Shown: one piece after another, positions 1 through 64,000 of the stretch
How the letters are laid out: each line of letters starts with the position of its first letter
Numbering within the stretch: the stretch's first letter is position 1
Assembly: GCF_010586825.1 (NCBI RefSeq)
Contig: NZ_JAAAGB010000001.1
Coordinates: 744,001 to 808,000, forward strand
Reading direction: 5' to 3'
DNA: 64,000 nucleotides
Source: Draconibacterium mangrovi
GTDB lineage: Bacteria > Bacteroidota > Bacteroidia > Bacteroidales > Prolixibacteraceae
Notes under the pieces: generated by a model
Seen by the model: only the letters and a program-made list of their open reading frames with translations
Databases searched by the model: none
What the model was told of the DNA's origin: nothing
Translations under genes and position numbers: made by a program

Positions 1-855
1 AAAGGTGCTGAAAAATACGCTGTTCTTTCTGACATTTTGGGTGACGAAGACCACCTGGGCGACATGGACTTTAAAGTAACCGGTACTGCCGACGGTATTA
101 CCGCTACTCAAATGGATATTAAAGTTGACGGACTGCCATACGAAGTGCTTGCACAAGCATTGGAACAGGCAAAAGAAGGCCGTTTACACATTTTGGGCGA
201 AATGCTAAAAGTGATTCCTGAAGTTCGCGAAGACTTTAAACCAAATGTTCCACGTATCGAAACCGTTCAGATTCCAAAAGATATGATCGGTGCGGTAATC
301 GGACCTGGCGGAAAAGTGATTCAGGCTATCCAGGAAGAAACTAAAACCGTTATTGTTATCGAAGAAGTTAACGATGCCGGTTTGGTTCAGATTTCAGGAG
401 CAGGATTGGAGCCAATTGAAGCTGCAAAAGCTAAAATTAAGGCGATCACTGCACTTCCTGAAGTTGGTGAAATTTACCAGGGTAAAGTAAAATCGGTTGT
501 TTCTTTCGGAGCATTTATCGAGATTATTCCTGGAAAAGAAGGTTTGTTACACGTATCTGAAATGGCTTGGGAACGCGTTGAAAACGCAGAAGACTTTGCA
601 AAAGAAGGCGAAATTATTGAAGTTAAACTGATCGGTGTTGACGAAAAAACCGGTAAACTGAAACTTTCGCGCAAAGTGTTGCTTCCAAAACCTGAAGGTT
701 ATGTAGAGCGCCCACCAAGAGAAAACCGCGGACCTCGTGGCGATAACCGTGGTGGTGATCGTCGACACGATGATCGCAGAGGTGGAGACAGAAGACGTGA
801 TGACCGCAGAGGTGGAGATCGCAGAGAATTCCGTCCTCGTCGCGATAACGACTAA
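1..855 (+). CDS. pnp: Polyribonucleotide nucleotidyltransferase (PNPase), C-terminal part
   Basis: The gene enters from the left edge already in frame (first codons AAA GGT GCT), so its N-terminus is missing. PNPase is the phosphorolytic 3'-5' exoribonuclease of mRNA turnover. Visible parts: the end of the second RNase PH core ([20 protein letters not shown]), a KH domain with the GxxG-type loop IGPGGK, then an S1 domain ([20 protein letters not shown]). The protein ends in an Arg/Gly/Asp-rich tail with a roughly 10-residue repeat (GGDRRxDDRR), probably disordered and RNA-binding. The tail repeat is also visible at DNA level. A strong terminator follows. The assignment is secure; only the upstream extent is unknown. 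Confidence 0.97.
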
Positions 856-884
856 AAGCTGAATAAATTTCAAGCAAAATAATA

Positions 885-917
885 AAACGCTCCGCCTTTT
901 GGCGGGGCGTTTTTTTG
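885..917 (+). terminator. Rho-independent terminator of pnp
   Basis: An 11-bp stem (AACGCTCCGCC pairing with GGCGGGGCGTT, one G-U pair) with a TTTT loop is followed by a run of seven T. It lies 30 bases after the pnp stop codon and immediately before the 21-bp repeat array. Confidence 0.9.
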
Positions 918-918
918 T

Positions 919-1233
919 TCATAACTGTTCACTACTAAAAGATGACATATCGCTGACACCCGATAATCGTTCGCTCCCGCCAGCGGCTAATGCGCTGAAA
1001 CAAGATAACCATCATCTCCTGTGAGATCACCTGTATCTTCCATAAGATCGTCGTCATCTTAAAATAGATAATCATTATCTGATGGGATAGAACCATTCGC
1101 TGACGGAAGATAGTCGTCATCTTTTACCAGATCATCATTATCTGAATAAAGATAATCCTTCGCATACGGCAGAGAACCGTTCACTGACAGCAGATAGCCT
1201 TCATCTTCTTGAAGATGAGCACTGCGACTGGAA
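919..1233. repeat. Degenerate tandem array, 15 units of exactly 21 bp
   Basis: The stretch can be cut without indels into 15 consecutive 21-mers starting at 919, 940, 961, 982, 1003, 1024, 1045, 1066, 1087, 1108, 1129, 1150, 1171, 1192 and 1213. Most begin AGAT. Two unit types recur: one with a CATCTT or TATCTGA centre (1003, 1045, 1066, 1108, 1129, 1192) and one with TTCGCTGAC or TTCACTGAC (919, 940, 961, 1087, 1150, 1171). Units 1045-1107 resemble units 1108-1170 in order, giving a 63-bp higher-order repeat; two of the three unit pairs match at 16 of 21 positions. No plausible reading frame explains it. It fills the gap between pnp and the next gene. Function unknown. Confidence 0.85.
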
Positions 1234-1258
1234 TCAATGGAACTGGAAGATGGAGGGG

Positions 1259-1311
1259 CTGAAGGACTGAAGGACTAATAGACTGTGACTGAATACTGAG
1301 ACTGAGAACTT
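1259..1311. repeat. Short GACT/CTGA-rich repeat tract
   Basis: Directly after the 21-bp array the sequence continues as closely spaced GACT or AACT words (at 1265, 1273, 1281, 1287, 1300, 1306), 6-8 bases apart. It may be the decayed tail of the same array, since 7 x 3 = 21, or an independent simple repeat. No gene overlaps it. Confidence 0.5.
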
Positions 1312-1367
1312 GCAACCACGCGGAACTTTAACTTCCTTTTCTTAACTTCGTCCAAAATTTGGAAAAC

Positions 1368-1850
1368 ATGGGCAACTGGTCAGAACAACTTCACAATAAA
1401 ATTGACGAACAATTACATGGCGGCAACGATAAAGACCTGCGCTTTTTCCGTATCGATGAGTTTAAACGTAATATTTCGCGCGTTGATGAATTTTCAGGCA
1501 ACTGCCCCGAATGCCAAAAAGCCCGAATCGATATTACAGAAGCAGTTGATACCATTGCCCAGGCGGTGAACAACGTTGGCAAACAGCGCCGCGATTACGA
1601 CCGGCTGATCACCCGCCTCTCAAAACACATGCAAAAGGAGCACGGTTTTTACGCGCCCTACTATTTTACCTACCTTATTTCATTTTTTGGAATTATTGGC
1701 GGCTCCGTTTTGGGCTACCTGCTAATGCAACTGAATGCCGATATAAAACTCGAACTGTTCCTTATTGGTTTTTCCATCGGGCTGTTACCAACCTACATTT
1801 GGGGGCATTTAAAAGACAAAAAGCTGAGAAAAGAAAAGCGGCTAATGTAG
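1368..1850 (+). CDS. Small membrane protein of unknown function
   Basis: Translating from the ATG at 1368 gives 160 residues; a TTG nine bases upstream is in frame but less likely. The N-terminal half is hydrophilic and charged, with a CPEC motif (GNCPECQ) near residue 45 that could bind a metal, followed by a probable helix ending HMQKEH. The C-terminal half has two predicted membrane helices (about residues 103-122 and 130-148) and a Lys/Arg-rich tail, so the soluble part is probably cytoplasmic. A TAACTTCG sequence at 1343-1350 is close to the Bacteroidota -7 box TAnnTTTG. I do not recognise a named family. The repeat array lies directly upstream. Confidence 0.7.
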   Translation: MGNWSEQLHNKIDEQLHGGNDKDLRFFRIDEFKRNISRVDEFSGNCPECQKARIDITEAVDTIAQAVNNVGKQRRDYDRLITRLSKHMQKEHGFYAPYYFTYLISFFGIIGGSVLGYLLMQLNADIKLELFLIGFSIGLLPTYIWGHLKDKKLRKEKRLM

Positions 1851-1958
1851 GCTTAGTTTCGAAAACGGTGATCTGCTGTTACTTTCCCCACACACTCATG
1901 ACTGATATCAAGGAAATTGTAATCAAGAAATATTTATTTAGCGAAAAATAACTGCACA

Positions 1959-4088
1959 ATGAAGAACACTGTTTTATTTGTACTGGCAGCAATTGTTCTG
2001 TTTGCCTGTAATGAACAACAACAAAAATTGGATTATCCTGTGACAAAAAAAGGAGACGTAAAAGACACCTACTTTGGTGTTGAAGTGGCTGACCCGTATC
2101 GTTGGCTCGAAGACGACCACTCGGAAGAAACTGCCGAATGGGTAAAGGAAGAAAACAAAGTAACTTACAGCTACCTGAACCAGATTCCGTACCGCGAAGA
2201 ATTAAAAGAAAGACTTTCGTCGATATGGAACTACGAAAAAGTGGGTGCGCCGTTTAAAGAGGGCGACTGGACCTATTTTTATAAAAACGACGGACTGCAA
2301 AACCAATACGTGGTTTACCGTTTTAAAACCGGAGAAGATGCATCTAATGCAGAAGTTTTTCTCGATCCGAATACGTTTGCTGAAGACGGAACAACATCGT
2401 TGGATGCTTTGAGTTTTTCGGAAAATGGTAAAATTGCCGCCTACTCGATATCGGAAGGTGGTAGCGACTGGCGCAAAGTAATTATTATAAATACCGACAC
2501 GAAAGAGCAAATGGGCGACACACTTGTTGACGTAAAGTTTAGCGGCATTTCGTGGAAAGGCGACGAAGGTTTTTTCTACTCGAGCTACGACAAACCGGAA
2601 GGCAGCGAATTATCGGCAAAAACCGATCAGCATAAATTGTACTATCATAAACTGGGCACAACTCAAAACGAAGACGAACTGGTATTTGGCGGAACACCCG
2701 AAGAAAAACACCGTTATGTTGGCGGTGGCGTAACCGACGATAATCGTTACCTGGTAATTACAGCCAGCGTTTCCACTTCCGGCAATAAACTGTTTATTAA
2801 AGACCTTACCCAGCCAAACAGTAAGCTAATTACCATTATCGGAACCGACGAAAGCGACACTTACGTAATCGATAATGTGGGCACCAAACTTTACCTGGTT
2901 ACGAATTTAAATGCGCCCAACCAACGAGTGGTTACTACTGATTTTAGCAACCCAACTCCTGAAAACTGGGTGGATTTTATTCCTGAAACTGAAAACGTAC
3001 TTAGTCCGTCAACCGGATGTGGTTATTTCTTTGCCGAATACATGATCGATGCCGTATCAAAAGTATTTCAGTACGATTACGATGGCAATATGATTCGCGA
3101 AGTGGAACTGCCGGGAGTTGGTTCGGTGAGTGGTTTTGGTGCCAAGAAAAAGGCTACTGAAATGTATTACACTTTCACCAACTACATTACACCGGGAAGT
3201 ATTTATCAATACGATTTTGAGATCGGCGAATCGGAACTGTACCGCAAACCGGCTATAGATTTTAATCCGAACGATTTTGAAAGCAAACAGGTTTTTTACG
3301 CCTCGAAAGACGGCACTAAAATCCCGATTATCATCACCTTTAAAAAGGGTACCGAACTGAATGGTAAAAACCCAACGATCCTTTACGGGTACGGTGGTTT
3401 TAACGTTAGCCTTACACCAAGTTTTTCGGTTACCAATGCTGTTTGGCTCGAGCAAGGTGGCGTATATGCTGTTGCCAATTTGCGAGGCGGTGGCGAGTAC
3501 GGTAAAAAATGGCATGATGCCGGAACACAAATGCAAAAGCAAAATGTTTTCGATGATTTTATTGCCGCTGCCGAATACCTGATTACTGAAAATTATACAT
3601 CGAGTAATTACCTGGCTATCCGCGGTGGATCGAACGGCGGTTTATTGGTTGGCGCCGTAATGACACAACGCCCCGATTTAATGAAAGTGGCACTTCCGGC
3701 AGTTGGCGTGCTGGATATGTTACGTTACCACACCTTTACCGCAGGTGCAGGTTGGGCCTACGATTACGGCACAGCCGAAGACAACAAAGAAATGTTTGAA
3801 TACCTGAAAGGCTATTCTCCGGTGCACAATGTAAAAGCGGGTGTTGAATATCCGGCAACGCTGGTAACCACCGGCGATCACGACGACCGTGTTGTACCGG
3901 CGCACAGCTTTAAATTTGCCGCCGAATTACAGGCTACACAGGCTGGCGACAACCCGGTTCTTATTCGCATTGAAACTGATGCCGGACACGGAGCAGGAAC
4001 ACCGGTAAGCAAAACCATTGAGCAGTATGCCGATATTTATGGCTTCACATTGTGGAACATGGGCATCAAAACACTGGCCGAAAATTAA
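1959..4088 (+). CDS. Prolyl oligopeptidase family serine peptidase (S9A), lipoprotein
   Basis: Cleaves peptides of limited size after proline. The 709-residue protein begins with a lipoprotein signal (ACNEQ, Cys17), so it is probably exported and membrane-anchored. An N-terminal beta-propeller of the S9 type covers roughly residues 70-430, followed by the alpha/beta hydrolase domain. The catalytic triad is readable: Ser558 in GGSNGG, Asp642 in DHDDRVVP and His677 in AGHGAG, matching the order and spacing of the family. Other family signatures are YGYGGFNVS and [10 protein letters not shown] (oxyanion region). It stands alone and ends at a terminator. Length and motifs are complete, so an active enzyme is expected. 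Confidence 0.95.
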
Positions 4089-4130
4089 GCAACAATTCCT
4101 TCAAAGTTTGGGATAAAAAATACTACTTTT

Positions 4131-4168
4131 GAATTCCCGGTAGCACGATTTGTTACCGGGAATTTTTA
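4131..4168 (+). terminator. Stem-loop terminator after the prolyl oligopeptidase
   Basis: An 11-bp perfect stem (AATTCCCGGTA with TACCGGGAATT) around an 11-base loop is followed by five T. A TACTTTTG sequence at 4124-4131, a perfect TAnnTTTG -7 box, directly abuts it and could start transcription of the kinase gene at 4181. Confidence 0.75.
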
Positions 4169-4180
4169 TGTTGAAGGACA

Positions 4181-4810
4181 ATGCAATTTCTGGTTATTGA
4201 GGGAAATATCGGGGCAGGCAAATCAACACTTTCGCGAATGATTGCCAAAGATTACAACGCTAAACTGGTGTTGGAACAATTTGCCGACAATCCCTTTTTA
4301 CCCAAGTTTTACCAGGACAAAGAACGTTATTCATTTCCGCTGGAACTTTCGTTTCTGGCCGACCGCTATACACAAATTAAAAACGAAGTGCTCAACCTCG
4401 ATCTTTTTCACCCGTTTATGGTGGCCGACTACTATTTCGCCAAAACAGCAATTTTTGCCGAAACCACTCTTAAGAAAGACGAATACCACCTTTTCCGGCA
4501 AATCTTCAACATTATTTTCGAATCGATGCCCAAACCCGATTTGTATGTTTACCTCCATTCGGATGTCGACCGGCTGATGAAAAATATAAAAATGCGCGGG
4601 CGCGATTATGAACAAAATATGGATCCTGTTTATCTGGAGAAAATCGGCGATGGATACTTTAACTTTTTTAAACAAATTTCCACCTTCCCTATCCTTATTA
4701 TCGACATTAACGGCATTGATTTTGTACAAAATCCCGACCATTATCAGCAGTTGAAATCGGCTATTTTTAACAGTGAATATAAATTAGGAATAAACCGTCT
4801 GATATTGTGA
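4181..4810 (+). CDS. Deoxynucleoside kinase
   Basis: Phosphorylates deoxynucleosides for salvage (dNK/dGK/dAK family). The 209-residue protein opens with a P-loop, GNIGAGKST (residues 8-16), after a beta strand. It continues with an LEQF substrate-side segment, the LADRY motif with the conserved Asp-Arg, and an Arg-rich lid (MRGRDYEQNM) typical of this family. Length fits the 200-220 residue bacterial enzymes. The base specificity cannot be read from the sequence. It is flanked by its own terminator and probably transcribed alone. Confidence 0.9.
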   Translation: MQFLVIEGNIGAGKSTLSRMIAKDYNAKLVLEQFADNPFLPKFYQDKERYSFPLELSFLADRYTQIKNEVLNLDLFHPFMVADYYFAKTAIFAETTLKKDEYHLFRQIFNIIFESMPKPDLYVYLHSDVDRLMKNIKMRGRDYEQNMDPVYLEKIGDGYFNFFKQISTFPILIIDINGIDFVQNPDHYQQLKSAIFNSEYKLGINRLIL

Positions 4811-4826
4811 TAAAAACATGGGCTAC

Positions 4827-4852
4827 AGCTTTTAAATATTGAAAAGCTTTTT
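4827..4852 (+). terminator. Stem-loop terminator of the deoxynucleoside kinase
   Basis: A 7-bp stem (AGCTTTT with AAAAGCT), 8-base loop, and a T run. It overlaps the start of the following -7 promoter box, as also seen upstream of the kinase gene itself. Confidence 0.55.
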
Positions 4853-4859
4853 ACTTTTG
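4852..4859 (+). promoter_or_regulatory. Candidate -7 box for the TPR lipoprotein gene
   Basis: TACTTTTG matches the Bacteroidota -7 consensus TAnnTTTG exactly and lies 36 bases before the ATG at 4896. No convincing TTTG is found 19 bases upstream, so the -33 element is weak or absent. Confidence 0.4.
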
Positions 4860-4895
4860 TCTGCTCGAATGTGAATTTTAATTATAGTATAAATA

Positions 4896-6656
4896 ATGTC
4901 TGTTATGAGAAGAATCAACTTTAAACCTATCCCCCTTTTCATTGGTATTGCGGTATTGTTCGCCGGATGTTCCGGACTAAACAAAATGAAGAAAAATGCC
5001 GATCAAATCAACTTCAAAGTTACTCCTGAGGTACTTGAGGCACATGCCAGTGAAGTTGCCGTTGCAATCGACACACGTTTCCCCGCCAAATACTTCAACA
5101 AAAAAGTTACATTAACTGCTACACCAGTGCTAAAATACGATGGTGGAGAAACTGCGTATGATCCTGTTTCGGTACAGGGCGAAAGCGTTGAAGCCAACAA
5201 CAAAGTAATTAGCTACAACGGTGGTAGTGTAAATTACAAAGATGCTGTTGCCTACGATAAAGCCATGGCAAAATCAGAGCTTTACGTAAACATCAAAGCT
5301 ACGCAAGGTGCAAAATCGGTTGATTTCGAGCCAATAAAAGTTGCCGATGGTATTATTGCTACCAGCGAAAAAGTGATTATGATCCCTAAAGCGATTTTAG
5401 GTGTTGAGCGCGAAGCCAACAACAGCGGAAAATACGACCCGAACATCGATGCTTTCCAGCGTATCGTTCCTGACGAAATGACTGCAGACATCAAATACCT
5501 GATCAATCGCTCAAACATTCGCAGAGACGAAACTTCAAAAAGTGAAGTAACAGCACTGGAAGACTACACTAAAAAAGCGAACGAAGACGAAAGAATCGAT
5601 TTGAAAGATGTTGAGGTTTCAGCTTATGCATCACCTGACGGTACAATCGATCTGAACCTTGATCTTGCTGCAAAACGTAAAGAAACATCTTCGGCATTTT
5701 TGGCTAAAAAATTAAAAGAAGCCGGTATTGATGTTAAGTTGAAAACAAAATACACTCCTGAAGACTGGGACGGTTTTAAAACGTTGTTGGAGCAATCGAA
5801 CATTAAAGACAAAGAACTGATCCTGCGTGTACTTTCGATGTACAACGATCCGGAAGTTCGCGAGCGAGAAATCCGTAATTTAAGTGAAACTTTCGATGAA
5901 GTTGCTGACGAGATTCTGCCTCAGTTGCGTCGTGCCAAAATGACTACCAGCGTTGATATGATTGGTAAAACCGACGAAGAATTAAAAGCAGCTGCCACAG
6001 CTGATCCTTCTTCATTAAATCCGGCTGAGTTGCTGTACACCGCGACTTTGTTCGAAGACCTTAACGAACAACTTTCGGTTTACAATTCGTTTATGGAAGT
6101 TTATCCTAACGACTGGAGAGGACCAAACAACGCAGGTTATGTAATGGTTCAGCAATACAAATATGCCGATGCAAAACCATTGTTTGATAAAGCAGAGAAA
6201 CTGGCCAACAACGAGCCTATCGTTAAAAACAACGTTGGTGCGGTTACTTTAACCGAAGGCGATGTTGACGCTGCTGAAGCTTTATTTGGTGCTGCTGCAG
6301 GTGCAGGCGACGCTGTTAACTACAACATGGGAATTGTTAACGTTAAAAAAGCAGAGTACGACAAAGCTGTTCAGTATTTCAACCGTTTTGCTGATGTAAA
6401 CTCGGGATTGGCAAAATTACTGGCTGGTAACAACAACGGTGCGGTTAAAGATCTTGACGCTTGTACAATTGAAGGTTGTTATATGACTGAATATTTCAAA
6501 GCTGTAATTGGTGCCCGCACTGCTAAAGAATCGTTATTGTTCGACAGCCTGAAAGCTGCTGTTGACATGAATGCCGGTTTAAAAGAAGTAGCTAAAACAG
6601 ATATGGAATTCGCAAAATATTTCGACAATGCTAAATTTAAAGCTATCGTTGACTAA
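4896..6656 (+). CDS. Outer-membrane TPR lipoprotein
   Basis: The 586-residue protein has a lipoprotein signal (FAGCSG, Cys near residue 25). A beta-rich N-terminal region (about 40-190) with regularly spaced polar strands follows. A middle region (SAYASPDGTIDLNLDLAAKR) resembles the peptidoglycan-associated OmpA-like fold, as in related Bacteroidota lipoproteins. The C-terminal part (about 365-586) consists of tetratricopeptide-like helical repeats (ELLYTATLFEDLNEQ, NNAGYVMVQQYKYADAKP, YNMGIVNVKKAEYDKAVQ). It probably acts at the cell envelope as a structural or scaffold protein. Single gene with its own promoter candidate and terminator. The exact role is not known to me. Confidence 0.8.
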   Translation: MSVMRRINFKPIPLFIGIAVLFAGCSGLNKMKKNADQINFKVTPEVLEAHASEVAVAIDTRFPAKYFNKKVTLTATPVLKYDGGETAYDPVSVQGESVEANNKVISYNGGSVNYKDAVAYDKAMAKSELYVNIKATQGAKSVDFEPIKVADGIIATSEKVIMIPKAILGVEREANNSGKYDPNIDAFQRIVPDEMTADIKYLINRSNIRRDETSKSEVTALEDYTKKANEDERIDLKDVEVSAYASPDGTIDLNLDLAAKRKETSSAFLAKKLKEAGIDVKLKTKYTPEDWDGFKTLLEQSNIKDKELILRVLSMYNDPEVREREIRNLSETFDEVADEILPQLRRAKMTTSVDMIGKTDEELKAAATADPSSLNPAELLYTATLFEDLNEQLSVYNSFMEVYPNDWRGPNNAGYVMVQQYKYADAKPLFDKAEKLANNEPIVKNNVGAVTLTEGDVDAAEALFGAAAGAGDAVNYNMGIVNVKKAEYDKAVQYFNRFADVNSGLAKLLAGNNNGAVKDLDACTIEGCYMTEYFKAVIGARTAKESLLFDSLKAAVDMNAGLKEVAKTDMEFAKYFDNAKFKAIVD

Positions 6657-6682
6657 TTAAGTTGTGATAAACTTACTGGGAA

Positions 6683-6709
6683 GGGCGGTCGTTTGATCGC
6701 CCTTTTTTT
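6683..6709 (+). terminator. Rho-independent terminator after the TPR lipoprotein
   Basis: An 8-bp stem (GGGCGGTC with GATCGCCC, one G-U pair), GTTT loop and seven T, 27 bases after the stop codon. Confidence 0.9.
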
Positions 6710-6796
6710 GTACAGGTCATGACAAAACCTCTTTTTTAATCCTGCGTAAAACACTATTTTCAGGCTCAATTATTAAGGGAAATTCAAGTAAATGTT

Positions 6797-8167
6797 ATGG
6801 AGTACATAAACAAGTATGTAGAGGAAAACAAAGACCGTTTTTTGGAGGAATTATTTGGATTGATCCGCATTCCGTCGATCAGTTCGATTGCTGCCCACAA
6901 ACCGGATATGTATAAAGCCGCCGGGTACTGGAAGAAAACACTTTTGGAAGCCGGTGCCGATAAAGCCGAAGTTTTTGAAACCGCCGGTAACCCGGTTACG
7001 TATGGCGAAAAGATTATCGATCCGGCACTGCCAACCGTATTGGTTTACGGCCATATGGATGTGATGCCGGTTGATCCCATCGATTTGTGGGACACACCAC
7101 CGTTTGAGCCACAGGTGCGCGACGGGAAAATATATGCCCGCGGTGCCGACGATGACAAGGGCCAGGGCATGATGCACGCCAAAGCTTTCGAGCTGATGGT
7201 AAAAACCAATACCCTTCCCTGCAACGTAAAGTTTATGATTGAAGGCGAAGAGGAAATAGGATCGCCTAACCTGGGGCAATGGTGCGAGGAAAACAAAGAA
7301 ATGCTAAAAGCCGATATTATCCTGGTTTCCGACACTTCGATGCTGGGAGCCGATATTCCTTCCATCACCACCGGATTGCGCGGACTGTCGTACTGGCAGG
7401 TAGAAGTTACCGGCCCGAACCGCGACCTGCACTCGGGTATTTTTGGTGGGGCTGTTGCCAACCCAATTAATGTACTTTGTTCGATGATCAACCAGATGGT
7501 TGACGCAGATGGCAAGGTTACCATCCCCGGTTTTTATGATACCGTACAGGAAGTTTCTGTTGAAGAACGTGCCTTGCTGGGCAAAGCTCCGTTTAACGAG
7601 GAAAAGTATAAAAAAGCACTTGGTGTTGATGAGCTGAAAGGAGAAAAAGGCTTTACAACAAGCGAGCACACCGGAATTCGCCCGTCGTTTGACGTATGTG
7701 GCATTTGGGGTGGTTACACCGGTGAAGGTGCAAAAACCGTATTGCCATCAAAAGCTTTTGCTAAAATCTCGTCGCGCTTGGTGCCCGACCAGGATCACGA
7801 AAAAATAGCCGTACTTTTTAAAGACCACTTTGAAAGTATTGCGCCAAAATCAGTAAAGGTTGAGGTTACCTACCTACACGGTGGCCCCGCTTATGTTTGC
7901 CCGATTGATATTCCGGCCTACCAGGCTGCCGAAAAAGCCTACACCGATACTTTTGGCAATCGCCCGGTGCCGGTTCGTTCAGGTGGAAGTATCCCGATTA
8001 TCTCAACTTTCGAGAAAGTGCTTGGAATCAAAACAGTTTTGATGGGTTTTGGCCTTGAGTCGGATGCCATCCACTCACCCAACGAAAACTACCCGCTGGA
8101 ACAGTTTTACAAAGGCATAAAAACCATTCCGCTGTTTTATAAGTATTTTGCAGAGATGAGTAAGTAA
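6797..8167 (+). CDS. M20 family dipeptidase (zinc metallopeptidase)
   Basis: Hydrolyses dipeptides in the cytoplasm; the 456-residue length and motifs fit the M20 CNDP/DUG1-like group. Metal and catalytic residues are visible: His86 and Asp88 in YGHMDV, the bridging Asp in ARGADDDKG (near 119), catalytic Glu-Glu in EGEEEIG (about 150-154), Asp in VSDTSM, and the late His in AIHSPNE. The lid domain with RDLHSG lies in the middle. No signal peptide. Monocistronic, converging with the fucosidase gene and separated from it by a long palindromic terminator. Exact dipeptide specificity cannot be read. Confidence 0.93.
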   Translation: MEYINKYVEENKDRFLEELFGLIRIPSISSIAAHKPDMYKAAGYWKKTLLEAGADKAEVFETAGNPVTYGEKIIDPALPTVLVYGHMDVMPVDPIDLWDTPPFEPQVRDGKIYARGADDDKGQGMMHAKAFELMVKTNTLPCNVKFMIEGEEEIGSPNLGQWCEENKEMLKADIILVSDTSMLGADIPSITTGLRGLSYWQVEVTGPNRDLHSGIFGGAVANPINVLCSMINQMVDADGKVTIPGFYDTVQEVSVEERALLGKAPFNEEKYKKALGVDELKGEKGFTTSEHTGIRPSFDVCGIWGGYTGEGAKTVLPSKAFAKISSRLVPDQDHEKIAVLFKDHFESIAPKSVKVEVTYLHGGPAYVCPIDIPAYQAAEKAYTDTFGNRPVPVRSGGSIPIISTFEKVLGIKTVLMGFGLESDAIHSPNENYPLEQFYKGIKTIPLFYKYFAEMSK

Positions 8168-8175
8168 AACATTAT

Positions 8176-8241
8176 TTATAACGTTATATAAAAAGGATCC
8201 GGTCTTTTAAAAGATCGGATCCTTTTTATATAACGTTATAA
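8176..8241. terminator. 66-bp near-perfect palindrome, bidirectional terminator
   Basis: Two 33-bp arms (8176-8208 and 8209-8241) are reverse complements with a single mismatch. The core GGATCCGGTCTTTT/AAAAGATCGGATCC is flanked by A/T runs on both sides, so each strand reads as a hairpin followed by TTTTTATATAA. It sits exactly between two converging genes (stops at 8167 and 8253). Confidence 0.9.
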
Positions 8242-8252
8242 TCGAGTAATAA

Positions 8253-10007
8253 CTATAGTTTTATCAACTCCAAATACATCAACTGCTTATCGCTGTTATT
8301 TTCTGCGGCAGGCAGCAGTGAAATTGATTGCTCACCGCTTTCCGTTATTTCTATTTCGCCCAGCTTTAGCAGTTCATAGTCTTCACCTGTATCGGGGATT
8401 TCAGTTTCTATTTTCTGATCACCCAAACTAACCGTCACTCCTCCTTCATCGGCGCTCCACACCAAGGCTTCCACCCGGTATGTACCCGGTTCAGCCTCAA
8501 ATATCCACTCTAAACGTGTGCGGGCATCCACCCAGTTGGCAATTATTGAGTTTGAACCACTACCCTTTAATACCGCATGTTCGCCATATCCGGGATTATA
8601 AATATCGGCAAAGTCGGCAGGTAACAACACACTACCTTCTTTTAAATGTGGCTTGTTACTTGTTACCGTTATTTCGCCACGTATTTTCACAACAACTACC
8701 GTATTTATCTCATCAAATATTACCGATGGAGCATGCACATGTAAATCGCCCTCCTCAAATTTCCATGCAAAATGTTGTTTCGGGTTCGACAACAGGTAAA
8801 CATCGCGCACATTCGCGTCAAGCCCAGGAACACTCAGCAAACCATCTTTTGGCCAGTCGAAAACATGCAGGTACAGATTGGTTACACCGCCCTCCTTTTT
8901 TGTGGTACAGCGGCCCCAGGGCAATTTATAAAACGGACTGGCACTGGTGCCGTATATCGACTTGCCGTTTTGCTGCATCCAATGCCCTATTTCTTTTAGC
9001 CGCTCAACACTGGCTTTTGGGAATTCACCTGTTGCAGTTGGCCCCACGTTCAGCAACAGGTTACCACCTTTACTGGCAATATCAACCAGCATTTTTATCA
9101 ACTCTTCGGTCGATTTCCAGTTTTCGTCGTACCATTTGTAACCCCAGCTGGTGTTCATGGTCATGCACACCTCCCAGTCGTAATCCAGCCCGGTTGGCGG
9201 CACATGCTGCTCGGGTGTTTGAAAATCGCCCGGCCACGGACGATACAGGCGGTTATTCGTTATCAGGTTAGGGTAATCATCGGTAACTGCTTTTAAAGCA
9301 TTGGCTGCTTCTTCGGTCATTCCACGTGGCGTATCCCACCACAAAATATCCAGCCCTCCGTAGTTTTCCAAAATTTCTTTTACCTGCGGCACCGCCTTTC
9401 CGTTTATGTAATTCATCAGTGGTTCGCGTTCTAAATCCGGGTCCCAGTGTGGTTTACCTTCTTCAATGTTCCAGTAAGTTCCGCCCGGCTCGTGCCAGTC
9501 TTGTGCCTGCGAGTAGTAAAAACCCAATCGAATACCTTCTCTTTCACAAACTTCAGCCAGTTCTTTTAAGGGGTCGCGGTCAAAAGGCGTAGCATCAACA
9601 ATATTGTATTTGCTGGCTTTTGAATGAAACATCGCAAAACCATCGTGGTGTTTCGAAGTGATCACGATGTATTTCATTCCGGCATATTTTGCCAGTTTTA
9701 CCCATTCTTCGGCATCGTATTTTTCCGGATTAAACGTTTCCGCCAGTTTCTCGTATTCTTTCACTGGAATTTTAGCATTCGCCATAATCCACTCGCTGAT
9801 CCCCGGAATACGTTCGCCTTTCCATTCCCCAGCAGGCTCGGCGTACAATCCCCAGTGAATAAACATTCCGAAGCGGGCCTCGCGCCACCACTCCATTTTG
9901 TCGTTTTGATTTTCTACTGTGGTTGATTTTTCAGATTCTTGCCCTGTTTTTTTCGTACAAGAAAGACACACCAGCACAATTATTACTATTGATAAGATTT
10001 TACACAT
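8253..10007 (-). CDS. GH29 alpha-L-fucosidase, lipoprotein
   Basis: Removes alpha-linked L-fucose from glycans. The 584-residue protein starts with a probable lipoprotein signal (CLSC, Cys17). The GH29 (beta/alpha)8 domain covers about residues 36-350: RFGMFIHWG, SKHHDGFAMF, LGFYYSQAQDWH and the nucleophile region LDILWWDTP with Asp225 as candidate nucleophile, then GNLLLNVGP. The C-terminal region (about 350-584) is beta-rich and probably holds one or two accessory domains, possibly carbohydrate-binding. It diverges from a sulfatase gene at 10158, suggesting joint action on a sulfated fucose-containing glycan. No SusC/SusD pair is adjacent. Confidence 0.93.
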   Translation of the reverse strand: MCKILSIVIIVLVCLSCTKKTGQESEKSTTVENQNDKMEWWREARFGMFIHWGLYAEPAGEWKGERIPGISEWIMANAKIPVKEYEKLAETFNPEKYDAEEWVKLAKYAGMKYIVITSKHHDGFAMFHSKASKYNIVDATPFDRDPLKELAEVCEREGIRLGFYYSQAQDWHEPGGTYWNIEEGKPHWDPDLEREPLMNYINGKAVPQVKEILENYGGLDILWWDTPRGMTEEAANALKAVTDDYPNLITNNRLYRPWPGDFQTPEQHVPPTGLDYDWEVCMTMNTSWGYKWYDENWKSTEELIKMLVDIASKGGNLLLNVGPTATGEFPKASVERLKEIGHWMQQNGKSIYGTSASPFYKLPWGRCTTKKEGGVTNLYLHVFDWPKDGLLSVPGLDANVRDVYLLSNPKQHFAWKFEEGDLHVHAPSVIFDEINTVVVVKIRGEITVTSNKPHLKEGSVLLPADFADIYNPGYGEHAVLKGSGSNSIIANWVDARTRLEWIFEAEPGTYRVEALVWSADEGGVTVSLGDQKIETEIPDTGEDYELLKLGEIEITESGEQSISLLPAAENNSDKQLMYLELIKL

Positions 10008-10157
10008 GGCGAATCGTTTAGAATTAGTTCATAATTAGTCATATAAAGATCTGGATAATTACAACATAAACAAAAAACAAAAGCCCTGATATTTTTACGT
10101 TATAGTTAACGATACCTTGTAAAAAGTTATCTTTAATCTTAAAATTATACCATACTT

Positions 10158-11705
10158 ATGAAACATGCACCTTTTGTTTTTATCGTACTCTGTATCTTTC
10201 TTTTTCAAGCCTGCTCTCCGAAAAATGAAAAGCCAAATATTATACTCATTAGTGCAGACGATTTAGGATGGAGTGACATCGGCTGCTACGGTAGCGAAAT
10301 AAAAACACCAAACCTCGATCAGCTGGGCGAAGGAGGAATGCGCTTTACCAATTTCCACAATACCTCTAAATGTTTTCCGTCCAGAGCCTGTTTACTTACC
10401 GGAGTGTACGCTCAACAAAATAACTATCATAAAACGTTTACTAATCCGATTACCAATGCAGTCACATTGGGCGAAGTGCTAAAAACCGCCGGATACCGCA
10501 CACTCTGGTCGGGGAAACATCATGGATTAGAAAATCCTTATAATCGCGGATTCGATCGCTATTACGGATTAAAAGATGGGGCATGTAATCATTTCAACCC
10601 AGGCAACCAAAGGCCCGGAGAAGGTGTTCCGGCCCGAAAAGGGAGACCTGGTCAGAAAAATAAACGTGCCTGGTGTATCGACAGTGTAATGTACAGTCCT
10701 TATACACCTGCAGAAAAGGATTTCTATACTACAGATTATTTTACACACCATGCCATTAACTGGCTGGAAGAATACAAAAATGAAGAAAAACCATTCTTTC
10801 TATACCTGGCTTACACCGCTCCTCACGACCCGTTAATGGCCTGGCCCGAAGACATTTCCAAATATAAAGAAAAATATGATGCCGGTTATGAAACCATTAG
10901 AAAGCAACGCTATCAAAAACAGTTGAGTTCAGGACTAATTAACGAGAAATATAAACTATCAGCTGCAACCTACCAAAACTGGAGCGAGTTAAGTGATTCG
11001 ATAAGAAATACTGAAATTCAGAAAATGGAAGTCTATGCAGCTATGATTGATCGGCTGGACCAGAATATTGGTCGATTGTTGGCTAAACTCAAGGAAACCG
11101 GTAAAGATAAAAACACTTTGATCATGTTTGTTTCCGACAATGGTGCTTCGGCTGAATTGGTTAAAATTGATGACGATTATGGCGATATAGGAACACTTAC
11201 CTGTTGGAGTTCGCTTGGTGAGCATTGGGCAAACGTAAGTAACACCCCATTTCGTTATTTCAAAAATTATAGTTTCGAGGGAGGAATAAATACCCCATTT
11301 ATTGCATATTGGCCCGAAAAAATAAAGCCTAAAACAATAAGCGAATACCCGGGACACTTTATTGATATGATGGCGACGCTGGTTGACATTACAGGGGCTG
11401 AATATCCCTCCGAATTCAATAAACAAAAAATTACGCCAATGCAGGGAGAAAGTTTACTGCCCGTTTTTCAGGGAGCTAACAAAAAACGTCAAAAACCACT
11501 TTTCTGGGAATGGAATAATGGACAGGCTGCATACAACAACGGATATAAAATCGTGAAAAATGGTTTAAATAAACCATTCGAATTGTACAATGTTGAAAAT
11601 GATCCTACAGAAACCCAGAACCTGGCAAACGAGAATCCTGAGCAACTAAAAAAAATGGAATCCCTTTTCAACTACTGGAAATCGTCGTTACCCATATTTG
11701 AGTAA
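10158..11705 (+). CDS. Sulfatase of the formylglycine (S1) type, lipoprotein
   Basis: Hydrolyses sulfate esters, probably on polysaccharides. The 515-residue protein has a lipoprotein signal (FQACSP, Cys19). N-terminal metal site: ILISADDLGWSDIGCYG. The activation motif is KCFPSRACLLTG, with Cys72 in C-x-P-S-R context, so it should be converted to formylglycine by a sulfatase-maturing radical SAM enzyme, which is not recognisable in this window. Further signatures are SGKHHGLEN and the second metal site FVSDNGAS. The C-terminal subdomain (ELYNVENDPTETQNLA) is typical of arylsulfatase A-like proteins. Divergent from the fucosidase; the shared 150-bp region should hold both promoters. Confidence 0.93.
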   Translation: MKHAPFVFIVLCIFLFQACSPKNEKPNIILISADDLGWSDIGCYGSEIKTPNLDQLGEGGMRFTNFHNTSKCFPSRACLLTGVYAQQNNYHKTFTNPITNAVTLGEVLKTAGYRTLWSGKHHGLENPYNRGFDRYYGLKDGACNHFNPGNQRPGEGVPARKGRPGQKNKRAWCIDSVMYSPYTPAEKDFYTTDYFTHHAINWLEEYKNEEKPFFLYLAYTAPHDPLMAWPEDISKYKEKYDAGYETIRKQRYQKQLSSGLINEKYKLSAATYQNWSELSDSIRNTEIQKMEVYAAMIDRLDQNIGRLLAKLKETGKDKNTLIMFVSDNGASAELVKIDDDYGDIGTLTCWSSLGEHWANVSNTPFRYFKNYSFEGGINTPFIAYWPEKIKPKTISEYPGHFIDMMATLVDITGAEYPSEFNKQKITPMQGESLLPVFQGANKKRQKPLFWEWNNGQAAYNNGYKIVKNGLNKPFELYNVENDPTETQNLANENPEQLKKMESLFNYWKSSLPIFE

Positions 11706-11871
11706 ATTGAAATTGAAGCATATTTCTATGACACAGATAAAAATATTTCGAGCCTGTTTCCAATTAAACAGCCCGGTTAAAATGCCAATCATGTTAATCA
11801 AAGCTTAATATCACTTATACATTTTTATCTTGAATAGAAATTTACTTAATTAGCCTTCCAATGATCATGAA

Positions 11872-12654
11872 ATGACAAACAAAACTTGCCTGATTTTTTG
11901 CAATTGTGGTGCTGGCATCATTTCCGACGATAAGAAGGAAGAGCTTTCCGAAGCTTTTAAACCCCTCGGAGTTGATATTTATGAGCTGCACGACCTGTGT
12001 GCTTTTTCGCTGAATGAAAAGGACTTTCTGCACAAATTGGATAACGATTACGATAAAACACTGATTGCTGCCTGCTACCCGCGGGCCATTAAAAATATGT
12101 TTGAGCAGAACCAAGTACAACTCAATAATTACGAGGTGTTTAATTTCAGGGAAGCAGGCACCGAACAAATTACTGCTGACGTATCAACAAAGATTGACGA
12201 AAAACAAGACGAAACTTGTTACGAAATAAAAAAGACCGGGCTAAATGTTCCGGCCTGGTACCCTATCATCGACAAAGAGCGTTGTACCCTTTGCGGACAG
12301 TGTGCCCGGTTCTGTGTTTTTGGAGTTTATTCGTACAATAAAAAAAGCCTAAAGGTTGTCAATCCGTTGTCGTGCAAAAACAATTGTCCGGCTTGCGGAC
12401 GAACCTGCCCGGCATCGGCGATTATATTCCCGCGTTTACCTGAAAATTCTGCTTTATCAGGAGCAGAACCCGGCGACGATAAAAAAGCACAGGGAAACGA
12501 TCAAAAAGCAAATTTGTTTGTTCTGCTGAACGAGCGTAACAATGCCCGGAGAAACATTTTCAAACAAGGCGCTTTTCAACAAGCAGAAGAAGAGAAAAAG
12601 AGAGCCCTGGAAGAATTAAAGAACAGCTTAAAGAATCCAAAAAGAGATGCTTAA
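11872..12654 (+). CDS. Ferredoxin-like iron-sulfur protein, first gene of the isoprenoid operon
   Basis: 260 residues. The N-terminal part (about 1-110) starts with a cysteine pair (IFCNCGAG) and contains AACYPRA, resembling the N-terminal domain of HdrA-type heterodisulfide reductase subunits. The C-terminal part carries two cluster motifs: CTLCGQCARFC (C-x2-C-x2-C-x3-C) and CKNNCPACGRTCP (C-x3-C-x2-C-x3-CP), so probably two [4Fe-4S] clusters. The tail is charged and helical. The stop overlaps the start of the radical SAM gene by 8 bp, indicating translational coupling. It may deliver electrons to that enzyme; this is inferred from position only. Confidence 0.8.
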   Translation: MTNKTCLIFCNCGAGIISDDKKEELSEAFKPLGVDIYELHDLCAFSLNEKDFLHKLDNDYDKTLIAACYPRAIKNMFEQNQVQLNNYEVFNFREAGTEQITADVSTKIDEKQDETCYEIKKTGLNVPAWYPIIDKERCTLCGQCARFCVFGVYSYNKKSLKVVNPLSCKNNCPACGRTCPASAIIFPRLPENSALSGAEPGDDKKAQGNDQKANLFVLLNERNNARRNIFKQGAFQQAEEEKKRALEELKNSLKNPKRDA

Positions 12655-13819
12655 ACAAATCCTGAAAACAGATAAAAAATGCTTGTATAAGTTTGCATAT
12701 AACATGGGCTTAAAAGGTGCCCGTGGCATTCAGCGTTTTCAGAAACGAATAAAAAGTGGCGATTTTTTTCCGGCATTCCATTTTATTTCGGTTACCGACG
12801 ATTGTAACCTGAATTGCCAGGGCTGCTGGGTAACGCATAAAAAACAAAATGCGCGCATGTCGCCCGAAATGCTGGATTCGATAATCACGCAATCGAAAGC
12901 AAAAGGATCATATTTTTTCGGGATACTGGGTGGCGAGCCACTCATGTTCAAACCGCTTTTTGATGTTTTCGAAAAACATTCCGACTGCTATTTTCAGCTG
13001 TTTACCAACGGGACTTTGCTCACAAAAGATATTGCCGAACGATTACGCAAACTGGCCAATGTTTCGCCGCTAATCAGTTTTGAAGGCGACACAGAAATTG
13101 CCGATGTGCGCCGGGGAGGAAAAAACGTTTATCAAAAAGCGCAATCCGCCATCGATCATTCAACCGATGCCGGATTGATAACCGGTGTGGCCATGAGTGT
13201 TTGTAAATCGAACATTGACCTTGCATTTTCCGATGAATTTATCAACTCGCTGATCGACCGCGGAGTACTTTATTTGTGGTACTACATTTATCGTCCGGCG
13301 GGACAGGATGCATCTGTTGAGCTTTGTCTGTCGGCGGAACAAATTGAGCAACTTCGCCAGTTTATTGTCGATGCGCGCCGAAAATACAACATCGCTATTA
13401 TCGACGCCTATTGGGATGAAAATGGAAAAGGATTGTGCCCCGCGGCATCGGGCCTAAGTCACCATATTAATGCTTCGGGCGATATCGAACCTTGCCCGGT
13501 TATTCAGTTTGCCACCAACAATGTGGCAGATGGCGATTTGGAAAGCATTTACCGCAAATCCACTTTCCTGGCCGGATTTAAAACAGAAATACCAAAATTG
13601 ACCACGGGCTGCATCGTTATGGACGATCCGCAGTGGTTAGTTAATTATACAAAACAACACGCCGCAAAAGATACATCGGGCAGAGAGAACGAAGCCGAAC
13701 GACTGAGCAAAATGGAAAAAGTTTCCAGTCATGGTTCGGCCAAGCCCGTTCGCGAAAAGAGCTGGATGTATCGCTTTGCAAAAAAACGGGCATTTTTTGG
13801 CTTTGGCGCCTACGGTTAA
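12647..13819 (+). CDS. Radical SAM enzyme of unknown substrate
   Basis: 390 residues. The radical SAM signature CNLNCQGC (C-x3-C-x2-C) is near residue 53, followed by the SAM-binding GGEP motif (LGGEPLMF) and a strand with FTNGTLL. The C-terminal part has conserved cysteines (GLCPAASG, EPCPVI, TTGCIV) in an arrangement like a reduced SPASM-type domain, possibly binding an auxiliary cluster. The end is basic and Lys/Arg-rich. It overlaps the upstream gene by 8 bp; the next gene begins two bases after its stop. In this operon it probably modifies an isoprenoid or performs an oxidation-type step, as HpnH does for hopanoids, but the motif surroundings are not those of HpnH. Substrate unknown. Confidence 0.85.
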   Translation: MLKQILKTDKKCLYKFAYNMGLKGARGIQRFQKRIKSGDFFPAFHFISVTDDCNLNCQGCWVTHKKQNARMSPEMLDSIITQSKAKGSYFFGILGGEPLMFKPLFDVFEKHSDCYFQLFTNGTLLTKDIAERLRKLANVSPLISFEGDTEIADVRRGGKNVYQKAQSAIDHSTDAGLITGVAMSVCKSNIDLAFSDEFINSLIDRGVLYLWYYIYRPAGQDASVELCLSAEQIEQLRQFIVDARRKYNIAIIDAYWDENGKGLCPAASGLSHHINASGDIEPCPVIQFATNNVADGDLESIYRKSTFLAGFKTEIPKLTTGCIVMDDPQWLVNYTKQHAAKDTSGRENEAERLSKMEKVSSHGSAKPVREKSWMYRFAKKRAFFGFGAYG

Positions 13820-13820
13820 T

Positions 13821-15404
13821 ATGAAGGAGACAAATGGCATATTAAAAGTTCCGGAGGAATCGTTCGTACGCAATAAAATGCGTAAGGCTGCTGCAGCTAT
13901 GCTCGGAATGTTGGAGCTGCGTCCTCCAGTAAATATCCAGAAACTGGAAGAACTGGCCGCTGATTTGGTGCGCGAGCAGGAAATTTCAGCTGAATTTATT
14001 CCTTTTGCAATGGTATTGCTGGGCAACGAATCGTGGCGAAAAACGGTAAAAGCCACGCCCATGAACCGCCGGCTTTTACTGTTGCCGCAATGCCTGAACG
14101 ACAACAATAAATGCGAGGGCCTGTTCGACGAACTGGGGCTGAATTGTGCAGGATGTAAGGCCTGCCCCATCGATGATCTGTTGATAGAAGCAGAATCAAA
14201 AGGATATGCCAATCTGGTGGCCGAAGGAACCACGGTTGCGGTTGGTTTGGTTGAAGAAGGATCGATAGATGCTGTAATCGGCGTGAGTTGTATGCCGGTG
14301 TTACAACGGTCGTTTGAGCCGGTATCAAATGCTGCCGTTCCGGTAATTGGCATCCCGCTGCTTTTCGATGGTTGTGAAGAGACCCGTGCAGATATAAAAT
14401 GGATTCTGGATGAAATGCGTTCTTATGAGCCGGATGAAGCGCACCAACCCATTTCGGTATCGTTGTTAAAGAACCGGATCGAAGCTTTTTTTACAAAAGA
14501 AAACATCGAAAAATACATTCCGGGTCGCGATAAAACTGAACAAATTGCACAGGAATACCTGCTTGTAGATGGGCAACGGATACGACCGCTACTTGCGGCT
14601 TTAAGTTACCAGGCCTACTCAACTACTGATACCGATGAGCTTCTGCAGCCCTTAACGCTTATTATTGAGTGTTTTCATAAGGCGTCGCTAATTCACGACG
14701 ATATTGAGGACAATGCCAACCAGCGTTACAACACGCTTACGGCGCATGAAAAATATGGTGTTGCGCAGGCCATCAATGCAGGTGATTTTCTGATTGGCAA
14801 AGGCTACGAGTTGTTGAGCGATCTGGCTATTTCGAATGAAACCATGAGAAACTGCCTGCGTTTTATTGCCCACTCGCACATACAATTAACACGCGGACAA
14901 GGCGTCGACATTCTTTTCAATGACGGCAAAATCCAATTGCTGCCCGATGAGATGATCGAGGTTTTTAAAAATAAAACCGGTGAAGCCATAAAAGTGGCCT
15001 TGTTGCTGGGAGCAATTGTTGGAGGAGCAAACAAACAGGAACAGGAAATTCTGGAACAATTTGCCGATTATATGGGAATTGCCTATCAAATTCGCGACGA
15101 CCTGAATGAATATACGGAACAACACGCTGCCGAAAAAACCGGCGATTATCCCTTCCTGCTGGCCTTGCTGAATAAACATTTTGCCGATCAGGGAAAAGAG
15201 ACGCCAGCGAATTTATTCGGGCAAGTTGGTGAATTCAGAAAGTTGATTGATGAAACCGGATTGCAAGCAGCTGCAAAAAAATACTTGCAACAATACATCG
15301 ATAACTGTTACGCAGAGCTGGATAAACTGGATAATTCCAAACTTCGTCTGAGCCTTTACGGCGTGATGGGAAAAATCTTCAAATCAGAAACGACCAATGA
15401 GTAA
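13821..15404 (+). CDS. DUF116 - polyprenyl synthetase fusion protein
   Basis: I take the ATG at 13821 (527 residues), two bases after the radical SAM stop, rather than an upstream in-frame start inside that gene. Residues about 80-195 match DUF116: LLLLPQCLN, then C98, C109, C112 and C115 (CAGCKAC), AVIGVSC (C157) and DGC (C185), so a likely metal or FeS site. Residues about 225-520 are a trans-isoprenyl diphosphate synthase: GQRIRPLL, first Asp-rich motif LIHDDIED (D293-D297), GDFLIGKGYE, GEAIKVALLLGA and a second motif YQIRDDLNEY, which lacks the final Asp of DDxxD. It would build a prenyl diphosphate for the cyclase genes downstream. The fusion is unusual. Confidence 0.88.
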   Translation: MKETNGILKVPEESFVRNKMRKAAAAMLGMLELRPPVNIQKLEELAADLVREQEISAEFIPFAMVLLGNESWRKTVKATPMNRRLLLLPQCLNDNNKCEGLFDELGLNCAGCKACPIDDLLIEAESKGYANLVAEGTTVAVGLVEEGSIDAVIGVSCMPVLQRSFEPVSNAAVPVIGIPLLFDGCEETRADIKWILDEMRSYEPDEAHQPISVSLLKNRIEAFFTKENIEKYIPGRDKTEQIAQEYLLVDGQRIRPLLAALSYQAYSTTDTDELLQPLTLIIECFHKASLIHDDIEDNANQRYNTLTAHEKYGVAQAINAGDFLIGKGYELLSDLAISNETMRNCLRFIAHSHIQLTRGQGVDILFNDGKIQLLPDEMIEVFKNKTGEAIKVALLLGAIVGGANKQEQEILEQFADYMGIAYQIRDDLNEYTEQHAAEKTGDYPFLLALLNKHFADQGKETPANLFGQVGEFRKLIDETGLQAAAKKYLQQYIDNCYAELDKLDNSKLRLSLYGVMGKIFKSETTNE

Positions 15405-16260
15405 ACCAAAGAAAATCGCGATCTATAAAAAACTGGTTCGGCGACTTTCTTTAGGATTTGAAACTTTATCGCCCGAAATACAACAGGAAATAACTGATTT
15501 TATAAAAAGTCAGCAACATACTTCGGGTGGCTTTTGCGATCGTGCCGGAAATCCCGATCCTTATTACTCGCTCTTCGGCTGCTGGCTAAGTTTAGGCACC
15601 GGACAAGACAAAGAAATTGAGCTATTAAAAACATACATATCAAAACAACCTGAGACATCAAGTACCGTTGAAGAACTGGCGCTAAACCTGATGAAAACAG
15701 AGTTGTTGCCGCAACAAAAAAACGAATCAGTATTTTCCTTATTTAGGAAAGTTTTTTCGGGGCACAACTTTATGGATATTTCTTACCGCTTTTTTCTGCT
15801 GGCCTTAACCATTGATGCCACTGCAAAAAGCCGCTTTCTTTTTAACCTGATGGCACATATTTGGCTGCCCTTTTATAAAGTGAAAGAAAACTCGCCATGC
15901 AGTTTGGTGGCGGCACTTTGTTTCGCCCGTTATGTTTTAGGGTTAGGCTACAAAAAATTCCAACAACTTTTATTGGAATTTCACCAGGAAGAAGCTGGAT
16001 TCAGGGCTTTTGAAACCACACCATTTAGCGACACGCTATCAACCGGAGTAGCACTTTTTTCTCTGGCCGAAACCAATTACGACCTGCGCCTGATCACTCC
16101 CGATTGTCTTGATTTTATTCAAATGAATTATCTTTCAGGAGCCTTTCTTTCCGGCGATGGTGATGAAACCCGCGATTTGGAATATACGTTTTACGGGCTG
16201 CTGGCACTGGGAAGCCTTTTAAAGGATGAATGGGAAGGAAGAAGGATTAAAGTTGAATGA
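15397..16260 (+). CDS. Small alpha/alpha-toroid protein of the prenyltransferase/terpene-cyclase fold
   Basis: 287 residues, starting 8 bp before the stop of the polyprenyl synthetase gene. The beginning (FIKSQQHTSGGFCDRAG followed by YYSLFGCWLSL) resembles a prenyltransferase/squalene-oxidase (PFTB) repeat. Similar Gly/aromatic repeats recur (EAGFRAFETTPFSDTLSTG, DLEYTFYGLLALGSL). No DXDD motif is present. It could be a partner domain of the large cyclase encoded downstream, a divergent class I/II cyclase half, or a prenyl-binding protein. Separated from the cyclase gene by 104 bp of noncoding sequence. Function is inferred from fold and context only. Confidence 0.75.
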   Translation: MSKPKKIAIYKKLVRRLSLGFETLSPEIQQEITDFIKSQQHTSGGFCDRAGNPDPYYSLFGCWLSLGTGQDKEIELLKTYISKQPETSSTVEELALNLMKTELLPQQKNESVFSLFRKVFSGHNFMDISYRFFLLALTIDATAKSRFLFNLMAHIWLPFYKVKENSPCSLVAALCFARYVLGLGYKKFQQLLLEFHQEEAGFRAFETTPFSDTLSTGVALFSLAETNYDLRLITPDCLDFIQMNYLSGAFLSGDGDETRDLEYTFYGLLALGSLLKDEWEGRRIKVE

Positions 16261-16364
16261 AGAATTTAGATTAACGATTTTTGATTTTAGAAGGAATTGA
16301 CAAAATACAATAGGCAAAATTCTAATGTTACCAATGTGCCTAATGTGGTTTAAAAAGGAAGAAA

Positions 16365-18215
16365 TTGAAAAAAGAAGAGTTGGAAATAAGGTTTAAGGAA
16401 CTGAGCGACATTTTGCTCGGTGAACTTAACGATGATGGCTTTTGGTCTGGAGAACTATCATCGAGTGCGCTTGGGGTAGCAGTAGCTGTTGCAGCGCTCC
16501 ATTTCCACGATGCCAGTCTTCATCAACAGGAAATTACAAAAGGCCTGAAATGGCTTTCTTCAAATCAGAATACAGACGGTGGTTATGGCGACACGCCTGA
16601 AAGTCCGGCAAATATTTCAACTTCTTTACTTTCTTATGCGGCGTTGAATTTATATGCTGAAAAGAATTCGGAGGTAAAGACAACACAGCAAAAACTGGCT
16701 GACTACCTTAAAACGCAGAATGTTGATGTCCGTTCAGACCAGGTCGCAAAAGTAATTCTTGATCATTACCAAAAAGATTATACGTTCTCGGTGCCGATTT
16801 TAACCTTGTGCGCACTTTGTGGTATTCCCGGAGACGATGGTTTTAAACACATTCCGCAGTTGCCTTTCGAGCTGGCTTTGCTGCCACGCCGGTTTTATCG
16901 TTTGCTGAATCTGAGCGTAGTGAGTTATGCAATCCCGGCACTGATTGCCGTTGGGATTGTGGTTTCCCGTAAGAAAAAATCGAATGGATTAACTCGTGCC
17001 ATCCGGGCAAAAGCGGAGACGAAAGCCCTTAAAATTCTGGAACGATCGCTACCCGAAAGCGGCGGCTTCCTGGAAGCTATTCCACTCACCGCATTTGTTG
17101 CCTTAAGCCTAATAAATGCAGGATTAAGAGATTCGATTGTTGTAGACAAAGGAATTGCTTTTTTAAAACGTACGCAACGCGAAGATGGCAGCTGGCCAAT
17201 TGACATCGACCTCTCGACGTGGGTGACCACCTTAAGTGTAAAAGCACTGGGTGAACGAAAAAACGAGGTACTGTCAGTAACTCAACAAAAGCGTATTGTT
17301 AATCACTTGCTTTCAGTGCAAAATAAAACAGTACATCCGTTTAACGGCACTTCGCCGGGTGGCTGGGGCTGGACAAATTACACGGGATCGGTACCCGACT
17401 GCGACGATACACCCGGAGCGATTCTGGCACTTTTAGACTTAGCGCCTCAACATACAATCAGAGAAGAAATATTAATGGGCGGCGAATGGCTGCTAAAACT
17501 TCAAAATAACGATGGTGGCTTCCCCACATTTTCACGGGGCTGGGGAAAATTACCTTTCGACCAGAGTTGTGCCGATTTAACCGGGCATTGTCTTTTAGCG
17601 CTTGCAAAACTTGTAGATGTATATAAATCAGAGCTGAATTCAAAACAGAAAAAACTGTATTCTACAGCAATAAAAAAGGCTGTCGATTATCTGGACAAAC
17701 ACCAAAAAGAAAACGGTTCGTGGTTACCACTTTGGTTTGGTAACCAGCACACCCAAAATCATAAAAACCCGGTGTACGGAACTGCGCGGGTACTCACCTA
17801 TTTTCAGAAAGCAAAATTGTTATTGAAAGATGAGCCGGTTTTAACTGAAAGAATTCAGAAAATGATTGCTGGAGGAACTAACTTCCTGCAGAAAGTTCAG
17901 AATGAAAATGGCAGCTGGGGAGGCGATTTTGGGATTAAAGGTTCGATTGAAGAAACAGCGCTTGCTGTTGCAGCTTTGAAGGAGACAAAATCGGAAACTG
18001 AGATTGAAAGAGGCTTAGCGTGGCTCGACGATTATTACAAAAAAAAGGGGCTTAAAAAAGCCCCAATCGGATTGTATTTTGCATCGTTATGGTACGATGA
18101 AAAATTATATCCTTTAACAGCTTATCTTGAAGCTGTTAAAGGATATATCGATAAAAATCAAATCTGGGTTCCCTCCTTTTGTACAAGGGTTCCGTCTTCC
18201 ATAATTACATCGTAG
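16365..18215 (+). CDS. Squalene-hopene-cyclase-like class II terpene cyclase
   Basis: 616 residues from a TTG start preceded by AAGGAAG; no better ATG is in frame nearby. The protein is a double alpha-barrel of the squalene-hopene cyclase family. The proton-donor motif is VPDCDDTPG (Asp345, Asp347, Asp348), equivalent to DXDDT, preceded by GGWGWTNY. QW-type repeats are visible: QREDGSWPID, LQNNDGGFPTF, KENGSWLPLW, QNENGSWGGD. The C-terminal IGLYFASLWYDEKLYPL is family-like. A hydrophobic segment (about 183-200) may mediate membrane association. Substrate is probably a linear polyprenyl or squalene-type chain, but the product cannot be predicted. The last 58 bp overlap the convergent lipoprotein gene, and a hairpin lies inside the coding sequence. 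Confidence 0.88.
   Translation: MKKEELEIRFKELSDILLGELNDDGFWSGELSSSALGVAVAVAALHFHDASLHQQEITKGLKWLSSNQNTDGGYGDTPESPANISTSLLSYAALNLYAEKNSEVKTTQQKLADYLKTQNVDVRSDQVAKVILDHYQKDYTFSVPILTLCALCGIPGDDGFKHIPQLPFELALLPRRFYRLLNLSVVSYAIPALIAVGIVVSRKKKSNGLTRAIRAKAETKALKILERSLPESGGFLEAIPLTAFVALSLINAGLRDSIVVDKGIAFLKRTQREDGSWPIDIDLSTWVTTLSVKALGERKNEVLSVTQQKRIVNHLLSVQNKTVHPFNGTSPGGWGWTNYTGSVPDCDDTPGAILALLDLAPQHTIREEILMGGEWLLKLQNNDGGFPTFSRGWGKLPFDQSCADLTGHCLLALAKLVDVYKSELNSKQKKLYSTAIKKAVDYLDKHQKENGSWLPLWFGNQHTQNHKNPVYGTARVLTYFQKAKLLLKDEPVLTERIQKMIAGGTNFLQKVQNENGSWGGDFGIKGSIEETALAVAALKETKSETEIERGLAWLDDYYKKKGLKKAPIGLYFASLWYDEKLYPLTAYLEAVKGYIDKNQIWVPSFCTRVPSSIITS
18111..18142 (-). terminator. Terminator of the cytochrome operon embedded in the cyclase coding sequence
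   Basis: A perfect 12-bp stem (CCTTTAACAGCT with AGCTGTTAAAGG) encloses an 8-base loop. Read on the minus strand it lies 16 bases after the stop of the OB-fold lipoprotein gene and is followed by ATATAATTTTTC. It is within codons for LYPLTAYLEAVKG of the cyclase. Confidence 0.7.
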
Positions 18216-18901
18216 AAATAGCCTGCGCCAAAATCTTTTTCCAGCGTTAGTTTGCCTTTAAAAGTAACCACGTCGCCAACTTTAACATCGGCTTGTGTTG
18301 TAATTGTCAGATCGAAATTACCACCGGCACCGGTACCATCCTGAATGTGCACCCAGTTTTTACCCATCACCTGTTCGTTCACTTTTACCACAGCCCCTTT
18401 AATTTCAAATTCTTTGCTGCTGTAATCGTCTTTATTGGCAAAAACATCGGCAATACTCAAGTCTCCTTCTTCTTTCTCGATTTCAACTTCGGCATCGCTA
18501 ACAGCCACTTTTCCCTGATGCGACTGAGGCATAGCACTACCCATGGCAGGCTGCTCAGTTCCGGGTGTTTTGGTTATTTTATTCACGAAGTAAATTACAT
18601 CAAAGGTTCTATCGATCTCTTTACTGTGGAAATTTTCCATTGGCAGGGCATCGTAGTAATATAAAACTTCGCCCGGATTCACCTCTTGTTTCGCTACTGC
18701 GATCCACTTTGCAATACCATTTTCAGTTGCACTAATGTAGGTGTAACTTCCTCCCTGAATCACTTCTGAAACCTTAATCATATTGAATGCACTCTCACTC
18801 TGAGCCGGAGCCGAAGCGCCATTTTTATTTCGTACACACGATAAAAACATACCGGCAACGGCCAGTATTATCAAAATCTTAGTCATCTTCATCCTCATCA
18901 T
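18158..18901 (-). CDS. OB-fold lipoprotein, last gene of the cytochrome operon
   Basis: 247 residues with a lipoprotein signal (MFLSC, Cys near 21); the true start may be the first ATG or one of the next in-frame ones. Two parts follow: a domain with SGGSYTYISATENGIAKWI-like strands (about 40-110), similar to GW/NrfJ-like small beta modules in cytochrome-associated proteins, and an OB-fold (about 155-245) with KGAVVKVNEQVMGKNWVHIQ and FKGKLTLEKDFGAGYFYD. It sits 14 bp after the beta-barrel gene. Probably a periplasmic or outer-membrane accessory protein of the cytochrome complex. No heme-binding motif. Confidence 0.7.
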   Translation of the reverse strand: MMRMKMTKILIILAVAGMFLSCVRNKNGASAPAQSESAFNMIKVSEVIQGGSYTYISATENGIAKWIAVAKQEVNPGEVLYYYDALPMENFHSKEIDRTFDVIYFVNKITKTPGTEQPAMGSAMPQSHQGKVAVSDAEVEIEKEEGDLSIADVFANKDDYSSKEFEIKGAVVKVNEQVMGKNWVHIQDGTGAGGNFDLTITTQADVKVGDVVTFKGKLTLEKDFGAGYFYDVIMEDGTLVQKEGTQI

Positions 18902-18914
18902 TCTTTTTATTGTT

Positions 18915-20531
18915 TTAAAATTTAATTCTCAAGTTAAGGTACAACCTGTTAAACAACTGTTGATCCTGAAATGTTGCCTCGTAATTGGCCGACAAATACA
19001 GTTTTTTACTGAATTGCCACGACAAATCAAGCTCGCCAATGTGCTGCTGCAAATTAGTTAAAGTATTTACATATTGAAAATCTACCCAACGATAATGTAG
19101 CATTGTATATAATTTTCCTGAAACAAGATCTTTTGATAAACGTGCACCATAAACCTGCCCGTCGAGATAGCTGGTTTGCATCAAATTGGCGGTAATACTC
19201 AACGATGCATTCAGGGCCGGAACTTTTGTCCAGGTTGCAAAACCATTTAATGTTTTTGTTGGTCGCGGATCTTCGTCACGGAATCGTGTTCCGGCACTGG
19301 CACCAACAATAAAGCCTTTTACAGGTTGGTAGTTAATTCTGGCGCCTACTCCTTGCCGGCTTGCCTGTTGCAAAATTTCGTCGGCATAATTCCGGAAGGT
19401 TTCGTAGTAAATCACATTCTTCCGATTGTCGTACGAACCAAAAACCGCAAGTCGCTTTGAAAAACGATAACGTGCTGAAAAATACAGGCCGGTTAAACTC
19501 ACGGTGTTTGTGGGCTTTTCATTTTCCACCTTATACAAATCGAGTTCCATCGAAGAAAACAAGGTTAGATTTTTAATGGCCGAATTGGTGTGCTGCATGT
19601 AAACAAACCGGCGGTCGACATTCCCCGAATTTCGCTGTTCGAAAAAAGCCAGCGACGACTGCACAAAACCATTGGCCGTTTTTTGGCTCTGCCCAACGTA
19701 AGCGCCGTATTCAAACAGATCAAAATTGTAGCCGTAATCCTGGTGATCGGGACGCGAACCGCCAACAATTCCGGCAAACATATTTTTAAATTTATATTCG
19801 AACTGTACTCCGTCAATGGCTCCAACATTTGCAATGCGTGGATTTATTTTTCGCCCGGCCCAAACAGATGCCGATTCATTAATATCGTATTTCAGCGCCA
19901 AACTGTATACTTTCAAGGCATTGTTCAGATTCTCCTGCACCACCTCCCACTGATTTAGTTTATGCGTAAAAGACACATACGTTTCAGCAGATATATTTGA
20001 TCCTGACAGATGCGAAGCTTTTGCCGATAAAGTATACCGAAAGCGGTGAATATTATCCGCTTCATCAGAAATATTGGAGTAAGAAGACAGGGACAATCTG
20101 CCGTTTATATCCTGTGTTCTCGTCGGTTCTTTTGTCGGTTCCTGCGAAATTAATACCTGTTCATTCACATCCTTATCAGGCAAATCCTGTTGCGGTTGCA
20201 CAACTTCACGAACCGGCTTATTTGTTCTGCCAAAAACAATATCGTCGACCTTAAACGTATGTTCTCCCAAAACAGAGCATAAACATGAAATAGAAGATTT
20301 ATTATCGACAAGTAAGGCCGGCGTCAGGCCGTTTTTATCCCGAATAAACAAGGTATCACCATTTTCAATCTGATCGGTGGAGGCAAATCGCACATAAATA
20401 TTTTCTCCGGTAATGTACGATACTTTCCCATTGAGAAGTTCCCCGGATTCTTGCGCATTCACGGCCATTGTTCCCCAAAACAAAAGAAACAATCCGAATA
20501 AGCTGATATTTGGTTTTCGTATCTTAATCAT
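18915..20531 (-). CDS. Outer-membrane beta-barrel protein of the cytochrome operon
   Basis: I choose the ATG at 20531 (538 residues), which overlaps the upstream cytochrome stop by 8 bp (ATGATTAA). A signal peptide (LFGLFLLFWGTMAVNAQ) is followed by a small beta domain (about 25-95, GKVSYITGENIYVRFAST), a Pro/Glu-rich linker (about 100-130), and a long series of alternating amphipathic strands to the C-terminus, ending in Phe (LNLRIKF), typical of outer-membrane barrels. Located beside two multiheme cytochromes it is a candidate porin sheath for moving electrons across the outer membrane, analogous to MtrB or OmbB, though no sequence similarity to these is evident to me. Confidence 0.75.
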   Translation of the reverse strand: MIKIRKPNISLFGLFLLFWGTMAVNAQESGELLNGKVSYITGENIYVRFASTDQIENGDTLFIRDKNGLTPALLVDNKSSISCLCSVLGEHTFKVDDIVFGRTNKPVREVVQPQQDLPDKDVNEQVLISQEPTKEPTRTQDINGRLSLSSYSNISDEADNIHRFRYTLSAKASHLSGSNISAETYVSFTHKLNQWEVVQENLNNALKVYSLALKYDINESASVWAGRKINPRIANVGAIDGVQFEYKFKNMFAGIVGGSRPDHQDYGYNFDLFEYGAYVGQSQKTANGFVQSSLAFFEQRNSGNVDRRFVYMQHTNSAIKNLTLFSSMELDLYKVENEKPTNTVSLTGLYFSARYRFSKRLAVFGSYDNRKNVIYYETFRNYADEILQQASRQGVGARINYQPVKGFIVGASAGTRFRDEDPRPTKTLNGFATWTKVPALNASLSITANLMQTSYLDGQVYGARLSKDLVSGKLYTMLHYRWVDFQYVNTLTNLQQHIGELDLSWQFSKKLYLSANYEATFQDQQLFNRLYLNLRIKF

Positions 20532-21555
20532 CTTCTGCATTACCTCTTGGGTGACAATCGAAACAACTTGTTGGCGTATATACGTAATCATTTACATCTC
20601 TATGGCGACTGTCCGTTTCGGTTTGATTGTGTTCGTGACAATCGGTACAGCTAAACAGTGAGTAGCTATTCTGCTGCGTGTGGCAATCAAAACAATTGTT
20701 CCATTCGCCGCGGTGCCTGCCCGAATAAATGGGGAAATAGTAGTCATCATGAACAGTAAACTGTGCAGGACTCCATCCCGGATCGGTTGTATGACAGTCG
20801 GTACACTGCGTTGAGAAACCGCTGTTTTGGTGCGATGGATTTGTTGCCGAAGTAAAATCAGTTTCATGGCAACTAAAACAATCGGTTGAAACAGGCTCAA
20901 AAACTCCTGAGGTATGACATTCGGTACAGCTGCTTATGGCATGTCCTTTTGTTAGTGGGAAAAAATCGTGATTAATACCTTGTGCCGACCACAAGAATGC
21001 GTCAATCCGATGGCATTCGAAACAGTCGGTCGAGAATCCGGACTCAATATGATTGGGCTCTGTAGTTGCATAATAATCCTGGCTGTGACAATCGATACAT
21101 TCTACTCCCAGAGGCTGAAACTCCAACAATGAAGCGCTTGTATGACAGTCCGAACAATCGGCGGTGTTGTGAGCTCCCAGCAGCGCGAAACGACTGGTTT
21201 GATGAATTTCGGTAATGTTACTTACCAGCCAGGAGCGCGAATCGTGACAGCGCCTGCAATCGAGGCCAACCGTGTTGTTGTGCATGTCGTTGTGACAATC
21301 AATACAATTCGTTTTTGCATCGTTAAAAACCAGGGTTGTGTGGCACGCTCTGCAATCGGTAAAAGCATGCTGCCCGTCAAGCGTAAAATCGGTTGAATCA
21401 TGCGAGAAACCTGCTGTTACTTTCGCGAAAATCCAGCCTTCGGTTGTGTGGCAGTCGAGGCAATCAATTGACAGGTCCTTACCATGGGGATTTTCCTGTG
21501 CCCTCAGTTGAAAGACCAAAAACAACACTACAATTATTAATGACAACTTGCGCAT
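20524..21555 (-). CDS. 13-heme c-type cytochrome
   Basis: 343 residues with a signal peptide (MRKLSLIIVVLFLVFQLRAQ). I count 13 CxxCH heme-binding motifs from CLDCH near residue 32 to CFDCH near the C-terminus, spread over the entire mature chain, with extra His residues between them as sixth ligands. It is therefore a multiheme electron carrier in the periplasm or at the outer membrane. The start overlaps the upstream 20-heme gene by 19 bp, and the end overlaps the barrel gene. The motif spacing and phrases such as HxSGFSTxCxxCH repeat internally, pointing to growth by duplication. No named family recognised beyond multiheme cytochrome c. Confidence 0.9.
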   Translation of the reverse strand: MRKLSLIIVVLFLVFQLRAQENPHGKDLSIDCLDCHTTEGWIFAKVTAGFSHDSTDFTLDGQHAFTDCRACHTTLVFNDAKTNCIDCHNDMHNNTVGLDCRRCHDSRSWLVSNITEIHQTSRFALLGAHNTADCSDCHTSASLLEFQPLGVECIDCHSQDYYATTEPNHIESGFSTDCFECHRIDAFLWSAQGINHDFFPLTKGHAISSCTECHTSGVFEPVSTDCFSCHETDFTSATNPSHQNSGFSTQCTDCHTTDPGWSPAQFTVHDDYYFPIYSGRHRGEWNNCFDCHTQQNSYSLFSCTDCHEHNQTETDSRHRDVNDYVYTPTSCFDCHPRGNAEDD

Positions 21556-23132
21556 GTTATATCTTCAAATTTATAAACGATGTAATTCCGGATTAAATTA
21601 TCGGTGGGTTTATGGCAGGCAATACACTCCAGCCCCTCATGTTTTCCATCGATTTTAAACCGTGCATTATCATGATTGAATTTTTCGGGCAACCAGTTGT
21701 TAAACGTGTGGCACCCCTCGCAATCATTTTTCCCAGATTCCTCAAACTGCCCAAAATGAATATCGTCATGGCAGTTCGCACAGTCAGCCGCGAGTCCTGC
21801 AAACTTTTGCCTGGCAACTCCGGCAGTTTCGTTAAAGTGGCAATCGCGACATGATGCCGCTGTATGTTTACCTTCGAGATTAAATTTCGTTTTGCTATGA
21901 TCAAAGTCGATCTGGCTCCAGATCGTTTCGTTATGACACACACGACAATCGGAATCAGGCATAAATTTACTGCTGATTTTATCATCATGAATATTTTTGT
22001 GACAAGCAATGCAATTGATTTCTTCGAACTTAAAATTCCATTCTTCACCTTTTTTATGGCATTCGAAACACGGAGTTGCCCCGTGGGCACCGACCAAGGC
22101 AAATTCAGTGTTCTTATGCCGCTCAAGGCCAAAAGAAGAAGGCGAAAATCCATTAACAGAGTGACAGGAATTACAATCGGGTGAAACCCTTTTTTTTGCC
22201 AACTGACCTTTATGAAAATCGCTGTGGCAATCGGTACAATTAGTATGCGGTACTGCTTTAGTGTAATTACCCGAGGCGTGACATTCTTTACAATCTACCG
22301 CAACATGTTTGCCCCGCAATGGATAGTCGGTATTGTTGTGGTTAAAAGCGCCAATGTTCTTCACCTGCGTGAAAGAAAATTCATCGTGACATTTACGACA
22401 GTCGTTACCAAATTTATTGTTGTGCACATCCTTATGGCAGCTGGTACAGTTTGCAAACTGAACACCTGCAAACTGTTGAAAGGCCTTGCCATTCATTGTC
22501 TTTTTTTCGTGACATCGAGAACAATCAACTTCCCTGTGTTTCCCAACCAATGGGAATTTAGTTGCTGCGTGATCAAAACCGGTAGCCGGAACAAAAGCCT
22601 CCTGGTTGTGACAATCCGTACAATTCTGCGACAAAGTATTCTGGTGAACATCGGTATGGCAATCGATACATTCCGTGCCCATTCCGAGGAAGGTACCGGC
22701 CGATTTTTTCTGCAAAATATTGTTTTTAATTAATGAAGCTTTATGACAATCGATACAGGTTATTTCAGCATGTTTTGCTTCCAGTTTAAAACCCGTTAGG
22801 TCGTGATTGAAATTATCTTGATTCATCCGAATCATCTTAAAATTTCGACCATAATGTTCGCCGTGACATGCTGCACATCGTTGCCCTGTAACTTCCGCCG
22901 ATGCATGATAACCTTTCTTCTGGTCTATCAGCATCTTTATTTCGGTATGACAAGCCAAACATTTTGCCGAGGTTTCCTTCTCTCCCAAAACATGGCACTT
23001 TGTACAGTTTGTTAAACCTTCCAAATGGGCATGTGCATCAGACAATTCTCCCGGCGATAACTGGGCAAAAGATTTTACCGCAATAAAAAATACTGCCAAA
23101 AGAAATCCGATATGTTTACCAAATATTTTCAA
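21537..23132 (-). CDS. 20-heme c-type cytochrome
   Basis: 531 residues with a signal peptide (GFLLAVFFIAVKSFAQ). I count 20 CxxCH motifs, from CTKCH to the very last residues CASCH, where the protein ends immediately after the final heme His. The N-terminal region resembles c3-type modules (CHTEIKMLIDQKKGYH). A repeated unit FDHxxTxFxLxGKHxxxxCxxCH occurs at least five times. It should be a long conductive chain. Operon position: directly downstream of the FeS/FAD oxidoreductase (4 bp gap), upstream of the 13-heme protein with a 19-bp overlap. Heme maturation genes are not in the window. Confidence 0.92.
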   Translation of the reverse strand: MKIFGKHIGFLLAVFFIAVKSFAQLSPGELSDAHAHLEGLTNCTKCHVLGEKETSAKCLACHTEIKMLIDQKKGYHASAEVTGQRCAACHGEHYGRNFKMIRMNQDNFNHDLTGFKLEAKHAEITCIDCHKASLIKNNILQKKSAGTFLGMGTECIDCHTDVHQNTLSQNCTDCHNQEAFVPATGFDHAATKFPLVGKHREVDCSRCHEKKTMNGKAFQQFAGVQFANCTSCHKDVHNNKFGNDCRKCHDEFSFTQVKNIGAFNHNNTDYPLRGKHVAVDCKECHASGNYTKAVPHTNCTDCHSDFHKGQLAKKRVSPDCNSCHSVNGFSPSSFGLERHKNTEFALVGAHGATPCFECHKKGEEWNFKFEEINCIACHKNIHDDKISSKFMPDSDCRVCHNETIWSQIDFDHSKTKFNLEGKHTAASCRDCHFNETAGVARQKFAGLAADCANCHDDIHFGQFEESGKNDCEGCHTFNNWLPEKFNHDNARFKIDGKHEGLECIACHKPTDNLIRNYIVYKFEDITCASCH

Positions 23133-23136
23133 GTTT

Positions 23137-24471
23137 CTAAGCGTGATTTAATATTGCTTCGCCAAATTTTGTGGTTATTTCAATTCCTGCGTTTCGTAAA
23201 AGCTCGGTGGGCAATTCGCCTCCTGCAAAAATGTATACCAGGTTATTTTCAATTACCAACTCCTCTTGCTGATCTGCAATTTTCAAGCGCACACACTCTT
23301 CTTCAATCGCACTTACGTTTGAGTTCAATATCACATCCAAAAGCTTTGATTCAATGGCTTCGTCAAGTTTTTTCCGGTTTTTCGGTTTTAGGCGCGAAAA
23401 AGTTTCCTTCCGGTACGAAAGGGTAACTTCATTTCCGGTAGCCAGCAACAGGGCTGATTCAATTGCCGAATCGCCACCGCCAACAACCAATATTTTATTG
23501 CCCGAAATAAGCTCAGGTTCCAGCAATCGGTAAGCAACTTTTGGCAAATCTTCACCGGGAACATTTAACTTTCGTGGCGTGCCACGCCGGCCAATGGCCA
23601 GCAAAACGCGCTGCGAGGTGTACTGTTCGCCGTTGTTACATTCCACACAAAATCCCTGCTCGGTTTTAGATATCTTATTAACCTTTTGTTTTTCACTGAT
23701 TTTAATCTCGTTCTTCGACAAAACTTCGTTCCACAAATCCAGCAACTCGGGCTTGCTGGTTTCGTACAGTTTTACTTTTCCATATAACGGCAAATCCATT
23801 GGCGAGGTCATTACAATTTTCGCCCGCGGAAAAGTGTACACAGTTCCGCCCAGCGTATCCTGCTCCAACGTAACTGTTTTTAACTTCAAGCGTTTTGCTT
23901 CAAGTGTAGCAGAAATTCCTGCAGGACCGGCTCCAATCACAATCAAATCGTATTCAGTACCACTTCCCGTTTTTATTCCTTTTGCAAGGTTTTGAACAGC
24001 CTGCCGTCCCTGCTCCACCGCATTTCGGATCAATCCCATTCCGCCCATTTCGCCGGCAATGAACATTCCTTTTACGTTGGTTTCAAATGTTTGATTAACA
24101 TGTGGCAGATCAACACCCCGCTTTTCGGTTCCGATAAAAAGTGAAATGGCCTGTGTTGGACAGGCATGAAAACATGCGCCGTGTCCCACACACTGGCTGG
24201 CATTTATAACGGTTGCTTTTCCATTCCGAATGCCAAGAATATCATGTTCGGGGCAGGCACGAATACAGGCTCCACTCTGGATGCATGAATTTACATCAAC
24301 CACCGGATGTAAGGAAACCGGCTCATGCAATCCATCTTCTTTTGCCCTTTGTATCTTCTCTTCAACAATTTTCGATTCACGTCGCAATTTTCGGATATAG
24401 ATGAAAACCACCCCAAGAAGAAATAGTACTACCGCACCGTAAATCAATATTTGTTCAAGCAAGTTTTCCAT
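23137..24471 (-). CDS. Membrane-anchored FeS / FAD-NAD(P)H oxidoreductase
   Basis: 444 residues. A transmembrane helix (about 9-27) is followed by a dicluster ferredoxin-like domain (about 55-110) and a thioredoxin-reductase-like two-Rossmann module (about 173-440). FAD motif GAGPAG (180-185); NAD(P) motif VVGGGDSAIE. Both cluster motifs deviate from the norm: C63-x5-C69-x3-C73-P and C94-x5-C100-x3-C104-P, with Ser66 and His97 in place of the second Cys. A segment FETNVKGMFIAGEMGG (about 129-144), normally found at the C-terminus of FAD domains, here precedes the FAD motif. It likely oxidises NAD(P)H or a ferredoxin and passes electrons to the b-type protein or the cytochromes. Confidence 0.85.
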   Translation of the reverse strand: MENLLEQILIYGAVVLFLLGVVFIYIRKLRRESKIVEEKIQRAKEDGLHEPVSLHPVVDVNSCIQSGACIRACPEHDILGIRNGKATVINASQCVGHGACFHACPTQAISLFIGTEKRGVDLPHVNQTFETNVKGMFIAGEMGGMGLIRNAVEQGRQAVQNLAKGIKTGSGTEYDLIVIGAGPAGISATLEAKRLKLKTVTLEQDTLGGTVYTFPRAKIVMTSPMDLPLYGKVKLYETSKPELLDLWNEVLSKNEIKISEKQKVNKISKTEQGFCVECNNGEQYTSQRVLLAIGRRGTPRKLNVPGEDLPKVAYRLLEPELISGNKILVVGGGDSAIESALLLATGNEVTLSYRKETFSRLKPKNRKKLDEAIESKLLDVILNSNVSAIEEECVRLKIADQQEELVIENNLVYIFAGGELPTELLRNAGIEITTKFGEAILNHA

Positions 24472-24474
24472 AGT

Positions 24475-25344
24475 TCAAAAAATCCAGGTGTAACCAAACA
24501 GCAAAGCCACAACAATATGAACCAGCATAATCACCAGCATAATTAAGGCAAACGGAAGGTGTGCCACGTGCCAGTAACGCATTAATTGTTGCATGGTTGA
24601 AAGCCACGCAATCCGACGGTTCATAATAATCTTCGATTTCAATATTTTTATTGCCTTGCGATAATTTTTTCCCTTAAAGCCTTTCTCTTTCAGTTCTTTT
24701 CTCAAGTCGGCAATTAGGGAGCGCTCAAATCGGAACCGATTTACAAGGCGCTTTACATAGTTACCATCCTCGCGGTACGATTGTGTTTTTGATGCTGCGT
24801 TTACTTTCTGCAGACCTGCCGAAAGTGCTTCATTCCCCTCGCTGAACTGTGCCCAAAGTTCGGTTTCCATTTTATTCAGCTCAATTAGACTCATTTCACG
24901 TCCTTCAATAGTGCGCGGTATTTGCAAATAGATAACCCGGCCAATCACGCCACTGATTACTACGGCCACCATACTCCAAAAACTTACGGCAACAATACCT
25001 CCGAATTTAAATGAGGTGTGAAACAGAACCATAATCGGCCCCAGTGTACATAAAAAAATGTGGAATTCGAGCCAGTATTTTAACACTCCCAGCCGCGACA
25101 GAAACCTGAATCGTTTACGCGCCATATAGCCAAAAACGCCAACTACCATTAACGTAGCTCCTATAATTCCGAGTCCGTGCCCGATTAAACCGGTTGGTCT
25201 CAACAAAGCATCTTGTTCATGAAAATGTCGTTCACCGATATCTGCCAAATAATAATCAGCTCCGTAAACAACTAGAAAGACAAATACAAAAATTGTAATT
25301 GATACTAACAATAGTAAATACAACGAATGCCAATGCCGTCCCAT
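24475..25344 (-). CDS. Membrane b-type cytochrome-like protein, first gene of the cytochrome operon
   Basis: 289 residues with about five membrane helices (near 7-29, 54-72, 92-108, 117-136 and 262-285). Histidines lie in membrane contexts expected for two b hemes: GHGLGIIG, EFHIFLC, LFHTSF, RYWHVAH and LVHIVV. Between helices 4 and 5 is a long basic cytoplasmic loop (about 140-250). Gap to the next gene 3 bp. It probably transfers electrons between the oxidoreductase or quinone pool and the periplasmic cytochromes. Heme content is inferred from His spacing; I do not recognise the exact family. Confidence 0.75.
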   Translation of the reverse strand: MGRHWHSLYLLLLVSITIFVFVFLVVYGADYYLADIGERHFHEQDALLRPTGLIGHGLGIIGATLMVVGVFGYMARKRFRFLSRLGVLKYWLEFHIFLCTLGPIMVLFHTSFKFGGIVAVSFWSMVAVVISGVIGRVIYLQIPRTIEGREMSLIELNKMETELWAQFSEGNEALSAGLQKVNAASKTQSYREDGNYVKRLVNRFRFERSLIADLRKELKEKGFKGKNYRKAIKILKSKIIMNRRIAWLSTMQQLMRYWHVAHLPFALIMLVIMLVHIVVALLFGYTWIF

Positions 25345-25674
25345 TTATCCACTTCAATTTAGGTTGGTAACTTAAAGCTAGAACTAATTTCTAAAATGAT
25401 ATACGTTCAGAACAGGAAGAATAGTATTTTAAACTGTCCCTAAATTAGAAGGTTACATTTTAATCGCTATTTATTGCAAACTATGGTGCATATTTTTCAT
25501 GCACATGAACTACTTAGCTTGCAAATTGAGAAATAAATTGAAGTTTATACACCAGCCAATTTAAACAGTGTCTAAATTTTAAACCCGGGAGTTATAATAT
25601 GAATTTACAGGATAAAGTTGTGACTTTAATGCCGGGTCCTTAATCAACTCAACGGATTCAAAATAATTCTCTCA
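25345..25674. promoter_or_regulatory. 330-bp region upstream of the cytochrome operon with repeats
   Basis: No gene is seen. Two 20-base direct repeats of the form TTTAAACWGTSYCTAAATT lie at 25428 and 25560, 132 bp apart, with three differences. Between them is an inverted repeat GTGCAT-N7-ATGCAC (25486-25504). Because the cytochrome operon starts at 25344 on the minus strand, these could be operators. No clear TAnnTTTG box was found. Confidence 0.45.
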
Positions 25675-26958
25675 CTAATTAGAATTAGCAAGAATTTGAT
25701 CCAGATCATCCCATTGAATTTTTTGCAATTCCTGCATCAGCGAATCCTTAACGGCATTGTATCGCGTCATATTTTCTTCTTTCACTGGCTCAACGGGTGG
25801 CGCTTTAACTTTTAAGGGATCAACCAAACTTCCGTTTTTTGCCACCCTGAAATCGAGGTGCGGACCTGATGCCAATCCGGTTGAACCGACATAACCAATA
25901 ACCTGTCCTTGCTTTACGCGTGCGCCGGTATGAATTCCCTTTCCATACCCTGAAAGATGCATATAGGTAGTGGTATAAACTGAATTGTGCTTTATTTTCA
26001 AATAATTACCGCCCCCACTTTTCTGATAGGCTTTGGCAACAACTGTTCCATCACCAATACTCATTACCGGAGTTCCTTTGGGTGCAGCATAATCCACTCC
26101 ATGATGCGGACGACGGATACGTAAAACCGGATGCATACGATTGTTCGAAAAGCGGGAACTGATTCGCGAGAATTTCAGCGGTGCCTTTAAGAAAGCTTTT
26201 CTCAGACTTTTACCCTGCTCATCGAAATAATCCCAACGGTCGTCCTGATCGAATATGAATGCATAGTTATCTTCACCATAGTGATCAAACTGAACTGCAT
26301 AAATTTCGCCAATGCCAATGGAAACGGAATCAACAAACTGTTCATCGTAAATCACCCTAAAACGATCGCCTTTCTGGATGGCAAAGAAATCGATGGTCCA
26401 GGCAAAAATATCGGAAAGTTCGAGTGCCAGCATCGGGTCTTGCCCGTTATCCACCATGGCATTCCACAACGAAGTCTCAACCACTCCATGCGCAGTTCGT
26501 TGGCGGGTTTTCACTTCCTTTTCACCCTTATAAATTCCTAATGTATCGGTTAACTCAAAAACTGTATATTCAACAGGTGAGTTTTCATAAACAAAATATT
26601 TGGCCACCGGAACTGAATCGAGGGTCGAAAGAATACAAAAGTTCTCGCCGCTTTTAATTTTTCGGACATCGAAAACGTCTCTTGATTTTCGGGCAATTTT
26701 ATCGATTGTTCCCATTCCCACACCACGTGCATTCAAAATCTGACTGAGGTACTGATTGTTTTTTACCTTGCCCATTTCAAGCGTAAACGAATCAACCGGA
26801 AGTCCGTATTTTAACTCCGGCATTTTTACTTCAACAACGGTATCCAACACCGGTACCTCTTCTTTTTGGGCCTTTTTAGGTGCACACGAAAACAATTGAC
26901 TCAGTGTAATTACGAGTCCCATCCCCACTAAAATCGATCTCAACTTCCTCATCTTCAA
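25675..26958 (-). CDS. M23 family (LytM-type) zinc endopeptidase, lipoprotein
   Basis: 427 residues with a lipoprotein signal (LFSCAP, Cys25). A long N-terminal region includes a LysM-like or OapA-like segment (about 60-190). The peptidase domain (about 265-390) shows zinc ligands in HHGVDYAAP (His-x3-Asp) and GPHLDFR, plus YMHLSGYG. It should cut cross-links in peptidoglycan, from the periplasm or outer membrane. Followed by a short acidic tail. Transcribed alone from a promoter at about 27000. Confidence 0.92.
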   Translation of the reverse strand: MKMRKLRSILVGMGLVITLSQLFSCAPKKAQKEEVPVLDTVVEVKMPELKYGLPVDSFTLEMGKVKNNQYLSQILNARGVGMGTIDKIARKSRDVFDVRKIKSGENFCILSTLDSVPVAKYFVYENSPVEYTVFELTDTLGIYKGEKEVKTRQRTAHGVVETSLWNAMVDNGQDPMLALELSDIFAWTIDFFAIQKGDRFRVIYDEQFVDSVSIGIGEIYAVQFDHYGEDNYAFIFDQDDRWDYFDEQGKSLRKAFLKAPLKFSRISSRFSNNRMHPVLRIRRPHHGVDYAAPKGTPVMSIGDGTVVAKAYQKSGGGNYLKIKHNSVYTTTYMHLSGYGKGIHTGARVKQGQVIGYVGSTGLASGPHLDFRVAKNGSLVDPLKVKAPPVEPVKEENMTRYNAVKDSLMQELQKIQWDDLDQILANSN

Positions 26959-26971
26959 AATTTATTAAACG

Positions 26972-27001
26972 CAAAAATAAGAAAACTGTATAGATAACAA
27001 G
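26972..27001 (-). promoter_or_regulatory. Promoter of the M23 peptidase gene
   Basis: On the minus strand CTTG (27001-26998), an 18-base spacer and TATTTTTG (26979-26972) approach the Bacteroidota consensus TTTG-N19-TAnnTTTG, 14 bases before the ATG. Confidence 0.55.
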
Positions 27002-27068
27002 ATTAGTATGTATTTATTTAAAAAAATGAATTTTTAGACAAAAATTAAATGATCGCAGAAAGAACAGC

Positions 27069-27947
27069 TTACAATTTCAACTTATCAAAACCCTGCCCGT
27101 AAACGCCCATAACACTTCCCATGGAGATAAAAGCATCCGGATCGATCTGTTTTATTTTACGAAAAATGGCGCTGGTCTCTTTTTTTCGAACAACCGACAT
27201 AATTACTTTCGTATCTTTTTTGGTATACCAACCCGTTCCATTGAGTATAGTTACCCCACGAATGGCCTCGTTGTTAATGTATTCTGCAATTTGCTCGTAC
27301 TCTTTTGAGATTATAAACATTTGGGCCGAGCGGTTGGCACCACTTAAAAACGAATCGAGCGAATAAGAAACCACCCACATGGAAACATAACCATAAACCA
27401 GTTTTTCGGGCGAGCGGAATACCATATACGACGAAGCAATGATAATAACGTCGCACAATAAAATTATACGCCCCGGACTAATATTGCGGTATTTGTTTAT
27501 AATCATGGCAAAAATATCAGTCCCACCGGTGCTTCCACCTCTCGAAAAAACAACACCGAGGCCAACTCCGCCGGCCATTCCGCCTAAAATTGCCGAAAGA
27601 AATGTGTCGTTTACAAGTGGTTCTTTCAAAATATTCTGAAACAGGGCAAAGAACCCGGTTAAAACCAGGATGCTGTAAATGGTTTTCACACCAAAATTAG
27701 CTCCCAGAATTTTTATGGCTACCAGAACCAGAAACGCATTAATAATCAGATATGTTATACTTACAGGAATTTTTGTAGCAAAATAAATAACTGCCGCAAC
27801 ACCACTTATTCCTCCGCCGGTTATCTCGGCAGGGATTAGAAACAATACCCAGCCTGCTGCAAACAACAACAGCCCGAAAGTAATTATTGCATAATCCTGA
27901 ATCATGCGTCCCAGCCGTGTGTTATCCGACAATATCTCCTTAACCAT
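27069..27947 (-). CDS. YitT family membrane protein
   Basis: 292 residues. The N-terminal two thirds hold five to six membrane helices (for example LLFAAGWVLFLIPAEITGGG and LSAILGGMAGGVGLGVVFSRGG, the typical Gly-rich YitT motif with GGSTGGTDI). The C-terminal domain (about 205-290) is a DUF2179 soluble domain (AIRGVTILNGTGWYTKKDTKV). YitT proteins are widespread, and their transport role is not established. Divergent from the AraC gene. The 277-bp gap between them is AT-rich, and I saw no other gene there. Confidence 0.9.
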   Translation of the reverse strand: MVKEILSDNTRLGRMIQDYAIITFGLLLFAAGWVLFLIPAEITGGGISGVAAVIYFATKIPVSITYLIINAFLVLVAIKILGANFGVKTIYSILVLTGFFALFQNILKEPLVNDTFLSAILGGMAGGVGLGVVFSRGGSTGGTDIFAMIINKYRNISPGRIILLCDVIIIASSYMVFRSPEKLVYGYVSMWVVSYSLDSFLSGANRSAQMFIISKEYEQIAEYINNEAIRGVTILNGTGWYTKKDTKVIMSVVRKKETSAIFRKIKQIDPDAFISMGSVMGVYGQGFDKLKL

Positions 27948-28224
27948 TTTTAGTATTTTATATGTATTAAAAAATCGCGCAAATGAACAAAGCCTTTACT
28001 GAAAAAATAGTGATGATTGTCAGGGATTTGCGATATAACGTTAAGTTCACAAACATCTTCTGTTAAACAGTTTTCAAACTTTCAGAAAAAGGTACTATAC
28101 CTATATTTTTTGAACCACCTGTATTTAAAGGCATTTTAGTCTGTTTTTACAAGTAAGCCAGTCCGACTTCTTGATTTTAAGACAATTATATCTTAAATTG
28201 TAATAAATCGTTAACATTCAAAAG

Positions 28225-29085
28225 ATGCTTAATTTCTACAAAATCGTAAAAGAGAATCTTAATTTCAACCGGTTTGAATTTCGGGAAACGGTTTGCCTGG
28301 AATACACTTGTCCGATTGATGCCGAACAAATCGGAATTTTTTCCCGCAACGATTATATTGTTTATGTATTAAGCGGCAAAAAAACTTACAAAACCATCAA
28401 CGGCGAGTGGACATTAACTCCCGGGCAAACTCTTTATTTAAAGAAAGGTGCCGAAGTTATTCATCAGTATTTTGACGATGAGTATTGTATGCTTGGCTTT
28501 TTTATCTCCGATGAACTGATACGCGAAACGATGGAGGAAATTCAGGGAAAACAAGTACTCAAAATAAATCACGAACCAAATAATTTTACTGCTCGGAAAG
28601 TAAATACCTCCGATTTCCTGGAAGGATATTTTCATTCCATGCTCACTTATTTTCGTGGCATAAACCGGCCGCCCGATCAGATTCTGGTACTTAAATTAAA
28701 GGAGTTACTGATTACACTGATCAACTCCGACCCAACATTAACGAATTACTTCACCAGCCTTACACCGTCTGACAAACCTTCGTTAAAGCGAATTATGGAG
28801 CAGAATTTCTGTTTCAACCTTAAACTTGAAGATTTTGCTGAGCTTTCGCACCGAAGCCTTTCTTCATTTAAAAGAGAATTCCAGCAAATATTCCAGGATT
28901 CGCCCGGAAAATGGATTATACGCAGAAGAGTTGAACACGCAGCCGCCATTCTCGCAAATTCTTCTCAAAGTGTTACTCAGGCTGCTTATGAATCAGGTTT
29001 CGAAGATGTCTCACATTTTAGTCGTGTATTTAAAAAGATCACAGGGAAAAGTCCTTCCGATTACAAAAAATCGCTGGTTTTTTGA
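28225..29085 (+). CDS. AraC family transcriptional regulator
   Basis: 286 residues. The N-terminal part (about 20-140) is a cupin-like sensing domain (FSRNDYIVYVLSGKKTYKT, TLTPGQTLYLKKG). The C-terminal part (about 185-283) carries the two helix-turn-helix motifs: LKLEDFAELSHRSLSSFKRE and SVTQAAYESGFEDVSHFSRV, then KKITGKSPSDYKKS. It lies 103 bp upstream of the cysteine dioxygenase-like gene on the same strand and probably controls it and the DsrE gene; the ligand is unknown. Confidence 0.93.
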   Translation: MLNFYKIVKENLNFNRFEFRETVCLEYTCPIDAEQIGIFSRNDYIVYVLSGKKTYKTINGEWTLTPGQTLYLKKGAEVIHQYFDDEYCMLGFFISDELIRETMEEIQGKQVLKINHEPNNFTARKVNTSDFLEGYFHSMLTYFRGINRPPDQILVLKLKELLITLINSDPTLTNYFTSLTPSDKPSLKRIMEQNFCFNLKLEDFAELSHRSLSSFKREFQQIFQDSPGKWIIRRRVEHAAAILANSSQSVTQAAYESGFEDVSHFSRVFKKITGKSPSDYKKSLVF

Positions 29086-29188
29086 CCCATTTTTAACGTA
29101 TTGAGCCAAATCGTCAACACTTCGGACTTTTTAGCAAAGTATGGCGCCCGGATAGTTCTCAACTTTGTACCAACAAAAACAGAGAACG

Positions 29189-29854
29189 ATGAAAAACTTG
29201 ATTTACACTTCAGAAAACAGGTCCGGACAACATAACGGATTCTCTCCTTTCTTCTTCATGAAAGGAACATCAAACAGCAGCCATGAAACTTATAACAATG
29301 TTGAAAAAACAAACTACAATCCGCAGTTTGGACAAAGTACACTTTTAACTCCTGAAGCTTCATCCGGAATAAATTCAGGTAAGCTGCCGAACCTAAAAAA
29401 GGTTTGTCGCGATTTGTTCAACACTTTTCGTGAGCAACAGGCGCCTTATTCAGCACTTCAGTTTATCCCGGTAATGCAGCAAGTTATGTCATTCGATAAA
29501 GAAGAACTGAAACGCTTTCTGAAAAACAAAGAAACCCGTCACGTTCTGGTTAATAACCGCTGGATGAAAGTAGTTCTGATTCACTGGAAACCCGGGAAAG
29601 TCAGCGATATCCACGGTCATCCGGCGGGAGGATGTGTTTTCAAATTATTGCATGGAAAACTGGAGGAATTACGTTACTCAGCCGATGAAAAACAAACCAT
29701 CCTTTGTTCAAACGGATATCGTGCCGGCAGCATGGCCTACATCGACGACAGAATGGGTTATCACGCCGTTGGAAATCCATTTGGCAGCTCGGCAGTTAGC
29801 CTGCATGTGTATACACCGGGAACAGCAAAAACATACAACGAAAATATTTTTTAA
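29189..29854 (+). CDS. Cysteine dioxygenase-like cupin protein
   Basis: 221 residues from the ATG at 29189; an in-frame TTG upstream is rejected. The cupin core shows the expected iron ligands His142 and His144 (IHGHP) and His192 (GYHAVGNP), with Cys149 at the position of the Cys-Tyr crosslink cysteine (GGCVFKLLHGKL) and Tyr208 in SLHVYTPG. These match type I cysteine dioxygenase, which oxidises cysteine to cysteine sulfinate. The first 65 or so residues are an Asn/Ser-rich extension (TSNSSHETYNN) absent in standard enzymes. Followed after 38 bp by a DsrE gene, so probably one transcript for sulfur metabolism. A related thiol dioxygenase activity is also possible. Confidence 0.85.
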   Translation: MKNLIYTSENRSGQHNGFSPFFFMKGTSNSSHETYNNVEKTNYNPQFGQSTLLTPEASSGINSGKLPNLKKVCRDLFNTFREQQAPYSALQFIPVMQQVMSFDKEELKRFLKNKETRHVLVNNRWMKVVLIHWKPGKVSDIHGHPAGGCVFKLLHGKLEELRYSADEKQTILCSNGYRAGSMAYIDDRMGYHAVGNPFGSSAVSLHVYTPGTAKTYNENIF

Positions 29855-29892
29855 TCACACAATTAATTTATTCATCATTAAAATTTCACATC

Positions 29893-30261
29893 ATGGAAAC
29901 AAAACAAAAATTAGTAGTAGTTATTTCGAGAGGTCACGACGACGAACGTTCATCAGTAGCATGGAGCATTGCTAACGGAGGTATTAACAACGGATTGGAA
30001 GTTTCAATCTTCCTGGTTAGCTCAGCCATCGATTGGGTACGCAAAGGTGCAGCCGAAAAAGCTCGACCAAATCCGGAAGACCCAACCATTAAAGAAATGA
30101 TTCAGAATGTTTTTAATGCAGGTTGTAATGTAAGTGTATGCCCACCTTGTGCGAAAGTGCGTGGTTACAGCGAAGAAGATTTGGTTGATGGCGTTAAGAT
30201 TGTTGGCTCAGTTGCCATTCATGAAAGAATAAAAGAAGGAGCCGCCTTATTGAGCTTCTAA
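29893..30261 (+). CDS. DsrE family protein
   Basis: 122 residues, cytoplasmic. The fold and motifs fit DsrE/DsrF-like small sulfur-related proteins: an N-terminal strand (LVVVISRGHDDERSSVAW), then EVSIFLVSSAIDWVRKG and a Cys-rich loop NAGCNVSVCPPCAKVRG with three cysteines, one pair as CPPC. In this family a conserved Cys can carry persulfide. It is the second gene after the cysteine dioxygenase-like gene and ends at a bidirectional terminator, suggesting a role in sulfur relay from cysteine; this is inferred. Confidence 0.85.
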   Translation: METKQKLVVVISRGHDDERSSVAWSIANGGINNGLEVSIFLVSSAIDWVRKGAAEKARPNPEDPTIKEMIQNVFNAGCNVSVCPPCAKVRGYSEEDLVDGVKIVGSVAIHERIKEGAALLSF

Positions 30262-30282
30262 AATCGAAATACTTTTTTCATG

Positions 30283-30317
30283 AAAAAAGGGATAGCAGTT
30301 TGCCATCCCTTTTTTTC
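30283..30317. terminator. Bidirectional terminator between the DsrE gene and leuS
   Basis: A stem of AAAAGGGATAGC with GCCATCCCTTTT (one mismatch), AGTTT loop, with A runs before and T runs after, serving both the plus-strand sulfur genes and the minus-strand leuS stop at 30334. Confidence 0.85.
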
Positions 30318-30333
30318 GATATCTGTTGAATTA

Positions 30334-32985
30334 CTATCCTATAGCAATGTTTATGATCTTTTTCGGTACAAAAATGAATTTGCGAACGGTTTTTCCTTCC
30401 ATCCATCTGGCAGCACGCTCATCGGCAAGCACTGTCTTTTCAATTTCATCTTTTGGCATGTCTAAAGGCAGCTCAATTTTGAAGCGCATTTTGCCGTTAA
30501 ACGATACCGGATATTCGTGCGAATCTTCGGTCAATAAACTCTGATCTACTGCCGGCCAGGCTTCGTAAGCCAGTGTTTCGGCATTTCCATACATCGACCA
30601 AAACTCTTCGGCCATGTGCGGTGCATAAGGTGCCAGTATTTTTGCAAAAGTTTCAGCAGTTTGCTTGGTTACTTTTCCTTTTTTAATGGCCAGATTATTG
30701 AATACCATCAGTGCCGAAATTCCGGTATTGAACTTCATGTTTTCAATATCGTGCTCCACTTTTTGTATGGTTTGATGCAGCAACTTTGCCACCTCTTTAT
30801 CTTCTTCTCCGTCAACGATTTTTTCCAGATCGGCAAAGAAACGGTACGCACGCGCCAGGAAGTTGAAAACTCCTTTCACACCATTTTCTGCCCATGGTTT
30901 ACGCTCATCGAGCGGTCCCATAAACATTTCGTACAAACGCAGCGAATCGGCGCCGTAGTTTGCGATAACATCATCAGGATTCACTACATTCTTCAGCGAC
31001 TTCGACATTTTTGCAACGATCTGTCTCAGCTCCTCGCCTGTTTCTGTGTGGAAATATTTACCGTCTTTTTCTTCAACCAAATCCGATGCTACTTTTGCGC
31101 CAGTTGAGGTTTCGTAGGCAAAGGCCAAAATCATTCCCTGGTTAAACAATTTCTGGAAAGGTTCGTCGGTTGAAACAACGCCCAAATCGAACAGCACTTT
31201 GTGCCAAAAACGCGAGTACAACAAGTGAAGAACAGCATGCTCGGCACCTCCAACATACAAGTCAACAGGCATCCAGTACTGTTCCTTTTTCACATCGAAA
31301 ATACTGTCTACGTTATTCGGATCGATGTAGCGCAAATAGTACCAGCACGATCCTGCCCACTGCGGCATTGTGTTGGTTTCGCGGCGACCTTTACGTCCGT
31401 TTTTATCGGTAACAACCAGCCAGTCTTCGGCATTTGCCAATGGCGATTCGCCGGTTGAACTTGGTGTATATTCTTCCAGGTTTGGTAATTGCAAAGGCAG
31501 GTTTTCGTCTTCTACCAAAGTAACTTCGCCATCTTCCCAGTGGATTACAGGGAAAGGCTCGCCCCAGTAGCGCTGGCGGCTAAACAACCAGTCGCGCAAT
31601 TTGAAGTTTGTAGTTGCTTTTCCAATTCCTTTTCCTTCCAGCCACTCAACAACTTGTTGAATACCTGCTGCTTTATTTAGTCCGTTAATATCCAAACCTG
31701 TTTCATCGCTCGACGAGTTGATGTATGCACCATCTTCTGTCCAGCAATCATCGCCGGCTAGAATTTCATCCCGGTTTTCCGCATCTTTTGGATCAAGAAT
31801 GCAGTTGATCTGAATATCAAATTCTTTAGCGAATTCAAAGTCGCGGGTATCATGTGCAGGAACTGCCATAATCGCTCCCGTTCCGTAACCCATCAACACG
31901 TAGTCGGCTACCCAAATCGGAATCAACTGTTTGTTCACCGGATTAACAGCATAACGGCCGGTAAATACTCCGGTTTTCTCTTTTGCCAGATCAGTACGAT
32001 CCAAATCCGATTTTAAAGCTGCAGCTTTAATGTATGCTTCAACTGCTTCTTTCTTATCGTCAGTTACAATTTCGTCTACTAATTCGTGTTCCGGAGCAAT
32101 TACCATGTAAGTTGCACCAAACAAAGTATCAGGGCGAGTGGTGTAAACACGCAGATTTTTACCCAATCCATCGATAGCAAAATCCACTTCCGCACCGGTT
32201 GATTTACCAATCCAGTTGCGCTGCATGTCTTTTACACCTTCCGGCCAATCCAGGTTTTCGAGGCCGCTCAACAATCTTTCACCATAATGCGGAATACGCA
32301 GCAACCATTGTTTCAGGTTTTTGCGGATAACGGTGTTACCACATTTTTCGTGCGAACCATCAGTCAGCACCTCTTCGTTGGCACAAACTGTTTTACATGA
32401 ATCGCACCACCAAACCTGTGCGTTATCGTAGTACGCCAGGCGTTTTTCGCCGATATAAGTTTTTACAGCCTCTTCTCCTTCAGCTTTTACCGCTTCAGGA
32501 ATTATCAACTCCGAAATCGGACGGCCTTTTTGTTGCTCTTCATCAAAATAAGTGTCGTACAATTTTTTGAAAATCCACTGTGTCCATTTAAAATATTTTG
32601 GATCAGTGGTATTTATCTCACGATCCCAGTCATAGCTCAAACCAATAGCTTTAATCTGGCGACGGAAGTTATCGCAGTTTTTCCGGGTGGTAATTGCCGG
32701 ATGTGTACCCGTTTGCATGGCGTATTGTTCTGCAGGCAAACCAAATGCATCGTATCCCATCGGATGCAACACATTAAATCCTTTCATCCGTTTGTAACGG
32801 CTCAAAATATCTGTTGCTGTATATCCCTCAGGGTGACCAACATGCAGCCCCGCTCCCGACGGATACGGGAACATATCGAGTATGTAATATTTTGGTTTTG
32901 AGTAGTCGTCTTCGGTTTTAAACGTTTTGTTTTCCTCCCAGTACTTTTGCCATTTCGGCTCTATTTCTGCGAATTTATATTCCAT
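30334..32985 (-). CDS. leuS: Leucyl-tRNA synthetase
   Basis: 883 residues, the usual length for bacterial LeuRS. Class I signatures: HVGH (LHVGHPEGY, equivalent to HIGH) near residue 49 and KMSKS ([10 protein letters not shown]). The CP1 editing domain is present ([29 protein letters not shown]). A zinc-like site occurs at CDSCKTVC. C-terminal domain with [18 protein letters not shown]. Charges tRNA-Leu with leucine in the cytoplasm. Transcribed alone and divergent from the glutamate dehydrogenase gene. Confidence 0.97.
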
Positions 32986-33019
32986 TTTCTTACTTAATAA
33001 GATTCTGATTTTAAAGGCG

Positions 33020-33027
33020 CAAAGATA
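33020..33027 (-). promoter_or_regulatory. -7 promoter box of leuS
   Basis: TATCTTTG on the minus strand matches TAnnTTTG exactly, 34 bases before the ATG. Upstream at the expected -33 position only CCTG is found, a weak match. Confidence 0.5.
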
Positions 33028-33188
33028 AAATTTTTGTTGGATGTATCAGGTGATTTTACACATTCAAAATAAATCAAGTGAAAATGTTTGAGTTTACAAC
33101 TTATTTGCCAATAAATCTAACAGACTAATATTTCGATCATGAATTAATATGCTGAAAAGCAACAAGATAACTACTGTCTTTTTCGTAA

Positions 33189-34574
<1,386 letters not shown>

Positions 34575-34602
34575 TTACTAACCAATAATAATTTATATTC
34601 TG

Positions 34603-34635
34603 TCCGGTCTGAACATTCAGACCGGATTTTTTTTG
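34603..34635 (+). terminator. Rho-independent terminator of gdhA
   Basis: A 10-bp perfect stem (TCCGGTCTGA with TCAGACCGGA), ACAT loop, then a run of eight or more T. Confidence 0.93.
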
Positions 34636-34702
34636 TGGAAATAATCTGTCGTTCAGTTCGCTTCAATTTATTATTCAGGAATCAGGACATCGGGGCATAA
34701 TT

Positions 34703-34733
34703 TTTGTTGTAATGCGCCCGATTAATACATTTG
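34703..34733 (+). promoter_or_regulatory. Consensus promoter of the TonB-dependent receptor gene
   Basis: TTTG (34703-34706), exactly 19 bases, then TACATTTG (34726-34733): a full match to the Bacteroidota sigma factor consensus TTTG-N19-TAnnTTTG. The leader to the GTG start at 34750 is short, about 10 bases. Confidence 0.85.
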
Positions 34734-34749
34734 CACAAAATTATTTTCG

Positions 34750-37152
34750 GTGAAGAAATTCAGTCTTACTTTTATTACACTTCTGTTTTCTGTTTTCGCT
34801 GTATTTAGCCAGTCGTATGTTCTCGTAGTGAATGCCAAAACAGGTAATCCAATTGAGCATGCCATGCTTGTTTCGGATAACTATATTACACAAACCGATG
34901 ACGAAGGCAGGGCAAAGCTCGACGGTTTTTTGAAAGATGAAAAGATCCTCTTTAAACATTCATCATACATACCTTACGTAAGCACCCGCCAAAAAATTGA
35001 AAACCAAAGCCGAACAGTGCTGCTGATTGAAAGTCCGGTACGGCTTGATGAAGTGGTTATTTCGGTTAACCGTTGGAAACAGTCAAAAACGGAAATTCCA
35101 CATACCATAAAATCGATTCAGCCGGAAGAGATAATGCACTACAATCCACAAACCACTGCCGACATGCTGGGCACCGAAAGTGGAATATTTATTCAAAAAA
35201 GCCAGATGGGAGGCGGCAGTCCGATGATTCGTGGTTTTGCTGCAAACCGGGTACTGATTATGGTAGACGGAATCAGGATGAACAACGCTATTTACCGCAG
35301 CGGAAACCTGCAAAATGTGATTTCTGTTGATGCACAAAGCCTGCAAAATACCGAGGTTATTTTTGGACCGGGTTCGGTAATTTACGGAAGTGATGCACTG
35401 GGTGGAGTAATGAGTTTTAACATGCTGTCGCCCAAACTTTCGACCAATGATGATTTCGAAAATTTTGGAAAAGTATACGCTCGCTACTCTAGTGCCAATT
35501 TTGAAAAAACCGGACATTTCTCGTACAATATCGGTGGCAAAAAGTGGGCATCGGTAATTAGTGCCACCTTTACTGATTTTGATGATTTGATGATGGGAAC
35601 TTTCGGCCCCGACGAATATTTACGCCCTGAATATGTCGAAAATGCTACATATTCCGGAGAAGATCATATTGTGAAAAACAGCAACAACCGGGAACAAATA
35701 TATACTGGCTACAATCAGTTCAACTTATTGGGGAAATTACGTTTCAGACCCAATGAAGCCATCGACATTCTGTTAAGCGCCCAACACTCGCAAACCGGCG
35801 ATATTCCGCGATATGACAGATTAATTGAGTATAGTCACGACATATTAAAATATGCCGAATGGTATTACGGTCCGCAGGAATGGACACTTTTATCAGGCCG
35901 ACTGCAACTGGAAAAAGAAATGATGCTTTTTGATAAAGCAAACTTGCTGTTGGGCTACCAGGATTACACCGAAAGCCGACACGACCGCAAACGAAATAAC
36001 GATGTTCTGCGTAACCGTACCGAGAATGTGAATGTGTTTTCGGCCAACCTCGATTTTGGAAAAAGCATCGATAATAAGAGTGAGCTGTTTTATGGTCTGG
36101 AAGGCTATTTTAACAAGGTAGGTTCAACAGGATATTCAGAAAACCTGCTTTCGGGTGAGCAGGAAGATATTGCTCCACGTTATCCGGACGATTCAAAGTA
36201 TTCGAGCATGGCGGCTTATTACTCGTTTAAATATTCCATCAGTCCGAAAATTATTTTCCAGATGGGTTCGCGCTTTACCTACACGCATTTGGAAGGCGAA
36301 TTTGATACCGATTATTATCTGTTTCCGTTCGATGGTTTCAATATGAACAATTCGGCATTTAACGGCAACCTCGGAATTGTTTGGCATCCCACCACCGATT
36401 GGCAAATTAATATCCATGGTTCCACCGGTTTTCGTTCGCCAAATATCGATGATGTTGCCAAGGTTTTTGATTCGGAACCCGGCACAGTTGTGGTTCCCAA
36501 TCCCGACCTGAAACCAGAATATGCGCGCAACCTGGAGTTAAGCCTTATCCGTTCGTACCAGAATAAAGTTAAGGTTGAACTAACCGGTTTTTACACCTGG
36601 CTGAAAGATGCCATGGTTCGACGGGCTTTCGATGGATTGGAACAAGACTCCATTTTATACGACGGAGAAATGAGCCGCGTGGAAGCATTGGTGAATGCCG
36701 AGTCGGCAACAATATACGGAACCACTTTGAACGTAGATTACCTTTTTAATAACCAGTGGCGCACCCGCCACGACATTACTATCACGAAAGGAGAAGATTC
36801 GGAAGGTTTACCTATCCGACATGTTCCACCGGTATTTGGTTCGTCGCACATTATTTTCGAAGGGCCAAAATTGTACCTCGATTTATACGTAAACTACAAT
36901 GGTAAACTTCATTTCGAGGATCTTGCCACCGACGAACAAAGTAAACCTCATCTATATGTTCCCGATGAAAACGGTAATCCGTATTCTCCGGCGTGGTGGA
37001 CTGCCAACCTAAAATCGAACTACCAGCTAAATTCGAACCTGACACTAAGTGGCGGAATAGAAAACATTTTTAACAAACGCTATCGTCCTTATTCTTCGGG
37101 AGTTGTATCCCCCGGCTTGAACTTTGTTATTTCAGTTTTATTTAAATTTTAA
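34750..37152 (+). CDS. TonB-dependent outer-membrane receptor
   Basis: 800 residues from a GTG start just after a consensus promoter. Signal peptide (LTFITLLFSVFAVFSQ), a CarboxypepD_reg-like domain (about 22-100: VVNAKTGNPIEHAMLVSDN), plug domain (about 105-225: SGIFIQKSQMGGGSPMIRGF, VLIMVDGIRMNNA, VIFGPGSVIYGSDALGG) and a 22-strand type barrel, ending LNFVISVLFKF. It imports a substrate with energy from TonB-ExbB-ExbD. Substrate unknown; it is not of the SusC type and has no SusD next to it. A phosphoesterase gene follows after about 150 bp. Confidence 0.93.
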   Translation: MKKFSLTFITLLFSVFAVFSQSYVLVVNAKTGNPIEHAMLVSDNYITQTDDEGRAKLDGFLKDEKILFKHSSYIPYVSTRQKIENQSRTVLLIESPVRLDEVVISVNRWKQSKTEIPHTIKSIQPEEIMHYNPQTTADMLGTESGIFIQKSQMGGGSPMIRGFAANRVLIMVDGIRMNNAIYRSGNLQNVISVDAQSLQNTEVIFGPGSVIYGSDALGGVMSFNMLSPKLSTNDDFENFGKVYARYSSANFEKTGHFSYNIGGKKWASVISATFTDFDDLMMGTFGPDEYLRPEYVENATYSGEDHIVKNSNNREQIYTGYNQFNLLGKLRFRPNEAIDILLSAQHSQTGDIPRYDRLIEYSHDILKYAEWYYGPQEWTLLSGRLQLEKEMMLFDKANLLLGYQDYTESRHDRKRNNDVLRNRTENVNVFSANLDFGKSIDNKSELFYGLEGYFNKVGSTGYSENLLSGEQEDIAPRYPDDSKYSSMAAYYSFKYSISPKIIFQMGSRFTYTHLEGEFDTDYYLFPFDGFNMNNSAFNGNLGIVWHPTTDWQINIHGSTGFRSPNIDDVAKVFDSEPGTVVVPNPDLKPEYARNLELSLIRSYQNKVKVELTGFYTWLKDAMVRRAFDGLEQDSILYDGEMSRVEALVNAESATIYGTTLNVDYLFNNQWRTRHDITITKGEDSEGLPIRHVPPVFGSSHIIFEGPKLYLDLYVNYNGKLHFEDLATDEQSKPHLYVPDENGNPYSPAWWTANLKSNYQLNSNLTLSGGIENIFNKRYRPYSSGVVSPGLNFVISVLFKF

Positions 37153-37305
37153 ATTCCAGCGCCTTTTTTGGAGCAAATGCACAGGAAAAGAAGATTCGCA
37201 TAACATAATATTAACGTTATTATTCTTTTTATGCAGAATAAATAAAGCTTAGAAAACATATTGTTTACAATTAGTCGACAACTTGCGGGAACTAAAATTA
37301 ACGTA

Positions 37306-38241
37306 ATGAAACGACGAAATTTTCTTGGAGCCCTTGGAACATCAGCGCTCGCCGTATCAACATTATCTTTTACAACAAACGCGGCCCCCGATGCGCCTAA
37401 AAATCGCTTATTCCGCATCGTTCATTTAACCGATATGCACATTTTTGAATCGGAAAAAGTAGCTCGCGGAATAAAACAGCTACTAAAAGAGATTCACCAG
37501 TTGGAAGACAAACCCGATTTTGTTCTCAATACCGGTGATAATATTATGGATGCCCTTAAACATTCGAAAGAAGAGGTGGAACAGCAATGGAATGCCTGGA
37601 CTCGCTATTATAAAAATGAGCTACAATATCCGTTGTACAACTGCATTGGCAACCACGATGTTTGGGGTTGGGGATTAAAAGAACAGCCCATTCAGAACGA
37701 TCCGCTTTACGGAAAAGCATGGGCATTAAAAATGCTGGAATTAAAAAACCGGTACTATTCATTCGAACACAAAGGATGGAAGTTTATTATTCTCGATAGT
37801 CCGGCTTCGGTAAACGAAGGAAGTTACACTGCCCGGCTCGATGATGAACAATTTAAGTGGTTAGCAAGCGAGTTGGAAAACACAGCATCATCAACACCCG
37901 TTTGTATTGTTTCTCATATTCCAATTTTATCGGCCTCGGTTTTTTACGATGGCGACAATTTAAAAGACGGAAACTGGCAGGTACCCGGTGCCTGGATGCA
38001 CACCGACTCAAAAAAAATAAAAGACCTTTTTTATAAACACAAAAATGTAAAAGCTGCATTAAGCGGACACATTCATCTGGCCGATAAAACAGAATACCTT
38101 GGCGTGCAATACCATTGTAACGGTGCCGCATGTGGCGGATGGTGGGACGGCAATTACCAGGAATTTGGCCCGGCTTATGCAATAATCGACTTTTATGCCA
38201 ACGGAGACATTATTACCAATTTAAAAGAATACAAATTCTAA
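37306..38241 (+). CDS. Exported calcineurin-like metallophosphoesterase
   Basis: 311 residues from the ATG at 37306. The N-terminus has a twin-arginine-like signal (MKRRNFLGALGTSALAVSTL), so it may be exported folded. Metallophosphoesterase motifs in order: TDMHIF (D-x-H variant), NTGDNIMD, GNHDVWG, SHIPILS and LSGHIHLAD. Two metal ions and cleavage of a phosphomonoester or diester are expected. It lies between the TonB receptor and the SusC/SusD pair, so a role in releasing phosphate from an imported compound is plausible. Substrate unknown. Confidence 0.88.
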   Translation: MKRRNFLGALGTSALAVSTLSFTTNAAPDAPKNRLFRIVHLTDMHIFESEKVARGIKQLLKEIHQLEDKPDFVLNTGDNIMDALKHSKEEVEQQWNAWTRYYKNELQYPLYNCIGNHDVWGWGLKEQPIQNDPLYGKAWALKMLELKNRYYSFEHKGWKFIILDSPASVNEGSYTARLDDEQFKWLASELENTASSTPVCIVSHIPILSASVFYDGDNLKDGNWQVPGAWMHTDSKKIKDLFYKHKNVKAALSGHIHLADKTEYLGVQYHCNGAACGGWWDGNYQEFGPAYAIIDFYANGDIITNLKEYKF

Positions 38242-38288
38242 ATCCAACTAAATAAAGAAATAGAATGAACACCCGATAATCATCCAAC

Positions 38289-38315
38289 GCTCCTAAGTTT
38301 CTGCGGAGCCATTTT
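38289..38315 (+). terminator. Possible weak terminator
   Basis: A 5-bp stem GCTCC/GGAGC with an 11-base loop is followed by CATTTTT. The preceding ACACCCGATAATC resembles part of the 21-bp array near position 960. Confidence 0.35.
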
Positions 38316-38437
38316 TCAGCTACAATAAACACTGCATTTCATAAGAATTAACTTACGCAAATAGGTCAAAATGGGATTACTATGATTAAAATTTAATAGA
38401 AATCAAATTAAGAATTTACACAAAAATCTACGTATTT

Positions 38438-41400
38438 ATGAAACACTTTATTGTAACTATTGGATTTCTGATGATGAGCATAGTCCTTTTTGCTCAGAAA
38501 AAAGAAATCACGGGAAAAATTACGGAAACCAACGGACTTTCCTTACCCGGAGTAAGTATTATGGAAAAAGGGACATCGAACGGAACAGTTTCCGATTCCG
38601 ATGGAAATTACCGAATTGAAGTGAGCGAGAACGCAACACTTTTGTTTTCGTTTATTGGCTTTACAGCAAAAGAAATACCGCTTGAAGGGAACACGCTGAT
38701 TAATGTTATTTTAGCCGAAGACCTTCAGGAAATTGATGAAGTTATTGTAACCGCACTGGGTATTAGCCGGGAGAAAAAAGCGCTTGGTTATACCACCCAG
38801 GAAGTAAAGTCGGAAACCATAACCAGTGTTAATGCGCCCAACCTGGGAAACATGTTAAGCGGACAGGTGGCAGGTTTAACAGTTGATACCAAAACCGGTA
38901 TTTTTCAAAGCCCCGATTTTCAACTTCGGGGAAAAGCGCCCCTCATCGTAATTGATGAAGTTCCGGTTGAAACCGACTTTTTTGATGTTTCATCGGCCGA
39001 CATTGAAAACATTGTGGTATTGAAAGGCCCCACTGCTTCGTCGCTTTACGGATCGCGCGGAAGAAATGGTGCAATTCTTATTACTACCAAAAAAGCCGCT
39101 AAAAAAGGTCTTGACATTACCATTTCAAACAGTACCATGATTTCGGCCGGTTATACGGTTTTCCCGGAAACACAAACCGAATACGGAAACGGATCGAATG
39201 GCCAGTACGAATTTTGGGACGGACAAGACGGTGGTATCTCGGACGGAGATATGATCTGGGGACCAAAATTCTCCGACAACCTTGAAATTCCGCAGTGGAA
39301 CAGCCCAATTTACGACAATGTAACCGGCGAAACTATACCGTGGTGGGGCGACGTTTCGGGAACACAATATGACGATAAATCGCGCTACTCGAGGGTTCCT
39401 ATTCCGTGGGAATACCACAACAACCTGAAGGATTTTATGCGCACAGGCGTGGTTTCAACCACGAATTTCTCCATCGCTTCGAAAAATGAAAAAGCATCAA
39501 CACGCTTTTCAGGCTTTTACCAATCAGAAAAAGGCAGGGTCCCCAACTCGAATCTAAAAACCGGCGGACTAACATTTAACGGTTTGTACAACCTTACTTC
39601 AAACCTTACTCTCGATGCCAAATTATCGTTCTACAAAGTTTATTCGCCCAATTACCCGCGTTACGGTTACGGCCCCAAAAACCACATGTACACCATTTTA
39701 ATATGGATGGGCGACGATGTGAATGGACAGGAACTGAAAGAACACATGTATATCCCCGGACAGGAAGGCTACCGCCAGGCCAACTATAACTACGCCTGGT
39801 ATAACAACGTGTATTTTGCTGCTCACGAGCTAAACCAGAAACACGACCGCAACACCAGTAACGGGCAGGTTAAAATGAAGTGGGACATTACCGAAGACCT
39901 GAGCCTGCAGGGAAGGAGTTCAGCGGTGTTAAAACATACTTTCGAAGACCGTGAAAGCCCGAAATCGTACCTGAACTATGGCGATCCGCGCGAAGGGGAT
40001 TACAAAACATGGAATACCGATCAGGTAAATATCGATAATGATATTTTACTGTCGTATAAAAAAGATTTCTCCGATAAGTTTGGATTAAGTGCCAACGCCG
40101 GCGCCTCAATGTTCTACAAAAAATACCAGCAGGAATACAACGCCACCGATGGTTTAGTTGTTCCGTGGGTGTACAGTTTAAACAACTCGCTGGGCAATGT
40201 AAAAGCATCAACTTACTTCCAGGAACGCGAAATACGAAGCGTTTTCGGTACTTTATCGATGGATATGCTGGATGCCTTCTTCCTTACTGTTACTGCACGA
40301 AACGACTGGTCTTCAACCTTGCCAGCGTCAAACAATTCGTACTTCTATCCTTCAGTTTCTTTAAGTACCCTGTTATCGAACCTTATTGATTTCCCGGAAG
40401 CCGTTGATTACTTAAAATTATACGGATCGTGGGCTGTAGTGTCAAGTGATTTGAGTCCTTACCAGATCTCGTCGTACTACAGCAACAGCGGAATGTACAA
40501 CGGAAATTCAAAAGTAAGTTATCCGGGAACGATTGTAAATCCGAATATCAAACCGGAAAAGTCAACTTCGTTTGAGTTGGGTCTGTCGTCTGTTTTTTTG
40601 AAAAACCGCTTAAGTTTTGATTTGACGTACTACAACATTGTAGACGAAAACCAGATTATTAACCTGGATATTTCAGAAGCCAGTGGTTTCGACTCAAGAA
40701 AAGTAAACGGAAACCAATACACAACCAATGGTTTTGAGGTGATGCTAAATGCCAACCCGGTTCGTAAAAGCAATTTCCGCTGGGACCTTGGCTTAAACTG
40801 GACAACCAGCGTTAAAAAGCTTACAGAAATTTATGGTGGCGAAGAAAAATACGGGAACTATTCGTTGAATGAGCGCATTGATAACTACTATGCCACGGGT
40901 TGGATGAAAACTGCCGATGGCCAGCTTATCGTTTCGGCAGAAACCGGTCTGCCATCGAAAGATCCTAATCCGCAACTTTTTGGTCATACCGCTCCGAACT
41001 GGATGTTTGGCTTGCAAAACCATTTCAAATACAAAAATCTTTCGTTGGATGTTGACATCGATGGTTCGCTTGGCGGTGTAATACGATCATTATCAGTTGA
41101 AAAAATGTGGTGGGGAGGCAAACACCCGAACTCGGTTGAATACCGCGAAGCTGAATATGCTGCCGGTCATCCGGTTTATGTTCCCGATGCGGTGAACGTT
41201 ATTAGTGGCGAACTAACCACCGACACTGAAGGAAACGTAATCTCCGACACACGCGAGTACCAAACCAACGAAACAGCAGTAAGCTGGCAAACATGGTCGC
41301 AAAACTATCCTTACCGCGCAAAAGTATCGCAAGACGAAAATGAGACGTTTGCCAATATTTTCGATCGCAGCTATGTAAAGCTTCGAAAAGTGGCATTCAC

Positions 41401-41581
41401 TTACGATCTCACCAACCTTGTGAATATTAACGCATTCAAAAAAATTGAAGCCACAGCCTACGGCTACAACCTGGCAATGTGGAAAAAGGCCGACATCATT
41501 GATCCTGATTACGGAGATGACAACAACCTGCAGGATCCTTCAACGCGTTATGTTGGTTTGGGATTAACCGTAACATTCTAA
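38438..41581 (+). CDS. SusC/RagA family TonB-dependent receptor
   Basis: 1047 residues. Signal peptide (GFLMMSIVLFAQ), CarboxypepD_reg-like domain (about 23-90: EITGKITETNGLSLPGVSI), TonB box region DEVIVTALG, SusC plug (GNMLSGQVAGLTVDT, LKGPTASSLYGSRGRNGA with the typical NGAILITTKK) and the barrel, ending YVGLGLTVTF. It forms the transport pore with the SusD-like lipoprotein encoded 28 bp downstream. No sugar-degrading enzyme is adjacent; instead phosphoesterase-type genes flank the pair. Confidence 0.95.
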   Translation: MKHFIVTIGFLMMSIVLFAQKKEITGKITETNGLSLPGVSIMEKGTSNGTVSDSDGNYRIEVSENATLLFSFIGFTAKEIPLEGNTLINVILAEDLQEIDEVIVTALGISREKKALGYTTQEVKSETITSVNAPNLGNMLSGQVAGLTVDTKTGIFQSPDFQLRGKAPLIVIDEVPVETDFFDVSSADIENIVVLKGPTASSLYGSRGRNGAILITTKKAAKKGLDITISNSTMISAGYTVFPETQTEYGNGSNGQYEFWDGQDGGISDGDMIWGPKFSDNLEIPQWNSPIYDNVTGETIPWWGDVSGTQYDDKSRYSRVPIPWEYHNNLKDFMRTGVVSTTNFSIASKNEKASTRFSGFYQSEKGRVPNSNLKTGGLTFNGLYNLTSNLTLDAKLSFYKVYSPNYPRYGYGPKNHMYTILIWMGDDVNGQELKEHMYIPGQEGYRQANYNYAWYNNVYFAAHELNQKHDRNTSNGQVKMKWDITEDLSLQGRSSAVLKHTFEDRESPKSYLNYGDPREGDYKTWNTDQVNIDNDILLSYKKDFSDKFGLSANAGASMFYKKYQQEYNATDGLVVPWVYSLNNSLGNVKASTYFQEREIRSVFGTLSMDMLDAFFLTVTARNDWSSTLPASNNSYFYPSVSLSTLLSNLIDFPEAVDYLKLYGSWAVVSSDLSPYQISSYYSNSGMYNGNSKVSYPGTIVNPNIKPEKSTSFELGLSSVFLKNRLSFDLTYYNIVDENQIINLDISEASGFDSRKVNGNQYTTNGFEVMLNANPVRKSNFRWDLGLNWTTSVKKLTEIYGGEEKYGNYSLNERIDNYYATGWMKTADGQLIVSAETGLPSKDPNPQLFGHTAPNWMFGLQNHFKYKNLSLDVDIDGSLGGVIRSLSVEKMWWGGKHPNSVEYREAEYAAGHPVYVPDAVNVISGELTTDTEGNVISDTREYQTNETAVSWQTWSQNYPYRAKVSQDENETFANIFDRSYVKLRKVAFTYDLTNLVNINAFKKIEATAYGYNLAMWKKADIIDPDYGDDNNLQDPSTRYVGLGLTVTF

Positions 41582-41609
41582 AAAACAAGAACACTTTAAT
41601 TTTAAAACA

Positions 41610-43088
41610 ATGAAAAAATATATTTTATCAGTAATAGTTTTTGTTTGGGTATTCAGCTCATGCAGCGATTTAGAGGAGTTAAACCTGAACCCGAACAATG
41701 TTCCCGAAACGCACCCGCAACTTTTACTTACCGACATTGAATGGAATGCTTTCCAGGTAGGAGGAGTGAGCCCAATGTTTGCCTCGCGAATGGTGGTACA
41801 AACCGATGGCGAAAATGCCAACCAGTATTACAACTGGAACCGCGCCGGTTTTGGCGATTATGCGAAGCTTCGGAATATTACAAAAATGATGGAAGAAGCC
41901 GAACGCATTGGAAACACCGCTTATACAGCTCTGGGTAAATTTTTCCGCGCCTATTATTTTTATAATCTCACCCTAACTTTTGGCGATATCCCCTACTCCG
42001 ATGCCTTACAAGGAGAAACTGACGAAATTTATGCCCCGGCTTACGATTCGCAAAGGGAAATTTTTAAAGGAATACTACAGGAGCTGGAAGATGCTGATGC
42101 CCTTTTGGCCAACGACAACAGCATTATTGCCGGCGATATTATTTATAACGGAAGCACAAGCCAGTGGCGCAAATGTATCAACTCGTTTCGTTTAAAAGTG
42201 CTGATCACGCTTTCAAAAAAAGAATCGGAATCTGATTTGAATGTAAAAAGCACCTTCGCCGGCATTTACAACAACTCGCCAATTCTTGAATCGAACGACG
42301 ACAACGGACAACTCGTCTTTATCGATGAATTGGGAAGCCGTTATACCGAATACAACAGTAGTAGCTATGGTTCGGCCCGATACATGGACTCAACCTATGT
42401 GAAGCGCCTTCAGGATTTAAGTGACCCGCGATTATTTATTTTCTGCGGACAAACACGTAACGCAAAAGAAGCCGGTTTGGCCATTAACGATTTTTCGGCT
42501 TACGAAGGTGGAGATCCGATTGCTCCTTACAACGAGGTAAACCTGAAAGCAGCCGCCGGAAAAGTATCGAAGGTAAACCTGAGATACACCACCGACCCAA
42601 CCACTGAACCGCATGTATTTTTGGGATATACTGAACTGCAACTTATTTTGGCAGAAGCCGCCATTCGTGGGTGGATCAGTACCTCGGCCAAGGATCACTA
42701 CGAAAATGCGGTAAAAGCATCGTTTGAGTTTTACAATGCCCATGCCGCCGATTTTGCGGAGTATGTATATGCCGATGCAGCAAACGAATATTTGCAGGGG
42801 CAACTGGTTGATTTTGCCAATGCTTCATCAAACGAAGAGCAATTAAAGCTAATCATGCTTCAGAAATATATTCCTTCTTTTTTACAAGGCGGATGGCGAA
42901 TGTACTTCGACCATTTACGAACCGGATATCCTGAATTCCGGATTGATGGAACCAATACCCCACCTTTGCGATGGATGTACCCAACCAGCGAATACCAGCA
43001 AAACAGCGAACATGTAAGTGATGCCATTACCGCTCAGTTTGGCGAAGGCAACGATAAAATCAGAGAAACAAGCTGGTGGTTAAAATAA
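41610..43088 (+). CDS. SusD/RagB family substrate-binding lipoprotein
   Basis: 492 residues with a lipoprotein signal (VFSSCSDLEELNLNP, Cys17). The N-terminal helices and the region GKFFRAYYFYNLTLTFGDIPYSDAL are typical of the SusD-like group, with TPR-like helices in the first half, and LGYTELQLILAEAAIRG, where members line the binding site. It caps the SusC-type pore and captures the substrate at the cell surface. A weak stem-loop follows; the downstream PHP gene may share the transcript. Confidence 0.93.
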   Translation: MKKYILSVIVFVWVFSSCSDLEELNLNPNNVPETHPQLLLTDIEWNAFQVGGVSPMFASRMVVQTDGENANQYYNWNRAGFGDYAKLRNITKMMEEAERIGNTAYTALGKFFRAYYFYNLTLTFGDIPYSDALQGETDEIYAPAYDSQREIFKGILQELEDADALLANDNSIIAGDIIYNGSTSQWRKCINSFRLKVLITLSKKESESDLNVKSTFAGIYNNSPILESNDDNGQLVFIDELGSRYTEYNSSSYGSARYMDSTYVKRLQDLSDPRLFIFCGQTRNAKEAGLAINDFSAYEGGDPIAPYNEVNLKAAAGKVSKVNLRYTTDPTTEPHVFLGYTELQLILAEAAIRGWISTSAKDHYENAVKASFEFYNAHAADFAEYVYADAANEYLQGQLVDFANASSNEEQLKLIMLQKYIPSFLQGGWRMYFDHLRTGYPEFRIDGTNTPPLRWMYPTSEYQQNSEHVSDAITAQFGEGNDKIRETSWWLK

Positions 43089-43118
43089 TATTCACTCTTT
43101 TTTCATAGAAATAAAACT

Positions 43119-43150
43119 AAAGGTCTGTGTATATTTATGCAGGCCTTTTA
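43119..43150 (+). terminator. Stem-loop after susD
   Basis: A 9-bp stem AAAGGTCTG with CAGGCCTTT (one G-U pair) and a 12-base loop, followed by only a few T. Probably a partial terminator or an mRNA-stabilising hairpin between susD and the PHP gene. Confidence 0.5.
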
Positions 43151-43182
43151 TAAACTTATTTAAACCACAATTTTTTTATCCA

Positions 43183-44265
43183 ATGAAAACAAAAATTTTC
43201 ACAGCAATTTTTCTACTAATGGGTATTTCTCTTTTTGCACAAAATGTAAATAACATTCAAATGCCCGAACTCCTGAACAAGAATTCACGCAAAACGATAA
43301 ACATACCTGATATTTTAGGCTACCAAACCTTAAAATGCGATTTTCATATGCACACCGTTTTTTCCGATGGAAGTGTGTGCCCAACCATTCGGGTTGACGA
43401 AGCATACAACGAAGGGCTTGATGTGATTGCCATTACCGATCATATTGAACGTAATCCCTCAAAAAAGGATGTTGCCGGAGACGACAATTCATCGTATGAG
43501 ATTGCTTTGCCACGTGCTCAACAAAAAAATATCATTCTTATAAAAGCCGGTGAGATTACACGAAGCATGGCTCCGGGGCATTTTAATGCTTTATTTTTAA
43601 ACGACACTCAGGCACTTGATGTGGAAAACTGGCGCGATGCTTTTGCCGAAGCTAAAAAGCAAGGGGCGTATTTTATTTGGAACCACCCGGGGTGGAAAGC
43701 TCAGCAACCCGACACCTGCTTGTGGTGGGACGAACACACCGAACTTTTTGAAAACGGAATGCTGCATGCCATTGAAGTTTTTAATGAGAAAGAATGGTAC
43801 CCAATTGCTCTGGATTGGTGCATGGACAAAAACATTGCACCACATGCTGCATCTGATATTCACGGAATAAACTCAGAAATGTATAACCTGAAAGATTACC
43901 ACCGCCCTATGACATTGGTATTGGCGAAAGAACGCACGCAGGAATCGATTCGCGAAGCATTGTTTGCCAACCGCACCGTGGCTTATTTCGGGAATATTCT
44001 GGCCGGGAAAGAAGAATATCTGAAAGCCATTTTTGAGGCTTCGGTAAAAATTGAATTCTACCGTGAATATGAAAAAGGCAAAACCTACATCATCGCAAAT
44101 AAATCAGATGTTCCATTTGTTTTATCGTCGGAAGAAGATCTGTTTACCATTCCTGCCAACGGAGAAACAATGGTAAATATTCCTAATGGTTTTAATAATC
44201 GGGTTGAAGTGAAAAACCTGCATGTAAAAGGAACTAAAAACCTGAAACTTAAATTGGAATTATAA
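43183..44265 (+). CDS. Exported PHP-domain hydrolase
   Basis: 360 residues with a signal peptide (FLLMGISLFAQ). The PHP domain starts after residue 40: the metal-binding pattern CDFHMHTVFSDG, then AITDHIERN, KAGEITRSMAPGHFNALF, FIWNHPGW and ASDIHG. PHP proteins are metal-dependent phosphoesterases, such as histidinol phosphatases. The signal peptide suggests a periplasmic or extracellular enzyme. Its C-terminal region (about 285-360) is a small beta domain. It follows the SusC/SusD genes and could process the imported compound together with the upstream metallophosphoesterase. Confidence 0.85.
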   Translation: MKTKIFTAIFLLMGISLFAQNVNNIQMPELLNKNSRKTINIPDILGYQTLKCDFHMHTVFSDGSVCPTIRVDEAYNEGLDVIAITDHIERNPSKKDVAGDDNSSYEIALPRAQQKNIILIKAGEITRSMAPGHFNALFLNDTQALDVENWRDAFAEAKKQGAYFIWNHPGWKAQQPDTCLWWDEHTELFENGMLHAIEVFNEKEWYPIALDWCMDKNIAPHAASDIHGINSEMYNLKDYHRPMTLVLAKERTQESIREALFANRTVAYFGNILAGKEEYLKAIFEASVKIEFYREYEKGKTYIIANKSDVPFVLSSEEDLFTIPANGETMVNIPNGFNNRVEVKNLHVKGTKNLKLKLEL

Positions 44266-44374
44266 AATCAATATTGAGTTCGTAAAATTTAAAAAGCGCA
44301 ATTACCGTTTTTTTCAAAGAAGGCAGAAAACAATCTGCGAGAGAAGATTTTATTAATTTAATTCGGTATTATAT

Positions 44375-44407
44375 AAAAGAGGGACATCTGGAGTTCCTCT
44401 TTTTTTT
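44375..44407 (+). terminator. Terminator of the PHP gene
   Basis: An 8-bp stem AAAAGAGG with CCTCTTTT around a 13-base loop, ending in eight or more T. Confidence 0.75.
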
Positions 44408-44682
44408 ATTCTCAAAAATATCGCGAATAGTATTTATACCCATCCTCTTATCCTTCCCTGCCAGCAAAGAAGGACGATTGGATAGTGGTTCATAAAAATA
44501 AACTTCATCTAATCCATATACGTCGTTGTTTTTAGAGGATAATCGTCTATCCCTTTATAAAGGGATAGACAGGAGAGAGGGTAAATTCCAACTTTTAACA
44601 TTGACAGCAATTCCTATAAATAGTCGTTTCCACTAAACATATTCTTCAAAAAACAGTTCTTCGTTATAAGCAAATTTAAAAC
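44408..44682. other. Noncoding region with a 26-bp perfect palindrome
   Basis: No gene is seen between the PHP terminator and the DNA glycosylase. At 44545-44570 a 26-bp perfect palindrome (GTCTATCCCTTTA followed by its reverse complement) has no loop. The flanks contain related words GGATAG and TATCC near 44440-44510. It may be an operator, a symmetric protein-binding site or a relic of an inverted-repeat element. Confidence 0.5.
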
Positions 44683-45318
44683 ATGACCAAAATAAAAAAC
44701 GAAAGCCATTTTAAAGAACTTTGCGACTGGTGCACCGGCGTAGAACCAAAGCTGGAGAACGTAATCAGGGAATATGACTATCCTCCATTCTGGCACCGCA
44801 ATCCTGATTTTGCCACACTCATCCTAACCATTCTGGAACAGCAGGTTTCGCTCGCATCGGCAAAAGCAGCTTACAATAAATTAGAGGAGAAAATAAAAAA
44901 TGTTACTCCTGAAAACCTCTTGAATCTTACGGACGAGGAGTTGCGCGCCTGTTATTTTAGCCGCCAGAAAATACAATACAGCCGCATTCTTGCCAACGAA
45001 ATTGTAAGCGGCAAACTTAATCTCAATGAATTAAACGAAATGGAGGAAGCTGCCATCCGAAAAATTCTGATAAAACTAAAAGGCATCGGTAACTGGACCA
45101 TCGATATGTATGTTTTGATGTGTCTTCATTATTGTGATATTTTTCCTCCCGGAGACCTGGCAACCATTAAAGCGGTTTACGAATTGGAGCTTGTTGCACC
45201 CGAAGCCACAAAAGAGGAAATTGTTGAGTACATGAAACGTTTTTCGCCCAACCGCTCGGTGGCAACCTATATTCTGTGGCATTTCTACATTCAAAAACGT
45301 AAGCTGGTTCTGGAGTAA
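44683..45318 (+). CDS. HhH-GPD DNA glycosylase (3-methyladenine type)
   Basis: 211 residues. The helix-hairpin-helix and following region KLKGIGNWTIDMYVLM are characteristic, with the downstream catalytic Asp in FPPGDLA, as in AlkA-type glycosylases. N-terminal ILEQQVSLASAKAAYNKL matches the family segment upstream. Removes alkylated purines in base excision repair. It lacks the Cys cluster of MutY/EndoIII. Single gene. Confidence 0.9.
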   Translation: MTKIKNESHFKELCDWCTGVEPKLENVIREYDYPPFWHRNPDFATLILTILEQQVSLASAKAAYNKLEEKIKNVTPENLLNLTDEELRACYFSRQKIQYSRILANEIVSGKLNLNELNEMEEAAIRKILIKLKGIGNWTIDMYVLMCLHYCDIFPPGDLATIKAVYELELVAPEATKEEIVEYMKRFSPNRSVATYILWHFYIQKRKLVLE

Positions 45319-45367
45319 AAGTTAAAACAGAAAATCACACTGTAAAGATTTTCACTACCTTTAAACC

Positions 45368-45844
45368 ATGCTCGTTTCCAACAAAATCTCAAGAACACTT
45401 GAAGGCCCATATCGTTTTATTGGCTTTTACTTTGTGTTTGTAGCTGCGATATCCTTTTACGAGCAAGCCTGGATTATTTTAAGCATTCACGCTATTTTGG
45501 GTTGGTTTCTTCTTGGCTCTTATTCAGGTGTTGATATCGACACCGAAAAAAAACTGTTCCGAAGTTTTAATATGTGGTTTGGACTTGTAAAAACCGGGAA
45601 ATGGGAACCCGTTGGCAAATACATTGGCCTTACATTGGTATCGATGAACAAGGTATACAGTTTGTACAGCCGATCGAACCGCAATATAACTTCCGGCAAG
45701 AAAGAGTTCAGAGTATATTTTGTGAATAAAAAGAAACGACCCTCCATTGCTGTAAAAAAATGTAAAACAAACGATGACGCGCAACGAGGGATGGACGAAC
45801 TGGCCATTTGGCTGCATTTGCCGGTGTACAGTACAAAGCATTAA
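45368..45844 (+). CDS. Small membrane protein, unknown
   Basis: 158 residues with two adjacent membrane helices (about 17-33 and 36-52) followed by a soluble C-terminal domain (about 60-158) rich in beta strands and basic residues (EFRVYFVNKKKRPSIAVKK), possibly PH-like. 49 bp after the glycosylase gene, so perhaps on the same transcript. A TACCTTTA near 45356, close to a -7 box, could also drive it. No family recognised. Confidence 0.6.
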   Translation: MLVSNKISRTLEGPYRFIGFYFVFVAAISFYEQAWIILSIHAILGWFLLGSYSGVDIDTEKKLFRSFNMWFGLVKTGKWEPVGKYIGLTLVSMNKVYSLYSRSNRNITSGKKEFRVYFVNKKKRPSIAVKKCKTNDDAQRGMDELAIWLHLPVYSTKH

Positions 45845-45943
45845 ACTTTTATTTGAAGTGCAACGTTAATTCTCAATAACAGCGATATATTATTTCCCCC
45901 GATTTTCCGTTATTTATTCAAACAAACTCAGAACAAAAGAAAC

Positions 45944-48556
45944 ATGAAGACTCTTCTCAGTATAATTCTCCTGGTATTTATTGTTTCAACCTCCTTTGGT
46001 CAAAGCAAAAAACGCAGTAAGGTAAAACGCAAATACCGAAATGTTGAAGCCGTTTCGCGTGAACAGCCAACTGTTTATGTACGTGGTTCGGTGTACGACA
46101 GCGATTACAATCTTTTACCCGGTGCCACGGTTACGATCGACGGGACTTATAAAGGAGTGAACACGAACGAAGACGGTGAATATTTTATCACGAACCTGGA
46201 ACCTGGGAGGGCACGTATCCGCGTTTCGTTTATCGGTTATGAAACCCATACTGCTGATATTATTCTACGGGAAGGACGGAATGAAAAGAATGTAATGCTA
46301 CCTACAGCCGACATCCATCTGGAACCGATACTGGTAAGCGCACAAAAACGAGAGCAACAATTGCTTGATGTTCCAACAGCCATTTCATCGGTAAGCAACC
46401 AACTGATGAATGAGGCCAACATCACCGAGCTAAGCACACTGGGTGAATTTGTTCCGGGATTATACGTACGCGAGCAGGGCGCCAACCGCCCCACTTTTGC
46501 CATTCGCGGACTAAGCAGCGATGAAGTGAGTCCCAGCGCCCAACCACGTGTTTCGGTATTTTTTAATAATGTGCCTATAAACCGGGCCAATTCAGCTTCG
46601 CTCGAGCTGTACGATATGGACCGCGTGGAAGTATTGAAAGGACCGCAAAACACGCTTTTCGGACGTGGTGCACAGGCCGGAGCAGTTCACTACGTTAGCA
46701 AAATGCCGGAGAATAAATATTACGGAAGCATTACCGCAGGATTGGGAGATTACGGTCAACAGGAATACCGCGGAATGATTAATGTTCCGATCATCGAGAA
46801 CAAGTTGATGATGCGGGCAGCGGGTATTTACAACTCGCGCGATGGTTATGTGGAGAACACTTTTGGCAGCGACCTGATGGGTAAAGAAACCATTGCCGGA
46901 CGTTTTTCTTTGCGCTTCAAGCCACAATGGAACCACCGTTTTGATGTGGTGGTTAATTACCAGAAAGACGATACTCCGGGAATAGCATTTATGCCCGCTG
47001 GTCTGCCAAATACAAATGGCGATATTGGCATTTTTAGTGGCGTAGCATCGCACGAGCAGGGCAAAAACCTGGGTACCGGAAAAGAGATTTTTGATGCAAC
47101 ACTGAACTACCGCCTTTACATGAGCGAACATACCTACTGGACAAGTATCACTTCGTATCGAAAAACAGATGCCACATCACGGTGGGATGGCGACGGTACG
47201 GCCTCGGCGGCCATCGATATGGCTGAGTATGCCGGATCATCACAGTTTTACCAGGAAATTCGTGGAAACTTCTCGCAGAACAGCCGTTTGAACGGTTCGC
47301 TGGGAGGAAGCTTTTGGAGGGAAAAAGCCGACCAGACTTACTGGTTCTCGCCCAATGAGCAGCATTTAGCCAATCTAATGCTGGCCAGTCCTCCAATGCC
47401 ATTAGTGGATGCCAATGGTCAGCCAATTTCAATTCAGGCAATACCCAATTATGATCCTGATCTGGACACAACGATTTACATCCCTCTTCCAACAAATCAT
47501 CAGGAAGAAATGTACAGCCAGGCCACCAACATGGCCGTGGAAGGTTTTATGGATATCAACTACCAGGTTTCGCGGAAGATTTTTGTTTCGGCAGGAGCAC
47601 GGATGGTTTACGACCGTTATAAACTGAACAGTGAATCTTCTTTTGTAAGCGGCTCGCCTTCAACACTGGGAATGTATACGGGTAATGCTCCCAACGTTTT
47701 CTTTTTGCCCTATGATTCAAAAGAGATCAAAAAAAATACAATTTCGTATACCTGGCGCGGAGGGTTAAAATACCGCTTTAACGAATACGGAAATATTTAT
47801 GCCAACTACTCGCGCGGACGCCGGCCTGCCGTATTGCAGTTTACCTCAACAGGAGAAGAGGAAGTTCTGGAGCCGGAAATCCTCGACAATTATGAACTGG
47901 GCTTTAAAGCCGCATTCTACGACCGTGTGTTTGTTGACGTGGCAGGTTTCTACTCGCTTTACAAAGATTTCCAAACCCGTGCGTGGGTAGCAGACAGCCA
48001 AACCGGGGAATACAACCTTCTGTTTAAAGACGGCGGACAGGCGACATCGTATGGTGCCGAGGCTAATTTACGAGTAGCTATTATAGAACAACTTGACCTG
48101 TTTGCCAATTACGCGTGGTTAAAAACCGAATTCGACTCCACTGATGTAGATGGAGCTGCACAACTTTATGCCGGCAATGTTTTTAGTCTGGCACCGGAAC
48201 ACAGCTTTGCCGTAGGGTTGAATGCACGTGTTAACATTACACCCAACATTAAGCTGTTTGTAACACCAACGTATTCGTATAAATCGCACATGTATTTTGA
48301 GGATGCCAACACTCCCGGACTGGAACAGGATGCTTATGGTTTGCTAAATATTAACGGCGGGCTTGAACTGGCCGATCCGAAAATCCGATTAACGGTTTGG
48401 GCGAACAACGTACTCGACGAACAGTTTATCACCAGCGCCGGAAATACCGGAAGCCTGTTTGGTGTACCTACTTTTGTGCCGAGCTCTCCACAAATGATCG
48501 GTACTAAACTGACCTGGAATTTTACCAAAGAGGACCGGCGTAGAAGGAGAAGGTAA
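45944..48556 (+). CDS. TonB-dependent receptor with CarboxypepD_reg-like domain
   Basis: 870 residues. Signal peptide (LLVFIVSTSFGQ), a short basic stretch, CarboxypepD_reg-like domain (about 45-125: GSVYDSDYNLLPGATVTID), plug (LLDVPTAISSVSNQLMNEA; VEVLKGPQNTLFGRGAQAGA) and the barrel (IYANYSRGRRPAVLQF), closer to ferric-siderophore or small-molecule receptors than to SusC. It ends with EDRRRRRR instead of the usual aromatic residue, an unusual basic C-terminus. Substrate unknown. The DEAD-box gene follows by 78 bp. Confidence 0.92.
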   Translation: MKTLLSIILLVFIVSTSFGQSKKRSKVKRKYRNVEAVSREQPTVYVRGSVYDSDYNLLPGATVTIDGTYKGVNTNEDGEYFITNLEPGRARIRVSFIGYETHTADIILREGRNEKNVMLPTADIHLEPILVSAQKREQQLLDVPTAISSVSNQLMNEANITELSTLGEFVPGLYVREQGANRPTFAIRGLSSDEVSPSAQPRVSVFFNNVPINRANSASLELYDMDRVEVLKGPQNTLFGRGAQAGAVHYVSKMPENKYYGSITAGLGDYGQQEYRGMINVPIIENKLMMRAAGIYNSRDGYVENTFGSDLMGKETIAGRFSLRFKPQWNHRFDVVVNYQKDDTPGIAFMPAGLPNTNGDIGIFSGVASHEQGKNLGTGKEIFDATLNYRLYMSEHTYWTSITSYRKTDATSRWDGDGTASAAIDMAEYAGSSQFYQEIRGNFSQNSRLNGSLGGSFWREKADQTYWFSPNEQHLANLMLASPPMPLVDANGQPISIQAIPNYDPDLDTTIYIPLPTNHQEEMYSQATNMAVEGFMDINYQVSRKIFVSAGARMVYDRYKLNSESSFVSGSPSTLGMYTGNAPNVFFLPYDSKEIKKNTISYTWRGGLKYRFNEYGNIYANYSRGRRPAVLQFTSTGEEEVLEPEILDNYELGFKAAFYDRVFVDVAGFYSLYKDFQTRAWVADSQTGEYNLLFKDGGQATSYGAEANLRVAIIEQLDLFANYAWLKTEFDSTDVDGAAQLYAGNVFSLAPEHSFAVGLNARVNITPNIKLFVTPTYSYKSHMYFEDANTPGLEQDAYGLLNINGGLELADPKIRLTVWANNVLDEQFITSAGNTGSLFGVPTFVPSSPQMIGTKLTWNFTKEDRRRRRR

Positions 48557-48634
48557 TCGCGTTGGTACCGTTAAATTATAATCCGTTAAGTTTCGATTCG
48601 ATCAAACTGAACGAATTAAACTTACCTTTGCGCC

Positions 48635-49945
48635 ATGTCAGGAAAAAAGAAGAACCAGAAAAATATTCTCAGCAAGCTAAATATTGAGAAGCTTAATCCG
48701 ATGCAGGAGGAAGCAAAACTTGCCATTCATAAAGCCGATAACACCATTTTACTTTCGCCAACCGGAACAGGAAAAACGCTGGCCTTTATGTTACCCATTG
48801 TTGCCGAACTCGATCCGGATTGCGAATTTGTTCAGGTGCTCATTTTGGTTCCTTCGCGCGAACTGGCGATACAAATTGAGCAGGTTACCCGCGACATGGG
48901 TACCGGTTACAAATGCAATGCTTTTTACGGTGGACGAAATTTTAGTAAAGACCGCATTGATTTAAACCGCCCACCGGCCATCTTAATTGGCACGCCGGGA
49001 AGAATTGCCGACCACATGCGCCGTGAAACGTTTTACACGCACAAAATAAAAACGCTGGTTCTTGATGAGTTTGATAAATCGCTGGAAATTGGTTTTGAAA
49101 AAGACATGCAAGACATTGTTTCTTTTCTTCCAGAAGTAGAGAAAAAGGTGCTTACATCGGCGACTCATCGTGTGCGCATCCCCGATTTTCTGGCTTTTAA
49201 AAACCCGCTAAACGTTAATTTCCTGAAGGATGAGATTCCTGAGCTGGAGATTAAAACCATTGTTTCGCCCGAGAAAGATAAACTGGAAACATTGGTGAAA
49301 GCGTTGCGCCATTTAGGAAACCAACCCGGCATTATCTTTTGCAATTTTAAAGAATCGATTGACCGGGTTAGTACATATCTTACTGAAAACGGGATTAGCC
49401 ACGGTACTTTTTACGGAGGAATGGAACAAACCGACCGCGAGCGGGTACTGATTAAATTCAGAAACGGGACATATCGTTTAATTGTTGCAACCGATCTGGC
49501 AGCACGCGGGCTAGATATTCCGGAGTTAAAATTTATTCTGCATTACCATCTTCCCTTACGTTTTCAGGAATTTACACACCGCAACGGGCGAACAGCACGA
49601 ATGCACAGTGAAGGAACTGCTTATATTCTAAAATGGGAAGGTGAGGATTATCCTGAATTTATTCAACCTACCGAAATTGAAGAACTTACAGAGGCAGCTC
49701 TCCCCTCCACATCAGGATGGGATACACTTTTTGTTTCGGGTGGACGAAAAGATAAAATTTCGAAAGGCGATATTGCCGGATTATTTTTTAAACAGGGCAA
49801 ACTCGGCAAAGAAGAATTAGGCGTGATAGAATTAAAACACGACTGTGCTTTTGTAGCCGTTCGGTCGGATAAAGTTGAGGCAGTAATTGCAGAAGTCAGT
49901 AACACTAAATTGAAAAATAAAAAAGTACGCATTTCGCTTATTTAA
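48635..49945 (+). CDS. DEAD-box RNA helicase with DbpA-like RNA-binding domain
   Basis: 436 residues. Helicase motifs: SPTGTGKT (I), PSRELA (Ia), GTPGRI (Ib), LDEFDK (II, DEFD instead of DEAD), TSATH (III), then ATDLAARGLDIP (V) and HRNGRTAR (VI). The C-terminal 75 residues (DTLFVSGGRKDKISKGDI, then FVAVRSDKV) form a DbpA-type RRM, used by relatives for 23S rRNA binding, so it probably assists ribosome assembly. TACCTTTG at 48623-48630 is a perfect -7 box directly before the ATG, implying a very short or absent leader. N-terminal Q motif IEKLNPMQEEA. Confidence 0.92.
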   Translation: MSGKKKNQKNILSKLNIEKLNPMQEEAKLAIHKADNTILLSPTGTGKTLAFMLPIVAELDPDCEFVQVLILVPSRELAIQIEQVTRDMGTGYKCNAFYGGRNFSKDRIDLNRPPAILIGTPGRIADHMRRETFYTHKIKTLVLDEFDKSLEIGFEKDMQDIVSFLPEVEKKVLTSATHRVRIPDFLAFKNPLNVNFLKDEIPELEIKTIVSPEKDKLETLVKALRHLGNQPGIIFCNFKESIDRVSTYLTENGISHGTFYGGMEQTDRERVLIKFRNGTYRLIVATDLAARGLDIPELKFILHYHLPLRFQEFTHRNGRTARMHSEGTAYILKWEGEDYPEFIQPTEIEELTEAALPSTSGWDTLFVSGGRKDKISKGDIAGLFFKQGKLGKEELGVIELKHDCAFVAVRSDKVEAVIAEVSNTKLKNKKVRISLI

Positions 49946-50181
49946 TAATACGCTCTAAACTCATCTTCTTTGCTATTTTATTTTCCTTGAGTTAATATTT
50001 GTACTCAGGTAAGTTCAATAACTTATTCGCCTGGTTTTAGAATCCTAAACCGTAAAAAACTTCCGGAATACTAAGCGATTTCAACAGATAAAATCCCGTA
50101 ACCTTTTTCATAATATTTATGTAAAAAAAGATATGATTGCATGCAGAACAGCGGCAAGAGTAACAATACAAACAAGGTATT

Positions 50182-51006
50182 ATGAAAACAAAACAACGAC
50201 ATATCAGGCTATTAATGATTGCAGCTGGTATGTTGATCTTTTCCATACTTTTTTTACTCATCGTTACGCCCGGAGCTTATTCCAAAACACTACCTGGCTC
50301 AGCCAATACCGGAGCTTTAACCGGTATATCGCTGGCAATTGGTCTTCGCCTGGCACTATTGGTTGGCTACCTGCTAATTATTAAAAGGAGTATACATAAC
50401 GACAACATACGGATAGGAAACTACATCTTAATCGGGGTACTTCTTCTTATTTTGGGATTAATCGATACCGACAGTGCTTTTGCATTCCTTGACAATAGGA
50501 ATGTCCTTTACATTTCCATTTTGATGTTTACAAGTATCTTTTGCGATCTGACAGCCGCGATACTTACTTTTATTGCAGCTTCCATAAAACCCGCAAATAA
50601 ACCAATCCAAACTGCGGCTGATAAGAAGCTACTAAACGGCTTAGTAATTGGAATAGGTGTAATGGTGATGATTTTCTTCGCGTTTCCCTGGGGGATAATT
50701 ATTTCGCTGGCATTCTGGATTTATTTGGGCATAACCCTTCGGAAAAAGCACTCCTTTTTCTCACCCGAAATGGAAGCAACATTAGTAGTGAAACTCCAAA
50801 AAAGGTTAAAAGGACTGTTGACTATAGCTGTGATCTCGCTTCCTGTTGCGATTGCCGGTGTAATTATTCACAATGTACATTCGGGCAAAACCGGAAGTGA
50901 AGAATCACTTTTTTTCTACATTGGTGTTATTGCCGAATACTTTTTTGTTCTGGCATCTGCAGGTGGTATAATCACCTTTCTTAAAGGCCGGCAAAACCCA
51001 AATTAA
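50182..51006 (+). CDS. Multi-pass membrane protein of unknown function
   Basis: 274 residues with about seven membrane helices (for example LMIAAGMLIFSILFLLIV, IGNYILIGVLLLILGLI, FFAFPWGIIISLAFWIYLG, GVIAEYFFVLASAGGIITFL) and short polar loops. A cytoplasmic stretch of about 25 residues lies between helices 4 and 5. No motif lets me name a family. The 236-bp upstream gap is AT-rich with nothing recognisable. Confidence 0.65.
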   Translation: MKTKQRHIRLLMIAAGMLIFSILFLLIVTPGAYSKTLPGSANTGALTGISLAIGLRLALLVGYLLIIKRSIHNDNIRIGNYILIGVLLLILGLIDTDSAFAFLDNRNVLYISILMFTSIFCDLTAAILTFIAASIKPANKPIQTAADKKLLNGLVIGIGVMVMIFFAFPWGIIISLAFWIYLGITLRKKHSFFSPEMEATLVVKLQKRLKGLLTIAVISLPVAIAGVIIHNVHSGKTGSEESLFFYIGVIAEYFFVLASAGGIITFLKGRQNPN

Positions 51007-51058
51007 AGAAAATCCGGGCTTAAAATATGAGTGAATTATTAACCGGAGTAGGAAAAAA

Positions 51059-51529
51059 TCATTCCCCGTGAGATTCTCGAATTATTTCATTTATCAGCTT
51101 AACTGAATCGCGGATACAACCTTCGCAGACTTCCTTTTTCAGGTTATTGGTTTTGAAATAATTCTGGCCTTCTGCGGTGTTTAAGTCGCAATTGATTAAT
51201 GCCTTGCAAACCGTTGTTCCTTTCTGCTGCGTAAACCGATTATGAAACGATTGAACCATACCATAGGTCTTTTCCACTTTTTCCGGGTTATCTTTCGAAT
51301 TGGCGTTAACCAAACCAAAAATCATATAGGCGGCCGATACTGCCCCACAAGTTTCCTGCAAGCGGCCCATGCCGCCACCAAATCCACACGATAAATTAAT
51401 GGCGGCTTCTCTATCTACTTGCAAAACATCGGAATAAGAAATCAGAACAGATTGTGCACAATTATAATCCTGCCAGAAAAGCCCGACCGCTTTATTGCTA
51501 AGCTCGTTGTAGTCTAATGGTTTGTTCAT
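51059..51529 (-). CDS. C_GCAxxG_C_C family redox-type protein
   Basis: 156 residues. The defining cysteine pattern is visible: NCAQSVL near residue 24, CGFGGGMGRLQETCGAVSA, later VCKALINCDL and a C-terminal EVCEGCIRD. Family members are small, soluble proteins suspected to take part in redox or metal handling, but the activity is unknown. It is 23 bp downstream of the carbon-nitrogen hydrolase gene, on the same strand, so probably co-transcribed. Confidence 0.88.
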   Translation of the reverse strand: MNKPLDYNELSNKAVGLFWQDYNCAQSVLISYSDVLQVDREAAINLSCGFGGGMGRLQETCGAVSAAYMIFGLVNANSKDNPEKVEKTYGMVQSFHNRFTQQKGTTVCKALINCDLNTAEGQNYFKTNNLKKEVCEGCIRDSVKLINEIIRESHGE

Positions 51530-51552
51530 AGTTTCGATTTTTAGTTGGCCTG

Positions 51553-52290
51553 TTATGCCTCGCCGTCAATGACAGTTTTAATTTCTTTTGTTTCTGTATC
51601 GAATAATAGCAAGCCTTCAGTTTTTTCGTCAAGTTGCCCCATCAGCTCCCCTTTTTCATTCCATACCGATGATCTTCCGGCGCATTCGTAACCTCCTGAA
51701 CGCCCCACATAATTGGACATAAGTGTTACCATATTTTTGCTTTTTGCCATACCTGAAAGTTTTTTAATCTCTGCCTCAATTCCTGCAACCGAACTTAAAA
51801 CGCTTGCAATATAAATTGTTGCATTATTCTGGCTGGCATACTCCCAGTGTGCATCATTTGAGGCTTCGTAGCAAATGGCGGGCGACACTACTTCTGTTTT
51901 TAAATTAAGCACCATTGGATTTTTGGCTGCGGTAAAAAACGGTGCCTCCGGAGGGTACAAATATTGTTTCGAATAGCTTATTCGATCGGTATGAGGCTGA
52001 AAAATAATCATGCTGATAAATACATTGTCCAATTTTCGTGTTGGTAATCCAACTCCTATTGTAATGCAGCTCTGATCACTTAATCGTCGCATTTCATCCA
52101 GTCTTTTGTCATCCGGGTTGGTGGCCAACTCCCCGGCCAGCTCTCTTTCGTAGCCGGTTAACGATAATTCAGGAAATACCACCATGTCGGCTTCAATTCG
52201 AATGGCCTGTTTTATCCACTTTAGATGGGTTTCAACATTTTTTTCAATGTTCCCTTTTACGGCTTCAATTTGTGCAACAGCTACTCTCAT
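51553..52290 (-). CDS. Carbon-nitrogen hydrolase (nitrilase superfamily)
   Basis: 245 residues, cytoplasmic. The catalytic triad is readable: Glu in FPELSLTGY, Lys in YSKQYLYPPE and Cys in SPAICYEAS. Members hydrolyse amides or nitriles such as omega-amides; the substrate here is not defined. Followed by the C_GCAxxG_C_C gene in the same operon. Confidence 0.9.
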   Translation of the reverse strand: MRVAVAQIEAVKGNIEKNVETHLKWIKQAIRIEADMVVFPELSLTGYERELAGELATNPDDKRLDEMRRLSDQSCITIGVGLPTRKLDNVFISMIIFQPHTDRISYSKQYLYPPEAPFFTAAKNPMVLNLKTEVVSPAICYEASNDAHWEYASQNNATIYIASVLSSVAGIEAEIKKLSGMAKSKNMVTLMSNYVGRSGGYECAGRSSVWNEKGELMGQLDEKTEGLLLFDTETKEIKTVIDGEA

Positions 52291-52677
52291 TGTGTTTTTT
52301 TGATCGTTTATGTTCGGTTATACTTGTTTTGGTGCAAGGCTTTTCGTGTTTTCCGGTTTTCCGGATCGGCACTTCTATTTTGTTTTTAAGACGTAAAACA
52401 GGAAAATCAAAATTAATTAATCGCTGTAAATCTTAATCAGAAATTCGGCGAATTATTATTCTTTCAAGTAACAAATACATGCTTTTGAATGATAAAAGTT
52501 AATCACTTGTCTTTTCTAATTTAAACACTTGTGATTTTTATAAAAATCACAAGTGACTTTTTTTCGAATCACTTGTGTTTATAATTGTAGTATCAAGTGA
52601 TGGAAAGTATTGGCCAGAGAAACCAGATGCCCCTCAAGATGTTATTCCCTTTTCGAATGAAAAAAAACGGGCAACAA
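52291..52677. promoter_or_regulatory. Noncoding region with clustered CACTTGT motifs and a 30-bp palindrome
   Basis: No gene is seen between the nitrilase-type gene start and the ExbD operon terminator. At 52526-52555 a 30-bp perfect palindrome consists of CACTTGTGATTTTTA and its reverse complement. The same word CACTTGT recurs at 52504 and 52570, and ATCACTTG in reverse at 52594, making five copies in about 100 bp. It may be a cluster of regulator-binding sites. The region from 52621 to 52677 is unremarkable. Confidence 0.5.
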
Positions 52678-52703
52678 AAAAGGGAAGCTAATGCTTCCCT
52701 TTT
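52678..52703 (-). terminator. Terminator of the ExbB-ExbD operon
   Basis: A 10- to 11-bp stem (AAAGGGAAGC with GCTTCCCTTT) around TAAT, with a T-rich stretch on the minus strand, directly downstream of the second ExbD gene. Confidence 0.88.
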
Positions 52704-52723
52704 CCTGTATCTAATTCAATGAA

Positions 52724-53194
52724 TTATCTTTCAGCTTTCTTTCTTGACGAGTAGTTAATGTTCAGTGCAGCCGATTTACGCAGCTCCTGCTTTACATCAC
52801 CTACAATACTCATTCTTGTATTCTCATCAATTTTCAACGAAGTAACCATAAATGGTTGTTCAGCCTCATCTCTGGCTTCGCGTTCAGCAATAATGAAATC
52901 CTGTACTTCATCAACTGCAGCGAATTGATCGTTCAACTGAATACGTGGTGCCTTACCAAACGTTTTTTGGAACGCTGGAAGAGGTTCACCAATATAAATG
53001 TAACTTACTAAAGATTTTTTTTCCAGTTTGCTCAATTCAGTAGCTTCCGGAATACGCATTTTTACCTTTAGTGTTACCTCACGCATTGTTGTACTAACCA
53101 TAAAGAAGAACAGAAGCATGAACACAATGTCAGGCAACGAGGCCGTCGAAATAGGAGGTAATTCCTTACCATCATCTTTTCTAAACTTGCTCAT
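52724..53194 (-). CDS. exbD: ExbD-type biopolymer transport protein, second copy
   Basis: 156 residues. One N-terminal transmembrane helix with the proton-path Asp: TASLPDIVFMLLFFFMVSTT, then a periplasmic domain with SYIYIGEPLP. It is the last gene in the order exbB-X-exbD-exbD, 11 bp after the first exbD. ExbD works with ExbB and TonB to energise outer-membrane receptors, of which three are encoded in this window. Confidence 0.9.
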   Translation of the reverse strand: MSKFRKDDGKELPPISTASLPDIVFMLLFFFMVSTTMREVTLKVKMRIPEATELSKLEKKSLVSYIYIGEPLPAFQKTFGKAPRIQLNDQFAAVDEVQDFIIAEREARDEAEQPFMVTSLKIDENTRMSIVGDVKQELRKSAALNINYSSRKKAER

Positions 53195-53205
53195 AATCTA
53201 TTCTT

Positions 53206-53775
53206 TTAAATTTTACCTTTTGGTTCAGCTTCAGAAATTCGCGAAGGATAGATCTTTTTGATAGCGTCCTGTTGGTCACCATCCAGATCAACATAAGCTT
53301 TTCCAAACTTTTGTTTTGCTAACTCGTCTCTTAATTCATTAATGGCAGCAACCAGTTCGTTTTGAACAGCTAAGTAAGTTCCATACTGAGTATCCAAGTC
53401 GTTACGCAATGAAATTACCCCTTTGGTTACCATTTGTTCACCGAAGTAAGGTATTTCCATAGGCTCTTTCTCAGGCAAATTTTCAGCATTATATGGGTTC
53501 GCCATAAATTCTTTTGCCCTTTCACGCAGATTCTCAATTTGTTCGTAGTCTCCTTCTACCAATAGGTCATTGTTTTTATTTACAAGAACAACGAATACGT
53601 TCCGCTCATTAATTTGCTGATCGTCATTTTGTTCTTGATCAGGTGCCCATTGTGGAAGTTTTCTACGAAGACCGCTGTCAACGTCCATCGTGGTTGTTAC
53701 CAGGAAGAAGATCAGCAACATAAATGCAATATCTGCTAAAGATGCTGCCGGTATTTCAGGTATTTTCTTAGCCAT
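53206..53775 (-). CDS. exbD: ExbD-type biopolymer transport protein, first copy
   Basis: 189 residues. N-terminal helix ASLADIAFMLLIFFLVTTT with the conserved Asp, then a periplasmic domain longer than in the second copy, with a charged region and VFVVLVNKNNDLLVEGD. Two unequal ExbD proteins in one operon are common in Bacteroidota. 33 bp after the small membrane gene. Confidence 0.9.
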   Translation of the reverse strand: MAKKIPEIPAASLADIAFMLLIFFLVTTTMDVDSGLRRKLPQWAPDQEQNDDQQINERNVFVVLVNKNNDLLVEGDYEQIENLRERAKEFMANPYNAENLPEKEPMEIPYFGEQMVTKGVISLRNDLDTQYGTYLAVQNELVAAINELRDELAKQKFGKAYVDLDGDQQDAIKKIYPSRISEAEPKGKI

Positions 53776-53808
53776 AACTTTTTCCTGTTTTAATTACCAC
53801 GATTAAAC

Positions 53809-54267
53809 TTATCTAAACAAACGCATTACTGCTGATGATGCAACCGACAATACTGCCAATCCTAAAAGGATATATGTTGCATACAACCCAGTGTCTGTTA
53901 ATTTTGCTACTTTCTCATTTAAGGTTCCATCTGCCAAAAATTTGTCCACACCAATAAATTGTGGAATTTCTGGAGAAGCCAGTAAGTAGGCTACAAGAAC
54001 CACTACTGCCATGAATCCCAGGGAAATAAGCCCTGATTTTGCAGCTTTTTTGTCGGTGAACATGTGGAACAGTCCTGAAAGAACTGCAACACCGGCACCA
54101 ACAGCTACAAGTATGTAGCTCCATACCAAGTTGGAATTAATCCAACGCCCCATAGTAGGGTCTGTATCTACATCACTTATGTTTACAAATAAAGAAACAA
54201 GAAGAATAGTAGAAACAATGATAAGAGCCCATAGTACAATCGTAACTATTTTTGCTGTTTTACCCAT
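53809..54267 (-). CDS. Conserved membrane protein of the ExbB-ExbD operon
   Basis: 152 residues with four predicted helices (about 7-29, 47-66, 74-92 and 129-148). Between helices 3 and 4 is a short periplasmic segment (FIGVDKFLADGTLNEKVAKL). It is not ExbB or ExbD itself. Its position between exbB and the exbD genes suggests it belongs to the TonB energising complex. Function unknown. Confidence 0.75.
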   Translation of the reverse strand: MGKTAKIVTIVLWALIIVSTILLVSLFVNISDVDTDPTMGRWINSNLVWSYILVAVGAGVAVLSGLFHMFTDKKAAKSGLISLGFMAVVVLVAYLLASPEIPQFIGVDKFLADGTLNEKVAKLTDTGLYATYILLGLAVLSVASSAVMRLFR

Positions 54268-54278
54268 TTTTCTATTCT

Positions 54279-55088
54279 TTATTTTTGCATGTTATGTTTT
54301 ACCAACAAGTCTAACAACGAGATAGAAGCATCTTCCATGTTGTTAATGATGCTATCGATTTTAGCTACACAGTAGTTGTAGAAAATCTGAAGAATAATAG
54401 CAACAACAAGACCTGATACAGTTGTAATCAAAGCTACTTTAATACCACCAGCCACAAGAGAAGGGCTAATGTCACCTGCTACCTCAATAGCATCAAAAGC
54501 ACCAATCATACCGATTACAGTACCCATGAAACCAAGCATCGGAGCCAAAGCGATGAAAAGTGCGATCCAGCTTAATCCTTTTTCCAAAAGACCGGCTTGA
54601 ACACCACCGTAAGAAATAACTGTTTTTTCAACTACATCGATACCATGATCGAAACGATCAAGACCTTGATAGAAAATACTAGCTACTGGTCCGCGAGTAG
54701 TACGACATACTTCTTTTGCAGCCTCTACGCCGCCACTTTCTAATGCTTCTTCAACACTAGCCAACAGTTTTTTAGTATTGCTGGTTGCAAGGTTAAGGTA
54801 AAGAACTCTTTCAATTGCAAAGGCAAGACCTAAAATAAGGGCTACCAATACGAAGCTCATGAAAGCAGGGTCACCTTCAATAAATTTTTGTTTCATCTGA
54901 CTGTGAAGTGATTTTCCTTCTTCTGCAGCGGCTGCAGCATCTTCTTCAGCTATTGCAGCAGATGTTTGCTCTACTTGTTCAGTAGCAGTTTCTGTGGCAG
55001 CTGCTTCTTCCTCTTGAGCAAGCGCTACATTCGATGCCATAAAAAACAGCATCCCAAATACGGCTATTAACGCGAATAGTCTTTTCAT
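54279..55088 (-). CDS. exbB: ExbB/TolQ-type proton channel protein
   Basis: 269 residues. Signal-like N-terminus (ALIAVFGMLFFMASNVALAQ) followed by an Ala/Glu-rich stretch of about 30 residues, then three membrane helices: MSFVLVALILGLAFAIERV, WIALFIALAPMLGFMGTVIG and VALITTVSGLVVAIILQIFY. The MotA/TolQ/ExbB signature PMLGFMGTVIGMIGAF is clear. Forms the proton channel with ExbD. First gene of the operon; a serine tRNA gene lies upstream. Confidence 0.92.
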   Translation of the reverse strand: MKRLFALIAVFGMLFFMASNVALAQEEEAAATETATEQVEQTSAAIAEEDAAAAAEEGKSLHSQMKQKFIEGDPAFMSFVLVALILGLAFAIERVLYLNLATSNTKKLLASVEEALESGGVEAAKEVCRTTRGPVASIFYQGLDRFDHGIDVVEKTVISYGGVQAGLLEKGLSWIALFIALAPMLGFMGTVIGMIGAFDAIEVAGDISPSLVAGGIKVALITTVSGLVVAIILQIFYNYCVAKIDSIINNMEDASISLLDLLVKHNMQK

Positions 55089-55227
55089 AATTGATTTGAA
55101 TTTTTAATTAATAATCTCTTTGAATTTGTTTTTGTATTGATTTTTAAAATATTAATCCATTGTCCCACAAAAAACATGCCCCTATTCAAAAGCTTGTTTT
55201 TATTTTTTAATGAACGTCCCATTTTTG

Positions 55228-55315
55228 CGGAGAGAGAGGGATTCGAACCCTCGGTACCCTTTCGGGGTACACACGCTTTCCAGGCGTGCCAGTTCAGCCA
55301 CTCCTGCACCTCTCC
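55228..55315 (-). tRNA. tRNA-Ser (anticodon GGA)
   Basis: 88 nt. Read on the minus strand: acceptor GGAGAGG pairs with TCTCTCC (one G-U), anticodon stem CACGC/GCGTG with loop CTGGAAA, giving anticodon GGA; a long variable arm TGTACCCCGAAAGGGTACC, as expected for class II serine tRNAs; T arm GAGGG-TTCGAAT-CCCTC. Discriminator G; CCA is not encoded. The gene lies between ansA and exbB, all on the minus strand. Confidence 0.95.
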
Positions 55316-55386
55316 AGTATTCGTTAGCGCGGCCTCCCAAAAATGAGGGCTGCAAATTAATAAAAAATTGTGAAAAAAAAACTTTG

Positions 55387-56430
55387 CTATTCACTAATTT
55401 CCCCGCGCAGACTTTTATTGAGGTACATTTTGATTTCGTCCGGTTTAAGGCCTTGCCCTAGCAAAAACATCAGCTTTGTAACTGCGGCTTCAGTGGTCAT
55501 ATCTTTTGCCGAAACTACACCTGCATTAAGTAACTCAACACTTGTTTGATACTGCCCCATAACCACCTTTCCTCCCTGGCACTGGGTAACATTTAATACC
55601 ACTATGCCTCGTTTAATGGCCCGCTTAATAGCATTAATCAGCCAGCGCGATGTAGGCACATTCCCAGATCCAAAAGTCTCAAGTACAACGCCTTTCAACC
55701 CGGGAGTATTTAACACCGAATTAAAAACGTTCTGGTTAATTCCCGGAAATATTTTCAGGATAACTACATTGTCATCAAAATCGGTATTTACTTTTAAAAT
55801 CCCTTTATTTTCAGGATAATGAATAAACTCGATACTATATTTTATATCGATGCCGGCCACAGCCAAAGCCGGATAATTCACCGAACGAAACGCGCTAAAC
55901 AATTCGGCATCGCGTTTTAAAGTTCGGTTTCCTCGGTATAATTTAAAATCAAAATAAATACACACTTCGGGTACCAGGCATTCTCCCTGAACTTTTTCGG
56001 CTGCAATTTCAACGGCAGTTATCAGGTTTTCCTTTCCATCGGTACGAATTACACCAATTGGCAGTTGCGATCCGGTTAAGATGATTGGTTTGTCCAGGTT
56101 CTCGAACATATAGCTTAAGGCCGAAGCTGTATATGCCATTGTATCGGTTCCGTGCAAAACAACAAAACCATCGTAAGCATTGTAATGCCGTTCGATAGTT
56201 TTTGCAATTTTAATCCACGAAATCGGATTCATGTTGGAAGAATCAAGAGCAGGATTAAAAGTGATCGTCTTTATTATGAAATCAAACTTCTTCAATTCAG
56301 GAACCACTTCCTGAATTTTATCAAACTTTACGGGTCGCAAGGCTCCATTTTTGGGGTCCTGAACCATACCAATGGTACCTCCGGTATATATTATTAATAT
56401 AGAAGTCTTTTTGGCAGTTCTTGTGGTCAT
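55387..56430 (-). CDS. ansA: L-asparaginase, type I
   Basis: 347 residues, cytoplasmic (no signal). Hydrolyses asparagine to aspartate and ammonia. The two threonine signatures are present: IIYTGGTIGMVQ and VLHGTDTMAYTASALSYM, plus ILTGSQLPIG. It is 28 bp downstream of the TatD-type gene on the same strand, probably in one transcript. Confidence 0.93.
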   Translation of the reverse strand: MTTRTAKKTSILIIYTGGTIGMVQDPKNGALRPVKFDKIQEVVPELKKFDFIIKTITFNPALDSSNMNPISWIKIAKTIERHYNAYDGFVVLHGTDTMAYTASALSYMFENLDKPIILTGSQLPIGVIRTDGKENLITAVEIAAEKVQGECLVPEVCIYFDFKLYRGNRTLKRDAELFSAFRSVNYPALAVAGIDIKYSIEFIHYPENKGILKVNTDFDDNVVILKIFPGINQNVFNSVLNTPGLKGVVLETFGSGNVPTSRWLINAIKRAIKRGIVVLNVTQCQGGKVVMGQYQTSVELLNAGVVSAKDMTTEAAVTKLMFLLGQGLKPDEIKMYLNKSLRGEISE

Positions 56431-56458
56431 TGCAGTTTTTAATTATGCCTGCAAGTTA

Positions 56459-57223
56459 TCAAATTCCGAATAAATTACGGGCATTGGTTGTAGTTATTTC
56501 GGCAATGCGAGTAAGCGGTAAGCGGTATACGTCAGCCACTTTCTGTGCCACATGAATGAGATAGGAACTCTCGTTTCGTTTACCTCTTTTAGGAACGGGG
56601 GCCAGATAAGGTGAATCGGTTTCGAGGACCAGGTGATGCGGATCGATTTCTTTTATTACTTCGTCGAGATCGCTGTTTTTAAAGGTCACAACTCCGCCTA
56701 TACCGAGCAAAAATCCCAATTCTGTAATTTTTTGTGCTTCCTCCGCCGTTCCGCTAAAACAATGAAAGATACCACGCAGTGATCCATCTTGTTCTTCCTT
56801 TACAATTTCATAGGTCTGATCAAAAGACTTCCGTACATGCACAACAATGGGAAGGTTTAACTTTTTTGCCAAACGTATCTGATATCGGAAAGCCTCTTTT
56901 TGCTCCTGTTCATATTTGCTTTCCCAATACAAATCGATACCAATCTCACCTATACCATAGAATTTTCGTCGTTGCAACCAGTATTCAATAGCCTCCAACT
57001 CCTCTTCGTAGTCTTCTTCTACCGAAGTTGGATGCAAACCAATAAGCGGAAAGCATAAATTGGGGTAAGCCCCGGCCAGATCGAGCATATGTTTTATCGA
57101 GCCGGAATCAATATTCGGAAGAATAATCTTTTTGATTCCACTCTCATCGGCACGTTTTAATGCTTCGTCCCGATCGTGAATAAAATCTTCTGAATATATA
57201 TGAGAATGTGTATCTATTAACAT
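56459..57223 (-). CDS. TatD family metal-dependent deoxyribonuclease
   Basis: 254 residues. Metal-binding motifs: DTHSHIY (His6, His8), the conserved Glu in GIGEIGID, VVHVRKS, HCFSGT and ETDSPYLAP. TatD proteins cleave single-stranded DNA or trim ends in repair. First gene of a pair with ansA. A TACTTTTG box on the minus strand (57335-57328) lies about 105 bp upstream, with no clear -33 element. Confidence 0.92.
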   Translation of the reverse strand: MLIDTHSHIYSEDFIHDRDEALKRADESGIKKIILPNIDSGSIKHMLDLAGAYPNLCFPLIGLHPTSVEEDYEEELEAIEYWLQRRKFYGIGEIGIDLYWESKYEQEQKEAFRYQIRLAKKLNLPIVVHVRKSFDQTYEIVKEEQDGSLRGIFHCFSGTAEEAQKITELGFLLGIGGVVTFKNSDLDEVIKEIDPHHLVLETDSPYLAPVPKRGKRNESSYLIHVAQKVADVYRLPLTRIAEITTTNARNLFGI

Positions 57224-57395
57224 CTAGGTACTTTTACCTTAAGCTAGCTACTGCCTGTTTTCTATTTATAACTTATTTATCTCTTTTAATAGTCTGCGAA
57301 ACCAGACAATAAAACCTTAATTGCCGACAAAAGTAAAAAAGTGTTTGTTCCCTACCTCCTTTTCAACTTTACCTAAAAATTAAATTTTCGCTTTT

Positions 57396-57424
57396 GGAGA
57401 CTGCAGCATGGCTGAATGGTACGT
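57396..57424 (+). pseudogene. tRNA-Ser-like 5' fragment
   Basis: The 29-nt stretch beginning GGAGA, then TGCAG, TGGCTGAA, TGG and ACG, follows the first third of the tRNA-Ser(GGA) gene at 55315 with small gaps. No anticodon stem, variable arm or T arm follows. It may be a relic of a duplicated tRNA gene, or chance. Confidence 0.35.
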
Positions 57425-57430
57425 AAAATA

Positions 57431-57461
57431 AAACATCCGTCCGAAATCCGAACAGATGTTT
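57431..57461 (-). terminator. Terminator of the second glutamate dehydrogenase gene
   Basis: A 13-bp stem of AAACATCCGTCCG with CGAACAGATGTTT (two G-U pairs) and an AT-rich stretch downstream on the minus strand, 35 bases after the stop codon. Confidence 0.7.
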
Positions 57462-57495
57462 TTATCTTATCAATATTAAGTATTTCTTAACCGGA

Positions 57496-58830
57496 CTACA
57501 CAACTCCCTGTGCCAGCATCGCTTCGGCTACTTTAACAAAACCGCCAACATTGGCACCTTTTACATAGTCAATCTTATTTCCTTTTGCGCCATAGCTTAC
57601 GCAAGTTTCGTGAATAGCTTTCATAATTCCCTTTAAACGCTCGTCCACTTCTTCGCGCGGCCAGTTAATTCGCATACTGTTTTGCGACATTTCCAACCCG
57701 GAAACAGCAACACCACCGGCATTTACTGCTTTGCCTGGAGCATAATCCATTGCCTCGCTTAAAAAGTCGACCGCTTCGGCGGTACAGCCCATATTCGATG
57801 CTTCGGCTAATAGTTTACATCCATTTTTAGCCAGTTCTTTTGCATCTTCCAAACCAACTTCGTTTTCGGTAGCACAAGGCATTGCCAAATCAACCGGCAC
57901 TTCCCACGGACGTTTACCGGCAACAAACTCAGCATCAAATTCTTCGGCATACGGCGAAACAATGTCATTATTTGTAGCACGCAATTCAAGCAGGTATTCC
58001 ACTTTGTCGCCAGTAATTCCATTTTTATCGTAGATGTAGCCATCAGGTCCGGAAATGGTTACCACCTTTCCTCCAAGCTCATTAATTTTGGAAATGGCTC
58101 CCCAGGCAACGTTTCCAAATCCCGATACCGAAATTGTTTGGCCTTCAATATCTTTTCCAATACGGTGCAACATGTGCTGTGCAAAATAAACTGCACCAAA
58201 ACCAGTTGCTTCCGGACGAATTAAACTTCCACCCCAGGCCAAACCTTTTCCGGTTAATACACCTGTAAATTCGTTTTTAATTCGTTTATATTGTCCAAAC
58301 AGGTAACCAATCTCACGTCCGCCAACGCCGATATCTCCGGCAGGCACATCGGTATGTGGCCCGATATGGCGATACAACTCGGTCATAAAACTCTGGCAAA
58401 ACCGCATAATCTCGCCATCGCTTTTTCCTTTCGGGCTAAAGTCTGATCCGCCTTTTCCTCCGCCCATTGGCAAAGTTGTAAGGCTATTCTTAAAAGTTTG
58501 TTCAAATCCTAAAAACTTCAAAATACTAAGAGTTACACTGGCATGAAACCGCAAACCTCCTTTGTATGGCCCCAATGCCGAGTTAAACTCAACACGGTAA
58601 CCACGGTTTATTTGCACTTCTCCCCGATCGTCGACCCAGGGCACACGGAACATAATTACCCGCTCGGGCTCAACCATGCGTTCCAGAATTTTAGCGCGCT
58701 GGTAACGTGGATTCTTTTCGTAAAAATCCCAAACCGAACCAATTACTTCTTCTACCGCCTGGTGAAATTCATTTTCCCCCGGAGTTCTGTGCTCCAAATT
58801 CGCGATGAATTCATTTATATCTGTTTTCAT
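57496..58830 (-). CDS. gdhA: Glutamate dehydrogenase, second copy
   Basis: 444 residues when started at the ATG at 58830 (MKTDINEFIANLEHR); an upstream in-frame start would add an unlikely 19-residue leader. It shares with the first copy [34 protein letters not shown] and GANVGGFVKVAEAM. The dinucleotide fold reads ISVSGFGNVAWGA. The two copies lie about 24 kb apart on opposite strands and are alignable along their whole length; they may differ in cofactor (NAD or NADP) or regulation. Confidence 0.95.
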   Translation of the reverse strand: MKTDINEFIANLEHRTPGENEFHQAVEEVIGSVWDFYEKNPRYQRAKILERMVEPERVIMFRVPWVDDRGEVQINRGYRVEFNSALGPYKGGLRFHASVTLSILKFLGFEQTFKNSLTTLPMGGGKGGSDFSPKGKSDGEIMRFCQSFMTELYRHIGPHTDVPAGDIGVGGREIGYLFGQYKRIKNEFTGVLTGKGLAWGGSLIRPEATGFGAVYFAQHMLHRIGKDIEGQTISVSGFGNVAWGAISKINELGGKVVTISGPDGYIYDKNGITGDKVEYLLELRATNNDIVSPYAEEFDAEFVAGKRPWEVPVDLAMPCATENEVGLEDAKELAKNGCKLLAEASNMGCTAEAVDFLSEAMDYAPGKAVNAGGVAVSGLEMSQNSMRINWPREEVDERLKGIMKAIHETCVSYGAKGNKIDYVKGANVGGFVKVAEAMLAQGVV

Positions 58831-59285
58831 AAGGTTAAAAATTAGAGGACACCAACTAGCAGCTGCCCCGTTAAAAATCATATTCATTTATGAACTTTCC
58901 CAATCAAAAAAATGATTGTTTGGCAAAGGTAGAGAAGTAAAAAAATAAATAACAAGCTTTTCTCAAGATTTACCCATCACTTCTTCTTGTTGATTTACAG
59001 TACTTTAAACACAAGACAAAAGATGTTAAAAAACACTGTGTGACGGAAATCAGTATTCCTGGCATCATTCCCCGAAACACCTCAAAAACAGGCAATTGTA
59101 AGCATTTCTATATCCAAAGTTTAAATTCTTAACTATTGCATTTCAGAAACTTTAGAGCTTATTAGTTAAAAACAGTTTTTTCTATCAAAGTATCAAAAAA
59201 CACAGTCCAGTATAAACCAGCTAACAAAAGTTAGGGACAGAGGTGTTTTTCAAGAGAATTGAATCATAAAATTTTGGGCATAAAA
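58831..59285. other. 455-bp noncoding region upstream of the second gdhA
   Basis: Contains on the minus strand TACCTTTG (58931-58924), a perfect -7 box about 94 bp before the ATG, with CTTG 21 bases upstream as a poor -33 element, and a small hairpin CAATCA/TGATTG near 58901-58918 in the leader. From about 58970 to 59285 the sequence is AT-rich and I see no gene or repeat. Confidence 0.55.
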
Positions 59286-59312
59286 AAAGCCCTTCCGAAC
59301 GGGAAGAGCTTT
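59286..59312 (-). terminator. Terminator of groEL
   Basis: A stem AAAGCCCTTCC with GGGAAGAGCTTT (one G-U pair), GAAC loop, and a T run on the minus strand, 24 bases after the groEL stop. Confidence 0.85.
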
Positions 59313-59335
59313 ACTATAATATTTTGAGCTGATTT

Positions 59336-60985
<1,650 letters not shown>

Positions 60986-60998
60986 TTACTTTTTGAAA

Positions 60999-61277
60999 TT
61001 AGTTAATGTATAAAACGTCAGATTGCGACATCAATAAATAATCTACTCCATCAATGTTCAACTCAGTACCTGAGTATTTACCGTAAAAAACAATATCACC
61101 AACTTTTAATTCCATTGGCTCATCTTTTTTATCAGCGCCTGCCAATACTACAGTACCAACCTGTGGTTTTTCCTTTGCCGAATCAGGAATAATGATACCA
61201 CTCACTGTTTTTTCTTCTGCTTCCTGCGGCTGAACCAGGATCTTGCCAGCAAGAATTTTACCTTTTAAATCTGCCAT
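60999..61277 (-). CDS. groS: Co-chaperonin GroES
   Basis: 92 residues. MADLKGKILAGKILVQPQ, the mobile-loop region VSGIIIPDSAKEKPQ and C-terminal YLLMSQSDVLYI are typical. First gene of the groES-groEL operon. Confidence 0.97.
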   Translation of the reverse strand: MADLKGKILAGKILVQPQEAEEKTVSGIIIPDSAKEKPQVGTVVLAGADKKDEPMELKVGDIVFYGKYSGTELNIDGVDYLLMSQSDVLYIN

Positions 61278-61637
61278 TTTGTTTTAGTTTTTATGATTAA
61301 ATATTTTTTTCGTTTTAACGCACTCTCAGTATCATATTTTATGCCAATTGATAAAAAGCAACAATGCACTTCAAATTAAGGACAAAATTACATTGGGAAC
61401 TTTATGCAGGCCTTCCGCACACACAGTATTCATCTGTCTTTCTGCATCTTATACGCGTGTCAGAGTTTCTGCCATGGTGACAGAACAAGCAAGTTAACCT
61501 TGTCTAAAATTTTATTTAATACTTATTTGTCTTTTACTTTTTCTTTTCGCAACTATTGACTAACTTTAATCGTACTTATTAAAGTCAGAAAACAGAGCCA
61601 AAGTACCCTGGTGTTATAACACTTAAAACAGGAAGCC
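61278..61637. other. 360-bp divergent region between groES and a lipoprotein gene
   Basis: No gene seen. It should hold the heat-shock promoter of groES on the minus strand and the promoter of the lipoprotein gene on the plus strand. I searched for TTAGCACTC-N9-GAGTGCTAA (CIRCE) by eye and did not find it; only an isolated GCACTC near 61320. A small inverted repeat TTCTG...CAGAA lies near 61465-61485. Confidence 0.6.
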
Positions 61638-62216
61638 ATGAAACTCAGAAATTTAATTTTATTGGGGGTACTCTTACTACCTCTGTTTGCCTGCGACGAT
61701 GCAAACACCGATTACACAACCGAAACCAGATTGATCGTCGACATTCCAACAAAATCCTATTTAGCCGATCTCAGCGAATCATCGGGAACTTACCATTTTA
61801 ATGGTATTGGAATTTTTTGTCTGGGTTACAGCGACGATCTCAAAGAATGTCCGGGCGATGTTGTTCAGATCAATCCGGGGGTGGGTTCTACCCTTTCGTT
61901 TGAAAGCCTGCAAAACAACGAAACTATTGAAGAGCTCCAGCTTGTAATCTCGTACAAACCACAAGGCGACGGCATGTACCAGCAAATCCACTCGGTAGAT
62001 TTGTTACAAGGTGGTAATATATTGAGTAGTAATACACATTCATTGGTTTTGGATGATGTTCTGGCTCCGTTAATCAACCGGCTGAATGAAAATCCACGCT
62101 ATCTTATTTCAATTGAAATTAACGGGCTGGCCAACTTTAATCTTTCATCCGATGCACAATTTGCTATTCCCCTGGTTATCGAGAGCGAGTACAACTCACC
62201 TCGGTTTACCTTATAA
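61638..62216 (+). CDS. Small lipoprotein of unknown function
   Basis: 192 residues with a lipoprotein signal (LLLPLFACDD, Cys19). The mature part is beta-rich, without charge clusters, and contains GIFCLGYSDDLKECPG with two cysteines that could form a disulfide. No family recognised. Divergent from groES and followed by a long-stem hairpin. Confidence 0.75.
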   Translation: MKLRNLILLGVLLLPLFACDDANTDYTTETRLIVDIPTKSYLADLSESSGTYHFNGIGIFCLGYSDDLKECPGDVVQINPGVGSTLSFESLQNNETIEELQLVISYKPQGDGMYQQIHSVDLLQGGNILSSNTHSLVLDDVLAPLINRLNENPRYLISIEINGLANFNLSSDAQFAIPLVIESEYNSPRFTL

Positions 62217-62242
62217 AATAGCATCATAAAAATATCTTGACC

Positions 62243-62300
62243 CGAGAATAGCTGTACATTAAACATAATTGGTCGAAAAATACCCGGCTATTCTCGTTTT
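62243..62300 (+). terminator. Long-loop hairpin terminator of the lipoprotein gene
   Basis: A 10-bp perfect stem CGAGAATAGC (62243-62252) with GCTATTCTCG (62287-62296) encloses a 34-base loop and ends in TTTT. The loop is larger than usual. Confidence 0.6.
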
Positions 62301-62409
62301 AAAAATTTCCACAAATAGGGCCCTGCCTGTTTTCAAAAAAAACCTTACACATTGATTTTCAATATCTATTTTTTGTATTTTTAACGTTAATATACCAAAC
62401 AACGCCAAT

Positions 62410-62895
62410 ATGCAATCAAAAAAAACAATGGCCAATCACAGCTTCGACATGCTTGCCGAATCGGGTGAATTTTTGAATCTGGTCTTAGACAATATCACCA
62501 GCTGCGTGTTACTGCTCGACAAAGACATGAGACTGCAAGCGTTTAATAACGCGCTAAAAACGATCTTTTCGAACAAAACTGACGAGGACCTTCTATACAT
62601 GCTTTGTGGCGAAGCAATTGGATGTGCATACCAAATTGAAGAAGCAAAAGATTGTGGAAAAACCAGTAAATGTTGCACCTGTGAGCTACGGCTGGCAGCC
62701 TTCGATTCATACCTTAACAATACTCCGGTATACAAAAAACATATCAGGCGCCCGTTTTTTAATAAGCATGGTGAACGCGAAATGAAAGACCTACAGTTTT
62801 CTACCCGGCAGTTCTATTTTAGGAAAGAGAAATACATCATCCTTATTATTGATGATATTACTGGAAAAACAATTACTACGGACTTACCTCAATAA
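62410..62895 (+). CDS. Stand-alone PAS domain protein with Cys-rich insert
   Basis: 161 residues; a second in-frame ATG five codons in could be the start. PAS fold: helix FLNLVLDNIT, strands CVLLLDKDMRLQAFNN and the C-terminal REMKDLQFSTRQFYF, then YIILIIDDIT. In the middle is a cysteine-rich insert: CGEAIGC, DCGKTSKCCTCELR, similar to Cys-bearing PAS modules in bacterial sensor proteins. No kinase or output domain follows, so it would need a partner. Redox or metal sensing is possible but not shown. Confidence 0.75.
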   Translation: MQSKKTMANHSFDMLAESGEFLNLVLDNITSCVLLLDKDMRLQAFNNALKTIFSNKTDEDLLYMLCGEAIGCAYQIEEAKDCGKTSKCCTCELRLAAFDSYLNNTPVYKKHIRRPFFNKHGEREMKDLQFSTRQFYFRKEKYIILIIDDITGKTITTDLPQ

Positions 62896-62923
62896 TAGTA
62901 CAAACATATAAGAACGCAGACCA

Positions 62924-62954
62924 TAAAAAAAGCCGCTCGAAATCGAACGGCTAT
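62924..62954 (-). terminator. Terminator of secG
   Basis: A 10-bp stem of AGCCGCTCGA with TCGAACGGCT (one mismatch) closing two unpaired A, with AT-rich flanks. It lies between the PAS gene and the secG stop and may serve both strands. Confidence 0.75.
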
Positions 62955-62980
62955 TTATAATATCATCTTTTTTTTGAATC

Positions 62981-63346
62981 CTAATTTTCACCACCTTCAT
63001 CGTCGGCAGCCGGAGTTTCTTCAGTTGCAGCCGGAGTAGTTGTTGGAAATGTTGGTACCTGAGTAGGATCAACAGCTGTTTCAATTTGTTCCTGCACACG
63101 ACTTTGGTCTGTTTCTGATTGCTCGCGAGGAATAAAACCTGCACCTACAACAGAAAGGAATAATAAAGCTCCTGCCAAAAACCAGGTTCCTTTTTCAAGG
63201 AAATCGGTTGTTTTTCGCACGCCCATAACCTGACCTGAAGACTGGAAATTACTTGCCAGACCTCCTCCTTTAGAGTTTTGTACCAGTACAATAAGTACCA
63301 AAAGGATACAAACGATAAATAGTAAAACGGTGATTAAAGTATACAT
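62981..63346 (-). CDS. secG: Preprotein translocase subunit SecG
   Basis: 121 residues. Two membrane helices: MYTLITVLLFIVCILLVLIV and WFLAGALLFLSVVGAGFI, joined by the typical SecG loop VQNSKGGGLASNF. The C-terminal tail is long and acidic (Thr/Glu/Asp-rich, ending DDEGGEN), an extension compared with enterobacterial SecG. It is the last gene of an lptE-TPR-secG order often seen in Bacteroidota. Confidence 0.93.
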   Translation of the reverse strand: MYTLITVLLFIVCILLVLIVLVQNSKGGGLASNFQSSGQVMGVRKTTDFLEKGTWFLAGALLFLSVVGAGFIPREQSETDQSRVQEQIETAVDPTQVPTFPTTTPAATEETPAADDEGGEN

Positions 63347-63351
63347 CTTTT

Positions 63352-63951
63352 TTAATTATTATTCTTTAACAATTCAATTTCTTCAATACGGCCTGCAAAG
63401 TAAACACTTTTTTCCGGATATTTCAAACTTAATTTTTTATAGGCATCCAAAGCTTTCCCGAAGTTCTTTTGCTGAAAATAAATTGATGCCAAAGTTTCTG
63501 TAACCAGCTCCTCATCTTCTTTTACCGACTGTTCAACAAGTTCCCTCTCGCTCCCGTTTCCATTAGTCTCCGGATTATGCTTTACTGTTCGCAATCGTTC
63601 ACTATCGGTCGACAAAAATTTATCAATCAACGAGTTTTCCGACCGTAGTTCAACATCTCCTTCCAAACGATAAGTTACCTGCGAGTTCTCTATTGCAGCT
63701 TCCACCTGTTTTTTAGGCAGTTCATCATTTAAAAATTTAAACAACACTTTTCTGTCGGGAACCATTACCGCCACTTTCTTCAAAACAGCATCATAATCTG
63801 AATGTCCCAGATTCTTCAGGTTCTTTAAATACAACAGCCATCCTGCTGAAAACCACGGAAGATCGGAAGTAAGTTTTTTCACCACATCCAACGTCTTTCC
63901 ATTCAGCGATTTCGATGTATTTATATAGGTCAGAAACTGCTCCCTTTCCAT
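63352..63951 (-). CDS. TPR-like protein between lptE and secG
   Basis: 199 residues from the ATG at 63951; the TTG further upstream would overlap the lptE tail. A largely helical protein: EREQFLTYINTSKSLNGKT, then FSAGWLLYLKNLKNL and a C-terminal TPR-like pair (EELVTETLASIYFQQKNFGKALDAYKKL). It ends 5 bp before secG. Conserved in this gene order, function unknown. Confidence 0.75.
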   Translation of the reverse strand: MEREQFLTYINTSKSLNGKTLDVVKKLTSDLPWFSAGWLLYLKNLKNLGHSDYDAVLKKVAVMVPDRKVLFKFLNDELPKKQVEAAIENSQVTYRLEGDVELRSENSLIDKFLSTDSERLRTVKHNPETNGNGSERELVEQSVKEDEELVTETLASIYFQQKNFGKALDAYKKLSLKYPEKSVYFAGRIEEIELLKNNN

Positions 63952-63952
63952 A

Positions 63953-64000
63953 CTACCAGTTTGCAATGGTTGCGTTAAAAATATCGTCGGTAAGTTTTTC
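63953..64000 (-). CDS. lptE: LptE family protein, C-terminal end only
   Basis: The minus strand at the right edge encodes EKLTDDIFNATIANW followed by TAG, overlapping no other gene and ending one base before the TPR gene start. The ending and gene order (lptE, TPR, secG) fit the LptE-like outer-membrane lipoprotein of LPS assembly in Bacteroidota, but only 15 residues are visible. Confidence 0.5.
   Translation of the reverse strand, partial: EKLTDDIFNATIANW

Follow-up and report, generated by a model that had tools for sequence, protein, structure and literature searches.

Metal reduction is reported for Bacteroidota without a known route, and an operon of Draconibacterium mangrovi, contained in a stretch of 64,000 nucleotides that was analysed as a whole (hereafter the window), raises the question of whether its two multiheme cytochromes (MHC1 and MHC2), together with the barrel and the flavoprotein encoded beside them, could carry electrons from NAD(P)H to the outside of the cell. 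The answer favoured here is that the operon probably constitutes an electron conduit of the porin-cytochrome kind crossing the whole envelope, presumably fed by NAD(P)H and presumably running outwards to an extracellular acceptor.

Organization of the operon

Six co-directional genes with the parts and order given in the original prediction were located in the window sequence, all on the minus strand, and are followed by a terminator-like hairpin:

24475 to 25344, minus strand: g1, di-heme b-type inner-membrane cytochrome, 289 aa
23137 to 24471, minus strand: g2, 444 aa, N-terminal membrane helix, two ferredoxin-like motifs, then a FAD/NAD(P)H oxidoreductase domain
21537 to 23132, minus strand: g3 (MHC1), 531 aa, TTG start, 20-heme c7-like cytochrome, signal peptide ordinary by eye
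20524 to 21555, minus strand: g4 (MHC2), 343 aa, 13-heme cytochrome built of triheme units
21537 to 21555, minus strand: g3/g4 overlap, the g4 ATG lying one base ahead of the first Cys codon of the last CxxCH of g3
18915 to 20591, minus strand: g5, predicted outer-membrane beta-barrel, 558 aa as listed
18158 to 18901, minus strand: g6, lipoprotein, 247 aa, GW-like then OB-fold-like domain, optional partner
18106 to 18147, minus strand: terminator-like hairpin directly after g6, 18-pair stem with T-rich tail

As had been claimed, gaps are short (3 bases between g1 and g2, 4 between g2 and g3, 13 between g5 and g6, from the coordinates) and several genes overlap, g3 and g4 by 19 bases and g4 and g5 by 68 with the listed g5 start; by eye, an internal ATG at 20531 is the likelier start of g5, leaving a g4/g5 overlap of 8 bases. 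A new observation is that the start codon of MHC2 is placed inside the final heme motif of MHC1; of 97 gene pairs compared, 74 share this offset. Hairpins of the class found after g6 are not above shuffles in its vicinity (10 versus a mean of 8.1, sd 3.0).

Inner-membrane cytochrome and flavoprotein

The description of g1 as a b-type cytochrome is based on two H-x13-H pairs. Its motifs W91-x3-H95-x13-H109, S131-G132-xx-G135 and W258-x3-H262-x13-H276 are invariant in all eight sequences of alignment A1 (the window and seven others). He et al. 2017 (PMC5566968) read two such pairs as two b hemes in their description of PCC3, a putative porin-cytochrome cluster of Alpha-, Beta- and Gammaproteobacteria. 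A simple hydropathy scan of g1 gave merged stretches at 4-36, 52-76, 111-143 and 257-289, with a helix at about 91-110 falling below threshold, and no Pfam or NCBIfam family scored above its cut-off.

The g2 product matches the Pfam families Pyr_redox_3 (1.5e-44) and Fer4_10 (1.6e-9), and also the YpdA model TIGR04018 (1.1e-48, under the model cut-off), its domain being YpdA/thioredoxin-reductase-like. Since a hydrophobic stretch at 3-30 is followed by the positive IRKLRR, the soluble domain is probably cytoplasmic. The ferredoxin motifs are atypical, and the presence in the operon of a predicted membrane-anchored NAD(P)H-type flavoprotein bearing them is new.

The two multiheme cytochromes

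The predicted 33 CxxCH motifs were counted as 20 in MHC1 and 13 in MHC2, residue shuffling yielding means of 0.22 and 0.15 per protein and a maximum of 3 (2000 shuffles). Packing is dense, with about 26 aa per heme in both (length divided by motif count). Besides the 20 motif histidines, 20 others are conserved in at least 90% of the 31 rows of the MHC1 alignment (A3, 30 of 39 twenty-heme MHC1 plus the window, 23-heme MHC1 excluded), and in MHC2 14 accompany the 13 motif histidines in at least 90% of 17 rows (A4, 16 of 17 MHC2 with 13 or 16 hemes plus the window), enough in each case for a second ligand per heme.

MHC1 matches Pfam Cytochrome_C7 (2.4e-26), and the best match of its profile among solved structures is 3ov0_A (2.4e-8), that of GSU1996. 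It also passes the Pfam model of MtrC/MtrF domain II/IV (PF22113; 36.8 bits versus a cut-off of 30), while MHC2 stays below it (24.4 bits). Membership of the MtrA/DmsE family is rejected, MHC1 scoring 50 bits against the cut-off of 192.2 for TIGR03508 and MHC2 giving no match at E up to 0.1. Resemblance to a known periplasmic respiratory complex, which would have spoken for another function, was not found: the NrfH model gave 16.6 bits with MHC1 (cut-off 134.2) and the octaheme tetrathionate reductase model 16.3 (cut-off 375), and models for nitrite, tetrathionate and sulphate respiration (Hmc) were all far below cut-off. The AlphaFold2 model of MHC2 was poor (pLDDT 53) and was not used. The host genome has two CcsA-type heme-lyase genes.

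Surface exposure is at most putative, as a lipobox-like sequence occurs in only 3 of 102 MHC1 and 1 of 100 MHC2.

Barrel and lipoprotein

For g5, the claimed barrel structure was recovered in a good AlphaFold2 model, which predicts a 22-strand barrel (residues 161-557) preceded by a small N-terminal beta domain (52-122), with mean pLDDT 80.6 and pTM 0.61. Foldseek aligns it best, though at low TM-scores, with porins, pilus ushers and AlgE, and none of the best 50 of 1016 matches is named MtrB; against PDB sequences no match was significant (best E 0.15). Pfam gave stray matches, each in one or two of the 36 members (alignment A2, 35 of 39 uncut barrels plus the window), and the barrel is a dedicated family without consistent Pfam assignment.

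The lipobox cysteine of g6 (Cys22) is invariant in 13 of 13 sequences (alignment A5, 12 of 13 plus the window; the near-identical L025 was excluded from A2-A5). As to the domains behind its description as an OB-fold lipoprotein, at E up to 0.5 a weak GW match is seen in 10 of 13 members and a tRNA_anti-like (OB-fold) match in 4 of 13, the window copy giving neither.

Distribution and gene order

The operon is not a one-genome oddity, as g1 has 479 matching relatives. Among sampled members of the phylum, g1 was found below 1e-60 in 41 of 392 (window included), 34 of those 41 also encoding the barrel on that contig, and the barrel was found in 38 of 392. Within the best 80 of the 479 relatives, g1 is followed by g2 in 74 of the 75 loci whose sequence extends far enough, and g2, g3, one or more g4 and g5 follow in 43 of the 44 loci reaching g5, unlabelled ORFs being ignored. 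The operon core is g1-g5. The sixth gene of the original prediction is dispensable: of the 39 uncut barrels, 15 are immediately followed by g6 (tblastn, E up to 1e-3). The search that it proposed for the same order in other Bacteroidota finds g1-g5 widely kept and g6 optional. Its "distinct type" in Bacteroidota is not peculiar to this genome, and the nearest layout is that of the proteobacterial PCC3.

The same gene order is present on the Emticicia plasmid pEMTOL02, preceded by a CcsA heme-lyase gene; Emticicia is an aerobe, and anaerobic metal respiration can therefore not be the universal role. The operon is also carried by Ignavibacteria (L084, L091) and by two Labilibaculum genomes (L058, L081). 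Distant g1 relatives lie on Pseudomonadota plasmids within other clusters (hhalign probability 94.2 and 98.7); the Sphingobium and Methylophaga matches were rejected as PCC3, since their cytochromes, with 10 and 7 hemes, sit in different gene surroundings, and the Sphingobium barrel candidate did not match the g5 barrel.

Evolution of heme number

The two cytochromes behave differently, a near-rigid MHC1 standing beside an elastic MHC2 that holds to 3n+1 hemes, which is a new observation. MHC1 has mostly 20 or 23 hemes, with 16, 17 and 19 at isolated loci (L125, L094, L116, L130), and must have changed at least 6 times on a g1 tree of 78 loci (which omits loci with a cut MHC2, N in MHC2, a first MHC of fewer than 16 hemes, or identical g1), versus at least 58 for MHC2 on the same tree. 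Of 85 uncut MHC2, 81 have 3n+1 hemes, the numbers ranging from 10 to 88, with about 25-29 aa per heme in relatives. Such behaviour is expected if MHC1 spans a fixed gap and MHC2 does not.

The four exceptions are gene-order or sequence defects. Among the departures inspected individually, gene order is swapped in L047 and L050, so that a 23-heme MHC1 was counted second; L037 was counted 23 and 12 because of a run of N inside the gene; and MHC1 is split 5+14 in L117. In L096, 39 hemes lie in the third-place cytochrome, with its tail out of frame by eye. L144, L145 and L147 have a separate third cytochrome with 9 hemes (3n), and for this additional gene the rule is truly broken.

Regarding the origin of the rule, (i) shared ancestry is ruled out by the at least 58 changes of MHC2 on the g1 tree, (ii) a counting artefact is rejected, as counts by the strict motif CxxCH and by the looser C-x(2-4)-CH disagree in only two proteins of the set compared (L059 and L098, whose strict counts of 21 and 27 would violate it), and (iii) collapse of near-identical repeats in short-read assemblies, which can falsify module numbers and would keep 3n+1 too, is still to be reckoned with for MAGs. 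Against the latter, the rule is also obeyed by every one of the 14 genomes assembled into 10 contigs or fewer for which MHC2 was counted (L018, L023, L024, L105-L108, L118, L121, L122, L125, L128, L130, L133), with 13 to 46 hemes.

Proposed electron path and alternatives

The genes, heme-motif and conserved-histidine counts, conserved order and module gain and loss are read from the sequences, and the barrel is a model prediction. In the proposed conduit, the flavin/iron-sulphur protein g2 would oxidise NAD(P)H on the cytoplasmic side, and electrons would cross the inner membrane via the two b hemes of g1 and run along the near-fixed-length 20-heme periplasmic wire MHC1. A second wire of triheme modules, MHC2, presumably inserted in and held by the 22-strand barrel g5, would then take them to a final acceptor beyond the outer membrane; g6 would be accessory.

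That g1 instead oxidises menaquinol, with g2 a side enzyme (e.g., a regulator or thiol reductase) and not the donor, is unlikely. The inner-membrane protein of PCC3 may be quinone-active according to the description of He et al. (PMC5566968), and a g2-like ORF lies downstream of the barrel in 11 of 40 stretches, g2 thus not always being beside g1. On the contrary, the near-constant succession of g1 and g2 noted above argues for g2 as donor, and its membrane anchor and ferredoxin part would suit hand-over to g1. Cys275 and Cys278 (CxxC) of g2 are not conserved, which argues against a disulphide reductase.

The same conduit might run in reverse, electrons entering from Fe(II), Mn(II) or a partner cell towards quinone or NAD(P)+, as the occurrence of the operon in the aerobe Emticicia could suggest; this appears more doubtful still, since c7-type bis-His wires are usually low-potential and reduction of NAD(P)+ from Fe(II) via b hemes would need an energy input for which no supplier is seen in the operon. 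In its favour, PCC3, the closest layout, is modelled as oxidising an external donor and is proposed in iron oxidisers (PMC5566968). Least probable is charge storage within the periplasm alone, the barrel then being an unrelated porin, for even though triheme-repeat GSU1996 is periplasmic and a proposed capacitor (PMC10138318), charge storage is named for large MHCs (PMC7399161) and a variable heme number could tune capacity, the barrel is of a dedicated family and follows the cytochromes at nearly all loci reaching it, and storage would leave unexplained why one cytochrome of the pair stays rigid.

Returning to the outward NAD(P)H-fed conduit, a tentative extension, which may well prove wrong, is that MHC2 forms a heme wire, covalently continuous and genetically tunable in length, which runs through the 22-strand barrel and juts out from the cell surface with 10 to 88 hemes by species. 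NAD(P)H would feed it directly, bypassing the quinone pool, and its length would be quickly reset in evolution by gain or loss of whole triheme modules, while the width of the periplasm would keep the periplasmic wire close to a single length.

If the operon is a conduit, about 1 in 10 sampled genomes of the phylum would have one (by either the g1 or the barrel count), cultured genera included. With one rigid and one elastic wire encoded side by side, heme number becomes a natural experiment: the length of MHC2 differs fourfold among closely related genomes of one genus, so that how current or reach varies with wire length is open to direct test. Labilibaculum manganireducens is a Mn(IV) reducer for which the genes are left open in its authors' account (PMC5760507).

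Comparison with known systems

The predicted likeness to porin-cytochrome conduits holds for the layout, and not for a surface lipoprotein of the MtrC/OmcB type, none being seen because the large cytochromes almost never carry a lipobox. With MtrCAB, the operon shares a barrel and multiheme cytochromes as an outer-membrane route and an MHC1 above the PF22113 cut-off; it differs in that MHC1 is far under that of TIGR03508 and its MHCs are almost devoid of lipoboxes, and no MtrA or MtrB is named among the structure matches listed for the barrel and MHC profiles. OmbB-OmaB-OmcB (Pcc), likened by description, also combines a barrel with MHCs, its porins having 18-22 predicted strands in the account of PMC4245776 versus 22 in g5, while the operon has two triheme-module wires and a flavoprotein; Ignavibacteria are reported to have OmbB-like clusters (PMC7399161).

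Both MHCs repeat triheme c7-like units as do the Geobacter "nanowires" of GSU1996 type, described as periplasmic with 12 hemes in four units (PMC10138318), as against mostly 20/23 and 3n+1 hemes beside a barrel here. The Bacteroidetes_1 EET cluster, likened by description, shares the phylum, multiheme cytochromes and one predicted barrel, belongs to a member enriched on an anode and matched only hypothetical proteins; it differs in gene content, six of its seven genes being designated multiheme cytochromes (PMC8258643). In the Burkholderiales S13 cluster, as described in PMC7399161, two large MHCs with 24 and 49 hemes precede a porin, and domains bearing CxxCH have apparently been gained or lost in the larger MHC; the cluster is proteobacterial, its porin is called OmbB-like, and that description states no heme-number rule.

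The nearest published layout, compared by published motifs and layout descriptions, is that of PCC3, which the original prediction did not name. Several differences appear against the cluster description of PMC5566968: its hosts are proteobacterial, its porins mostly have more predicted strands (up to 42, versus 22), its core as listed there is without NAD(P)H oxidoreductase, and its larger MHC is called extracellular, MHC2 here almost always being without lipobox. Its second MHC is the larger, whereas that of the window is the smaller (20 then 13 hemes), and the 63-heme count quoted there means that 3n+1 does not hold throughout PCC3. On the other side, the same description gives PCC3 an inner-membrane protein of about 300 aa with five transmembrane helices, carrying W-x3-H-x13-H twice and SGxxG on helices 3, 4 and 5, matching the length and motifs of g1; a periplasmic MHC with a median of 21 hemes, close to MHC1; a larger repeat-rich MHC with a median of 34 and up to 85 hemes, comparable to the range of MHC2; a median of 26 residues per heme, as in the window; and a porin within the cluster, as g5 is here.

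Operon layout and genomic context

The six genes of the original prediction were all found at the places described, on the - strand, together with its 33 CxxCH motifs, which were counted as 20 in the first multiheme cytochrome (MHC1) and 13 in the second (MHC2), the chance means upon residue shuffling being 0.22 and 0.15, respectively.

Features of the operon
24475-25344, - strand: g1, membrane b-type cytochrome
23137-24471, - strand: g2, flavoprotein oxidoreductase
21537-23132, - strand: g3 (MHC1), cytochrome with 20 CxxCH motifs
20524-21555, - strand: g4 (MHC2), cytochrome with 13 CxxCH motifs
21537-21555: MHC1/MHC2 overlap, where the final heme motif of MHC1 contains the MHC2 start codon
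18915-20591, - strand: g5, predicted barrel
18158-18901, - strand: g6, lipoprotein

The host genome comprises 5.9 Mb in 27 contigs and is 100% complete, and the closest named relative among the g1 matches listed is Draconibacterium sediminis (locus L025; 98% g1 identity). Two genes at 15397-18215 (+ strand) converge with the operon and resemble, by eye, terpene-cyclase/prenyltransferase-type repeat proteins; the one encoding 616 aa shares 58 bases with the end of g6. A second multiheme cluster lies on contig 22 of the same genome (L163, 3441-16917), with cytochromes of 4, 6, 19, 7, 1, and 6 CxxCH motifs accompanied by a CcsA-type heme lyase, a small membrane protein of b-type-like character, and what may be a regulator, the names in this cluster being assigned by eye.

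The inner-membrane cytochrome and the flavoprotein

No Pfam or NCBIfam family scored above cut-off for g1. Nine residues are nonetheless invariant in the window protein and seven relatives (W91, H95, H109, S131, G132, G135, W258, H262, and H276; 8/8 sequences), forming two W-x3-H-x13-H motifs and one SGxxG. In the accessible text of He et al. 2017 (PMC5566968), the same motifs are described for inner-membrane proteins of the putative PCC3 and PCC4 porin-cytochrome clusters, their histidines being interpreted as ligands of two b hemes. Distant g1 relatives were also detected on Pseudomonadota plasmids, with hhalign probabilities, for single-sequence targets, of 98.7 (Methylophaga) and 94.2 (Sphingobium), and they adjoin cytochromes of 7 and 10 hemes, respectively. 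At L125 and L126, both from one single-contig genome, ~10 kb with other genes separates g1 from g2-g5.

Regarding g2, it combines Fer4-type and pyridine-nucleotide-disulphide oxidoreductase domains, and its top NCBIfam model, YpdA, scores under the cut-off of that model. Its N-terminus holds a single hydrophobic stretch followed by IRKLRR so that, by the positive-inside rule, the soluble part would lie in the cytoplasm. Motifs were surveyed in 98 g2 proteins, that of the window included, drawn from two overlapping locus sets, limited to uncut ORFs with matches of 1e-60 or stronger and hence with few members of the arrangement in which a g2-like ORF follows the barrel. Among these 98 proteins only three cysteines are kept in each of the two ferredoxin motifs, which together lie within residues 63-104, so the iron-sulphur clusters are probably atypically ligated. 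At the second-Cys position of motif I (residue 66), 73 proteins have Ser and 23 have Thr, just two retaining Cys; that of motif II (residue 97) is occupied by His in all 98, making His- and Ser/Thr-ligated clusters possible. Cys275 and Cys278 are not conserved in the same set. In a same-genus genome (L106, 5244-6574), g2 is split into two overlapping frames of 132 and 350 aa, which is a frameshift or a sequencing error.

Two multiheme cytochromes with overlapping genes

Both cytochromes match Cytochrome_C7 (2.4e-26 for MHC1 and 2.7e-12 for MHC2). The Pfam model for domains II/IV of MtrC/MtrF gives 36.8 bits for MHC1, above its 30-bit cut-off, and 24.4 bits for MHC2, below it. Among solved structures, the top match of the MHC1 profile is 3ov0_A (2.4e-8), which we take to be GSU1996 of Geobacter, and the closest to MHC2 is the sixteen-heme cytochrome 1z1n (2.6e-4). 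Histidines conserved in at least 90% of the aligned rows number 40 for MHC1 (31 rows; 20 in motifs and 20 elsewhere) and 27 for MHC2 (17 rows; 13 in motifs and 14 elsewhere). Since those outside the motifs suffice for 20 and 13 hemes, the counts fit bis-His ligation of every heme in both proteins. Signal peptides appear by eye to be of the ordinary type, lipobox-like sequences occurring in 3/102 MHC1 and 1/100 MHC2 proteins.

In 74 of 97 pairs, with starts assigned mechanically to the first start codon and the locus sets overlapping, the MHC2 ATG has the same offset, lying a single base ahead of the codon for the first Cys in the last CxxCH of MHC1. The last heme site of MHC1 and the first residues of MHC2 consequently share bases, an arrangement that suggests translational coupling and that may be the cause of the common 'MRxLS' start of MHC2.

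A rigid and an elastic putative heme wire

Heme numbers of MHC2 range from 10 to 88 and follow a 3n+1 rule, triheme units plus one, in 48/51 uncut proteins of a first locus set and 33/34 of a second, slightly overlapping one. The repeat unit is ~75 aa long and carries three hemes; in some proteins the units reach 91-100% identity to one another, and the repeats also show higher-order periods of two to five units. L059 and L098 obey the rule only if a CxxxCH motif is counted. Of the four exceptions, one has a run of N, one a split MHC1, and in two the gene order is swapped. Moreover, a third, separate 9-heme cytochrome before the barrel in L144, L145, and L147 falls outside the rule, and one 39-heme gene in third position is frameshifted.

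When mapped by Fitch parsimony onto a 78-locus g1 tree (FastTree, rooted at the midpoint), heme number requires at least 58 changes for MHC2 and at least 6 for MHC1, the latter carrying 20 hemes at 59 loci, 23 at 16, 19 at 2, and 16 at L047, where gene order is swapped; off the tree, 17 hemes occur in L094 and 16 in L125. Within the genus of the window, where barrels are 78-97% identical to that of g5, MHC2 has 13 (window, L025, and L105), 28 (L107), 40 (L106 and L108), or 52 hemes (L026). Some counts from metagenome-assembled genomes could be false through collapse or expansion of repeats during assembly; among genomes of 10 contigs or fewer, all 14 counted agree with 3n+1, with heme numbers that include 13, 22, 28, 34, 37, 40, 43, and 46.

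A fixed MHC1 and a free MHC2 length are to be expected if MHC1 alone spans the periplasm, and the contrast would match MHC1 bridging a fixed distance and MHC2 not doing so. Decaheme MtrA is put at ~100 A in the accessible text of PMC5566968, and by scaling, rather than measurement, a 20-heme wire would then reach ~200 A.

The predicted barrel

The barrel that had been proposed for g5 was recovered by AlphaFold2 (36 sequences; mean pLDDT 80.6, pTM 0.61) as 22 strands, counted from the listed elements, over residues 161-557, preceded by a small N-terminal beta domain. Foldseek comparison of the model with the PDB returned 1016 matches at E <=10 and 280 at E <=0.001; the 50 of the 1016 that were listed are porins, pilus ushers, AlgE and the like, with low TM-scores, and none of these 50 is named MtrB. 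A PDB sequence search with the barrel gave nothing significant, and no Pfam family was consistent across its 36 members.

Distribution and gene order

The barrel is present in 19/41 close genomes, its own included, and is matched (E <=0.001) in 38 of 392 genomes sampled evenly across the phylum. In that sample g1 is matched in 47 genomes, in 41 of them (own included) below 1e-60, and 34 of these 41 carry g1 and the barrel on one contig. Scanning named genomes yielded 479 g1 relatives, the best 80 of which were analysed and include Draconibacterium, Maribellus, Mariniphaga, Mangrovibacterium, Labilibaculum, Saprospiraceae, and Ignavibacteria, among others. Within these best 80, g2 follows g1 at 74/75 loci with room for it, and, ignoring unlabelled ORFs, the order g2-g3-g4(+)-g5, with one or more g4 genes, is kept in 43/44 loci reaching g5. 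The lipoprotein gene is optional, g6 directly following 15/39 uncut barrels. In 11/40 stretches from 39 genomes the layout is a different one, a g2-like ORF lying past the barrel.

Plasmid pEMTOL02 of Emticicia oligotrophica (L111) carries the order ccsA, g1, g2, 23-heme cytochrome, 40-heme cytochrome, barrel, and 'GW dipeptide' lipoprotein. This complete operon with its heme-lyase gene sits near a ParA-family gene, and the plasmid is a possible vehicle for its transfer. In the fragmented genome of L021 (3666-5361), only the first 133 residues of g1 remain and the barrel gene comes next, the absence of g2-g4 reflecting a deletion or a misassembly.

Comparison with known systems

Several published clusters bear on this operon, as far as their accessible texts go. 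OmbB-kind Pcc porins have 18-22 predicted strands and are present in Ignavibacterium (PMC4245776), a Burkholderiales relative has cytochromes of 24 and 49 hemes with apparent gain or loss of domains (PMC7399161), and a Bacteroidetes anode cluster contains multiheme cytochromes and a barrel for which only hypothetical proteins were matched (PMC8258643). The available part of a survey of multiheme clusters (PMC11475568) names no Bacteroidota system. Within the accessible cytochrome and porin-cytochrome literature on Bacteroidota, Draconibacterium, Prolixibacter, Saprospiraceae, and Ignavibacteria, no description was found of this operon, of a 3n+1 rule, or of a contrast between a rigid and an elastic wire.

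The likeliest reading is that the operon functions like a porin-cytochrome conduit, and the original prediction is partly supported, by the genes, the heme motifs, and the predicted barrel. The nearest published layout is that of PCC3, which shares its inner-membrane motifs with g1 and, in the portion of PMC5566968 at hand, consists of a porin, a periplasmic multiheme cytochrome (median 21 hemes), and a larger, repeat-rich one with a median of 34 hemes and a maximum of 85; its reported hosts are Alpha-, Beta-, and Gammaproteobacteria. As for a possible membership of PCC3, the motifs are found in this operon and the cytochrome pair in that of its relatives. One PCC3 protein is quoted there at 63 hemes, so 3n+1 is not general in PCC3. 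Relative to these systems, what is new is an operon form spread across Bacteroidota and probably fed by a flavoprotein, together with a putative second wire whose heme number is quantised and fast-evolving.
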